A stretch of 64,000 nt of DNA from positions 96,185,446 to 96,249,445 of the forward strand of contig NC_052349.1 in NCBI RefSeq assembly GCF_009727055.1. The letters are read 5' to 3'. The translations under genes and the position numbers were made by a program. A model generated the notes under the pieces. It made no database searches. It saw nothing but the letters and a program-made list of their open reading frames with translations, and was not told the origin of the DNA. Positions 1-64,000 of this stretch are shown here, one piece after another (position 1 is the stretch's first letter; every line of letters starts with the position of its first letter). This stretch comes from Benincasa hispida. Lineage: Eukaryota; Streptophyta; Magnoliopsida; Cucurbitales; Cucurbitaceae.

Positions 1-130
1 GAAATTACCAAAATATACTCGCGCGCACGCGGAAAAGCATTTGCTCTTGCTCTCATTGATGATCCATTTGCAAATATCCATGGAACAATGGGTCATCTTC
101 TTCCCCCCTCTCGCTCTAGTCGGTCTCGCT

Positions 131-470
131 TATCCATCTCATCCATGTGCCCCACTCTCTCTCCATATCTCTTGCTCTCTCTCCATATCTCTCATCTCTC
201 TCCCTCACTCCATATCTCTCACTCTTTCTCACTCCATATGTCTCGCTCTCTCCCCCTCTCTCTCGCTCTCTCTCTCTCCATGTCTCTCGCTCTCTCTCCC
301 TCTCACTTCATATTTCTCCATATCTCACGCTCTCTCTCCCTCCATATCTCTCGTTATCTCCCCCTCTCCCCCTCTCTTCATATCTCTCTTTTACTCTCTC
401 TCTCGCTCTTTCTCGCTCTCTATCGGTCTCGATCTCACTCTCTCTTGCTTTCTTTAGTTTTATCAACTTT
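131..470. repeat. CT-rich low-complexity tract
   Basis: Almost pure CT on the plus strand, built from irregular repeats of a CCATATCTCTC core separated by CTCTCT runs. All three plus-strand frames stay open here only because CT repeats lack stop codons, giving Leu/Ser-rich translations, so none is treated as a gene. A weaker continuation of the CTCTCGCTCT theme appears at 605-700. Confidence 0.85.
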
Positions 471-1140
471 GATTTTGCTGAAGTGGGTTAGAGAAGAAGT
501 CGCGAGCATCATCGACAGAGAAGAACAATTGACGCCCTACATGTTGGATTTTCAATGCCACCAAGACAAAAAGAAAGAAAGAAAGATTTTCTTTAGACAT
601 TGTCTCATTAGTCTCGCTCTCTCTGGTATCGCTCTCGCGAGTCTCGCTCTCTAGTGTCGCTCTCGCTGATTTCACTCTCACTTATATCACTCGCACTCTC
701 TTTCTACTCGTCTTTAACCTCAGAACACATCGAAAACCAGAAAAACAAACAAAAAAAATCATAGGTTCACAGTATTTCTAAACCTCATAACAACCCACCC
801 TATCCCCATTACCGATCAGTTTGAGACACAATCGACACAGATTAAAATCACTTTCCGATCAGATTCGATTTGTCGGCAGTAGTGGAAGATTTTGCAAGCT
901 CAAATGATAGATTTCAAATGATGGATTTTGCAAGCCGTTGCCTTTAAAGAGTTTTAGTTTAGTTTTGGTTTTCAGTAGAAGGATAAGAAGACAAAGAGGT
1001 GAGAGCATTTATGTAATCTGGTATGGCGTGATATCAGCAGAGGGTCAATTGATATTATTTTAGAAAATGGGTCATTTGATATTTTGGACCCAAAAAATGG
1101 GTCATTCGTATAAATGTCCCGATAAAAATAAGACAAAAAA
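471..1140. other. gene-free stretch
   Basis: No open frame with recognisable protein features on either strand. The only structure is the tail of the CT-rich repeat (605-700) and two short repeats of a 'gggtcatt' phrase near 1065-1105. Confidence 0.5.
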
Positions 1141-1260
1141 AACTCAATCTAAACCAAACCGTTTATGTGGGTCAAACCGAACCAGTTTATGTGGGCCAAA
1201 CCGAATTGGTTTCTATGAGACGAACCGAACCAAATATGCTGACTAGACGGAACCGAATTT
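1141..1260. repeat. degenerate AACCGAACC repeat, copy 1
   Basis: Several variants of AACCGAACC and 'tttatgtgggtcaaaccgaac' follow one another. The same word family occurs at 6330-6840 and 58925-59110. Such GGTTCGG-rich blocks are common in eudicot genomes and often belong to non-autonomous DNA transposons; at this copy I cannot see ends or a target duplication. Confidence 0.5.
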
Positions 1261-2000
1261 CGGACTGAGTGGACCGGTTCTTGAAATATATCTGAACCAG
1301 CAGGTGTGCAAAACCCACGAACCGTTTGCGCGAGAGAAGACCGTTGGATGTGATCCGGGCACTAGCGTGAACGTACTGAGAGCACCGACAGGGTTCTGTT
1401 CGGTGCCGATTGGGATCCAAGCAGCGGCGTGGACGTGGATCCGAGCCGGATCTGGGCGTCTGTGCAGGTGGTTCCGAGCGGCATAAATCTGGGATGTGGA
1501 TGACAGGGACCGACGATGCATCTGATTGGACGATTCTCGACTAGACGATGCAGATCTGACCGGCGCAAATCAGATCCGATCAAGTGCGTGTACTCCTTCC
1601 GCTAGGGGAGCTGGGTATTCAATGGGCTTTGAATCCGGATATTTACCCCTTTATGGAACTGAAACGGAGATTCAAGGATTTTTGAAGTACAAGTCTCGCA
1701 ACAGTACTGGCGTAAAAGGATCGGTCCTTCACTTGCTGATCGTTCGCGAGTCGAACTCGGGCGGCTGGGACGATGGGCTGAATAGGGCGGCGCGACTACG
1801 CTGACAAGGACGATCGGTCGTGATAACTCGCGAACAAATCAAGCAGCGGAGATGGAACGTCTGGAGAAACGGAGATTGACTGGCGGCTGAGACAACTTTC
1901 GACGGAGATGTGTAATTGACCGACAGTGGCGAGCAATCAGATATGATCGACAGCGGCAGCAGTGGCTAAGGTCTTTTAGGGTTTAAAAAACTTAGGAACA
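1261..2000. other. GC-richer segment without a callable gene
   Basis: Noticeably richer in G and C than its surroundings, with several short overlapping open frames on both strands (1243-1521, 1526-1804). None has a recognisable domain, and their overlap in several frames argues for composition, not coding. It could be an old retrotransposon or a captured fragment. Confidence 0.3.
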
Positions 2001-2587
2001 TTGGTAGGCAGATTGATTAATCTGCGCTATAATAATTTGAATACAGGCCATTTTAATCTCCGCTATATTAATTTGTTTGAGATATAAATTATTTTTGTTT
2101 AGATAGAAAATACTAAATACTATAACTAAAAAAAAAAAGAGGATAAATAAAAATTAGTAAATATTATAGCTAAGAGACTTTTAAAATGGGATCTTTTTAA
2201 ATATAAAAAAAAATTAAAAAAATTTACATTTTATATAACTTTTTACTATAAAGTATAAATATTTTTTGGATTTTTTTATTTATAAGATTTTTTTTTAAAT
2301 AGTATTTAATATAATTAATTATAGGTTATAAATAGTTGTCCACACCACTATTATATTTAGTGTGCCAAATATAGAGTAGGCTACAATAATCCATTCTACC
2401 AACTTTTAGTTGGTACTCCAAACGATACTTAAAATTTTGAGATTTTCAAAACATTCGACGTTTTGATATCATCTGAATTTTGAATTTTTTATTTCAATAA
2501 ATAATCATAAGATACAAAATCTTCTTATAAAAACTATACATTAAAAGAAAGTATCCTAGTAAGAATAAAATAAGATCTTTGATGATT
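2001..2587. other. AT-rich stretch, no gene
   Basis: Very AT-rich with homopolymer A and T runs. The phrase around 2340-2430 (tagtgtgccaaatatag, then an inverted 'accaacttttagttggt') looks like the end of a small AT-rich transposon, but no matching second end was found. Confidence 0.4.
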
Positions 2588-3063
2588 TTACACTGCATCA
2601 ACATCTATACAACGAACAATCTTTGTCTCTTCTTCCTCTTTCAACTTTTTGTCAAGCGAGCACGTGTCAGCCTGAACATGTTCACGGTAGCTAAAAGGCA
2701 CAAACATTGAAGCAATGGGAATGCTTCTCGCATTGTGCCTTTCCATAAAAAGGCGTGCTTGAGCGCATCTTGAACCCTTGCCTAATATTTCTACAGAAAG
2801 ATGTGTAACTTTCATGCAACGCCAATATTAAAAGCTGTGACAAGAATATTCAATTTTGCCATTGATTGAATAAAAAGAATACAATAATAAAAGAAATGAA
2901 TTGTAAATGCACAAGCAATAGAAAGAACCTTCTACGCCATGAGGAATGACCCCAGCCTTTAGATAGATTTCCAGCTTAGGCTCTCGCATGCCTCGTTTGC
3001 TCACATGTTCCCAGACATCCTTAACTCTTTTTCGCTGTTTTGCTCCATTGCCACCCGTTCAAT
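2588..3063 (-). CDS. two candidate exons of unknown product downstream of the replication gene
   Basis: I do not recognise the product. Reading the minus strand, 2808-2588 is open for 73 codons and ends in TAA; it is preceded by an AG at 2810-2809. Upstream, about 3045-2929 is open in one frame (containing KDVWEHVSKRGMREPKLEIY) and is followed by GT at 2928. Joining 2929 to 2808 keeps the frame, creating a Val codon, which supports a real 117-bp intron. The peptide is mixed-composition and protein-like, ending in an acidic/basic KEEEETK tail. A strong pyrimidine-rich acceptor ends at 3064, but an exon starting there would meet TGA in this frame, so the 5' boundary is unresolved. These could be alternative 3' exons of the gene ending at 3551, a separate small gene, or pseudogene remains. 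No intact start codon links them to a complete gene. Confidence 0.35.
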
Positions 3064-3550
3064 CTTAGAAAACAAAACAACACACAAGAAAATTAGCAGT
3101 GTTAAGATGAGACAACCATATATTAAATGTGGAAGTATAACCAATTGAAACGATTGAGACAAAGCCTCAATCCAAAAGAGACATTTCCAACTGGACAACA
3201 TAGAAGAAAAACTATTTAAGAGTAAACAGAGAGTATTCAATTTACACCAAGAGTAAGGAAGACAGGAAGACAACGCTATCAAAGAAAACCGTATATTACT
3301 TTTCCTTTATAGGGAAGGACATGTTTTTTTCAGCCACTCTGACCACAAGAAAGCAGAAATGAACAAATATATAAACCGAGTGAAAAGAGTGGATGATGTT
3401 CAAACTAGAAAATTGAAAAGCAAATACACAGCTTCTTCAGAAGTTGGTTGATCTTTGCTATATACAAGAGGAGAGTTACAAGTAAAGCTATAGATGAACT
3501 GCTAGTTATTTTACAACTAATGGGAGGTTTTTTCCAGGTATTGTTAAAAG
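3064..3550. other. spacer / probable 3' UTR of the replication gene
   Basis: Lies immediately 3' of the TAG at 3551-3553 (gene on minus). No coding signal of its own. It should hold the 3' UTR of the Treslin-like gene or, if the candidate exons at 2588-3063 belong to that gene, an intron. Confidence 0.4.
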
Positions 3551-4112
3551 CTATGAATCTGTGTCATTAAATAATGCCTTGGAAACAGAACGACATGACT
3601 GATTTCCATTCTTAACAGCTTCTTCATCGCCATCTTGGTGCTCTCTTTGGAACGAGTGACTTTTTTCTGGAGTCTCACAAACCAGGTCATTGCTTTCCCT
3701 ATTTGGGTACTTCCTTTTCGATGCCTTTTTAAGATGATTCATCTTAGGTTTCCTTGCCTTTGTTTGCTTTGGTGCCCAAACTCGGTGCAAATCTGGTACC
3801 CAACTCGTGAAAGATGCAAATCTTCTGGCCCTTTCTCTCATTTCTTGAGCTTTGATCAGTTTGCAAGTGTAGACATTATTGATCCCTGGAGATTTTTCAT
3901 TGTTTTTTTCATGGGTTTTATTTTCCCCTGAAACTGGATCATTGGAGCTATAGTTGTCACCGACTTCATCGCTAAGTAAGTTGTCTCTCCAAGAATGATT
4001 GCTATCCTCACTGTAGAGAGGGTGATTGGTAGATATATTCTCATCAACAAACAACAACAAATCCATTTTTTCATAGATCTTATTCACAATATCTCCTAGA
4101 CTTTGGCAATAC
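3551..4112 (-). CDS. TICRR: TICRR-like gene, terminal exon 3
   Basis: 562 nt. The acceptor AAAATTTCAG ends at 4113; the first base completes an Arg codon (AG from exon 2 plus G). The frame then reads YCQSLGDIVNKIYEKMDLLLF and continues to TAG at 3551. It carries the linker, the RRFASFTSW...RVWAPKQ block, the basic stretch and the TPEK site. The in-phase join across 13.3 kb and the continuation of the family helix pattern are the evidence that it belongs to exons 1 and 2. Confidence 0.82.
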
Positions 4113-7100
4113 CTGAAATTTTAAGCAAATAAGATAATTAAAATGTCCATCCATCAACAACAAAAATTTGAATCTGAAACAAATCATTTGATCCAACCCG
4201 AGAGATCCATAAACTAATCCCGATGCATATACATACAGAAGATGCAATGAAAGAAATAATAATATTGAACCCTATAGAGGAATAAGGAACCTAACATAGA
4301 AAAACAAGGAAAACTCGCAAAAACCACTCCTAAAGTATGGTAGTAGTTGCAATTACACTCTCAAACTTTCAATTATAAAAATTAAGCTCTCAAACTTGTA
4401 CAAATGTTAAAATTGGACCCTAAGACTTGCATAATTTTAGAATTGATTATATAAGTTTGAGATTCAATTTTTATCATTTGAGGGTCCAATTTCTACAACT
4501 ATTGTAAGTTTGAGGATTCAATTTTAACATTTGTAGAAGTTTTGAGGGCCCAATTTCTACAGTTAAAATTTTGAGTGTAGTTGCAACTACCACCATACTT
4601 CAGGGGTGGTTTTTGGAATTTGTCCAAAAAACCAATGTAATAAAGTCATTCCCCAGAGTAAATACTAAATATGCTATATGCTGATGTTTATAACAAGCCT
4701 TAAAGCCATGTTTCAGTGCATATATGTTGGTGTTCATAACAACCACTAACCACCCAAACAAATATATGTTCCTTTATAGATTTTCATGTAGGGTGGTCAT
4801 AAAGAAGTTGAATTTTGTTGATTTGTGAGATCAAAATTCGTGACCTTGTTCCTTCAACATTTGAACTTTTAAACTTGAAAGAATTGTTTAAAGAACATTA
4901 AGATGCCATTTTAGTCATACAATTTTAGTCTATGAACTTTCATTTGTCCAATTTGGTCTTTCAAAATTAATATATTACGTGAATACGTTTTCAATAATAG
5001 AAAAACTAATATATAATAAGTTCTTGAAAACATAATAAACCTAAAGGTAATGATGTAATAGAATTGAGATAATTTGGAAAATTCAAATTGATCTTGGTTA
5101 ATCTTAGATTTTAGTTTTCTAATTAGTTTTTTAGTTTCTTTTTAGTCATCCTTTTAGGATCCTATCTTACATTTAATTCTCTATAAATAGAGAATTCTTT
5201 CCTTGTATTCAATAACTTTGGATTCATGATAAAGACTTCATTAAATTCTTGGAGAGAATTCTGCTTTTATCTCTCTTTTGGCTATACATCAAATAATGAC
5301 CAAAAAAGCTGAATGTTGAGAAAACAATTGAAACCATTCTCCTTGTTAGAAAAATACGATTAGTCCTCACTCCGTAGGGAGACCATACAAACCAACGTCT
5401 CAGTAATGCAGTGAAACGGTTAAAAGCAACCAATAAAATCCTCCAAAAGGATAATGTATTTACAAGACATGAATAGATGTAATGTTTCTCATCCTTTTTG
5501 CAAAGGAGGCACCAATTTGGTGAAACATAGATTCATGGGGATCTTTATTGTAGAACATCATGGTAATACAACAATGGCTAAGGTCCCATTAAAAAGAAAA
5601 TAATTTTAAAAAAAAAAAAGAAAAAAAAAGACTTTCGGTTGAATTTTGACAAAATATTAAAAGAGTGACTGCCCCACATCGGAGAGGTTCATAGAAGTGA
5701 TGAGCTCCAAGCACTATAAAAGGAACTTATGGTCTTGGTTTCAAATCGTCTTAGTTAGAAACATTTTAAGCTTGGATGTACTAACTTTAGTTAAAGTCTC
5801 TTTATGTATTCTCTAGTTTGAGAGGAAGAAAACAGGTATGAGTAAACAACCTTTGAGAATGTTCTTGTGATTGGGAACAGGAGAGAATTTTGTGTGACTA
5901 TAACAATTTTTCACATAGTGATGGGTCATGATTTTTCTCGGAGTTTTGGAGTTCACGTAAACACTTGTGTTTCCAAGTTTTGTTTTCTTTTAATGTCTCG
6001 ATTATTTTTTTCTTATTCTTGCAGTAGTATGAGGTTTTTCCCAACAAGTGGTATCAAAACTTCAAGAGTGAAGCATGTGTGAAGCTTTACAAATCTAGAA
6101 AAGTTTGATGTGGAAAAATCAGATGGAATGATTACAACTTCGACTTGTGGCAAGTGCAAGTTAAGGATGTGTTAATAAAATTTGAGTTACCCAAGAGCAA
6201 GTTAAGCGGTGATGTGGTCCAGTAGAGTCTAGGAGTGGTGGATTCTAGCAAAGGTTCAAAAAAAAAAGTCTTGCCATGATAGAAGATGTGATTTAAGCTG
6301 TTTTACAAGTTTTGCACATGAGCATAGGGGTGTAAGCGATTCGGTTCGAATCGATTTTTGTAGAAAACCAGAACCGAACCAATTATTTGGTTAAGGAAAT
6401 ACAGAAAATCGGAATCGAATTGACCTTACAAGAAACCACACTACTCGAACCGCTCGAACTGGCGGTTTGGTCGGCTTGATTTGCAATTTACCGTTTTAAT
6501 TGTGTGCTTGGGTGGGCTAAGTGGAGGAAATCCACAAATTGCAAATTGTCTTTTGGGAAATAAAACAAAATTTCGCGCTTACCCAGTCTCGATCCCGCGA
6601 CCTTAAGGTTTTATGTGTGCCTCCTGACCAATCAAACCAATTGTAATGTTTATTGTATATATTTTATCGGCTGGTTCAGTTTTCTAATATGTTTTTTTTG
6701 CTTAACCCAAACTCAACCGAATATTTTTGGTCTTTGTATATCTTCAACCTGAAAATACCGACAGACCGACCGGTTCGAAACTAAATCGACCAACCGTTCG
6801 GTCGGTTTAAGTGATTTTTCGATTTTTCCTCACACCCCACCCCTACATGGACATTGACTTGGCAGTTATGCAAAATGTGTGGTGGAAGTTATAATGATGA
6901 CTGAAGAATTTCCAAGTGAGCTATGTAGGTGAAAATAGCACCCATAGATTTCAACGAGGTTTATCAACATGTGATGAAAAAGAAAAACCTTGGAAGGTGT
7001 CATTCAAAGTGGTCTACTCTTTATGATGGAGTAGGTCCTAGTTTTCTGAGTGGTCCACTCTTGAAATTTCATCTCCTCATCAATGAAATTTTGTAGAATG

Positions 7101-10100
7101 TCTTTCATTAAAAAGATTAAAAAACTTATGATCCTATATGGTTGTCGCCTGACAGTGAAGACAATGGATGTAGCAAGAGCGGTAGATTCTTCAAATATCA
7201 TAAAAGGAGCTTATGGCTTTGGTTTCAACTCATCCCAATTAGAAACACTTTAAGTTTGGGTGTACTAACTCTAGTTAAATTTCCTTCATGTATTCTCTAG
7301 TTTGAGAGTGCGAAAAAATGTACGAGTAGTCAAAAGCTTTAAGAACCAACTGAGCAAGAAATAATCAAACAACTTTCGAGAGAGTCAAGCCACGCCACTT
7401 ATCAATCTTCATTTTAAACTTCTCCTCAGACCTTCCCATGGCACCATGCTTTCCCCCAATGGGAAACCCCAAGTAGTTGAAGGGAAAGTTCCCCACTTTA
7501 TAGCTAAGAATGGAAGCATGAAAATCAATCTCTTCAAACATCCACCTATCTCTAGAATGGTATGATAATACCAACTTTGGGCATAAATCTTCATGGCTTT
7601 GTTTTTGGAACCACCCAAAAGACCTCATACCAATGGAGATAATTGTCCTCACTTATATGCCCATGATCTTTTCCTTCCCTAACCAATTTGGACTTTGTTT
7701 GCACTCCTAACAAACCTCCCCTTGAACAAAGTACCACTCTTTCAGCCCCTCCTTGAACAAATTCGTCCGCTCCCAACCATGAGAGCTTGCTCTTCATCTT
7801 AAGCCACATCCACTTCATCCTAATTGATCTTGCTCTTTATCCCAAGGTGCATCCTGTTCATCTTGAGTCAACATCCATATAGAGCATGAGCATGAGCACA
7901 TATCACACTTGTTCTTATCAAGGTAGGGGAGACAACAAGACTATCCAGATAGATCATGAACGAGGCTCACTAAATTTTTTTGTTTAAAATTTGAGGATTT
8001 TACCCACACAGTTAGATACAAATCACGACAAGGATACCAATTGATAAGGACAATGGAACCTCCTCTATCTCCACAATGGTATGATATTATCTACTTTGAG
8101 CCCTCATGCGTTGCTTTTGGAACCACCTAAAAGGCAGCATACCAATAGAGATAAGCCCTCACTTATATACCCATTATCACTTCCTTCCCTAACCAATGTG
8201 GGGTTTGCTTTGCACTCCTAACATCAACTATTCTTATGGGAAAACAGTCTAACCCTACTATTTTAGGTTGCCAAAGAAACTATATTAAATTTTAAGTAGG
8301 TGATCACCATAAATTGAACCCATTCTCTCTAAGTTCTTTATGTAAACAGTTCTTTATTATTTACCAGGCCTTTATAAACCACCGAGCCAATTCATGGTGT
8401 TTTCTCAACATAAAACCTTTAGATCCAATATTTCAACAATAACAACGCTCGACTCTTCCAATTGATGTCACTAATTCCCAGACCTCTCTCTTCTATGGGA
8501 AGAGGAACTTTTTGCAATAAGGTGGATATCCCCTTTTTCCTTGCTTCCATGCCACAGGAAGTTAAGTAATAAATGAGTAAGATTGAAAGAGTAGCTTGGA
8601 CAAGAGTCAGACAAACCACTTTAGCAAAGTAGGTCCCTTTCCCTTTCCACCTTGCATTCAGTGGAAGATCCAAATATGTTGCTGGTAGACACATTTTGCA
8701 CCCTACCTGAGAAATTTTTTTTCCCCTAAAATTAAGAAACTAAGCTTTAAGTGAGAAAATTGCTAGAATACACCAGGCCTAAAAGCCCTCAACTACCTAC
8801 AAGAACAAGCTTCGACCCAAAAGAATGGCATTAAGCTAATAATTACTGATCAAGGGTTTTGCTTCACACTTCTTTGTGAGGAACGGCTGTGATGGTTCAG
8901 GTGTCACAAATTTATCTAAGTTCCATGGTTCCTCAGGATGGATTATGCAATGCATTGTTTGGCCATCTTTTGGGGTAGATACTTGTAAAACTCTTAGGTT
9001 TGAGAAAGAATCAAAATGCTCTATTCATTCACCAAAGATATGAATATATACAAGTGCACAAAGCATAGAAAAGGAAAATATCACAAAATATTTACAAGAA
9101 TGGAAAACCCTAACTATAGAATTATAACTCCCCCTCAAGTTGGAGCATATATGTTAATCATGCCCAACTTGTTACATAGATAATCTATACGTCTTCCATC
9201 CAATGCTTCATGAAGATATCTTCTAATTGTTCTCCAGTCTTCACATATCCTGTAGACATCAACCCTTGTTGAATTTTCTCACGTACAAAATGGCAATCAA
9301 CTTCAATATGTTTAGTCCTTTCATGAAATACTGGATTAGACGCAATATGAAGTGCTATTTGATTATCACACCACAACTTTGTCGATGTGGTGATTTCAAA
9401 TCCCAACTCAACAAAAAGATATATCCAAATCAATTCACACACAGATTGTGCCATTGCTCTATATTCTGATTCCGCACTTGAACGTGACACCACATTTTGC
9501 TTCTTACTCTTCCAAGAAATCAAATTACTACCAACAAAAACACAATACCCTGAGGTTGATCTTCTGTCTTCTTTAGATCCTGCCCAATCGGCGTCTGAGA
9601 AATATTCAATATTAGTATGACCATAATCCTTATATAATAAACCACGCTCGGGAGCAGCCTTCATATAACAAAGAATCTGTTCCAATGCAACCCAATGATC
9701 AACTATGGGGCATGACATATACTGACTCACAATACTTACTGAATAGGCTATGTCGGGTCGAGTCACTGTAAGGTAATTAAGTTTTCCCACTAACCTCTTA
9801 TATCTTTCAAGATCTTTTAGCAATTCTCCATCTTTTGTGAGTTGTAAGTTGGGCATTATTGGGGTGTACTACATGGCTTAGCCCCTAGCTTTCCTGTTTC
9901 AGTCAACAAATCAAGTACATATTTTCTCTGTGATAATAGAATTCCTTTCTTGCTTCTTATTACCTCAATTCCTAAGAAGAATTTCAACATGCCCAAATCT
10001 TTTGTACGAAATTGACTATGAAGAAAGGTCTTTAGAGACTGAATCCTAAAGCATCATCACCAGTAATCACAATATCATCCACATATACGACTAACAAGAA

Positions 10101-13100
10101 GACACCACCCTCAGATCTCTTAAAAAAGACCGAGTGATTTGACGTGCTCTTCCGCATTCCAAAGCTTTCAATCACCTGGCTAAATTTACCAAACCAAGCT
10201 CGTGGGCTCTGCTTTAATCCATACAAGGATTTACGAAGGCGACACACCATTCCATTCTCCCCCTGAGCAACAAACCCTGATGGTTGCTCCATATACACCT
10301 CTTCTTGAAGATCACCATGAAGAAATGCATTTTTAATATCAAGTTGATGTAAAGGCCAATGATTGATTGAAGCTAATGAAATAAACAACCTCACAGATGC
10401 CATTTTTGCTACAGGAGAAAAAGTATCAACATAGTCAACGCCATAAGTTTGTGCATAGCCTTTCGCTCGCTACAATGCGTGCTTTTAACCAAGCAACAGA
10501 ACCATCAGGATTGACTTTAACTGCAAACACCCATTTGCAACTAATAGCTTTCTTTCCTGCAGGGAAAGAAATTAAATCCCAAGTACAATTATCATCTAAG
10601 GCAGTCATCTCCTCCACCATTGCGGCACACCAACCAGGATGAGACAAATCCTCATGAACAGTTTTAGGGATGGATACAGACTCTAACGATGCAATGAATG
10701 AACATATGGAAGGCGACAAATGGTTATATGAAACAAAAGAGGAAATAGGATGAGCATATGTACGTTTACCTTTACGTAAAGCAATAGGAAAATCATCACT
10801 CGTTTCTGGATCCAATGACGAAGAAGACTTTGGTACAGGGCATGGAACTGAAGGAGGTTGTCGTCAAGTATAGACCTCAACGATGGGTGGAAGAGTAGAG
10901 GTAGCCACAGGTAGAGATGAATCAGGAAGAGGATCGAAAGGAGAAATAACTGCGTAGACAAAGAAATCATCCTCTAATTCCTTATGCTCCCCCTGACTCT
11001 TATTCGAAGAGAAAGACGGTGATGAAAAAAATGGGGTATGTTAAAAAAAATGTGATATCATGAGAGGCAAAATATTTATTTAGACTAGGACAATAACACC
11101 GATACCCCTTTTGAACACGAGAATAACCAAGGAAAATACATTTTAAGGACTTTGGATCCAGCTTGGTATGTTGAGGCCGAACATCCCGAACAAAGCAGGT
11201 ATAACCAAATATTTTGGGTGGAATGGAAAACAAATGTTGCTTGGGGCATAAAGTACGAAAAGATATCTCACCCTTAAGAATGGAAGAGGGCATGCGATTT
11301 ATTAAGAAACAAGCTGTGGAAACAGCATCAGCCCAAAAAGATTTTGGAACATGCATCTGAAACATCAAAGCTCTGACTGTCTCAAGGAGATGACGATTCT
11401 TCCATTCTGCAACCCCATTTTGAGATGGAGTATCGACACAAGAAAATTGATGAAGAATGCCATGGGTATCTAAATAAGACTTGAGTGTATGAGAGAAATA
11501 TTCCTTAACATTATCACTCCGTAGGATTTTAAGAGTACCACTAAACTGAGTTTGAATTTCAGTATGGAAGTTATGAAAATGAGAAAGTAACTCAAAACAA
11601 CTTTTCATTAAATATAACCACGTAACACAAGAATAGTCATCGACAAATGTAACAAAATACCTAAACCCTCCTTTGGACTCAACAGGACATGGACCCCAAA
11701 CATCAGAATGGACTAATTCAAAATGAGCACTAGTTCGTTTATTGACTCGAGGATACAAACTCAAACGATGAAATTTAGCAAACTGACATGACTCACAATC
11801 TAAAGAAGACAAATGTTGAAGTTGTGGACGAAAACTCTTCAACACAAAGATTGACAGATGACCTAAACGACAATGCTCTTTAAAGGGAGACGACACGCTT
11901 GAGCATGTAATGGTCGTAGGTGTTTATGGTTCAAAGATGTAAAGACCTTCAAATTCACGCCCTTTACCAATAGTCTGTTTCGTCGTAAGATCCTAAAATA
12001 AGCAATAACCAGGAAAAAATGAGACACAATAATGAAGATCACGAGTGATTTTACTGATCGAAATCAAATTAAACAAGAAATGTGGTAAATTTAAAACTGA
12101 TGACAAAGAAATTGATTCAGTAAGATCGACGACTCCTGATCCTAAAACAGGAGTGGAGGTTCCATCAGCTATAGTGACATTAGGTGAAGTGGTAGATGTA
12201 CAAAGGTTAGAGAATAAACTAGGTTATCTGTCATATGGTCTGTAGCGCTAGAGTCAATGACCAATTTTGACGTGGAGGAAAGAAGGCATTTAGAAATGTT
12301 ACCTGTCTCTGCGATGGCCATAATGGGAGTAGAAGATGATGCCTTTAATGACTCTTGATATTGCTGAAATTTAACAAACTCCTCTGCAGAAATCATAATT
12401 GACTTGTCAAGATTATTAGGGGTAGAGGCGACATGTGCAAAGGGCGATGGCATCCTCTGACCCTTATTCATCAATCTTCTGCATTCACGCTTCGTATGGC
12501 CAGGTTTATGACAATAATAGCAAACAATACCTCTTGAATTTGATCTTTGGTTATTGGGATGACCTTTGGAGCTATTTGATTCAACCCCCTTATTACCTCT
12601 ATAATCATTTGTGCGCCCAATCAAAGCACTACTAGAATCAGATGACGTAACTGCTTGTGTCTTCTCAATATGAAGTATTCGAGTGTAAGCTTCTTTCAAC
12701 AATGAGATATTTGATCTTGACAACACTTGATCTTTGGCCATCTCATATTTAGGTGCAAGACCTACTAAAAAGCTCATGATAAACAACTTTTCACGTTGAG
12801 CCATTAAAACTTTTGGATCCATGCTGATTGGCATCAAGGCATTGAATTCCGCGCATGTATTTTTAACATCCATAAAGTAGCTTGTAAGAGAGTTTTCTCC
12901 TTGATCAGGTTGATATAGAGTCTTACAAACATCAAACACTCTATTAATATTCTCTTTCCTGAATAAAGGAAATCCAAATATTCCAATAGTTCCTTGACTA
13001 ATTCACATTGATTTACTAGTTCAACGATTTCACGGTCAATAGAATTCTTGATCTGTAGAAGCATTCTTGAATCCGCCACCAAATCTTTTTATTAGCATCA

Positions 13101-16100
13101 ATTAGTGGCTCTTCTGTGATGTGATCATCCATCTCCATGCTCTTAATAAAGTAGCGAACATTTGATCTCCATGAATAGTAGTTGGATCCATTCAACTTGT
13201 GTTCAATTACTTTTGACACCATAGGAACAATCTCAGACATGACTACTGGTTTCTTATCAGCCATTACCTCAAAAAATAGACACCGAACAGTAGAGAATCA
13301 AACCCTAATTTACCGAAGAGATGTCTTTACAAGCAGTGAGTATATCTATATATCCCAAACAAACACACCACCAAGAAGAGTCAATAAAACTGAAGAAACC
13401 CACAAAAGACAAACCAAAATAAATGGCACACGTGCCTACACGCGCCAGCGCGTGGACAGACGACAGAGTGGATTGTGGAACAAGCGGTGTGTGAGCCCCA
13501 CGCGCTGGTCAGATGAGATTTGAACTTTGGGGTTTTGTAGATCGGCTGCTGGGCTCCTTGACGAACTGGGCAGTGTCAAAAAACTAGCTTTTTTTTTCCT
13601 GCGGTAGCTAACGATGGCGAACGAACCAAAGACGGCGACTGTGAGCAAAAGTGTAAACTCACCTCTCCACAAACCCTAAACGTATCACAAACGGGTTCTA
13701 CATTCTCAAACCCTAAGGTTCACAAAACCCTAAGTTTGTTTAGAGAGCTCTGATACCATGTAAAACTCTTAGGTTTGAGAAAGAATCAGAATGCTCTATT
13801 CATTCACCAAAGATACGAATATATACCTTAAACAGTGACTTCGAAGACTTCTCTATACAAGATTTAAATTTGAATTGGCAAGCTTTCATCTCCCCCGCTT
13901 CTTAGGCTTGTTGTCTAGCTTTACTTTCGGTTTATCGCTTTATCAATTTGCTTGTTTTTATTTGGCCTTTGTGCCGTTGTATGAACATGATGAGGGTGCT
14001 TAGGGGGTGTCAACCTAGTTGAGAGGCCTGGGTGCGCTTCCTGATCCTTTCTTTCAGTTTTGCCTTGTTTTTCTCATTTTGTTCTTTATTCATGCTCCTC
14101 ATATAACTCTCTTGTACCTTGAGCATTAGTCTCTTTTTATTTAATTATAATAAAGAGGCTCGTTTCCGTTTCCAAAAAAAGATATGAATATATACAAGTG
14201 TACAAAGCATAGAAAAGGAATATATCACAAAATATTTATAAGAATGGAAAACCCTAACTATAGAATTATAACAATACTTTATTCATATTCCTTCCAGAGA
14301 ATCAATGCAAGGCTGGAATTCTTTTGTGTTAATGCTCCTAGAATTTCAGAAAAATTTTGAAGCTTCTGCTAAGCCTTTTATCCCGAGAAGGGAGTCAACA
14401 AATATTGCTTTGCCAAACCAACGAGAAGACTATGTGGACATTGTGAAGACTTCGAATGTCCAACAAAGCTCTATTTTCTCATCAAAGAAACAGAGCATGG
14501 ATTCAACCGCTTTTCCTTGTCTGAAGAATTCCCTCGTCTGAAGACATTGTGACCCTTGACATCCCTTCGAAAGAAATTTAAATGGGTTTTGCCGCCAAGA
14601 ATATAGTTGTCTCTGCTGATTCACTTTCCAAGATTTTCAGCCCCACACCTGAAGTTGTTTCAAGTCCATTCATTTCCCTATCCAATGAGGTCTAGCTTTT
14701 AAAGGACAAAGCAACAAGTTCCTTCTTCAATGAAAAAGAAGTAAATGCTTGCACTAATAATCTCTCTTGGAATTTCAAGTGATGGCAACCCTCTTCAACC
14801 GGTAGTCCCTTCTCCATTGCTCCACTGCAAAAGTAATCTGGATTCTTCTCCCCCAGCGTGTGACTCTCAACCGTTGATACAAAGAAGATTTTTAACTTGT
14901 TCAAGCCTTTTCCCAAGCATTTTGCCAGGAAAAAGACTTCGTTTCTAAACTCTTAGTTTATGATTGTGAACTCGGATTTGTTTGAATCTCACTGCGTCAA
15001 AGTTCAACTCCTACGGCTTATACCTGAAAGGTCTGACAAATCTTCTTCGACTTATTCTCCTTTTTCTCTTTCAGATCTTGAAATCCCTGGCTCAAATGTA
15101 AATTTTGTGAGAGGACTCTCGGCTAGTAATCCAAGCAACTTTCATCACAAAAAACATGACTAAGATGGGGATTCGGAAGGGGATTCATTACCAAGTGCTA
15201 GCAGTAAAGAGCTTGAAAAATATGAAGTAGAGGATTTATGAAATGAAGAAGAGAGTTTATGGGTTTGATAACAACATTTGTCAATTATTTCAACCAGAGG
15301 AAGCTCATTCGATTGGAAAGGTTGAAGTTTCTATATTTACTCCTCTTGATAAGAGTGAAATTCCTAAGCATTCTGCATTCAATAATAGATGCTTGTGGTA
15401 TCGTTCTTGGGTGAGTTTTGTTTCTAGATGATTGTGCTTTATTGGGGCTGTTATTTTGTTTAGTCTTCAAGATCCTACCGTAGTTCACCAGAGGCTTGGA
15501 GGCATCTCTAAATGGTTGGTGTTTATCAATTTGTTTGAAGGAAGTTATGATGGTTTTAGCTGTCGCCCCCATTTTTTTCTTTAGTTAAAGTTGAGTTCGA
15601 GAGGTCTTAACAAGTCCTTTAGAAAATTCAAATTGTTTAAGGGGAGGCTTCTGCAATGGCATCTTTCTAGTCATGTTGGTTATGTTTTCTACTCCAAGCA
15701 TCAGCTGCTTTATTATGCTTCGAAGTTCTCCATCACTCTTGGCTCTAGCTTCACTCTTTGCTAGTTGTTCAATTCGTTTTGGAATGTTCATTCTATGGGT
15801 GCTTCTATTGTAGTCTCTTTCAACTCCAAGGATTAGTCTTTTCATTTTTTCTCTTGTTATTCCGATTTTTACATTGTATTCTTTCTTTATTCGTTTCATT
15901 GTAATTTGAGCTTTTGGCTCTTTTATTATATCAATGAAAAAAGTCTTGTTTTCGTTTCAAAAAAAATAATAATCAAAAAGTACAACAAACGGATGCCCAT
16001 AACAAAGCGCTAAACCTCACCCCCCTCCTAAACCTTCTCCAAAGACTATTTTGTCCCACTAAAAAGTCTATTGTTTCACTCAATCCACACGGCCCACAAG

Positions 16101-19100
16101 AGCACTAAACAACAAGCCTGGCACAAGATCCTCCCCTTATGAAAAAAGGCGAGTTCATCACAATCTCGTCAAACAAAGACCAGCAATCCCTATCACAAAC
16201 CACATCAACCCCAAACATCCTAAAGCACTCATTCCAGATAGAGTAGGTAAACTAGTAGCCCCACAGAAGATTATCAAGATCCTTGATCCTTCTCCTGCCA
16301 TCGCCTATCTACAAAGATCACACCATTGTGGGTGCAAAACCAAGGTAGCATGTCGTTGAATACAATCCTGGGTGTTTACTCTTCCATGAAGGACTTGCTA
16401 GACAAAAAACTACACTTGCATAGGAACAATAACCTTCCCAGATATTGTATCATCATCGATCCATTTTACATTTTATTGTTCCAAAGCCTTAATGGATTAT
16501 AGTTGCTTTTCGTTTACTATTAGAGACTTTGGTTTCGAGATGAATCCATGTCCCGATCAACCATTAAAAGGATTCTTTTTTCCACCAATCATCCACCCTG
16601 GGAGCAAATGAAAGATGGAGAGTCTACATGTTTTGAACTTGAAAGGAACTCATACCCCATTCCTAAGCATCAAGAGTTTATGATCGGAGGTGTATTGGTT
16701 CAAAAATATCAAGGCTCTATTGACTATTTATCTATTGAAAGGTTTTGTGCCTTGATTTATCCACCATAGGAAGGGACTTGGGGGTCTTGGAGATATGACT
16801 CATTGCTCCAACATTCAAATTTGAGGGTGAATTTGAGGGTGGAGATGTAACTGTGTACCAATTTTTTTGTATTCTAGAGTGTAGAAGCTTGTTCGAAGTC
16901 TTCATGATTCAAATAGACTTTGTTTGGTTGAATAGGATAATGGAACAAAAGTCACTAATATTCTGTTGGCCTGCTCTCAAGATACGATACCAATCATCAT
17001 GAAAGTTTCTCCCATGTATACTAATAGTGGGTGATAAGTCAATGGAAGCAAGCATGTACAGTGCCCAAGGTGGTTAAGGGGAATTAATGGGGGGGCAGGT
17101 GATTTGGGGTAGGAGGGCCTGTGGGTAGTTCCATAGATATTTTTCTGAATAATGCTTTTGTGAAAGGTCTCATTAATGGAGGGGGGATGAAGCGGGTGGG
17201 TAGTTGGTGCATGGTGGTAAGCTATTTTATCTTTTTATGATTCACCATAATTGGAAAAGCCTTTAGCAACTAGTCTTATCAAGAAGGGATCTCCCAAACC
17301 CCTGCCTTTAGGTGGTCTCTTTTGACCTAATATACTTCCAAGTTTTTTTATTAAAATAATAATAATAATAAGATAAATATACTTTTCGCAGAAACAAGTA
17401 CCTGCTTTTTATGATTTTTCCAACATAATTTTTTATGCTCCACTCTCCAAAAAATCCTCCCTCCAAATGGCATTGAATTGTCTCTAAAAGCAAACAAATA
17501 TCTTTGACGAACTTTTGCTTCATAGATTCACTAACATTGAGAATAATCAGCGAACGTAATATCTCCAATCGAAAAAAGATCTGCAATTCATGTCTGGTGC
17601 TTGTTAAGAAAAAATGCATGAAGGAAATGGATTCAGATCATTCAACTATCAATCTCAAAAGAAATATAAGAAAACTATAAGTAAGCAAAAATAAATAATT
17701 CAATCCAAGGATACTCTCTGACTATGTGTTCTGAGGTTTGTCCAGCAGATCCTGTACTACACTCCTCGAAGGGGAGGCCACTGATCTTGGGCTTGGTAGA
17801 CAAGTCTTCGGGCTCCCTCAGCAAGAGTTCATTTAGTTTTGTAGCAACTGCACAACTGATACTTGAATCAGACTTTCTGGCATTTGGTTGATCATCTGAA
17901 GTTCCCTGCATTTCCTGCTTTTGACTTAACCAGTATATAGTTGAACTCACAAGTCGCTCCGCCAATGCACCCAAGTCAACAACTTTGGACTCGAGTCCTT
18001 GCTGGATCTTACTGGAAAGATTATTGAAAAAATCTTCGGAAGTCTCCAAATGATGGTCAATTGTTGCTTCAGCCAATGTTTCAGAGGCCTTAGCCAAGGG
18101 ATTTTCTTGACCTGATGATGTTGTTGGTTCTTTGCTTTCTTGTTGCAACCATCTTAAACTATCATCTTTTTTAACGAGAATGTCCCACTGTAATTGCAAC
18201 TTCTCCGGTAACAAAAGCCCACATAAAGTGGATTTCTTGATCTGTTTTACCCAGCTTTTGAAAAATTTCAATTTCTTTGAGCTATTACAATATCTGTCAA
18301 AGTAAGCATTTTCAAGATCAATCTTCACGTGTTCAAATGCTGCCTTGTAAAAATCTGCCCAAGTGAATTTTTGGATTGAATGTCTAGTTTTCTTCTCTGC
18401 TTTCATTTTACCATCTCCATCTTGAGAACACTTAACAGAAAGAGAAGCATCAAAATCAACAACATTATGTGATCTGGTCAAATCACCACCAAGTTTGCAA
18501 GTATTGTTACCTTTTTCAGTCCCCAATTCTTCCAAACACCTATCTTCATTAGTAGGCTCCAACATGAGAGGGTAGAATTCGTTGTCAATGACAAAGAGAA
18601 GAGCTGAAGAAACCATAAAAGGTTTTAAGATTCCTAAATGTGAACCACCATTGGCATTCGAAATAGACACCAATGCCCAATAACCTTCCCCATAAAGAAA
18701 ACTCATAAGAAGCTGAAAAAAAGGAATAGGTTTTGGCATTTTACAGTCATCCAGTTCAAGTGCCATCATTTCCAAAACCTCATCAGCAAAAAATTTTCCA
18801 TTACTTCCCTGGATGATCTTTACTGGCGCTTCTGGAAATTCAAGCACAAGAAATGGATAAGATAAATGACCCTTGTATCTCACTAATTCCCTACACTTCT
18901 GCACAGCCTTAACATGTAGCTTTACAGCACCATCACCAAGCAAGTCCAAAGATACTTTCCTTTGCTCATAGCCATCTGATCTCATTTTCAATCCTCCTGG
19001 TACAAGCAAAGGATCATCAGATCTGTCTTCAAACAATGTCTTCCAATCAAACAATTCAAGATTGCAAAACTTGCATTCTAGTGGCTTCTCGCTTTTATCC

Positions 19101-20014
19101 AAAATCTCAAGGCACAGTCGAGCTTGAACTTTCTTCTGAAACTTATAAATGTCAAAATTTCTCAAAGGCATTCCTATCTTAGGGTAAATCAGCCCAAAAG
19201 GAAGAAGCGCAGATCCCAAAACTATGGAGTTCGACGAGCAAAATCCCCATCCTAAGTTCCTAATTCCACTCTTTAAAAAACTAATTTTTTCTTTCAGCTC
19301 ATCATTATTTATCCTATTATCAGCAGACTCATGGCTAACATTAATCCAACTAAATTGAATATCCCTCTGCGAAAATGCAGCATTCACACTTTCAAACAAC
19401 CCATAAAATCTTCTACTAAACAAATCCCGATCATTAACACATTCATCGTCAATAGCCACTCCCAGAAATCCAGACAAACATCCAACCAATTCGGAAAATG
19501 GTGAAAATAAAACAACCAATTTTTTTCTAACACCAAGGCAATCAAAACTTTCAGAGGCCATTCTAAGTTCCAAATCTTCCATCACAGAGTTCCAAGCATA
19601 GTCATGCAAAAGTTGACGCATCGATGCTGCGAGACACGAAGCCTGTGAGGTCATCGATTCAGAAGCTTCACACAATGGAAATCGATGAAGTTTCAACAAC
19701 AGATCAATGGCATTTGAGAGAGAATGGAAAGTTGCAGTTGGGTGGTCAAAGGAGAGAGAAAGAGGGCAACTAGGAATCAAACTGTGGAGTTTGGAGGAGG
19801 AAAGGAGAGGAGAGAGAGAGGAAAAGAAGAATCTGAAGGAGAAGAGAGTTGAGGATGAAAATGGAGGAAAAGATAGTAGAATTTTGGCAGTAGAAGTGAC
19901 AGCAGTGAGATATGAAGATGGGCTTTGGAGATGGTGAAGTGGGTTGAGATCAACAAGGAGGACTATTCGGTGGGTTTTGGAGTAATCTAAAATTGGATCA
20001 AACGCCATTGCCAC
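3551..20014 (-). CDS. TICRR: Treslin/TICRR/SLD3-type DNA replication initiation protein (3 exons)
   Basis: Family role: Treslin/SLD3 proteins act in the nucleus, bringing CDC45 to the loaded MCM2-7 helicase and binding TopBP1/DPB11 after CDK phosphorylation, so they help fire replication origins. Seen here: ATG at 20014, exons 20014-17715, 17599-17402 and 4112-3551, all with GT/AG borders and matching phases, giving 1,019 residues. The N-terminal 350 residues begin with a von Willebrand-like opening (HRIVLLVDLNP, residues about 14-24). Residues about 770-850, spanning all three exons, match the Treslin/SLD3 core: HELQIFFRLEILRS aligns with the family's LQ-F-RLE motif and the next helices end in SLGDIVNKIYEKMD. 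The C-terminus has a conserved-looking RRFASFTSWVPDLHRVW block (about 930-946), a basic KARKPK...KKASKRK stretch (probable nuclear signal) and a TPEK site (Thr about 980) fitting the CDK consensus. No stop or frameshift is seen. The plant protein is shorter than vertebrate Treslin, which has a long C-terminal tail. Intron 2 is 13.3 kb and full of transposons. Confidence 0.82.
4318..4615. mobile_element. MITE with about 43-bp terminal inverted repeats
   Basis: The left end (caaaaaccactcctaaagta...) and the reverse complement of the right end match over about 43 bp with few differences, and the interior is itself partly palindromic (repeats of 'gggtccaatttctac' and 'caattttaacatttgta' on both arms). 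No coding capacity. The flanks do not show a clear target duplication, so the superfamily is open. It lies 205 bp inside intron 2 from exon 3. Confidence 0.75.
4616..5665. other. AT-rich intron sequence, no element recognised
   Basis: No protein-like frame. A TATAAATAGAGAATTC phrase at about 5184-5199 resembles a plant TATA box and might come from a truncated LTR, but I could not find the other parts of such an element. A poly-A tract (5606-5630) sits just before the next element. Confidence 0.4.
5666..7330 (+). mobile_element. short non-autonomous copia (Tnt1-like) element, copy 1
   Basis: The left LTR (about 5666-6046) has a TATA box (5715-5722) and ends CCCAACA. It is followed by a primer site TGGTATCAAAAC (6049-6060), close to the initiator-tRNA-Met type. 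The interior begins with a decayed copia gag: the phrase FDLWQVQVKDVLI can be read near 6133-6172. The right LTR starts near 7185 and is recognisable to about 7330, then lost. No protease, integrase or reverse transcriptase is present. A near-identical layout occurs at 55644-57110. Confidence 0.75.
6325..6845. mobile_element. hAT-like non-autonomous insertion in the short copia element
   Basis: Begins TAGGGGTG and ends CACCCCTA, so the ends are inverted repeats. It is flanked by 8-bp CATGAGCA (6317-6324) and CATGGACA (6846-6853), each one change away from CATGGGCA, the uninterrupted sequence in the sister element at 56441-56448. An 8-bp duplication and short TIRs fit the hAT superfamily. The interior is full of GGTTCGAA / AACCGAACC words and has no coding frame. 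A phrase near 6590-6603 (ctcgatcccgcgacc) resembles a tRNA-derived B-box but no complete tRNA fold is present. Confidence 0.75.
7365..7535 (-). pseudogene. LINE reverse-transcriptase fragment
   Basis: Minus-strand translation contains SYKVGNFPFNYLGFPIGG and KIDKWRGLTLSK, which follow the plant L1-type LINE pattern (VG-x-P-x-YLG-x-P-x-GG, then a KW...LS-K block after the catalytic core). Only about 57 codons remain. It is bounded on one side by the TRIM at 7536 and on the other by the truncated right LTR of the short copia element. Confidence 0.7.
7536..8223 (-). mobile_element. TRIM-type miniature LTR element
   Basis: Two direct copies of about 180 bp (roughly 7536-7712 and 8042-8223) share the phrase 'aatggtatgataat...cttcatggctttg' and end CTCCTAACA. 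Between them lie 330 bp without an open frame of interest. A degraded primer site (gataccaatt, 8033-8042, on plus; TGGTATC on minus) next to the right copy sets the orientation as minus. A third LTR of the family is at 54889-55098. The element belongs to the small dispersed LTRs common in eudicots. Confidence 0.65.
8224..8418. other. spacer between TRIM and LINE fragment
   Basis: No feature recognised. Confidence 0.4.
8419..8700 (-). pseudogene. second LINE reverse-transcriptase fragment
   Basis: The minus-strand peptide reads LPATYLDLPLNARWKGKGT, then CLTLVQATLSILLIYYL and GLGISDINWKSRALLLKYW-like text. These are the YLG-LP, RLTLIQA-LSS-PIYYLS and GGLGI...NRALL-KW blocks of plant LINEs, in the right order and spacing but with substitutions and missing segments. 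It covers the same part of the protein as the fragment at 7365-7535, so the two come from different LINE copies. Confidence 0.72.
8701..8978 (+). pseudogene. LINE ORF1-like segment, left of the copia insertion
   Basis: Continues on the far side of the copia element at 14279: removing the insertion rejoins 'ttttggggtagatact' to 'ttattcatattcc'. The sequence is non-coding in detail because of frameshifts, but continuity across the insertion and the LINE 3' end downstream suggest an ORF1-type region. Confidence 0.4.
8979..8983. repeat. target site duplication ATACT (left)
   Basis: The identical 5-mer follows the element at 14274-14278. A 5-bp duplication is the usual size for copia elements. 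Confidence 0.9.
8984..9128 (-). repeat. copia 3' LTR
   Basis: 145 bp; on plus it starts TGTAAAACTC and ends ATTATAAC. Compared with the other LTR there are four single-base differences, indicating an insertion that is not very recent but not ancient. Confidence 0.88.
9185..9856 (-). pseudogene. copia reverse transcriptase C-terminus and RNase H
   Basis: 223 codons open on minus. Contains the copia RNase H landmarks in order: YFSDADWAG (first Asp), TSGYCVFVGSNLISWKSKKQ, RSSAESEYRA (catalytic Glu) and LWCDNQIAL (Asp), then the conserved HERTKHIEVDCHFVRE segment. The frame ends with an early stop shortly after. The N-terminal side (PDIAYSVSIVSQYMSCP) is the connection region; the part joining it to the catalytic core (9857-10031) is frameshifted. 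Confidence 0.9.
10032..10970 (-). pseudogene. copia reverse transcriptase (frameshifted)
   Basis: Three overlapping minus frames make up one domain. 10403-10032 holds LDIKNAFLHGDL (first catalytic Asp), SLYGLKQSPRAW and the YVDD active site (10085-10074), all intact. 10815-10435 holds the upstream part, with WDLISFPAGKKAISCKWVFAVK as in the copia W-L-P-K-W-VF-K block. The frame changes near 10420 and again near 10815, and the N-terminal linker to 10970 is in a third frame. The catalytic residues survive but the protein cannot be made in one piece. Confidence 0.88.
11000..11896 (-). pseudogene. copia integrase
   Basis: 298 codons open on minus. Begins in the HHCC zinc region (EHCRLGHLS...CESCQFAKFHR), then the core with Asp in LVHSDVWGP, Asp in LRSDNVKEYF (the usual Gly after SDN is Val) and Glu in NGVAEWKNR, spaced as in the D,D-35-E family. 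The C-terminal part has the copia GYTCFVRD...KLDPKSLKCIFLGYS...KGYRCY segment. The frame is cut off from gag/protease upstream by frameshifts. Confidence 0.9.
12169..13264 (-). pseudogene. copia gag with zinc knuckle and protease motif
   Basis: Starts at ATG 13264 (MADKKPVVMSEI) and reads the UBN2-type copia gag pattern (LNGSNYYSWRSNVRYFIKSM), changes frame around 13020-13080 and 12840-12940, then stays open to 12169. The CCHC knuckle CYYCHKPGHTKREC is complete (12522-12481). The protease motif near 12255-12225 reads IDSSATDHM, with Ser where the copia active-site triplet DSG has Gly, so the protease is probably dead as well as frameshifted. Confidence 0.88.
13745..13758 (-). other. primer binding site (initiator tRNA-Met type)
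   Basis: Minus strand reads TGGTATCAGAGCTC immediately after the 5' LTR end. This matches the 3' end of plant initiator tRNA-Met and fixes the orientation of the copia element. Confidence 0.92.
13759..14273 (-). repeat. copia 5' LTR interrupted by a LINE tail
   Basis: The LTR sequence runs 13759-13826 and resumes at 14180/14196 to 14273. The 353 bp between are foreign (see 13827-14179). Without them the LTR is about 146 bp, as long as the partner LTR. Confidence 0.9.
13827..14179 (+). mobile_element. 5'-truncated LINE inserted in the copia LTR
   Basis: 353 bp flanked by a 16-bp target duplication, AGATACGAATATATAC (13811-13826) and AGATATGAATATATAC (14180-14195). The insertion ends in an A run preceded by 'aataaagaggctcgtttccgt', the typical 3' UTR end of plant L1 LINEs, and contains the 3' UTR phrase 'gggggtgtcaacctagttgaga'. 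It is only the LINE 3' UTR. It must be younger than the copia insertion. Confidence 0.88.
14274..14278. repeat. target site duplication ATACT (right)
   Basis: Pairs with 8979-8983. Confidence 0.9.
14279..15968 (+). mobile_element. degenerate LINE, 3' part
   Basis: Ends with 'tcaatgaaaaaagtcttgtt' and an A run at 15960-15968, the same 3' signature as the LINE tail at 14179, on the same strand. The body has only short frames (for example 14305-14541, 14960-15163) of ORF1-like composition and no reverse transcriptase, so ORF2 is deleted. It starts upstream of the copia insertion (8701-8978). Confidence 0.6.
15985..16470 (-). pseudogene. LINE C-terminal zinc-finger (zf-RVT) remnant
   Basis: Minus-strand translation around 16425-16310 reads VLHGRVNTQDCIQRHATL then PQWCDLC, the HGRLNT...LQRR...P-WC-LC signature of the zf-RVT domain at the end of plant LINE ORF2. 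Downstream text (LLWAVWIE-NNRLF near 16110-16060) matches the WVVWLERNNRVF block. Many stops and shifts. Confidence 0.65.
16471..17401. other. intron sequence without a recognised element
   Basis: Last part of intron 2 before exon 2. An open frame at 16548-16769 on plus has no recognisable domain. An AAT-type microsatellite lies at 17353-17370. Confidence 0.4.
17402..17599 (-). CDS. TICRR: TICRR-like gene, exon 2 (core SLD3/Treslin helices)
   Basis: 198 nt. Acceptor TTAACAAG ends at 17600 and donor CAG/GTACTT starts at 17401. It opens with one base completing codon 767 and closes with two bases of codon 833. It codes for THELQ-like helix residues (TRHELQIFFRLEILRS) and the following helices (VKDICLLLETIQ; IKNYVGKIIKS), the part that best identifies the family. 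Intron 1 between exons 1 and 2 is only 115 bp (17600-17714). Confidence 0.85.
17715..20014 (-). CDS. TICRR: TICRR-like gene, exon 1
   Basis: 2,300 nt coding residues 1-766 plus two bases of codon 767. The first ATG of the long open frame is used; MAMAF gives a second ATG two codons later as an alternative start. The frame runs past the splice site to a TAG at 17675, but I end the exon at 17715 because GTATCC follows and the phase then matches exon 2. The last 17 residues of the unspliced frame (ending FIFAYL) are intron sequence. The exon is Leu/Ser/Phe-rich at its N-terminus and acidic/lysine-rich near residues 500-570. Confidence 0.85.
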
Positions 20015-20577
20015 TTCAATCTGAAAGAATTCAGGACCAAGAAAAATTAAGATTTGAATAAACTATGAAAATGATATCTAGATCTTTGATTGTTACACTC
20101 ATAATTTAACAGGATTCCTTAAACAAGCCCTTTGAAGTTTCCAAACCTGTAGTATTATCTCAACTTGGTAAGCAATGTTCATCGATACAAAATCACAAAA
20201 GTAGAACTACCAGTGTTCATAAACCACCTATTAACATTTAGACATGACACCTATGCATCCAAAGGCACAATTTAATACTAATAATTGATATTTGTGAAGG
20301 AATTGAAGTATTTTTCGCTTTTTTTTTTCCTTTTTGTGAAGAGCACTAAAGAACAACAAAAATAAAATTAAATACATGTAAAAATTTATATATATACATG
20401 TGTAGCATTATGATAATGAGACATTGAGAAACAAGAATTGAGGAAGCTTCATGAAATTGTAAATATATAGACTTTCATGCTGCTTATTTCTTGTTTCTTC
20501 TAAAATTTTACTAAAACTAAAAGAAAGCCAAAAACAATAAAAGGTATAGAAAAACCCTAAGGCAGATCACCACACGA
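20015..20577 (-). promoter_or_regulatory. 5' flank of the TICRR-like gene
   Basis: Should hold the 5' UTR and promoter of the gene reading leftward from 20014. No clear TATA box or E2F-type TTTSSCGC element is visible in this AT-rich stretch, and the next recognisable feature is a LINE fragment at 20578. The position is inferred from the gene start only. Confidence 0.35.
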
Positions 20578-20905
20578 CTCAATGTGGAAAGGCATCAAAG
20601 GTCAAAGACTTTAGACCGATTGGTTTGGTCACATCCTTGTAGAAAAATCATATCGAAAGCCATGGCTGAGAGACTAAAACCGTGTTTCCTCACATTATTG
20701 ATGACTCACAAGCTAACTTTGATGAAGAGAGACAAATCCATAACACCATTTTGGTGGCCTCTAAAACCAAAGGAGACTGGAAAGCAAAGAAGCAGGAAGG
20801 TTCTCTATTGAAACTTAATTTCAAGAAGGCCTATGATAGGGTTGATTGGTCATAAGTAGATGCAATTCTTGAGCCAAAAAGCTTGAACCCAAGGTGGGGA
20901 AGGTG
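20578..20905 (+). pseudogene. LINE reverse-transcriptase fragment
   Basis: Plus-strand text includes KIISKAMAERLKPCFLTL (the plant LINE KII-KVLAERLK block) and, in another frame, LKLNFKKAYDRVDW (about 20808-20849), corresponding to the motif carrying the first catalytic Asp. That Asp is Asn here. Frameshifts separate the two blocks. Confidence 0.72.
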
Positions 20906-21480
20906 AATTTAGGGTTGTTTATCGTCTACAAATTACTTTATTTACAATAATGGGCATGTGTTTTGATGGATACCAACCATCAACAATTGCTCCCTTATCA
21001 TAAAAGCGTGCTAATTTACAATTCATACATGACCAAGAATTGGAGAAGGAAACATAATCGAACATTACATACAAGCAAACAGTCTCTAAATATATTCAGT
21101 ACCTCGCATACCAACACACGTATTTCAGCAGTCAACCATTATAATCATGTTATTCAACAATCTCATGCATAAACACAATCGTTCGACAAATGAGAAACCA
21201 CTTCAAGCATCCTTAGTTTAAACCGAAAGAAGGTTCCAGATGGGCTACCAATGGGTTCTTTATCCAAGGTCCACCTTAAATGCTAATTCAGTCTATCCAA
21301 AACTAACCCGAACCTAAATACAGAAGAATTCTGAGGTTAAAAGATACTTCGAAACACTTTAATTGAGTTCAAAAGGGTCTAAACAAAAATTTACCAGCTA
21401 CATCTTACCAAGGGCTTCGGTCCTTCCTGGATTGTGTTCGAACGAGTTCAAACTCGCAAATATATATACTCTATGAGTAA
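20906..21480. other. unassigned intergenic sequence
   Basis: Small plus frame at 20963-21172 without a recognisable domain. Nothing else seen. Confidence 0.35.
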
Positions 21481-21845
21481 TCAAATATGAGGTCGTCGGA
21501 ATGGGTCACACTCACAGCCAAAGGTCGTTAATCAGCCAAGAAACGCGTCGCCGATACCCAGGAGAGTTCCCGCTGCCGTCACAGATCGGCGTGTGGCCCT
21601 CGTGGTGGAGTAGATCGCCGCGGTCGTGGGTGTTCCACGCCGCTCTTAAGTCGGGGAAGAAGATCACTCGAGGGTGCAGGTTGCGGTGTGGTGGTTTGAG
21701 TGCCGTTGCCGTTCGAACACTGCAATTCACTAGCCGAGGAAGAAGACTGCCGTCGAGTGGGTTCGTCGCCGGAGTTGAAGAAGATGCAGTGGAGACTGAA
21801 GCTGCAAACACAGCAGGAAGAGAGGCGTAAAGACGTTGGGCCACT
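21481..21845. other. GC-rich island open on both strands, unknown
   Basis: The plus frame 21501-21830 (109 codons) and the minus frame 21844-21512 (110 codons) overlap almost completely. Both are rich in Arg, Ser, Ala and Pro, neither contains a known motif, and no splice partner was found. The sharp change from AT-rich flanks suggests a captured fragment or a retrotransposon leader. I cannot decide which strand, if any, codes. Confidence 0.25.
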
Positions 21846-22950
21846 GTTCCTTTTCTTCTCCCCTTCTTCTTGTTCTTGATTTTCTTTTGGAAATTGGTCA
21901 GAAATAATACTTTTTTAAGTTTTCAACTTGTAAAATTAGCACATTTTTTTAAAATGAGTAAGAATACTTTTTAAATTTTTATAACTTATAAATTGTTATG
22001 TACATATGACCAAATCTTATATCTTTTCATATTTTCTGGGTCTTTATTAAATATTATATCAAATTATAATTTTTCAAATCTTTAACCTAATTTATGTTTT
22101 TATTATTATATGAATTTTCAAAATTTTAAATGAGTTTTTCAAAGAATCTTAAATAAAATTTTGATGATATTTTGTCCGAGATTCACATAATTTCTTCAAG
22201 TTATATGTCATTTTTCTAAATCCTATACCAACTCTTATTTCTTTATAAATTTCCTCTAGTAGTATTTCCCAAATCTTATATAAAACCTTGCAAATGTTAC
22301 TTCAATTTATATTTACACAAATTTCTAAATTGATTTACTTATTATCTAAATAATTTACCAATCATTTTTCAAATTTCACTAAATTGTGTAATATTTGGTA
22401 ATGTGATTTTTTAATTTTGTAAAGATTTGACATAATATTTCGATTTCTTTATCTAAATAATCAAACGAGATGTAGCAAGACAAGCCCAAAACAATAAGTT
22501 AAGAAAAAAAATTAAAATTTTTAACATACTCTCAGCATCGATCTCGCCCAAGATGGACCAAAAATATTATTTGAACAAATTTTCAAAAAATTGTGCTAAT
22601 TTTGTTAGGTAAAAGCTTAAAGATGCTATTTCCGACAATTTTCCTTTCATTCTCTTTTTCTTTTTTAAGTATTTTTCCCTTTGTTTCTTCCTAGCAGTTT
22701 TGAGAAATTATATTTTTTTTACCTAAAAAAATTTTCATCTTTCAAAACTAACCTTTTTTAAAAAATATATATATATATATTTTCTAATCACTTTCTTGCT
22801 TCTTGGAAGATCCCACATGGTAAAAATACAAATTTGTCCTTAAATTCAATCATTCACTCAACACAATTTTAAGTCTCAGCTCTAATTTTAAAATTGAAAC
22901 TTCATAATAAAAAGCAAAATGAAAAAATGAAGCTGACACTTGAAATTATG
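21846..22950. other. AT-rich gene-free stretch
   Basis: Long runs of A and T with short 'caaatttt' type repeats and a TA microsatellite at about 22761-22780. No gene signal. Confidence 0.5.
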
Positions 22951-23117
22951 TTAGGTTAGGTTAATGTAACCATAATAAAAAGACAACCCAAAAGAAAAAC
23001 AAACAAATCCAACCAGAAGCGAAAATCCCACTAGCCGAGGAGCACACAAAAACCAAAATAACCAAGAGAAAACTAAAAACAACAAAGAGAAAGAAGCGGT
23101 CGTGGAAAAAAAAATCA

Positions 23118-23245
23118 TATAAGAATCACATACCTTCAATTTGTGGAAAAAAATGTGGAATTTTTTTTTCAAGGATCACAGCTTAAAAGAAAGAAAGAAA
23201 TGTTTCATATAAGAATACATACCTTCAATTTGTGGGGAAAAACTA
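23118..23245. repeat. short tandem duplication
   Basis: The phrase 'catataagaatcacatacct' followed by 'tcaatttgtgg' at 23118 recurs at 23203 with one deletion, a spacing of about 85 bp. It sits downstream of the helicase remnant and has no coding meaning. Confidence 0.6.
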
Positions 23246-23527
23246 AATCAGTATTTAATAAATTGAACATTTTTTTCTCTGGAAAATAAATTTGGATCCC
23301 CCAGTGATTTGATAAGAAGTTTTGTTGTTGACATGAAAATTCCTCTTGATAATGCAATGTAAAATTATCATATGAAAATACATGTTGAGGAAGATATATT
23401 CCAACATTAGTTATAGTGTTATCCATATGTCTTGTTTATTGTTATCGCAAAACATAATCGGACTAGAAGTTGTTTCCTTTTGAAGTTGAATGGATACCCT
23501 TTGTCATTAGGTTGAGTTTAAACAGAA

Positions 23528-25140
23528 TCAACATATCATTCTTGTTCCATTGCATAATCCTTTGGTTGAGTTTAAATTTCTCAATAACATAATAGGACAA
23601 TTAGCTTTAAGTATAAGCTTATGTGGCAATATTCCATTTGGTAGCAACAAATTTAAAAAATCTTCGTGACAGTAAGCATTTGTATCATCCATTGCCTCAT
23701 CGAAATCTTTGAATATTGTAACTTCTCCTAGAAAGATATTTATCAAAAGTTCATTCAAATAATCAACTTGATCATTTGTTATTGCTAGAATTGCTATACT
23801 TGTCATGTATTCCATCAGTATAGCATGAAGTTGTAAATTTGAATATATCTTTTTTATGAATTCCATCTCCATTTTGGTTTCACATTGCGTCATTTTAATT
23901 TCTTGCGGCAAGGTAACGATAACATCATTATAAGCAGGTTTTTCTCCATTTCCAATTCTTAAGATAAAATCTACAAATTTGTTGTCGTTATGTACCCTTG
24001 TAAAAAAAAAATTTCAATTGCAATTTATACATTTTATTCCAAGAGACATGATCTTCTCAAGCTAATTGCAACAGCTTGTTGTCGTGTTGCTTTTAGAAGT
24101 ACTGGAAGTACTTAATGAAAATCTCTTCCAACATAAATATTTTTTTCTCCAAATGGTTGAGTACAATCTATTATATCTCTTAATGATCGATCGATCATTT
24201 CAATTGTATATCTTATTGTTATAGGTGTCTCATCCCATATTATTAGTCTGGCCTTTCGAAGTAGTTTTACAACAACACTCTATTTAGATACATTGCACAT
24301 TGTTGAATCAATAGATTGTAATGGAATTTTGAATTTGGAATGGATTGTTTGACCCCCTGGTAGAATTGATGCTACTACACAAGATCCTGTAGTTGCTAAG
24401 GTTGTCATTTCATTTGATATAACTGTTGCTAAAAGTGCTCTATACAAAATGGTTTTTTTCAATTTCTCCTGGGCCATCGATAAAAATAAAAAAATAAAAA
24501 AAATCCACCTTTATTGCTTTCAATTCTTTCTATAATAATATCATAGAAAATTTGTTGTTCCTCGTTTATTTTTGTTTATGCTAGAACATTACGCTTGTCT
24601 ATTGTAATAGATCTTTCATCTCTTAGCACTACCACATAAATGAGGTCTTCATCAAATCCGTCTTTATGAATTGGGGGGAGATCAAATTGTGTAGTACTTT
24701 TTCCTATAGATTCGAGAAAGTAATTTAGGTTTTTAAAAACCAATTGAACTTATTATTCATTTGATAAATCATTAATTATAGTTTCATCCATATGGGTTCA
24801 AAAAAAAAAGATGTCACAATTTTCTAACTTCTGCAAGTTCACAATATACCAATAAAGTAGCAAATAGTCTTAAAAAATCACGTGGCATTTCAAGCAATTC
24901 AACATCTTTCAAACAATTTACCAAACTTTCATTAGATTCAAGCAATCCTCTTATTTGCGATGTTTCTTTAAACATAGAGTATCTTTTCCCGTCAATTGTT
25001 AGCAAATAATTAAAAAATGTTGGCCCTCTAACATTATTCAATAACAATCTCACATAATATCTATCTCCTTCAATTGGACTGACTCCATTTATTCTTGCTA
25101 TGACATGATCTTTTCTCGTCGTAATCATTATTTCATTCTC
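23528..25140 (-). pseudogene. Helitron (PIF1-type) helicase remnant
   Basis: Three minus-strand blocks in family order. 25128-24814 contains YYVRLLLNNVRGPTFF...KETSQIRGLLES and ends LFATLLVYCE, the segment just before the helicase domain in plant Helitron proteins. 24477-24280 has LYRALLATV and VAASILPGGQTIHSKFKIPL (helicase motifs Ia/II region). 23911-23528 has AITNDQVDYLNELL, DFDEAMDDTNAY, FLNLLLPNGILPHKLILKANCPIMLLRNL and GLCNGTRMIC, the C-terminal helicase motifs. The Walker A loop near 24490-24470 is eroded: the sequence reads DGPGEIEKN where the family has a GGTGKT-type loop. No Rep (HUH) domain was found. Confidence 0.88.
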
Positions 25141-25381
25141 TTATCCCAAATATAGAACTCTGGAAAATCTTTGTACAACAGTTTTCTTGTATCTTCATCT
25201 TTATGACATTTATTAAAAAATTTGGTCAACATCATTTTACATACTTAGGTCAAATCCAACGAGCTTCTTTAGATTGTGGTTCTCCTAATAAGAAATCAAT
25301 TATTGATTTAGAAGATTTAAATGTAGATTTATAACTGAATTGTATAGTTTCTTCTTAGTGTTTTCATATTATTGTTTTTTC

Positions 25382-25383
<2 letters not shown>

Positions 25384-25413
<30 letters not shown>
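25384..25413. repeat. AT microsatellite
   Basis: About 15 AT units, between the helicase remnant and the copia LTR. Confidence 0.9.
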
Positions 25414-25417
<4 letters not shown>

Positions 25418-25549
25418 TAAAAGAAAGTTGTTTAAGTTATTAAATTATCAAATAAACGTATATATATTATGAATTTTGGTATCGTAATATGCATATATAA
25501 CATTTTTTATTTTAATGTTTCTCATATATTTATCGTCAAAGTAGTCACT

Positions 25550-28500
25550 TGTTAGTTTCTATAAATATGCAGTGGAAGAAAACAGAATCATTAAACACTA
25601 TAATTCATCAATTTTAGTTCTACAACCAGCATGCTTATCAAATGAAAAAATGGTTTCATATATACCTTTGAAGATCTTCTTCCTCAACGAAATTCAACTA
25701 CATTTTCCCCTTCTTCTGGTTGTGAACCACCACTAGAACTTCCCTACTATCCTCTAGGAGCCTTAGATTGAGTTGTGGGACTCAAAACAAGCAAGAATTT
25801 AGAGAATTGAGGGGAGGAAGAAAATTGGTTTACTGGAAAATACCCTTCTTCAGCACTCAAACTTCAACAAAATCCAATATTTTGCATGCTCCAATCCACT
25901 CAAAACCCAGTGTTTTTATGCAGGAGCTTCATGCAATTTGAAAGCCTAAAGAAGAACTAACTCCTACTTGAATTTAAGCTGTCAATTGGGAGTGGGAGGG
26001 TGACTAAGATGTGTGTTTGAATAATGGGAAAATCTCGCATTTGGGATTTTTCAATTTCTTTTTCATTTTGAAACTAATTTTCAAAATAAAAACTATTTTC
26101 CAATTATATATCTTAATTAAAACTAATTTTTATTAATTTTATAACAATTAATAATTAATTTTTCTAATAAAATTAATAATTAATTAAATAATTTAATTAA
26201 TTCTATAAATTTAATATCAAATATTAAATTAATTTTCACCAATTCCATCATCATGAATCCCTATTCATGAAATTAATATTTAAATCATATTTAAATATTA
26301 ATCGATTCTTCAATTTCGTTTAATTCCATAATTAAATATGTAATTATATCACATATAATTACTAATTCCCTTATTCAAATTTGAACGATTCAAATTAACT
26401 TGTCACAATATTCTAAGGCTTGTTCCATTTGTGAACTGGTAGAGGGACCTAATGAACCTACAGATCATGGGCTCCAACGATTCGGGATTGATTGGTTAAA
26501 CTCTTTATATCGAATTAACCCATATTCCTTAACTACCGGGTCACTCCACTAAAGTCCAGTAGTTGCACTCCCTTCACTGTAGATATATTGTGTCCACTCT
26601 GTTGGGTTTTATGTCCTAAAACTCGCAGTTTGTAAAAAATTAAACATATTCTATTATCAATAAAAGATGTTATTCAACATTTCTTCAATAAAGGTATTGA
26701 ATCTATTAATTACATTCACAAAGTCTAGATCCAATAAACTATGATCCATGGCTATTATATGAATAATTGAACTTTATGTAGAGACATAGAGATGGATCAA
26801 GTTCGAGTAAATAACCAAAACGGTCTATAGTATATGATTAAGGTTGGGTACCTTATTCTGGTAACACTATTGGATGCAACCTACTTTGTAGCTGTTACAA
26901 GTTGTTGTAAAGATACTACAAATGAAGTGATCTAGATTTGTTCATATATTGACATGAGGAGTGGGGGTGTCCGATGCAATGAGTTTGCATATGAGAACCA
27001 AGAAATAAGTCACTCTTACTTTATAACGTTGTTTACTATTTAAAACTGACTATTTCGCTTAGATGACCTAGGTAACTCAATCTTAATCCTAAGCTAACTA
27101 TGAACTCCTGTTTATTCATGATTGTCCTTAGATTTCCATGGGTGAGGGTTAACTCAACACCGTCGGCTCAATAAGCCTCCCATTTCAGAGGTAAGATCGG
27201 GTAGATAGCTGGGGACAAAGGATGCAAGACGGAATTCAAGCCTACCTGATTTAGGGATAGGAGAAAGGTTGTTCTCTTAAGTACTGAATCCAGGTCTTGA
27301 ACAAGGGACCTCACCCTCTCACTGGCCCATGAGGGATCCGGTTTAGTGATTAAATCATAAACCAATTGTTCATTAGAGGATCAGTAGGAACTTAAGAAAC
27401 AAGACGTAATATCGAGGGTAAAACAACATATTGACCTAACCGTTATTATGAACAACCTATGAAGGGTCAACTTACTAGTTATGGTTAAATCATGTGGAAA
27501 CAAATATATCTACAGTGAGGAGAGTGTAACTATCGAGCTATAGTGGTTTGACTTGATAGTTAACGAATATTGATTAATTTGTTCTAAAGAGTTTTAGCCA
27601 ATTAATCTTAATCATTGGGGCTCATGATCTGTAGGTCCATAAGGTCCCTCTACTAGCTCGTTTTCATGAACATCTTGAATTATTAAATTGAGTGAATTTG
27701 GAATGATATCAATTTGAAATGTTCAAATTCAAATTAGGGTTTGTACAAATTATATTTGATATAATTATTTAATATTTAGTTTATTGAAATTAAACGAAAT
27801 TGGAGAGTTTATAATATTTAAATATTGATTTAAATATTAATTGCATGAATAAGATTCGTGTTTGAAATTTAATGTTTGATTAATTTGATATTTGATATTA
27901 AATTAATTAATGAATTAAAATTCAAATTAATTTCCAATTTTTATTTCAATTTAAGAAATTGAATTTTGATATTTGATTAATTATGAATTAATTAAATTAA
28001 TTTTTTAATTAATTTTTTAATTAATTGATGTTTGAAATGAAAAATTGGAAAAATTGGATTATATGGGTTTTTCCCACAAATACCTCAAGGAGGAAGTGTT
28101 CTTTCTACAAGCATACACAAATCCCACATTGAATTGAAGTAGGTGCTGGCCATTTGATGGCTGAGGAATGCTTGCATGCAGAAGAAATATAAAACTCTCA
28201 AATTTGAAGAAGAAACGAGTGTGGTTCTTGAGTTGAAAAGAGTTTCTGCTACTTCATCTTCTTCCTCACAAGAACCTTTAATATCCTTCACTAAATTCAC
28301 TCAAATTCGAGTTTCACCACTCAAATTCAAGGCTGAGAATAGTAGAGAAGATCTCTTGGTGGTTCACTATCGATTTGGAGCTGATTTGGAGTGAAAAGTA
28401 GCTTGGATTTAAGAGAAATCATCAAAGGTATGTTCTTTTTGAAACCCTCTTTTGATTTTCTAAAATAAGCATGCTGTAGAACTCAAAAGAAATGTAATTG

Positions 28501-29441
28501 GAGTGTTTATTGATTCTGTTTGCTTCTGTTGCATGCTTGTGTATTCCATCACACTCGATATAACCATGATTAGTAAGTTAATCATTTACAGGTTATTCGT
28601 AATAACGGCTGGGTCAATAGCTGTTTTACCCCCAAGATTACCTCTTGTTCTTTAAGTTCCACTGATCCTTTAATGAACAATTTATTTGTGATCCAATCAA
28701 CAAACCGTATCCCTCTCGGGCAAATAAGAGGGTGGGGCCCCTTGTTCAAGACTCGAAATCAGTACTTAAGGGAACAACCTCTCTACTATCCCTAAAAACG
28801 AGTAGGAGTGAATTCCATCTTGCACCCTATTGGTCTTACCCCTGAAATAAGAGGCTTATTGAGGCAGTGTTGTTGAGCCAATCATCACCTATGCAAATCT
28901 AAGGATAATCCCGAATAAATAGAAGTTCATAGTTAGCTTAGGATTAAGGTTAAGTTACCTAGGTCATTGCTATGAAATAGTCAGTCTTAAACAGTAAACA
29001 ACTTTATAAAGTAAAAGTGACTTATTTTTTGGTTCGATCTTATGCAAACTCATTGCACAGGATGCTTCCACTTCTCATGTCACCACATGAATGAATCAGG
29101 ATCACTTCGTTTTTTAGCACTTTACAACTCATTGTAACAACTATAGAGTGGGCTACATCCGATAGTGTTACCAGAATAAGGTACCTAACCTTATTCTTAT
29201 ATTATAGATCATTTTGACTATTTACTCGAACCTGATCCACTCTTACATCTCCACATAAAATTCAAGTACTCATGCAATAGTCATGGATCTTTTAGTTTAT
29301 TGGATTTATTTCTAAATGAAATAAGCAATTCATATATTCAATAATAACTTTATTGAATCAAAACTTCAATAACAACTTTATCGATTTACAAAATAGTTTT
29401 ATTGTTTACAAACCATGAATTTTAGAATATAAAACCCAAAA
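25550..29441 (-). repeat. 3' LTR of an old copia element, split by a solo LTR
   Basis: The minus-strand LTR starts at about 29441 next to a polypurine tract (29442-29455, reading CCAAGTGGGAG on minus) and ends near 25550. Taking out 26600-28551 and one copy of CACTC leaves about 1,935 bp, close to the 1,952 bp of the inserted LTR, and the two halves then read straight through (GGTTATATCGAGTG / GACACAATATATC on minus). Confidence 0.85.
26600..28551 (+). mobile_element. solo LTR no. 1 (copia), duplication CACTC
   Basis: 1,952 bp, begins TGTTGGGTTTTATG and ends TTCCATCA, flanked by perfect 5-bp repeats CACTC (26595-26599 and 28552-28556). There is no primer site or internal region, so it is a solo LTR left by LTR-LTR recombination. 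It sits in reverse orientation inside another LTR of the same superfamily. Short open frames inside are not genes. Confidence 0.92.
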
Positions 29442-31329
29442 AACTCCCACTTGGACTAAAACTCCAGTGGTAACATACATATGGATACATTATTTTGAGT
29501 TTTTGAGTTTTACAGAGAAATATAATAAACTAGGGCATCACATACCCATCCTTAGGTATCACATACCCACGGGTCTTTCTCCCACTTGCCCTAGGTTATA
29601 CAACCCGTAGTCCTAGTTCCATTAGGTGATCCTCAAACACTTTAGCCGAGAGGATCGCTACAAACATATTAGTATATAGTCGACTTCTATTCAGAAAATA
29701 TAGAGAATGCATCTTATTTCCACAACTTCTTACTTCTCGATACTGTCACCAAAACCCGATGACTTTGAGTTTCCACTAAACCTAAATTATGGCTAGACTA
29801 TTCTACAATCCTCTCACTATATTGAGGTACCTTTAAATCTTTGAGTAAAATGCATCTGCCATGTCCAAACAACTTTTGTTACAGTGTCAACTTTAATCAA
29901 TAACTCTCATTGATATACATTTGTTATTATGAAAACTAAGTAAAATAGATGGTGATCTGTTATACATATACTTTTCCATAAATTTTAGCATTTATCATCA
30001 CAAATACTCGATTTTCTTTTACTTGAAAAGTGTACTACTTTTGAGTTGCCTACATATTGGCATGCCATTTGAATGATATTCTAACAACTTAAGGGTTTGA
30101 CACTAACACATGTGTCGATCTATTCCAGTTTTCTAAACTATGTAAACATCTTTTACATATCATAAATAGTTTTTATGAGCTCTCCATATCTCATATGGAG
30201 TTTCAAAAAACCTTAAAATGGAATTATGTTCAAAACGATTAAGACAACTAGATGTAGAGAATTGTCACTAGATTCCATGTTCAATCAAAATAGCCCTGGA
30301 AATATTAGATTCCCTATACTCTCTACCTCGATCTAATCGAAGTGTTTCAATTATTTTAGCTAACAAGTTTTATACATCTTGAACCTTTCAAAGGTTCTAA
30401 ACTTACAACTTAGGTAAATATATTTGTACTTTGAATAATTACTATAATATTCATACTCTTTTCTTATGCTTTAACATTGACAGTCAATTTGAATAATTAC
30501 TACAATATTCATACCCTTTTCTTAAGCTTTAACATTCACAGACAGTTTGAATGTATAGGCTTTAAAGGTTCTTTGTAAAAATTTGATCATCTTATCTCCA
30601 AGATAAGACACACATAAAGTCAAAAGATTTTGTCTTTTAACTTATTTAGATGACTACTTTTAACGTTCTTCTTAATCTCATTAAGACATTATGTGATGAA
30701 ATTCCTATTACCAAAGATAAGTACTAGAATACACCTTTCTGCCTTATTGTTTTTCGGTCGTTTTACATATCTAAATATTTGAAATGGCCTTTATCTTGGT
30801 TGGTTTGAACTTAGAAGTTTCTTTTTGGTAGAACAAATATAAAATATATCTTTTGCTAATTAACATTTCACAAAGAATTTTATACAACTTGTCATTTACA
30901 AAAGATAAAACAACTTTCATTACATTAACAAAAGTACAAAGATTTATCTTTTGTCAGTAACTTCAAGATCCCCCACTGGTTTTTCTGAGATACTCTTCCA
31001 TGTTCACAACTTGAAGCATTATCTCTTTGCAAGCAATCTTTCAAGAACTGGTTTCCTTGTTTTGCTTTCTCCACTTTCTTTTCTGCAAGGTACTACGGGT
31101 AGTTCCTCTTCCAGTGCCCGTCCTCGCTGCAGTAGAAATATTTTCCTTTGTTTGCAGCTTTGGTCTTGCCTTTGCTGCCAGTAGAAACTTTCTTTTTACC
31201 TTTCCCCTTGTTTTTTTTTCACTGGAATACTCTTATTCTTAGAAAAAGAAGCAACATCAGACTTTGTAGAGGACGATCCTCTTTTCTCTGCAATTGTAAC
31301 ATTTACCTCTGCATCCTGTCCTTTTGTTC

Positions 31330-31914
31330 TCAAAATGGACTGAAAATCCTATAACTCATTGAGAAGTGTAGTCGATTGTATACTATATTGTTCATTAACG
31401 CATTGATGCGAAATTGCAAGAAGCTCTTCGGAAGAGACTGTAGAATAAAACCAACTTGACTCTTCTCGTCTACGACAATGTTTACCTCTGCCACATTGAA
31501 ATGGACCATCATGTCCAAGTCTTGTTCTTTAACAGAGTCTCCTTCTTTCATTCGGTAGTTGTAAACATATTTGATAGCACTATGCCTCAGGGAGAAGGAT
31601 GGTTGTCGAAACATCCCACGTAGAGATTCCATAATCTCTTTGGCAGTATATATGTTTTCGTGTTTCTTAGCCATGACATCAGATATGTTGGAAAGAATGT
31701 AGGCATGAGCTTTTTCATTCGCCTTCGTCCATTTGTCGTATGCTTCCCGAACAGTTTGGTTTGCATTTGAGCTAGGGATGGGAGGACATTCCTCTATCAA
31801 AATGAACCTTAAATCGTCTATCACCAGTATTGTGTTCAAATTTGATTTCCATGTAGCATAATTGTCCCCAGTTAATTTATCCGAAGCCAATAGTTGTATT
31901 AATGAACTAGTCAT
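31330..31914 (-). pseudogene. copia gag (UBN2 type)
   Basis: 194 codons open from ATG 31914. The start MTSSLIQLLASDKLTGDNYATWKSN and later blocks KAHAYILSNISDVMAKKHE, SLRGMFRQPSFSLRHSAIKYVY and FILQSLPKSFLQF are the copia gag pattern common in cucurbit genomes (recall). The frame ends soon after and the next part, with the zinc knuckle, is in another frame. There the knuckle reads KYFYCSEDGHWKRNYP, so two of the four zinc ligands (first and last Cys) are Tyr. A dead gag. Confidence 0.88.
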
Positions 31915-32439
31915 TCTGGAAAAATAAACAATTTCTTTATTAGTAAATTACTTTAAAACCCAATCATGTTTTAGCAAAGTAATAATATATCCAAAATCAT
32001 TATTTTTGCAATGATACTATAGTGAGTCAGAATAAGTGCTACCGAGGGGTAATCAAATACTTCTTCACTAAAGCAAGACATTTTTTACTAAATATTATCT
32101 CTAGAATAACTCTTATTCCTATAGTCATTTAGTTACTGTTTTTCGGTCAGAAACTACTAACACTTACTAATTCTATAAGTGTAACCCTCCATTTTCAGAC
32201 TTTAGAGGTCGCTCCTAACGATGCTACCAAATCGAAGAGTCGAGGTTTGGAATGGACATAAGAAATCCTATCCATTTCTAAAGTTTAAGTTGTTCTGAAT
32301 TCTATGTTACAACCCTCCAAGGGGATAGCTATTGTTAAACAACTAGCAAGGACCGCCTAAAACTAAACAACAGGCGCAACATAGGAATCTCACGGTCCAA
32401 ACCAATGGAAGAGACCGCATGACATATTGACACATATCC

Positions 32440-32719
32440 TTCACCCACTTAATATGAACTACTTCCCCTATTCACCTTGATCTGAACTACTTCCCCCATT
32501 CACCTTGATCTTGACCCATACAAATGCTTTCCAATTAGAGGTCACTTCTAGGGTGACACGAAGCATCGTATGAATCTCACGGTGTGAACTTTCTAGGGAC
32601 ATGAGAGTTGAAATCAATATATCACATATTTGATTTTACAATGAACAACTTCCCCTTATTAACCTTGATATTGACTCATGCAAACACTTACTGAATAGAG
32701 GTCACTCCTAGGGTGACAT
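32440..32719 (-). repeat. duplicated leader segments of the copia element
   Basis: The phrase 'ggtgtgaac...agggacatgagagttgaaatcaatatatcacat' and 'aggtcacttctagggtgaca' recurs at least three times (about 32500-32600, 32600-32719 and 34740-34960) with 5-15 percent differences. These are tandem repeats of the untranslated leader between LTR and gag. Confidence 0.65.
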
Positions 32720-33300
32720 TGAAGGAACTCGTATGAAGAGAACCTTGAGTGGAAGCGAATCAACCAAATTCCATTAATTATTAAATACAAAGTTTTACAG
32801 TAAACAAGCAAACAAATATGCATTTAAATCTAAATTACAGCATGTTATACAAGAAAAGGGTTTCAAGAAACCTCACCTTTGAAGAATTTTTCTTTGCATT
32901 TTTTCCTCGAACAATCGTGAACAACTTGAAGACCTTCTTCAAGATAAGCCTCGAACAAAAACCCAGACACTACCACAATGAAACCTTAGTATTCTCAGGG
33001 TGAGACCCATGATTGGTAGGCTCTGACTATTTTGGTTAAGAGGGAAAGCTTAAGGTGTAGAGGAAGAAGATTGAGAGTTTTCACATACAACTCAAAGATA
33101 CAGAACACTTCTGTCTTTTTCACTCAATCGTTCAACAACAACAATCGACTCACCAAGAAGAAGAAAACGATTTTCTTTTATTCTCCTTGCTATAAAGAAT
33201 GACCACCCTCACTAATGTAGGTGCAAAGAAAAGATGGGGAATGGAGTTATAACTCCCTTCCTTTATTATTAAAATTATAATAATAATATAAACATAAATA

Positions 33301-33336
<36 letters not shown>

Positions 33337-34734
33337 GTATTATATGTTATATCAAATATAACATACAACCTAGTTTTAATATTGTATCACATATAATATA
33401 AACTATAGTTTCTTTTTTCTATTATATGACATTTAATGTAAATCATGTTTATATTAAATTTAACAACTATGAATCCAATTCATAGAAAATATATTTAAAT
33501 CTCATTCAAATATTTATTTCCTCCTGTTAAGCTATAATGTATCAAATATGTTATGACAATTATATCACATATAATTGAAACAACTTAATTATATCATATA
33601 TAATTAAATCCCTCTATTAATTTGAACAATTCAAATTTATCCAAAAATTGATTCTCAACTAAATCCTATTGAGCTACCAAGAGGACCTCATGGACCTGTA
33701 GCTTGAAACTTCAATGGTACATGAATAATTAATTAAACTCTTTAATTACATTATTCACCATCCATTAACTGTCGGGCACTCCACTAGAGACCGACAGCTG
33801 AACTCTTCATACTACATATATATTTCTGTGTCCATTGGATATAACCAATCAACAAAACGATGACCCTTCACAAATTGCTCGTAAGTACAGCTAGGCAAAT
33901 TACCATTTTGCCTCTATAGTTACATCTAACTTCTTAAGTATCACTAATCCCTCTAATGAACAATAGATCATAGTCCAACTATGACTAAACCCCTCTAGAG
34001 CTAGGAGAGGGTGTGGCGCCACATTGTTCAAGACTCGGAATCAACCCTTAAAGGAGCAATTTATCTACTTACCCCTACTTCGGGGAAGGAGTGAATTCCA
34101 TCTTGTGTAGTTGTGTTCCCAGCTCCCCAATCAGACAAATCCTCAAAATGGTAGGCTTTTTAAGTCGGTGATCTGACCACTCTCATCCATACAAATCAAA
34201 GAACCACCCTCATAGGCAGAAGTTCACAACCTACTCAAGATCCAGGTCATGTTACCTATGGTCATCCTGGTGAAATATAAGTCTCTATTATGAATGATGT
34301 TATATAATGAGACTAAACATTTTGTGGTCCAATCTTATATAAACTCCTTTGTATAGAATATCCCTGATCGCATATCTATATATGAATGATCAGGATCAAA
34401 TCATTTGTAGCACTTTACAACAATTATAACACCTATAAAATGGTCCATACTCACAGTGTCACCAGGATAAGGTACCCAACCTTATTTATCTACTACAGAC
34501 CTTTTACATTATCACTTAAACATGATCTATCCGTACGTCTCCATATGCATGTTTAAGTTACAAAGATAACCTTGAATGTTAGTTTATTAGTTTATGGTTA
34601 ATGCAATTAAAATATCAAATATTTAATAGATAATGAATAAAATATCAAATATTTTGTTAAATACATAATGAGTTTGTTCATACAATGTTTACAAACTATA
34701 GAACCCTACAAGATTTAGGGCATCAACTCCAACA
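32720..34734 (-). mobile_element. solo LTR no. 2 (copia), degraded duplication
   Basis: 2,015 bp on minus, starting TGTTGGAGTTGATGCCC and ending TTCCTTCA. Flanks on plus are GACAT (32715-32719) and AACAC (34735-34739). The related leader repeat reads GACAC at this point, so each copy differs by one C/G transition from one original. No primer site follows; the neighbouring sequence on both sides is copia leader, so it is an insertion into the leader. Confidence 0.75.
33302..33330. repeat. CA microsatellite inside solo LTR no. 2
   Basis: About 14 CA units followed by ATATATG. It creates an artificial Cys/Val-rich minus-strand frame at 33150-33368. Confidence 0.95.
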
Positions 34735-34989
34735 AACACGCATGAACCTCACGGTGTGAACTCTTTAGGAACGTGAGAATTAAAATCAATATATCGTATA
34801 TTTGATTTTACTATGAACAACTTCCCCTATTCACCTTAATCTCGATTTATGCAAACACTTTCCGAATGGAGATCATTCTTAGGGTGACACGAAGTGTTGC
34901 ATGAATCTCGATGTGAATTCTTAGGGAGAGCTAAAAATAACATATCATATACGTTATTAATCTCCCACTAAAGTGTTCTAACAATATAT
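34735..34989 (-). repeat. copia leader between two solo LTRs
   Basis: Short stretch with the same leader phrases as 32440-32719 (ggtgtgaact, gggtgacacgaag, cttcccctattcacctt). Its identity shows that solo LTRs 2 and 3 both landed in the leader of one host element. Confidence 0.7.
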
Positions 34990-37002
34990 TGAAGGAACTC
35001 TAAACATAGAGAACTGAGCGGAAGCAAATCGTTCCAAATCTCATTGTGAAAAACATGAACATTTATAATTCAACAAAACAGTTATGCATTAAATCTAAAT
35101 TCCAACATGCTTCAAAAGGAAAATACAAGAGATCGAGTAAACATACCCTTGAAGAACCTTTTCTTCTAATACTTCCTCGATCCAACAGCAAAGCGTCCAA
35201 CAGCACGAACGTAACACAAGCAAACCAGTGAACAACACAAACTGTAAGATCCTTGATCACAATCGAGTAAACTCGATACTCGACTCTCGAATGCAAACTC
35301 GACACTACCACGGGGCTACCTTAGTATTCTCGGTGTGAGAATCCAAGAGGTGTGTGCTCTATATGGATTTGGTAGAGGGAAGGAGGAATTGGACGATCGA
35401 GTAAACAATCGAGTAAGTAGGAGAAGATAGAAGTCTATCGTTTAGATTTGGGTACTCGATCATTTAGCAGCGAGTAGCTAGGATCGTTTACTTTCTCAAA
35501 AGTTATCGTGTCACTCTTTTCTTTATGCGCGATCGATTATGAAAAAATGAAAATGATTTTCATTTTATTCATTAATTATCAAAAAATTGATTATAACTTC
35601 CCACTAATTTGGTTGTAAGGAGAAAAAACCGAAAAACAATTATCTCATAATTGATTTATAAATAAATATAATAACAATTTATCATATTATATTTATAACC
35701 TATAGTTTTGATATCACATCATATGTAATATATAAACCATAGTTCTTTTTCTCCTTTATGGCATTTAATATAAATCATATTTATATTAATTCCTTAAATC
35801 AATTAATGTATCAAATACATCAAATCAATTATATAACATATAATTTAATTAATTTAATTATATCATATATAATCAAATTCCCTCTTATTAATTTGAACAC
35901 TTCAAACTAACCCAAAAACTGATTCTTAACATGAATCCATTGAGCTACCAAGGGGACCTTATGGACATATAGCTTAAAGCTCCAATGGTACGTGAACAAC
36001 TTACTAAACTCTTAAATCATGATATCCACCATCCGTTAACTATCAGACACTCTACTAAAGATCAACAACAACACTCTTCGTACTACAGTTATATTTTTGT
36101 GTCCATTGGATATAACCAATCAACAATATGATGACTCTTCAAAATTGCTCGTACGTACAGTTGGGCCAATTTACCGTTTTTCCCCTATAGTTACATCTAA
36201 CTCCTTAAGTAGCACTAATTTCTCTAATGAACAATACATAGTCCCACTATGAGTAAACCCTTCTCGGGCCAAGAGAAGGTGTGGCGCCACATTGTTCAAG
36301 CCCCAGAATCAGCCCTTAAGGGAGTAATTTATCTACTAACCTCTACTTCGGGGAAGGAGTGAATCCCGTCTTGTGTAGCTGAGTTCCCAACTCCCTAATC
36401 AAACGAATCTCCAAAGTGGTAGGTTTGAGTTGACGATTTGGCCACTCGCACCCATGCAAATCAAAGGACCGCCCTCATAGGCAGGAGTTCACAACTCACT
36501 CAGGATTAATGTTATGTTACCTATGGTCATCCTAGTGAAATCAAAGTCTTTGTCATGAACGACGTTATATAACGAGACTAAACATTTCGTGGTCCAGTCT
36601 TATACAAACTCCTTTGTATAGAGCATCCTCGCTCGCATGTCTAATACATGAATGGTCAAGATCAGACCATTTGTAGCACTTTATAACACTTTTAACACCT
36701 ATAAAGCAGGTCACACTCGTAGCGTCACCAAGATAAGGTTTCCCTCCTTTATCCATATACTACAGACCATTTAGGTTATCACTTATAGCATGATCCACTT
36801 ATATATCTCTACATACATGCTTAAGTTACAACGATAACCAAGGATCTTAGTTTATTGGTTTGTGGTTAATGCAACTAAAATATCTCATATTTCATAGACA
36901 TAAGTGAATAAAATATCTTATATTATAAATCACCAAATGTTTGTTCATACAGATGTTTACAAACTACAGGACCCTACGAGATTTAGGGCATCAACCCCAA
37001 CA
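34990..37002 (-). mobile_element. solo LTR no. 3 (copia), duplication TATAT
   Basis: 2,013 bp on minus, TGTTGGGGTTGATGCCC to TTCCTTCA, with TATAT at both 34985-34989 and 37003-37007. The flanking sequence is copia leader with its own repeat (ttctaacaacatat). The AT-rich duplication could be chance in AT-rich DNA, but the ends coincide exactly with the LTR termini. Confidence 0.8.
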
Positions 37003-37769
37003 TATATCATATATGTTATTAAATTCCTACAGAAGTTTCTAACAACATATTATATATGTTATTAAACTCCCACTGAAGTGTTCTAACAATTGTTTGGGTA
37101 TATATTTTACTCAGGTTTGTTCTGGCTAATTAAACAACCTAAGTCTAGGTGTTTATCCAAGTATAACGTTTATATTTGGATTTAACCAACAATGTCTAGG
37201 TGATAAACCAGTTTTAAAACCTTATATCGCTCACCTGCGCTTATAAAACCAGTTAACAACGCTAAATTATTCGGCCATAATCCCCAGATAGGAGGTGTTT
37301 CATAGACCGTCAACTTAAATACCCCCAGCCTTAGACAGGATTATATACTGGTTTAGTTTATAACCCAAGTTTTATAAGATAACGACATGTTTTGACTATT
37401 TAAAACAAGTGGTTTACTTACGTGAGCATGGAGCTTATCTTTGTTATGGATTTTAAATGTCTAACCTAATTTTATAACAACGTATAAAATTTTAGATATG
37501 CTTTGTATCCATAACATATATCAGATATCTCATGATTTAATATATCACATATATTAAAACAATTGAAACCCTAAACATGCATACTATATATTATAACACC
37601 TTATAACATACTTTCAATGCATGAACATGCTTTCTATGGTGGGATTTTAAATCTATATGGCATACCATATGCACATATAAGACTTATATAATTATAACAT
37701 ACATTACATGTATAAATAATTAAACAACAGCTGATATGATTTAGTTTTGGCACTTTCAAGAAAACAAAG
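37003..37769. other. copia leader remnant and AT-rich sequence
   Basis: 37003-37090 repeats 'atatatgttattaaactccc' type leader phrases twice. The rest (to 37769) has no protein-like frame and no recognisable element. Confidence 0.5.
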
Positions 37770-38503
37770 TGTCACACCCCTCCTGAGCCTTTTCTTCTAG
37801 ACCCGAAAGGAGATGTGAAGACAGCACCCTTGTGATACCAACTGCCCAACTTCATAACATTCCACAGTAGCTACTAAATAAGAACTTAATTAATTTTTAA
37901 AGAGTAGTTACAAGGTTTGTACTATTATACAATATTAGCTTTAACAATTCTAATGACTTTTAAAGATAACCCCAATCTGGGTCTCGCACTGTGAGAGAGT
38001 AGCAGTTCTAGACCTTGGGTGGCTTTCCTCAGAACGTTCCGCTATCTGTTACCTGGGGGGAAGTAAAACATTGGAAAACGTGAGCTAAAAAGCCCAATGA
38101 GTGGTACCTTTTAAGAATAAATGAAAACAAGTTTGATTTAAGGAACATATTTGTGCGAAAACAATTTTCACATAAGATAACCATCACAATGAAGATGCAA
38201 CCCTCCCAGTCTGGTAACTGGATAACCTTGGCATGAACATGTATCCCCTTGGGTATTCCCGTGAATTCTTGATATGAATGATGTGGAAACAATTCCAGCA
38301 CCCTTATAGTCCTCCGAATGTGCACATGTCGACATTATCCCGCTAGACGTGTTGTAGGCACACCAACAATTCCCCAGGGTACAATCCCAGTTTCCAATGT
38401 AAATCACAATAACAATATATCATGGGTTTAAGTTAACCAATAAAATCGAAAAAAACACATCTCCCGAGCATGCCAATTTTCCAAACTTTACATATAATAT
38501 ATA

Positions 38504-38530
38504 TGTGTGTGTGTGTGTGTGAGTGTGTGT
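38504..38530. repeat. TG microsatellite
   Basis: About 13 TG units with one GA interruption. Confidence 0.9.
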
Positions 38531-39012
38531 AGAATTCAACATAACAAAATAATAAAAACCACTCATGGTCCTCCTGTTTATCCTTCAAGAATTTGCCTAG
38601 CATAGCTCCTGACAGGGATGCAGTGTTGGGCTGGACGTGCGCCTGGGCGATTGCGCGCGTAAGGTTGGCAGTAGGACGCGTGCAAATGTGCGCTAGATAT
38701 CCGTATTCCTTGCGTTAGGCATCCGCGTGCGCCTAGCGTGGAGCGTCTGTGCACTGGCGTGGACGTATGGGCAAGGCTGGGCGATGGGGCTGTTAGGCTC
38801 GCGCGCAAGCATGGGCATTAGGTGATGGGCGTTGCGCTATGCTATGTGTTCGACTCGGCCTTCAGCCTTCCAACGTCGATTCCTCTTTCTTCACAACTCT
38901 AACTCGAACGGCAGCCTAGAATCCATCACTTAACTTCTTTCTAGACACTCTCACATTAGAATCACTCAAAAGGCACGAGTAAATTATGAGAACTAAACTC
39001 CCCAATCTGCCC

Positions 39013-39020
39013 TATTTATA
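39013..39020 (-). promoter_or_regulatory. TATA box of the unknown LTR
   Basis: Minus strand reads TATAAATA in a GC-richer context, as in other LTRs of the window. Confidence 0.4.
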
Positions 39021-39451
39021 GGCATCCAAAACTCCCTTCTACTTGACACCTCCAGTTTCATTGCATATCTATATGCCCCTTCCTTAAGCTGTCAACGCCT
39101 TCCCTTGCCACCTTTGCTCTGAAGTGGCTTCATCTCCTTTAGCCAACACAAAGTCCCAACTTTGCATGCTTTCTCACGCCTCCACTTAGCCTTGGGTCAA
39201 TCCCAACTCTCCATTTTTCAGCCACATGTCCGGATGAGTTGCCAACTTAGCCTTGCTCTCCAAGACATAACTTGTCAATGCATACTCAACCAAATGACCG
39301 CATGCTCCCTTGATCACATGGTCTTGTCTTACTCTTGTCTCTTCCTTGGCCCTTACTAGTCTCAAGTCCATCACATGACCTCCTTTGGTCGTACTCTCTT
39401 TCCCCACGCATGGTTTTCCCTTAGCGCATGCCCCTCCTTGGCCAACGTATT

Positions 39452-40578
39452 TTTGGGGTTGATGCTCTATGGTCTCGTGTCCTGTAGTTTGTAAACAGTT
39501 TGTACAAATGCTTGTGTTATATAATATATGATATTTACTTCACATCTTGGTTTTGCTCAGTTGTATGTCTTATTTGTTTTACCACAAACAAATAAACATA
39601 AAATCATTGGTTATCTATATGTAACTTAAGCATGTATGTGATGACATACAAGTAGATCATGTCTTAAATGACAACCAAAATGGTCTATAGTATATGGATA
39701 TGGGAGGGAAACCTTATCCTGGTAACGCTATGGATGCGGCTCGCTTTATGAAATGGTCACAAGTGTTGTGACTTGTCACAGATGGTCTGATCTTGATCAT
39801 TCGTGTAGGGGACATACGAGCAGGGGCATCCTATACAAAGAGTTTATATAAGACCCCTGACCACGAAGTGTTAATGTCTCGTTATATAACACCGTTCATG
39901 ACAGAGACTTCATTTCACTAGGATGACCATAGGTAACATGACTTCAATCCTGAGTGAGTTGGGAACTCCTGCCATTGAGGGTGGTCCTTTGATTTGTATG
40001 GGTGCGAGTGGCCAAGTCGCCAATTCAAACCTACCATTTTAGGGATTCGTCTGATTTGGGAGCTGGGAACTCAGCTACACAAGATGGAATTCACTCCTTC
40101 CCCAAGGCAGAGGTAAATAGATAGATATCTCCTTTAAGGGCTGATTCTAGGGCTTGAACGATGTAGTGCCACACACCGTCCCTTGGCTCGAGAAGTGTTC
40201 ACACATAGTTGGACTATGTTGTATTGTTCATTAGAGGAATCAGTGGTACTTAAGAAGTGAGATGTAACTATAGGGGCAAAACGATAAATTGGCCTAATTG
40301 TACTTATGAGCATCTGTGAAGGGTCATTGTACTCATGATTGGTTATATCTGATTGACACATAAATATATCTGTGGTAAGAAGAGTCCAGTTGTTGGTCTT
40401 TAGTTGAATGTCTGGCAGTTAATGGATGGTAGATCTCGTGGCTAAAGACTTTAGTCAGCTATTCACGTATCGTTGGAGTTTTGAGTCACAGGTTCATAAG
40501 GTCCCCTAGGTAGCTTGGATAAAGTCGAGAATAAGTTTTCGAGTCAGTTTAAAATATTCAAATTGACAAGAAGGAGTT
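39452..40578 (+). repeat. copia LTR fragment on plus, first part
   Basis: Reads GGGGTTGATGCTCTATGG...GTAGTTTGTAAAC, then the family landmarks 'ccttatcctggtaacgctatggatgc', 'aactcctgccattgagggtgg' and 'aagatggaattcactcc' in the order seen in the solo LTRs at 34990-37002 and 51905-54084. It is interrupted at 40578 by another element and resumes at 42671. Confidence 0.75.
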
Positions 40579-41179
40579 AATGACACGCAGAAATGCATGT
40601 CATCTTAGGCCTTTTACTTAGAATTATGAAGGTTGTTAGGCAGAATATGCGGCAATCATGATAGGAATTCACGAGAAAATGAGCTTGCATCGATCAACAT
40701 GTTGAATCTCAGCTAACCTATTATTTTGCGTTATTATGTATTCAATGTTCTATTTTTGTAGCTAAAACAGGAAATAAACGTAAACGCGGAAACTAAACCA
40801 CCGCATAGACGACCGCTTGCGGAGAAACTCTCCATCGCAAAGGCAAACACATCGATCAACGCATAGATGTTGCGGTAATCAGCTGTATGCGTCCATCGCA
40901 TGAAAGTTGCGCTCGTCAGGCGATTGTAGTCATCGTGTAGAGTTGAGGTATTAAGCGAATGCAGTCATTGAATGATTGTGGCTACGCGACAACGCATACT
41001 AATGGGATCAATGCAGGGTTGGTGGAATGAACGCATCAACGCATCTACCTCGAGAAAAACCAAAAGATGATGCTGACATTTCACCTACCATGTCATTAGT
41101 AGTAGAGGTTCATAAAAGACTAACATGCCGAATGTCAGACTCAGAGTAGTCCAATTAATGCTGCCGGCAACCCAAGCTC

Positions 41180-41187
41180 TATAAATA
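41180..41187 (+). promoter_or_regulatory. TATA box of second-family LTR
   Basis: TATAAATA in the context AGCTCTATAAATAGAAGC, typical of a plant LTR promoter. The first adapter copy begins 36 bp downstream, where transcription would start. Confidence 0.6.
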
Positions 41188-41222
41188 GAAGCCGATGAGT
41201 GGAAATTCAAGTTATCCGGGGA

Positions 41223-41260
41223 CTGTCTCTTATACACATCTAGATGTGTATAAGAGACAG
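41223..41260. other. Nextera mate-pair junction adapter, copy 1 (assembly artefact)
   Basis: The Tn5 mosaic end CTGTCTCTTATACACATCT followed directly by its reverse complement AGATGTGTATAAGAGACAG, 38 bp exactly. This is the circularisation junction of the Illumina Nextera mate-pair library, a synthetic sequence, not plant DNA. Confidence 0.98.
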
Positions 41261-41337
41261 GATCAACGCATAGATGTTGCGGTAATCAGCTGTATGCGTC
41301 CATCGCATGAAACTTGTGCTATCAAGCGATTACGGTC
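41261..41337. other. 77-bp segment between adapters, position doubtful
   Basis: Repeats 40856-40931 (gatcaacgcatagatgttgc...) with several differences. Being enclosed by adapters, it comes from untrimmed mate-pair reads of another repeat copy and may not belong here. Confidence 0.85.
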
Positions 41338-41375
41338 CTGTCTCTTATACACATCTAGATGTGTATAAGAGACAG
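41338..41375. other. Nextera mate-pair junction adapter, copy 2 (assembly artefact)
   Basis: Same 38-bp palindrome as copy 1, 115 bp further on. The minus-strand open frame 41499-41263 translates it as SYTHLDVYKRQ, a peptide well known from contaminated predictions, so that frame is not a gene. Confidence 0.98.
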
Positions 41376-42670
41376 TCCTTGACGCACATCCGATGGAAGC
41401 AAGTCTTTGCTTCCAGCCGGTCATTCCATTTCCCTTTCTTTTCTTATATTGTATTGTATGACATTTTGTGATTAAGGAATTAATACAATTTGTTTTCAAT
41501 ACATTTCTCTATTCCTTCGACTCCATCTCCATCTTCTTGCTTAGCATCTTTACTTTCATTGTAACACTTAATGGGATTGCTTGGGTATCGCATATTAGTC
41601 ATGTGAATTAGGGATATGAAGTATGTAGCAACCCACCGAGAGGTGTGCGTTGCGCGAGTGTGTGAGTAATCTTATTTGCTTAGTGTGAAGCTGATGCAAT
41701 GCCTGTCTATAGGCTAATGCATTGCTTGTCTATGAGTAAAGTCAGCAACAATCAACTGCCCAGGAGGATAAGTGGTTGGTCGCATTAAGCAATGTATGCA
41801 TTGTTCACTAGAGATAAGAACAATCTTAGGTCAGCAAAGTTCATGCGGTTACCTTATCCTATGAGCGCATCATTCATCATTTAGGCATACTTGGGAGAGT
41901 AGTCTAAAACACAAATCTAAGACTCGAGAGAGCGAATTGGAATGCATAGACAAGAATGGGGATCTTAGAGATAAGCTATGTTTGCTTCACACAGCGTATG
42001 CACCCTACTGAATGGATTTGCATGCATCCAAGAAGTAGGATAAGGGGTTATGCAGTAGCCACGCTCATGCGGCGAGAGCTAGTGAGCTGGTTATGGAGGT
42101 CTAGGCAGGCATAGGCTTCTCGAAAATATCCCAGATACACCGCATACGTTCTAGAGTTAGGTTCACGTTTGTATAGCATGATTGCATGGTTTGCGTTGAC
42201 TAAGGTTGCCCTTGCGGTCACTCTTAAGGATTGGAATGAAATCATCTCCGCATTTTATCTATTTTCCCATACATTTATTTCATGTCAAGTGTTGTTGTAT
42301 CTCTACCTCTCATGCATATTCTCATTGCGTTGTCTGTTAGATAGGAGTAAGAGTAGGGTTTACTTAGCAGCCTCCCTTCCATTCTTTTATTTAAACTGCC
42401 GCATGCACATTACCACATACATATAGCTACAAATCCTTGTGTTCGACCTCGGATTACCCAAGAAACTTGCATTCGCGTTATACTTGGCGTGAGCGCAAGA
42501 AAACTTGTGACAGGACGCATGGTCATCGCATACATTTATTAACGCATAGTCATTCTAACGCATGACCATCGACGCATGACTATCAACACATATCTTAGGA
42601 ACATGTGTCACATACCGCGTCTAAGGGATTTTAGTTGTCGAGTAAAATTGACTTCTAATTTCCCATCACC

Positions 42671-42830
42671 AGGAGTTCGATTATATATGATATAATTGAA
42701 CTGGTTAATTATATATGATATAATTGATTAAATGTATGAGATACATTATTTTGGAGGAAAGATATAAGTGATCTCCTGAACAGTCGAGGGGAGACTGTGT
42801 GCTAAGTTCATCAAGCGTGAGTTCTAGTTA
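42671..42830 (+). repeat. copia LTR fragment on plus, second part
   Basis: Continues the LTR interrupted at 40578: 'gattatatatgatataattg' and 'gtatgagatacatta' match 52988-53030 of the solo LTR at 51905. The match fades after about 42830. Confidence 0.6.
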
Positions 42831-43490
42831 CGTCAAATTGGTAAAGTGTTTATGTTTTGCCAAAATTAATCTTATGATAGGGTAGATATGTGATTCCAAG
42901 CAACTTAACTTCATGTTAGAAGTAGGACCAACGCATGATGTTTAATGAATGGGAATTCCTATGTACGGTTCCCATGTTTAATGCATGTTAACATTTTCGA
43001 AAGACAATTTTAAATTGATTTAAGATAACTTGTTCTTAAGTTATAAAGCATGCGTTAGTGGTGATGTTAAGGCCTTAGTAATGTTAACCTATTATATTAG
43101 AGGATAGCATTGGTATTCTGAAGGGCATATGAGATGGATACTGAAGGTAGAGAAGGTATCCTAAGGGCATTTCAATATTATGTACGAAAGTTATACATGA
43201 GCTAAGCTTGGTGTCATGTCTCTAGTACAACATATTAATGAATGTGTTGCTTAAATGTATGATTAGCTCGATACTGAAGGACATAGAGAAGGTATTTGAG
43301 CAGCTCGATGCTGAAGGACATAGAGAAGGTATCTGAGTAGCCCAATACCGAAGGACTTCGTAGAACATTTTTGTGTTTCAATCGCGAATTAACTTGCGTT
43401 CTTTAAATTTTGCAGGATTATAATCAACGGAGAGAGAGAAAGAAACGTGAGAGTCATCCCACGTTTCTGTTAACTCCCTACGTGAGAGTT
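42831..43490. repeat. unassigned repeat DNA with a 45-bp tandem repeat
   Basis: 43263-43360 holds about two and a half units of 'agctcgatgctgaaggacat' plus 'agagaaggtatctgag', period about 45 bp. An inverted pair 'cgtgagagtcatcccacg' and 'ctacgtgagagttaac' lies at 43445-43495. No gene. Confidence 0.5.
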
Positions 43491-44090
43491 AACTTTTAGT
43501 TTTAAAATTAAATAAATTAATTTAATAAATAATTAATTAATGATTTTATTTAAATCATATTTAAATGAAATATCTCTCACATGACCTATAGTTTTAATTC
43601 AATTAATTTAATTAAGTCATTAAATTAAATTAAATTAAATTAAATTATATAATTATTTGATTCTCCCATTAAATAATTACTAAATTAAATATCAAATATT
43701 TAATTTAACCTACAAATGAATCATATTCAGTTAGATTTCTCTCATAACCTATAGTTTTAATGTGCATCAAATACACATTAATTTTAACCTATAGTTTTAA
43801 TATGAATCTAATTCATATTAAATTAATATTTTAACTCCTTCAAATATTTAATTCTCCCGTAAATTAATTTTGAATCATATCTAAAATTAAATTTATATTA
43901 TAAAGTGTAATTAAAATATAAACTTTATATTATAATGTATCATTATACATTATATTGTTTCCCTAAGTGAAATTGGACATTTCAAACTCTATTCAAGACA
44001 TAGTACCTCAATTTTTGTTAACATTTGAAAATATTATGTTTTGCTATATATCGCTTATGCACTACTAATGAATGAATGATTCAAGTTCTT
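43491..44090 (-). repeat. AT-rich LTR fragment
   Basis: Very AT-rich with a TTAAA pentamer run (43619-43646) and 'acctatagttttaat' repeated at 43586, 43747 and 43786. The end 'gtgaaattggacatttcaaac' resembles the minus-oriented copia LTRs at 33600 and 35880. Probably the 3' half of a copia LTR. Confidence 0.45.
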
Positions 44091-44109
44091 ATCCCCGGCA
44101 ACGGTGCCA
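44091..44109 (-). other. primer binding site, tRNA-Asp type
   Basis: Minus strand reads TGGCACCGTTGCCGGGGAT, one base from TGGCGCCGTTGCCGGGGAT, the primer site used by Athila/Tat-type Ty3/gypsy elements. It lies directly after the minus-oriented LTR. Confidence 0.85.
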
Positions 44110-45929
44110 AAAACTTGTAATATTAAATTTGTATTTTATCTTCATCTTTATCTAATGCGTTGCTTATGAATGAATATGAATATGGTGATGCTCTATGCGC
44201 TCAAGTGCTTTGTGATAAAGATATTGTTGCGATACTACAGTCTATGTGTATGCGTTGATGGTAATATGCTTCGTAGTATGCGATGATGTAGTGCGTGTCA
44301 CAAGTTTTCTTAAGCTGGAACCAAGTATGATTCCAACGCTAATTTATCAGAATGACCTGAGGTCGAACACAGGGATTGTTGTTGTTTAGATGCGATACTA
44401 ATGTGGTAAATGCGACCGATTTATCATAACGAATAAAGAATTGTTGGTTTGTGCAGAAAATGTAAATTTCTTTGTAAATAAAATGCGATAATAAAAATAA
44501 ATGACTAAACTACTAATGATACAGGGTGAGGACTGGCTGTGAAGTTGTACAAAAACATCTAATAAATGCGGTGGCAAGTCTTGTGAATGAATTAGAAAAA
44601 GAATGAGTTGAGGGAAAGGACATCGCAAGTTCGTCAATCCCGTTAAGGGCGCAACTAAGGTTCCGCTTTCCCTTGGCTTACACCTTTTAGTGATCGGCCG
44701 CATTCCCATACGTCTATGGTGAAACAAGGATGAACGTAATGAACGTGATTGTTTCCATTTCTAGAAATACTTCTCGCTTTAGTTAACGCTTCTTCCAACC
44801 TTCTCTCGACAGGCATAATGACATCTTCACTTCTGCTCTCACAGGTGAAGATGCCATCGAGCATGCTTTAGCTAAACTTAAATGATTACCTTAACAAGGA
44901 TTAACTCACTTGCTTAATCCTTCCTCTTTACCTAGGGGATTAGTGACATATGATGGAGAAAATGGATTACAAGTGTGTGGAAAAGAACAGAGAGATGATA
45001 ATGATTACGATAATGATATATAAATCTAAAGAACAGCGTTTGATACATGATAGTGAATGAAAGACTAAAGAAAGATGAACAAAGTAGATGAATGAAAGAA
45101 TAGAAACAAATACGGAAAGAGTGTCAACGTCTTGACACAGATCCCAATCGGAGACGTTGTGCTTGCCAGCGTGTGGATGAAATGGAGTGGAAAACTTCCC
45201 TCTCAGGCTTGCTTCCCAGGTAGAAGTGACCTCTTACATAGAGCTTCTTCTTTGGGAATGGAAAGAATTTCTTGCTCAGAGACTCACCTTTCAGCTTTGT
45301 CTCATCGTTCTCCTGGATTTTCTTTGTATTGTCTCTTCAGACTAGCCTCCTTTACAATGAATTCGAGGAAGTTATTTATAGACCTTGGCTCTCTGTATTA
45401 GTGATCCCACTTTGTAATTATGATAATTCTTGCCATGGCGTAGTGGAAAAGTTCGCTCTGCTCCACGATCAATTTTGTTAGAATCGTACAGCAAAAAAGT
45501 TATACACTTGTCAGAATGCTCCGCGAATGCGTTGCTCTTCACATCTTCGATCGATCGTCGCATGAGGTGTAGTTGTTTTGATCTCTTGTTGATCGTCGCA
45601 TGTAGTGGAAATGCGTTGAATCCATGATCGATCATCGCATGCGCTGTAATTGCATTGATTTTTTCGTTCTTGATCGATTGCCGCATGCTGTGTGAATGCG
45701 TTGTTCATTTTGTCCTTGAGCAATCAACGCATGGGTGGCCTATTTCCTACAAAACAAAGACTTTGACATTCCATTTCGCCATCGCAATGAGGTTAGTGGG
45801 TGTATTCACGACACTTTACAATTTTCATATTTCTAAGCCAATTTTATACTATCAACGCAACTTTTCCTTCTTTTTGCAGCATAATCTAAATAAAAGAGTA
45901 TAAATAACTTGTATTTCTACAAGTTATCA
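44110..45929 (-). repeat. second-family (Ty3/gypsy, Athila/Tat-like) LTR on minus
   Basis: About 1.82 kb. Starts TGATAACTTGTAG at 45929 next to a polypurine tract, has a TATA box on minus (45373-45380), the phrases 'gttcgacctcaggtcattc' and 'aaaacttgtgacacg' near its end, and the primer site directly after. It has a tract on one side and a primer site on the other. Confidence 0.8.
45373..45380 (-). promoter_or_regulatory. TATA box of the minus second-family LTR
   Basis: Minus strand TATAAATA, about 550 bp from the LTR start, the same relative place as in the LTR at 40579. Confidence 0.55.
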
Positions 45930-45945
45930 CACCCCCAAATTTAGG
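45930..45945 (-). other. polypurine tract
   Basis: Minus reads CCTAAATTTGGGGGTG directly before TGATAACTTG of the LTR, as in Athila/Tat-like elements. A second similar AAATTTGGGGGTGGGG lies at 46682-46697 in the same orientation. Confidence 0.75.
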
Positions 45946-46386
45946 TATATGCTTGTCCTCAAGCATATCTTCGACTAAGGCAAGTCCGCTCAACTCTTAT
46001 CCTAACTTTGCGTCGATCAGCTACTCCGAATGCTCGACCTCTATAAAAGTTCTCAACAACGCAAGTTCCTTCTATCCTTTAAAAATTCTTCACATGCTCT
46101 ACTTTATTCTCATCTAAAACAAACCTCTACCCAAAGTTCCTTTCTAGTTTTGAGAAGAATGTTTTACCTCTTCTTGCAAAAACAACGAAGTGCGTCTTTA
46201 TGCGGTGGCCTGGTTTGTGTCATCATATAGAGACTGTTGATCATGGTTACACTCTTCGTTTTGGCTTGCTCTCACAGGTGTCATGCGAGCATTCAACTTC
46301 GGTTGTGTACTAATCTCAACTTCAACTCTTGATCCTCAGCCAAGTTTTACTTTTGCTTGTTAGAGGAGTTGTCTCTTTTATCCTTA

Positions 46387-46425
<39 letters not shown>

Positions 46426-47184
46426 CATATTGCGCTCGATTCCTGGAAAACCTAACCTTCGTTTTGGCTTGCTCCGCCATGGGTATCAACGCGAAACATC
46501 CAATTCACGACAGTTTCTTTCACGACTTAATCTTTTAGGTTGGATATGGAGATTTTCCCTTGCGGCTGACAGCGGAGTTTTTTGTAGTTTTTTTTTTTTT
46601 TTATGAATTTTTTTTATGATAATGAACGTAATTGTCTGATATGAACCGCATCCGCTTGATCGCATCTGCTCAGACCTTCCCCACCCCCAAATTTAGAGAT
46701 GCCAAAGTCCTCATGGTTGTCTTAGACAGAAAAAGACAAACACTTAGTCAAAATTTGAAAAGAAAGTTTTGAGTAGAGTCTTGAAATAGAGAAGGTTAAA
46801 GTAGAAGCTATGCGCATGAATTGTCTAAGTGTTGTCAGAAAATGCACATGTATAAAAGAAATTTCTGCTAAGTTGATGCATACTACTCATCATGGCAACG
46901 CAAAATAAAAGACAAAAATTACTGCAATAATTGACCAGAGATGATAAAAGTAAGAGCTAAACGCATATGAAAGAATACTTATCTGTTGTATAAATTTGAC
47001 TAATATACAAAGAATTACAAACATGCAACATAAATTATAGAGTAACAATGATACAAGTTAAGCTTCTATATATAAAAAATAATAATCATAATATGATGAA
47101 TGGCCGCAACGAAAAGATTGCAGATTGCGAGATAAGGGTGGCACCCCACCAATTTAGAGTTTATATGCGGGGATCTTAGAAGAT
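45946..47184 (-). mobile_element. 3' internal region of a second-family element
   Basis: Non-coding. Contains a 32-T run (46394-46425), another T run (46588-46602) and the second polypurine-like tract at 46682. Short phrases such as 'gttttggcttgctc' occur twice (46258, 46461). It lies between a minus LTR and a plus LTR. Confidence 0.5.
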
Positions 47185-48985
47185 TGATAACTTGTTAGAA
47201 ATACAAGTTATTTATGCATATTATCTAGATATTGGGCCGAAAGTTAGTAATTATGCGCCAATTGTACGAAAATTAAACTTAGTGTATGACAATAATTATA
47301 AAGTTTTACAATTACACCTAACTAACCACCAAAAGATGGAGGACAAGCCAAACTTTACTCTGTTTTGCAGGAGACCAGATCACCGATTGCAATCAAGGCT
47401 TTGAGAACTAATCAACATTTCTATCACATTGCCCTCGTCGATCAACTTGAAGATTACAATTACCGAAGTAACGGTGCAATGCGATAGTTGGTCCAGAGCT
47501 ATGCTACGACAACATGCAATAATAAAAACAAACACCACATGCGAACCTATGATCGAAGATGCAATCGAGCAATGCGAAAGTGGAGGATTGAGACATGTGT
47601 ACAACTAACAGGTTGTGCAGAATTGATGGTCTGATTGCATAACAGAAGGAATAATATCCCTCCATCTGCGGAATTACCATAATCATCAAGTGGGGACCAC
47701 ATAGCCAGAGTCAAAGGATCTGCTCCTAATATACCCCCAGCGAATTCAGAGAAAATGATGCTATTTGATACGGAGCTAAGTGCTGTAAGAATTTTAGAGA
47801 GAAAAGGCTGAGTTGAGTGCTGAAGAAGGAAATCCGGGAAGAGAACGAGATAAGGCCGAGAGGTAAATCTCAGATTCGACCTGTCATATACCCGATCATC
47901 TGTGCAGAGACCCCTGCTACCGGTGGAGTAAGCCTGAGAGGGAAGCTCTTTCCTGCCATTGAAAACCATCCGATCCGGCAAGCAGATCTCCATCGAATCT
48001 GTGCCAAGACATTGGCATCGGATGTAATCTGTTTCTATCTCTCTTTCATTGTATTCCATATTTTCTTTATCTCTTCATTCACACATCATGTATCAAACAC
48101 TTAGTAGAAATATTAAATGTTTCGATAGATTTCGTTTACCATTTTCTATCTATTTCTGTTCTCCCATTAGTCACTTTCTACATGATGTTTTCTTAATCCT
48201 TTGATGAGTAATATGAATCACCAAGAACTTAATATGTATTAAAGTTATAAAATACGTTTAGCTAAAGCATGCTAGATGGCATCTTCACATGTGAGAGCAG
48301 AAGTGAAGATGTCATTCTGATCTATCAAGAGAAGGTCAGAAGAGTGTGTTAACTAAAGCAAGTAATACTTCCAGACATGGAAGTAACCTTGCGTTCATTA
48401 CATTAGACTCTGTTTCACCACAGACATGTGGGAAATGCGGCCAATCAATGAGAGGTGTACGCCAAGAAAAGAGTGGAACAGTATTTGTACCTACAATTCA
48501 ATTAAGAACTTGCGTTATTTGTAATACTTATCCTTCTCTTTCTAATCTGTTCACAAGACTTGTCGTCACATCCCACGTCTTTGCACAATCTTCACAGCCA
48601 ACCTTAATCCTTGTATCTTGCACATAAAGCCTGTATCTTGTAACATCTAGCTTAAGTTTATTGTATTTTTATGTTTTATCGCATTTTTACCGCTTTCCTT
48701 TATTTTACTACAATTTACATACTGTACACACCTTTTATAAAGAATTAAAAACCCGGTCGCATATACCATGAACATACTGCAATAACCAACACCACTTCCC
48801 TGTGTTTGATCTCGGATCATACTGAGAAACTTGCGGTGGAATTACACTTGGTTCCATCGTAAGGAAACTTGTGACAACGCAGGGCATACTACCTGAGCAA
48901 TCCCTAATTAACGCAAAAGTAGTAGTAGTATCGCATCATTACTAGCATTTAATAACATTCATTCATACCGAAGCATTATAAGTGT
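47185..48985 (+). repeat. second-family LTR on plus
   Basis: Starts TGATAACTTGTTAGAAATAC, with a hairpin at 47187-47211. Carries the landmarks 'gatgtcattctgatctatcaagag', 'tgtgtttgatctcggatcata' and 'aaacttgtgacaacgca' before fading near 48985. No primer site follows, so the element is broken at its inner LTR edge. Confidence 0.65.
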
Positions 48986-49197
48986 CGACAAGGATGTTGA
49001 GGAGGAGCTCGTTGAAGCACTTCTTAAAACTGCAGAGGTTGCTATAGATGGGGAGGCACCATGGGACCATGTAGATACGCTGTTAGAAAATTAAAGTACT
49101 CATGGTTGTACTCTTTCATCTATCTTTGGTTCAGGCGGATGGTGAAGATATTGCGTTGAATATTAATCATTGCCTGCCGCACCATTGTATTACTGTG
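48986..49197 (+). other. short coding-like segment, possible ORF tail
   Basis: On plus, about 48991-49095 reads VDKDVEEELVEALLKTAEVAIDG and ends HVDTLLEN before TAA. The acidic ending resembles the C-terminus of retrotransposon extra ORFs, but it is only about 36 codons and may be chance. Confidence 0.3.
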
Positions 49198-51560
49198 TTA
49201 CAACTCTGTGTTGCTCTCTTGCAACTCTGTTATTACTTGGCTGAAGAAGTTAAGTTGGTGAGAGAAGAGGGACCGCATTTCTGCTAAGTAAGCAGCAAAG
49301 GTTGCGATGGTGGGTTGCGCCGTCGATGTCTCACCAGCATTGGTTTGAGGTTGAGCAGAAAGGCTTGCTCCCAAACCGTGTGGGTCGTCAACATGTGACG
49401 ATGGAGGTGGAAAGTGAGGAGGAGATGGATGGCTGGAGGACGCTGTTGGGGTTGCGGTGTTTGAGTCTGGAGCAAGGAGGAGGTTGGTGAAGTGTTCTGG
49501 AAGAGAGGAAAGGGGCTCTATTGGAGGGCTAGCGGGCGAATAATTAAAGGCAAGAGGGCAAGGGTAGTTGGGTTTGCTCACGTGGTGATTGTTCTCGGAC
49601 TTTTTCCTTTCCTTTATCATTTCTGTGCTACTTCTTTGGCTTGGGTTGTTGCGGCGCATTCAGATCTATGAGGGGCCTTTTGGGTGGAAGCTTAGGGAAT
49701 ATGGGGAATCCTTGAGAAGCATTCTCAGGATCTTCGTATGGATGAGGCCGTGGACTTTAGGCATGGGTTCTTCGTCAATGCCTACGCCTATAGAAAGGCA
49801 CGGGCTTGAAATCGTCCACGGAAAGAAGTATTGGCCTCTCACATGGCCGACAAAGCCTCAAATCTACTTCGCAATCAACTGGCCTACATCAATCGAAATG
49901 CCTCGCGTGATACAGTAATCGACCATGACTCGATCCCTTGAAATTGTCTTATCATGTGTTGTTGGGATGAGTCATCGTTTCACCAAGTATACCCAAAGTC
50001 GCGCCTCTAGGAGTAGTTTATTGAAGGCTAGGGTCCTAATGCCTGTTAATGATACCAACCACTGAGTGCCCGGTTGCGTTAATACTTTCTGTGCATCCTT
50101 TATGTGTACTTCTTCAGGATCATCAATTATCTTGTTACCCGGTGCTTCCGGGATGTTCTTCATCTTATATAGTTCATTGATGTCCTTTGTGCTGAATAAC
50201 ACTACCCTCCCTTCTATGAACACCGCATCTTTGGTGTCAAAGAGCTGGCCATGATAAAAGGCCCTCACTACCGTAGGAATAATTATGGATGGGCATTGGT
50301 AGAAAGTTTCCCACCCATGCTCCAACACAACATTTGTGATCAGATCTGGTAGTGGCGTCGACGCAGCGAAGAAACCCATCTCCATCATCATATCATCATT
50401 TTCTTTCTTTGTTGATGGGCGCCTCTTGGTCGCCGCAAGCTCGCTGCTCTCAACTTTAACTTTGCCCTTATCTTGAGCGGACGCAAGGCGAGATTGTTGT
50501 CTTTGTTTGCATTCCTTTACCTTGCGTTGCTCTTCTTGTTCTCTTTTCCATTCCGCCACTTCTTTTCTCTGACGCGCTGCACATTTGCTTTGTGTCGTTT
50601 TTCCTTCTCCTCCTTCTTCTTCTTTTCTTCTTTTTCTTCTTCTCTCATTTCTCTCTCAAACTGCTCTGAGGCAAGCAAAATGTGTTCCTCATCTTCGAGC
50701 CTTCTTCTTTCTTCTTCTGCTGCCTTTGCATTGTCACGGCGCACGTCCTCATCGTGCAGTTTCTTGGCCAAATCGCCTGATGCGATGATTTGGCGCACAT
50801 GTGACATTTTCTTTTACTTTTCCTTTGCTTCTCTTTTTCTTCTCTCATCTTCTTCTTCTATGCATTGAAAAAATAATGGGTCACTCGTAGACCCTTGCGG
50901 CGCATTCTTCTTGCGACTCCGCATCAGAGGGGTAATGTCTGGATCTTCTCTATCTTTAGTAACAACCATTCTGATATGCGTTGATGAAACTTGAGGTTGC
51001 GCTGATGCTTTAGCTTGCGTTGACACCCCCTCTTCCACCCTTGCGGTGGTAGATTCTCCGTCAAAATCTGGGCTTTTCGCCTTTTCCTCTTCTCCTCCTT
51101 CTTCAGGTGTTTCTTTTCTCGCTTGCGTGTTTCTTTTCACTCGTCTTCTTTTCTTTCTTTTCCTTTTTCGGCCGGGCAGCTTCATCTTCTTCTACCCGTT
51201 TTTCTTTGCTTTTTCTCTTCTTCTTCCTTTTGGCCGTCTTCGGCTTCTTCTTCACTCCTACCACCTCCAAAACGACCCTGATGGGTCTCTCATTGGAGTC
51301 TGTTGGAACAGTCTCCTTAGGATCCGCAACAGCCAAGGCCCTTCTCCGCGAAGCTTCCACCATTTCTTCCTCTAAAGCCAGGGGCTGGTTTATAACTCCA
51401 GCTTCTGGTAGCCCCTTTTTTTCAATTCGCTTTCAGACGAAGGTATTGGGAGCGCCACCTCAGGTCTAGTGGCAGGGGCACTCTCCGTGCTCGGCCCCTC
51501 TCGGATGGTGAGTGGTTTGGCTACAGAAGTCTTTTCAAATATGGTGAGTGGTTTCTCTTC
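49198..51560 (-). pseudogene. retrotransposon extra ORF ('putative plant transposon protein' type)
   Basis: Starts upstream of 51470 with a very charged Lys/Glu/Arg-rich region (51363-50517), low-complexity and probably coiled-coil. The folded part is in 50559-49972: GWETFYQCPSIIIPTVVRAFYH, VFIEGRVVLFSTKDINELY, then TQWLVSLTGIRTLAFNKLLLEARLWVYLVKR. This is the pattern of the 'putative plant transposon protein' domain found in plant LTR elements. The frame then shifts; 49970-49660 continues in another frame (text such as ISIDVGQLIAKQIY). 49659-49198 is a Pro/Ser/Thr-rich tail ending in a short helix. At least three frameshifts. Its role in the element is not known. Confidence 0.75.
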
Positions 51561-51571
51561 CGTTCGCTTTC

Positions 51572-51856
51572 TGACGTAGTGTCACCAGGATAAGGTTCCC
51601 AGCCTTATCCATTTACTACAGACCTTTTAGGTTATCATTCAAACATGATCGACCCATATGTCTATACATACATGTTTAAGTTACAAAGATAACCTTCGAT
51701 GTTAGCTTATTGGTTTGTGGTTAATGCAAATAAAATATCATATATTTTATAGACAATGAACAAAATATCAAATATTTTATTAAATACATAAAGATTTTCT
51801 TCAATAATGTTTACAAACTATAGGACCCTACGAGATTTAGGGCATCAACCCCAACA
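51572..51856 (-). repeat. 5' end of a copia LTR, truncated
   Basis: Minus strand starts TGTTGGGGTTGATGCCC at 51856 and follows the solo LTRs for 285 bp, stopping at GTGACACTA, where it meets the extra-ORF sequence. The adjacent LTR piece ends at the same motif. Confidence 0.75.
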
Positions 51857-51860
51857 TATA

Positions 51861-51899
51861 TAGTGTCACTAGGATAAGGTACCCAACTTTATCCCTATA
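51861..51899 (-). repeat. fragment of the LTR hosting solo LTR no. 4 (left part)
   Basis: Continues 54317-54090 across the solo LTR: 'actttatccctata' joins 'gaccttttaggttg' as in other copies (cttatccatttactacagacc). Confidence 0.7.
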
Positions 51900-51904
51900 C
51901 TATA

Positions 51905-54084
51905 TGTTGGGATTAGTGTCCTAATTCTCTCGGATTCTCATTGTTTTGTAAAGATACATATTATTCAATGAATAAAATAAGTGTTATTTAATTCTGGCAT
52001 GTACTCATATCCAATAAACAAAGCTCTTTGATTATTTTAGATGAACTTAAGCATGTATATGTGATATACAAGTGGATCATGCCTTAAGTGATAACCTAAA
52101 TAGGTATGTAGTATAAGGATTAAGGTGGGATACCTGATCCTGTTGACACTACGGATACGACTCGCTTTGTAGAGGTTTACAAGTATTGTAAACTACTATA
52201 GATGGTAGATCCTAACCATTCATGTAGAGACGTGCAAGTAGGGGTGTCCTATACAAAGAGTTTGTATAAGACCTGGGCCACGAGATGACTAGACTCTGTA
52301 TATAACGTCATTGATACTAGAGACTTGCATCTCACCTAAACGACCATGGTGACACGACCTCAATCCTGAGTGTTTTGGGAACTTCTGCCTTTGAGGGCGG
52401 TCCTTTGATTAGTATGAGTAAGAGTGGTCAGATTGCCAACTCAATATGCCTACCTTGTTGAGGACTTGTCTGATCTGGGAGGTGGGAACTCAATCCACAA
52501 GATGGAATTCGCTTCTTTCCTGAAGTAGTGATAAGTAGAGAGATTGCTCCCTTAAGGGTTGATTCTGGGGCTTGAACATAGTGGCCACAGCTTCTCTTTG
52601 GAAGAGAAGACTCAGTCATAGTAGAACTATGACTTATGTTCATTAGAGAGATCAGTGGTACTTAAGGAGACAGATGTAACTACAGGGGCATAACGGTTAT
52701 TGACCCAACTATACTTACAGCGATCTGTGAAAGGTTGTCGCACTGCTAATTGGTTAAGATGGACACATAGTGTATCTGTGGTAAGGAGAGTTCAGCTATC
52801 GATCTTTAGTGGAGTGTCTGGCAGTTAACGGATGATGGATCCCATGACTAAAAAATTTAGTCAGTTATTCACGTACTGTTGGAGCTTCGAGCTACAGGTC
52901 CATAAGGTCCCCTTGGTAGCTCATGGATTCAGTTGAGGATCAGTTTTTGGTGTTGATTTGAAATGTTCAAAATGACAAGAGGTATTTTGATTATATATGA
53001 TATAATCAGTATGATGTATAAGATACATCTAGTGGAGGATTGATATAAGAGATTTACATTAAGTACCATGGAATAGAAAAAGAACTATGGTTTATATGTT
53101 TCATGAGATGAAATATTAAAACTATAGGTTATAAATATAGTATGATAAGTTGGTTATCATTTATATTTAGAATAATATTAATTATTGGATAATTAATTAT
53201 TTTTCTTTAATAAACAAAGTAGTGGGTGGTTATTGGATTCATGGTAACCGTGAGTTTAAAAAGAAAGTGGTTTTCCTATTTTGAAAAGAAGTTTTACAAA
53301 CGCTAATTTTTTTTTTGAGTTTTCTCTCTCGCGCAAAAGAAACTCATGTGGTCGTCAAGTAAATACAGATTTACTAAACGACGGCTGGACGAGCTAAACA
53401 ATCGTGTAGTGGTGAGCTAAACAATTGTGCATTATTTATTAAATGATCACATAGTTTTGCTAGACGATCGTTTACCCTAAGTAAATGATCGTATAGTGTC
53501 TGTAGGCGATAGACCGAGCTAAACAATCATATAGTTTTATCTAAATGATTGGGCATCGACCTATAAGATAGGTCTCGCCATCTCCCACTTGCCCAATTGT
53601 GGACACTATTGGTGTTTCCTCCTTCGTCTGCCTCATACCAAGTCCAAACAGAGCCTACCCTCTGGATTCTCACACGGAGAATACCTAGGTAGCCTTGTTG
53701 GTGGTGTCAGACTCAACTCGACACCGTCGAGGTTTTCTGAAGGTTGTTCGTGGTGCTATAGAGGCTGCTCATGTCGCTGAGGAGTTTGTGGCCGAGGCGA
53801 TCGTTGAGGACGAGCGCGAAGAGTTCGTGCTGTGTTGCGGTCGTGTAGATTGAGCATTCGTGGTCGTTGTTGTTCGAGCGTTTGTGAGCAAGGAGTGTGG
53901 AGACGAGGCAACAAATGTTCATAGAGTTCTTCCTTGTTCATTTGTTGTTCATGCTATAATTTCTGCATTTTAATTGTATAACCACTTGTTTGAAGTCGAC
54001 TGTAAATGTATTGTTCATTCATGATTGTGTTTTGGAATAATCTTGTTCTACTGCTCATGGAAATCTCAGATCTAATTTCCTTCA
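51905..54084 (+). mobile_element. solo LTR no. 4 (copia), duplication CTATA
   Basis: 2,180 bp, TGTTGGGATTAGTG to TTTCCTTCA, with perfect CTATA at 51900-51904 and 54085-54089. It lies in reverse orientation within an LTR of the same superfamily. No internal region. The second half (53330-53560) repeats 'gagctaaacaatcgt'/'aaatgatcg' words; the small frames at 53589-53941 are not genes. Confidence 0.92.
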
Positions 54085-54089
54085 CTATA

Positions 54090-54317
54090 GACCTTTTAGG
54101 TTGTATCTTGAACATTGATCCATTTATGTCTCCACATACGATTCAAGACTCAAAAGACAATTTAGGATGTTAGTTTATTGGATTTAGTGTTAATAAGGCA
54201 AAACGCATACAACACAATCAATAACACTTATTGAAATAACATCAATAACTTTTTATTGATGACAATCAATTATTTACATTTACTGTTTATGAGTTTTAAG
54301 GCATAAAATCTAACAGA
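54090..54317 (-). repeat. 5' end of the LTR hosting solo LTR no. 4 (right part)
   Basis: Minus strand starts TGTTAGATTTTATGCC at 54317 and runs to the CTATA site. Confidence 0.7.
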
Positions 54318-54888
54318 TAGAATGACCAATTAAAGAGAGAGCCATTACTTACATTACAACGTTTTCAGGCAAACATTAGCTTATGACCTCTTTTGAATTT
54401 GCATTTATTTCTTCACCAGACTTAGACCATGTCTCTTGAACGATCTCAATACATGTGGCGCAAGACAATTCCACATATCGAGGTCGAAATGGGATCAGGT
54501 GTTTTCACGTCTCACTGTAGTGCCCAGTTTGTCTTCCTCCAATTGCATGTCCTAACATGAACGATTAGGATCAAATCGTTTGTAACACTTTACAAATCTT
54601 GTAACAATTACAAAATCAGTCATATCTGGAATGTCACAAGGTTAAAACACCAATCTTATCTATATACTACAGACCATTTAGGTTATTACTTAAACATATC
54701 CACCTGTATTTCAATCACATACATGTTTAAGTTACATAAAATAATCTTGGATCTTAGTCTATTAGTTTGTGTTACACAAATCTAAATGTGAAATAAAATA
54801 ACTTCTTATTTTATTAAATAAATGAATTTTGTTTATACATTATAAACCACGAGATTTAGGACACAATCCAGATACCTCTAATATCACT
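54318..54888 (-). repeat. further truncated copia LTR start
   Basis: 54550-54875 matches the first 330 bp of the copia LTRs on minus (aaaccacgagatttaggaca, ctatatactacagacc), more diverged than the others. 54318-54549 is unassigned. Confidence 0.55.
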
Positions 54889-55098
54889 TGTTAGGGACAA
54901 TAAACGTCTAGATATCTCAACGATGGTATGATATTATTCACTTCGGACATAATTCCTCATGACTTTACTTTTGGTTTTACCCAAAAGACATTATACTAGT
55001 GTTGATAGTTATTCTCCCTTATATACCCACAATCATTCTTTTTCTTATATATCTTCGATGATTCTTTTATGTAGCCAAGATTCATTGCATTCCCAACA
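54889..55098 (-). repeat. TRIM LTR, third copy
   Basis: 210 bp from TGTTAGGGAC to CCCAACA on plus, sharing 'atggtatgatattat' and 'ttggttttacccaaaagac' with the LTRs at 7536-7712 and 8042-8223. A degraded primer site lies just left (54877-54888). It is better preserved at its 5' end than the other two. Confidence 0.7.
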
Positions 55099-55643
55099 CA
55101 TACATGCATAATATATAAATCATAAACTACAATTTGACATAAGATGACACAAAAAGCCCTAAATCCCTTGATGGTTTAGTTTTTTTTTTTTTTTTTTTTT
55201 GTGCACTTTAAACTCATACATTCTATTAATGTAAAAATATATTGAATTTTTTTTTTTGTTTTTTTATGAAACATGAGTATTTTGTCTACCTTAAGTATAG
55301 TGTTTGCATGTAAAATATTGTAAAATATATGTTAAGGTCTTAAGTTGACATCTTAATTAGTTGTTAAAAATTTAGGAAAATATGAGTTTAATTGAAGGGT
55401 TAAACAAAAAGTTAAGTAAACAAAAATAACTACAAAAAAATCATGATTTTGGTTATTATAAAAAAAAAAACTGCACCAAATACCCATGATTTAGTAACTA
55501 TGCACCCCAAACACAAACTTTCTAACTCCAAACTAAACGACCTAACACCCCAAATACAGACTTCATAGCTTCATAGACTTATCAACTCCACAGACATATT
55601 AACTTCAAACTTTAGAACTTAACTCGGTGCCTCGATGCAACCC
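55099..55643. other. gene-free stretch with a T run
   Basis: A run of 21 T at 55180-55200 and several A/T tracts. Nothing else recognised. Confidence 0.5.
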
Positions 55644-57110
55644 TAAGCTTTAACTTAGTTGTGTGAGTGATATAATGCTTTGAGTGAGTATTTTTTTGTA
55701 ATTGGTCGAGGAGGTGTTTTTTTGTATGTGTGTGGTTGTAATAAATTTTCACATAGTGAAATTCGTCTAGTCTGTGGTTTTTTCTCTTCTTTGAAGTTTT
55801 TCCATGTTAATTCTTGTGTTCCAATTTTTATTTTTTTCTTTTAATTTCTCTATTATTTTTTTCTTTATTCATATGGTAGTAGTGGGAGATTTTTCTGAAC
55901 AAGTAGTGTCAAAGCTTTATTTCTTGAATTTTTGAGTGTGCTATGTAGTTGCATCATTGTCTAAACTTCTACATCAGAAAGAATTTTTTGAAATGTGATA
56001 CATTAGTGTGAATAGTGTGGGGTGTTCACCATTTATAGATTTTCTAGGAAGAGAAGCAGATGAATTTGGGTGTGGAGAAATTTGATGAAATGATCAACTT
56101 TAGCTTGTGGCAAGTGCAAATCAAAGATGTGTTAATACAATATAGGTTAAACCAATTGCAAGTTAAATGGTGACGGTGGTCTAGTGGAGTCTAGGGGTGA
56201 CTTCAGTAAAAAGTTAAAAGAAAAAAGTTTTCACGCAAAAGATAAGCTATTGGGAATGCTGACAGTCGAGGGACATGAAAAAAGGGTAGGTTTGTCAAAG
56301 AGCTTTGCATCGAATGTTGACATTGTCTTTCTCGTTAGAAAAAACAGTGACTTCCTTTGAAGAAGACGAAATTCATCCTTATGGTATGTCGACTTTATCA
56401 TTGATAGAGGATGTCATGTTAACAATTCCACAAGTTTGCACATGGGCATTAGCTTGATGGTTATGCATAGTGTGTGGTGGAAGTTTATGTCGATGACTAA
56501 AGAATTTTCTGGTGAGCCAAGTAGGTGGAAGTTGCACCATAAATTTCAACAAGGTTTATCGACATATGATAGAAAAGGAACATCTTGGAAGGTGGTATTC
56601 CAAGTGGCTTATTCTTTATGGTGGAATGAGTTATAATTCTCAAGGTTGAGACTTATGATTGTCGGTGATGATAATGAATGTAGCAAAAGATGTAGATTCT
56701 TCAAATATCTTGTCAAGATAGCATTTGTTATATTTTGGAAAAATATTAGAAGTGTAGTTGTCTCACTTTAAAGAATGTTAGGAAAGTGACGAGAGCTCCA
56801 AATACTATAAAATGAGTATATATCTTTGATTTTCAAATCATCCCAATTTGAAGCACTATAAGCTTTAACTTAGTTGTGTGAGTGGTATAATACTTTGAGA
56901 GAGCGTTTTCTTTGTAATTGGGGATCAGAGAGAGATTTTGTGCAATTGTAATAACTTTTCACATAGTGAAAATTTTCAAGTCCATGGTTTTTTCTTTGGT
57001 TTGGAGTTTTTCCAATTAATTCTTGTGTTTTCAATTTTATTATTTTTCTTTCATTTCTCTGTTCTTTTTTCTACTTATTTGTGCGGTGGTGGTGGGTTGT
57101 TTTTCCAACA
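55644..57110 (+). mobile_element. short non-autonomous copia (Tnt1-like) element, copy 2
   Basis: The right LTR 56753-57110 is complete (TGTAGTTG to TTTCCAACA, TATA-like CTATAAAATG near 56807). The left LTR is 5'-truncated (55644-55901) and followed by a degraded primer site (TAGTGTCAAAGC, 55904-55915). The interior starts with a gag-like phrase (INFSLWQVQIKDVLIQ near 56094-56141) and has no other domains. It matches copy 1 at 5666-7330 through the whole interior but lacks the hAT-like insertion. Confidence 0.78.
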
Positions 57111-58924
57111 GAACTATATATTCAAAGTGTGAGTAACTCAATAATAAATGATATGTACTACCTCTCTTATAGTTCAAAGTTAAATCTCCACACTCCACCA
57201 GTTATGGTAATTTGTATAGTTGTACTCAAATTGATAATAACAATAGGTTGAATGTGATTTTGGTTGAGGCTTGTTTACTTCTAGTCTATAAATTTTTAAA
57301 TGTTCAATTTAGTTCTTATACTTCCAATAAATCTTAAATCTAATCTCTATTGCTAGTTTGTTGTTTATTTTTTAAATAAAACTTTTGATTATTTATTAAC
57401 ATTTTCTCTAGAATTTCGAAAACATATTCACATAGTGTATTTTTTCATTAAAATTTATTATTATTATCATTAACCAATTTCGATAACATATAGCTTACGA
57501 AAAAAAAAAAGAACAAACTACATGAGCTAATTTTAAGATTCGTTAAAAGTTCAATGACTAAAATTGAATATCTGAAAGTAGAAATACCAAAATAAAATAA
57601 AACTCAAAGTATAGGCACAAAATTGTATTTTGATCTTGAAAGAAATAAGGTTAATTTGCAAATTTGATATCTATGATTTGGAGAAAATTAGAATTTAGTC
57701 ATTATGTTTGATAAAACCTAATAAATAGTCTATATAATTTGATAAAATGCTCATAAATAGAATATATGGTCTTATGATGGTTTTATCAAAGCATAAGAAC
57801 TAATGTGAGCATTTGGGCCCTGCCTTGGTGGAGTGGTATGTTATAGTCTACTCATTGTTAAGCCTCCTTTATAATAGTTGAAATTCTTAATCTTTATTAC
57901 CCTGCTTAGCTAAAGTAAAATTATTCGAAAATTGTCATTGTCTAAAGTTTTTACTATTTTGTAACCATCCCATCTACTCATTTGTAACTGAGACTAAATT
58001 AGTTTGCACCCAAACACATACTATTATAAGATTAAAATAATTTGCATCCTAAATATAGACTATTATAACCTACCGACTATAATAACCAATTTAAACCCCC
58101 AAACAACCTAAGTTAAAATCAATAAAGTAAATTCTATTTTTTCTTTCCAAACCAATGGGAAAGTTTATTAAAAGACCTAAATCTAAAAACTAAACTAATT
58201 TTTGCCCATTTTTTTTAAAACTTAAGAATCTTGACCTTTTGCTTACATCACAATCAAGTAACTTCATAAAATTACCCTTAGTTTCTTCCTCGTCATTTTT
58301 CTTCCCTGTGATTCTTTCTTTATTTTTTCTCCTCCTCCTCTGACAAGATCACGTTTCTTCTTTGGTGAGACCATGCGACAAGCTTTGATGAGGCATTCTT
58401 CTTTGACCCTGATTTCTTCTCCAATGAGACCAAGCTTTTTTTTCTCCAATTAGCTTCTTCTTCTTACCCTCTTTTTTTGTTGTGTTGCAAAGTGAGACCC
58501 AACATGGAGAGCGAGAATAGAGAGTGTTAGAGTCGGAGAGTGAGATTGAGTGCGAAGAAGAGATCAAGCATTGGAGAGTAAGATGAAGCGCCTGAGAGTA
58601 AAACCATGAGAGAAAGGAAAAGAGGAAGCTATATGTGAGAGGAAAGAGATCGAGGAGTATTTTGGTAATTTCACCCAGATTTGACGTCAAGGTCAAAGAA
58701 TCTTATCTTCAAAAAACAAGGTAAACCTCATTTCTCCCCCAATTTGGGTCATCTTACAAATATCCCCCAAACCTATTAGGGTTAATCTTGTAATTTAATA
58801 AAAAAAATATATAAATACAAATACTTTGTTCACGACTAATGAGCCAAAATGGAGCTCTATCCTTTCCCTTGCATTCCATAATATCTACTTTATAAAACCT
58901 CAATGTTCCATTTCAAAGTTAGAG
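57111..58924. other. AT-rich gene-free stretch
   Basis: Scattered phrases such as 'tctaaatttgg'-type sequence and a poly-A run near 57500. The overlapping minus frames at 58264-58696 are Lys/Ser-rich without motifs, opposite a CT/GA-biased strand. No gene called. Confidence 0.45.
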
Positions 58925-59110
58925 GTGTGTATGGTTCGATTCGGTCTGATTTTGGGCCGAACCAGAAACAAATTGTAGTGCTCGGTTCTTAGTTAAGCAG
59001 AACTGTCGAAAATCAATTTCATTGATTTCGATTCTTGAACCGAACCAACTTAATTTGGTTTGATTCGATTTGGTTCGATTTTTAACCGATGGTTTAGTTT
59101 TTTTTAAAAA
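58925..59110. repeat. degenerate GGTTCGG repeat, copy 3
   Basis: Repeated 'ggttcgatt', 'gaaccgaacc' and 'tttggttcgatt'. Same word family as 1141-1260 and 6330-6840. It starts 30 bp before the gypsy LTR; no target duplication identified. Confidence 0.55.
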
Positions 59111-59441
59111 ATAAAATATCCTGAAATTGAAAGCATATCTGTTGAATGAGAAATTTTGGACCAATCACAAGTCACCACGTCGTTTACTAAATTAACAACG
59201 AATTTCTAAATCATTGACTTTGGGTCCAATTAGAAGTTGACACATGTCCCGAATTGAATTGAAGACAAGTTTTGATGACGTCATGCGGATGAATCAGATG
59301 AGATCAAATTCAATTTGATATTATTATTTAGGCTTAAAGTCTAAACTACAAAAAAGTTGAATTGGACCCGAATTTCAGATCAGGCCCAAAACCAACTAAT
59401 TGAGCCCAAGGGTCAAGCCCATGAAGCCCACCTGAGAACTC

Positions 59442-59449
59442 TATAAATA
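59442..59449 (+). promoter_or_regulatory. TATA box of the gypsy LTR
   Basis: TATAAATA in CTCTATAAATAGAGAAG, a self-complementary context common in LTR promoters. Confidence 0.7.
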
Positions 59450-59533
59450 GAGAAGTTCTCTTCATTTGTAGGGCAGAATTTTCTACACTCAGAAGACCCA
59501 GAGAGAATTCACTAACAAGCAGACGACTCCCAA

Positions 59534-59785
59534 GACTCCTGAAGCTGTACTCCTATAAGGCAGAAGACTTTTGAAGATACAAATACTCTTCCAAGACTTC
59601 TACTTCAAGCTTCCAAGACTCCTGAAGCTGCACTCCTATAAGGCAGAAGACCTTTGACGATACATAATACTCTTCCAAGACTTCTACTTCAAGCTTCAAT
59701 GACTCTTGGAAGCTGCACTCCTTATAAGGCAAAGACATCTGAAGAAACAATAAATACTCTTACCAAGGACTTCTGCTCCAAGCTT
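59534..59785 (+). repeat. 83-bp tandem repeat inside the gypsy LTR
   Basis: Three units starting at 59534, 59617 and 59701, each 'gactcctgaagctg...ggcagaagac...ctcttccaagacttctac', with a few changes and small indels. The whole repeat is in the LTR downstream of the TATA box. Confidence 0.88.
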
Positions 59786-60369
59786 TTCAGACTTCTACTT
59801 CAAAACGTTTGGTTGCTTTCTATTCTCCAAGATCAAGCAATATTCACCCCAATTGAAGAGAATCAGAGGATCAAATATTAGAGATCAAACCAAAATCGCA
59901 TCAAATCAACTCCAACTCAAACACCATCAAGTTCAACCTCCATGAACGACGTTTCGTTCGAAAACCTCGTGTGAAACAAATTGGCAACGCACCAATGGGA
60001 CATCTCTACTCTCATCTCTCTCTCGTCATCAGAGTAAAAAAATCTACAGATGGACCAAAGTTAAAGGTCGCACTCCAAAGCTACCGTCACAAAGCAACAC
60101 TTATATTATAGCTTATCTATCATCACGGAGGAAATATCTGGGCCAATCTTAATGGAATTTCCTAAAGGCGGGATCATCATTAGAGAAATCCTTGTTTGGA
60201 AAACTAGGGCTATCTATTACTAGACTCCTTATCAGAGAAAGAATCACATTTTGATGTAGGTCTGTCATGATGACTGAATTGTAACGATTGAGTCGAATCA
60301 TGGCAGAAGAATAGATGGTAAAGATAAATCTCCTAATGAAGTGCTGCAGAGAAGCGAGATCATGCAAAA

Positions 60370-62507
60370 TCGCAGCTTTTAAAGATTCACAATATCAGGC
60401 GGTCGAGTATGCCTGAATCAAGTCAATCCCAGCTAACAAAGCCAATGATAAGGAAAAGACTGTCTTTGCAGGAAGTCAGCCTGCACACAATCCACCTCTG
60501 TTGCTCCATCAGTTCAACAGCTCCAGGATATAATCACAAACTCCATAAGAGCTCAGTACGAAGGACCTTTGCAAACCTCCTTTATGTACTCCAAGCCATA
60601 CACCAAGAGAATCGACAACCTGAGAATGCCAACTGGGTATCAACCTCTAAAGTTCCAGCAGTTCGATGGAAAGAGCAATCCAAAATAACATATTGCATAC
60701 TTCATTGAAACCTGTGAAAATGCAGGAACCAGAGGAGACCAGCTAGTCAAGCAGTTCGTCTGTAGCTTGAAAGGAAATGCTTTCAATTGGTTACTGATTT
60801 GGAGCCAGAAGTGATTGACAGTTGGGAACAACTAGAAAGGGAGTTCCTGAACTGCTTCTACAATACAAGGCGTACTGTTAGCATGATGGAGCTGACAAAT
60901 ACCAAACAGTGGAAGGGAAAAACAATCATCGATTACATCAACCGATGGAGAGCTTTAAGTCTGGATTGCAAAGATAGACTTACTGAATTATTTGCAGTGG
61001 AGATGTGCACTCAAGGCATGCATTGGGAGCTTTTCTACATCCTACAAGGGATAAAACCTCGTACGTTTGAGGAGCTAGCAACACGCGCTCATGATATGGA
61101 GCTGAGCATTGCCAACAGGGGAACTAAAGATTTCCTAGTCTCTAAAGGGAAAAAAATACAAAAATGATGCCAAGGGCACTGAAAAGATCGTGGGTAGTGC
61201 CACAAAAGAATCTATGGTTATTCATGTGACCCCACTAAAATTTTCCTCCAAAGGAAAACAAACAAAATTAGAAAGAAGGCACAATGAGGGCGAGAAGCAT
61301 CATCCAACTCTTAAAGAACGACAAGAGAAGGTTTATCTATTCCCTGACTCTGATGTGGCAGATATGTTAGAGCAACTACTAGAGAAACAACTTATTCAGC
61401 TACCAGAATGCAAGCGACTGGAACAAGAAGGAAAAATAGATAATCCTAACTACTGCAAGTATCATCGAATCATTAGTCACCCAGTTCAAAGGTGCTTCGT
61501 GCTGAAGGAACGAATTATGAAGTTGGCTCGTGAAAAGAAGATTGAGCTAGATTTGGATGAAGTAGCTCAGACAAATCATGCTATAGTAGCGGTGACTTCA
61601 AATGTTCCAATACTGTCTGTGTCCCATGCTCAAAGACAAAGTCCGATCCAGTTTGGAGAATTCGAGCCTATAGTTGTTTCGTTCCAGCAAGAGATTCAAA
61701 CAGCAAATTCCGAAAAGAAAGATGAGCTTGTTGAAGAAGACAACGAATGGTGGATAGTAGTGACTCATCGAAAGAGAAGACAACTAAACTCCACCCAAAA
61801 AGAGTCATGTTCCTATCGAAGCTATAGAAGAAGAAATAAGACTCATAAAAAGAAAGGCAAAAAGATGACACGAAAGCCTAAGCCTGCTAAGAAAGAAGAC
61901 AAAGACTTCCCTCAATTCCGTTAGCCGGCAACTTCGACAGAATTTCTCCCAAGAAGCTTTCTCAATAATCATCCAGAGAAAGTATCAGAAGTTATTGCAT
62001 GTCACACTGTCGGCATAGTGGAAGTCGACAACAATCATGTGACTGCTGAAGAAGTCAACAGAAGAAATGAAGCAAAGAACTTCTGTCTTCGATCGTATAA
62101 AGCCTCCAAGTGCTCGATCTTCAGTCTTTCAAAGATTGAGTATGGCCACGGTAGGAGAAGAAAACCAATGTCCAACGACTACTTCTGCTCGAACTTCAGC
62201 CTTCAAAAGGCTAAGTATATCCACATCAAAGAAAGATTAACCTCCAGCATTTACTTTTGATCATCTCAAGATAACAAGCGATCAACGTAAAGGAAGGATG
62301 AAAATCTTGAAGCCAACATCATTCTATGAAGAAAATAACGACGAAAAGATTCACAGTCGTGTCCCTTCATGCATGAAGAGAAAATTTTCTGTGGACATAA
62401 GTATAGAAAGTTCCTTGATAGTGAAGCCAAAACTCACCATATTAACGAATCCTACAAATGAAGAGGATAATCAAAACCATGATGAAATAAGAGCTTCTGA
62501 AGTTTAA
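60370..62507 (+). pseudogene. Ty3/gypsy gag, interrupted
   Basis: The retrotransposon gag domain is spread over frames. 60520-60685 reads to a premature TAA (60686-60688) in the FQQFDGKSNP segment; after the stop the same frame continues IETCENAGTRGDQLVKQFV. A 1-nt shift near 60787 moves to 60787-61167, containing LEREFLNCFYNTRRTVSMMELTN and INRWRALSLDCKD, the core of the domain. Another shift near 61160 leads to 61190-61924, with LKERQEKVYLFPDSDVADMLEQLLEK, YCKYHRIISHPVQRCFVLKERI (a short CxxH-like segment) and a Lys/Arg-rich end. 62018-62507 repeats S/F/R-rich motifs after a stop. This protein type is frequent in melon and cucumber genomes (recall). No protease, reverse transcriptase or integrase lies before the window end. 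Confidence 0.85.
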
Positions 62508-62600
62508 ATTAAGAAGCTCCTCATTGCACAAACCTAAACTGCATGATGCTCCTAGCCCGCATGAGCTTAAAATGTGAACGGCTAAAAAAAAAATTGTATG

Positions 62601-62865
62601 AACTACATTACGACTTGATCCCTTTCATTATAAATGGTACGTAGGCAACTTAAAGAAATTTAAGTTCAGTCGTGCATAAAAAGAAAAAAAATTCTCTTCG
62701 AACTACATTATGACTCGATCTCTATCATTAAGAAAGGTATGTAGGCAGCTTGAAAGAAACTTCAAGTTCAGTCCAGTTAAAAAAAAAACTTGAACTACGT
62801 CATGATTCGATCCCTTTCTTTAAAGGTACAAAGGAAACTTAAAGAAATTTAAGTTTAGTCCATCA
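62601..62865 (+). repeat. about 95-bp tandem repeat 3' of gag
   Basis: Three units beginning at 62601, 62701 and 62793, each 'gaactacattatgactcgat' followed by 'ccctttcat..aa.ggtacg' and 'aagaaatttaagttcagtc', separated by A-rich spacers. Confidence 0.85.
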
Positions 62866-63177
62866 GAAGAGGTACCACAACCACCTAAGTATAATACTAC
62901 AAGATTGATGTTGATCATCCCCGTCAAAGAATGACACTTCAGATTGAAGATGTCCATCCCTATCGGGGGCAACACAATGGGTTGAAGATGTTCATCCCTC
63001 GTAAGGAGCCAACACAGTAAATAAAAGGCACACACGTGGAATGCGCTTCGCTTCCTCTTTAAAAGTAAACTTATACGCTCCTCCATCTTCAAGTTTTGAG
63101 GCTCCATCGATGCTTCATCTTTATGCTCAAAGTCACAAAGTCAAGCCTACTGCCAAAGCTTCATGCTTCATTAAACT

Positions 63178-63330
63178 CAAATGTGAAGAATTTGTCGATG
63201 CTTTTTCAAACTTAAGTGCGAAGGTCTTGTCGATGCTTCTCCATATTTAAGTTCAAAGGCTTCATTGATGCTTCTCCATCTTTAAGTTCAAAGGCTTCGT
63301 TGATGCCTCTCCATCTTTAAGTTCAAGATT
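63178..63330 (+). repeat. 46-bp tandem repeat
   Basis: About three units of 'tttaagttcaaaggcttc' plus 'gttgatgcttctccat'. Part of the non-coding interior of the gypsy element. Confidence 0.8.
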
Positions 63331-63445
63331 GGCATGCATGGCTCCACTTCCATCTTCAAGTTAAAGGTCGGTGTGCATGGCTCGGCTCCATCTTCAATGA
63401 CTCGGTCTACAAAATCATGACGCAGCTTCGCTTCATCCCCAAACT

Positions 63446-63622
63446 AATGACATGGCTTCACTTCATCTTCAAAGTCGTGGCGTGGCTTCGTTTCATCTCT
63501 AAACTAATGACGCGGCTTCACTTCATCTTCAAGTCGTGGCGTGGCTTCGTTTCATCTCCAAACTGATGACGCGACTTCGCTCAATCTTCAAAGTCGTAGT
63601 GCGGTTTCGTTTCCTCTCCAAA
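63446..63622 (+). repeat. 59-60-bp tandem repeat
   Basis: Units at 63446, 63506 and 63565: 'atgacgcggcttcacttcat' then 'cgtggcgtggcttcgtttca'. Differs in sequence and period from the neighbouring arrays. Confidence 0.85.
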
Positions 63623-63689
63623 ATATTGGTACAACTTCATCTCTTCTCCAAAATTTGTGTAGTTTCGCTTCCTCTCTAAAAATGTGGGT

Positions 63690-63840
63690 ATGGTTCCACC
63701 TCATATGCGAGATCAAGTTTGGTTTGTCTAGCTCTACCTCATATGTGAGGATGACTCTAGTCCCTCCGGCTCCACCTCATTTGTGAGGACAACTCTGGTC
63801 CGTCTGGCTTCACCTTGTACGCGAGATCGACTCTAGCCAA
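63690..63840 (+). repeat. about 46-bp tandem repeat, GC-rich
   Basis: Three to four diverged units of 'ccacctcatatgtgaggatg' plus 'actctagtccg'. The internal half 'cctcatatgtgagg' is palindromic. Confidence 0.7.
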
Positions 63841-64000
63841 CCTAACTTCGTTCAAAATCTTGATGGCACATTCTTCTCATCTTCAAGGTTTGATGGTATA
63901 TCCGCCTCATCTTCAAATACTCAATGACATATTTCCCTTATCTTCAAATTTTGATCAAGGAGTAACATAACAAGGCAAACCTTTCGAGGATCCTCCCTAG
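63841..64000 (+). mobile_element. gypsy interior, cut by the window end
   Basis: Continues with CTTC-rich phrases (atcttcaa...). The element's pol region and 3' LTR, if present, lie outside the window. Confidence 0.5.

Follow-up and report, generated by a model that had tools for sequence, protein, structure and literature searches.

Two probable mate-pair junction adapters around a 77-nt repeat piece in a plant contig

We report that the two perfect 38-nt palindromes found in the window, by which we mean the whole 64-kb stretch of DNA that was analyzed, are almost certainly (probability approximately 0.97) junction adapters of a mate-pair library that were left untrimmed. The Nextera mate-pair junction adapter shares its organization with these units: the 19-nt mosaic end joined to its own reverse complement, 38 nt in all. 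On the basis of a chain of printed sources we take the Nextera adapter to have exactly these 38 letters, and the library is likely to be one of the Nextera kit rather than another one with the same adapter.

Table 1. Positions of the putative adapter units, the insert and related features in the window.
Feature	Position	Strand	Remark
Mosaic end	41223-41241	+	exact match
Mosaic end	41242-41260	-	exact match
Mosaic end	41338-41356	+	exact match
Mosaic end	41357-41375	-	exact match
First putative junction adapter (mosaic end and reverse complement)	41223-41260	.	perfect 38-nt palindrome; letters as in the printed ring adapter (passage in PMC7357533)
Second putative junction adapter	41338-41375	.	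perfect 38-nt palindrome, identical to the first
Insert between the adapters	41261-41337	+	77 nt
Direct copy of the insert	40854-40925	+	only strong match to the insert in the window
Spurious open frame	41189-41365	+	59 codons; first unit reads VSYTHLDVYKRQ, second ends CLLYTSRCV

Identity of the 38-nt units

The 19-mer CTGTCTCTTATACACATCT, which is the mosaic end of Tn5, occurs four times in the 64-kb window, and each occurrence is a perfect match (Table 1). Beyond these four the 19-mer is unmatched in the window even if two mismatches are allowed, and with the same tolerance of up to two mismatches the maximum count in 100 shuffles of the window was 0. The matches form two units with a start-to-start distance of 115 nt, exactly as the first-pass annotation of this DNA had described them. 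With their arm of 19 nt these units are the two longest perfect palindromes with zero spacer in the window. The next-longest, with an arm of 16 nt, is a perfect TA microsatellite (25384-25413, centre at approximately 25398). The letter N does not occur in the window, and the other adapter oligonucleotides that were looked for are absent from it in an exact search.

Exactly these 38 letters are printed in PMC7357533 as a biotin-labelled ring adapter for the circularization of fragments of approximately 4 kb. The ring adapter differs in being ligated to ultrasound-sheared DNA, and the passage that describes it mentions no transposase and names neither Nextera nor mate pair. For the Nextera kit, the description in the NextClip paper (PMC3928519) is that the transposase attaches a 19-bp biotinylated adaptor and that circularization pairs the adaptors. 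The junction adaptor is sought there as 38 bases, one adaptor forward and one in reverse complement, with no letters printed in that description. The same process of transposase and circularization is described in PMC4074385. Use of the Nextera kit is stated in passages of a bitter gourd study (PMC5381343) and a watermelon study (PMC6835170), and nothing in these passages links the window to either study.

According to the passage in PMC3347997 the mosaic end combines the outside and the inside end of Tn5 in a chimera optimized for in vitro use; an oligonucleotide table in the same paper gives the mosaic end and the outside end. Measured against these printed letters, the mosaic end has mismatches to the natural outside end at 3 out of 19 positions; to the inside end it has mismatches at 4 out of 19. 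We rejected a natural Tn5 end as the identity of the 19-mer on account of these mismatches. The units might still be regarded as natural Tn5/IS50 ends, either bacterial or transferred to the plant, as the 19-mer is a transposon end derived from Tn5 (PMC3347997, in the passage concerned) and has in common with the outside and inside ends that it is a 19-nt recognition end of the transposase. We give this reading practically no credence, because the sequence matches the engineered mosaic end and because the ends stand back to back, unlike natural ends, with no transposon body. The gap of only 77 nt between the units contains no gene for a Tn5/IS50 transposase.

Just as hard to believe is a real palindromic repeat of the plant whose identity with the adapter would be due to chance or convergence. 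The presence of a second copy of the insert nearby would fit a plant repeat, yet this upstream copy has no adjoining palindrome, the 19-mer has no further match in the window as stated above, and the 38 nt are identical, twice, to an adapter whose letters are printed in the passage in PMC7357533.

Occurrence in other records and predicted proteins

In an exact scan of genome contigs (collection genome_contigs) at least 120 stretches from prokaryote assemblies contained the 38-mer; among the matches listed they represent 19 unrelated assemblies (Enterococcus, cyanobacteria, Collinsella, Streptomyces, Ideonella and others). Viral contigs contributed seven stretches, two of them sharing one contig. 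The adapter extends beyond draft assemblies and is not confined to them, because 4 out of the 120 listed stretches (L032, L108, L122 and L127) belong to records with the title “chromosome”, of which one is a “complete sequence”. No occurrence was found in 20,395 E. coli records, which is a further argument against natural Tn5/IS50 ends, and none in 50,697 phage records. The 38-mer was present in 5 out of 72,556 plasmid records, showing that the search was able to detect it. The 38-mer was therefore found in assemblies of unrelated organisms and is rare in finished records. If positions 40500-42300 of the window were compared to the plasmid collection by blastn, the adapters alone matched, in the same five records.

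One plasmid record, NZ_MT039157.1, is labelled circular and complete and has the 38-mer as its final 38 bases (78697-78734, corresponding to 1501-1538 of stretch L132). This suggests that the plasmid circle was closed via the adapter.

For comparison with the window we used 127 loci from prokaryote and viral contigs, containing 154 palindromes in contexts that are all distinct. The ends adjoining the adapter were scored on a Tn5 target consensus. After exclusion of duplicates, of ends shorter than 40 nt and of those containing N or adapter sequence, 277 distinct ends were retained. Adapter-adjoining ends have a score of 3.65 out of 7 on this consensus, compared to approximately 2.4-2.7 at offsets beyond nine, and there is a strong base preference at positions 1, 2, 4-6 and 9. 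As a class, the ends beside the 38-mer are Tn5 cut ends. The four ends in the window reach percentiles of 0.42, 0.98, 0.70 and 0.75, one of them being clearly Tn5-like and three not, and this mixed signal is no more than suggestive. Taken together, the letters in the printed passage, the 38-base anatomy, the scattered distribution and the Tn5 signature of the class are in agreement with the first-pass annotation, which had recognized the junction adapter of a commercial mate-pair kit.

A further aspect concerns the peptides that are predicted from the adapter. Because the unit is palindromic, VSYTHLDVYKRQ can be read from either unit and on either strand. The peptide SYTHLDVYKRQ had been assigned to an antisense frame; it is indeed translated from the adapter, but it is not specific to the antisense strand, as the plus-strand frame in Table 1 is open too. 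A protein search with this plus-strand frame yielded 454 proteins with E ≤ 10 among 568 candidates. SYTHLDVYKRQ is present in all 120 proteins among the matches listed (120 of the 454) and LLYTSRCV also in 110 of them, counts from which no rate can be derived, since the query contains both peptides and the listing is biased towards proteins with a double adapter. Judged by eye, the sources are mostly contigs of 500 to 1000 bases, and for 118 out of the 120 listed proteins the source is ENA. The occurrence in every listed match lends support to the earlier statement that the peptide spreads into protein databases. In a text search of a library of papers, VYKRQ occurred in four papers, and neither SYTHLDVYKRQ nor LDVYKRQ occurred in any.

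The insert and the origin of the join

The copy that matches the insert sits 407 nt upstream. If 41261-41331 is aligned to this copy, which runs in the same direction, identity over the 72 columns is 93% with a single gap, and 58 out of the 60 leading positions are identical. The runner-up match to the insert within the window has an E of 0.06. A repeat partner for the 77 nt had been noted earlier at 40856-40931; a direct and diverged copy does exist, and its span is the one given in Table 1 and not exactly the earlier one. Since the insert has diverged by 7% from the local copy, it probably represents a different unit of the repeat. A second site at which the left and right flanks of the adapters run together was not found in the window.

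The following route could lead to such an arrangement. In a Nextera preparation, the DNA is cut by Tn5 transposase, which adds a 19-nt end at each end of a fragment, and circularization then unites two of these 19-nt ends to an adaptor pair of 38 bases (PMC4074385, PMC3928519). Were the reads left untrimmed, the common 38-mer might be taken as an overlap by an assembler or a gap filler, because every junction contains the same 38-mer. The false path would then run from the sequence up to 41222 through an adapter into a local repeat piece (41261-41337), and from there through the other adapter into the sequence from 41376 onwards.

This route can be compared with the behavior of the other loci. 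In 15 out of 27 cases the gap between neighboring palindromes was 260 nt or less. For 12 out of these 15 short inserts, a copy in the same locus covered at least 60% of the insert. The 15 inserts stem from 11 loci in 4 assemblies and are not independent, as 11 out of the 15, and 9 out of the 12 with a copy, come from Enterococcus sp. 10A9_DIV0425. All 12 copies were direct and none was inverted, and the remaining 3 out of 15 inserts had no copy that reached the 60% threshold. Among 216 control pieces taken from these loci, 30 had another copy, with both orientations counted. The copies are identical (100%) across the aligned part in 11 out of 12 cases, compared to 93% in the window. At one locus (L092) the copy of the insert is located within a neighboring insert that is itself bounded by adapters. 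An overlap of at least 4 nt between the flanks was seen at 21 out of the 147 junctions with flanks of sufficient length, compared to approximately 1.2 for re-paired flanks. The junctions in the window have flanks overlapping by 2 nt each, which is uninformative.

The behavior of these loci is better explained if the adapter served as a false overlap and local sequence was used again than if a short fragment of unrelated origin had been ligated at random. By comparison with them, we consider it probable that the join in the window was made in software, within a gap in the repeat, and we keep our confidence in this step lower because of the large share of comparison inserts from one assembly. 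The first-pass annotation had also proposed a mis-join of untrimmed reads within a repeat, and the support that this proposal receives is wholly by analogy, in that the 12 out of 15 inserts, mostly from that same assembly, stand against 30 out of 216 controls.

A physical concatemer is a possible but less likely origin. A fragment of 77 nt would have been ligated between the two ends of one long fragment at circularization, and a read, or a merged read pair, running from adapter through insert to adapter would have been assembled. Such a join is still an adapter artefact, but one that was made in the tube. It would account for the complete junction that bounds the insert on both sides, and for the left end of the insert, which reaches the 98th percentile when scored as a Tn5 cut site; in addition, the case for local copies made from other loci depends largely on one assembly. 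On the other hand, an unrelated fragment could come from anywhere in the genome, yet the insert matches a sequence close upstream, an argument that becomes weaker if the repeat is common genome-wide, and most of the comparable inserts elsewhere are local direct copies. A join in software is more likely than a concatemer because of these local direct copies at the comparison loci.

There is a very slight chance that DNA with the mosaic end was deliberately put into the donor plant or clone, in which case its palindromes would be genuine, or, less boldly, that a genuine array of diverged repeat units at 40.85-41.4 kb was collapsed and left unspanned by the assembly and has its place marked by the adapters.

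The arrangement in the window resembles leftovers of the Nextera adapter elsewhere, which occur singly and in doubles over unrelated assemblies, have local direct copies inside the doubles and give rise to the same predicted peptides. It differs from them in that the contig is from a plant, the copy of the insert is diverged and not perfect, and the Tn5 signal at the ends is mixed.

Genomic surroundings and consequences for the assembly

A frame of 779 codons at 17675-20014 (minus strand) shares 84-85% identity with Cucumis sativus and Cucurbita pepo proteins; for the remaining named plants, among the matches listed (120 of 285), identity is at most 47%. The frame also has 90% identity to the protein P0004 over 84% of the query. 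We regard the window as nuclear DNA of a plant, and a cucurbit is the most likely source. The frame at 3551-4087 (minus strand) has 90% identity to residues 720-894 of the same P0004. The two frames look like the C-terminal (3551-4087) and the N-terminal (17675-20014) part of one Treslin-like plant gene. Between these parts lies a frame (11003-11896) with an integrase core and a retroviral SH3-like domain, and further away a frame with a copia-type gag (31333-31914), each being one out of eight frames searched. The frames at 9188-9856 and 12172-12939 appear copia-like by eye and had no match in Pfam.

A CT-rich array of low complexity (155-445) lies beneath long frames of the plus strand, and these frames are probably spurious. 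Towards its right-hand end the window contains several tandem arrays, the repeat units of which are 30 to 119 nt long, at 59530-59785, 62584-62862 and 63194-63916. Scans of the window for Rfam families and tRNA genes found nothing.

Positions 41223-41375 are very probably an artefact of the laboratory and of software, of an ordinary kind, and not biology. The value of the observation is one of quality control. The stretch is to be masked, the contiguity of the join between 41222 and 41376 is not to be trusted, and predicted peptides with SYTHLDVYKRQ or CLLYTSRCV should be treated as doubtful. An adapter pair around a local direct copy may flag badly closed repeat gaps, if this holds true beyond the four assemblies with short doubles.
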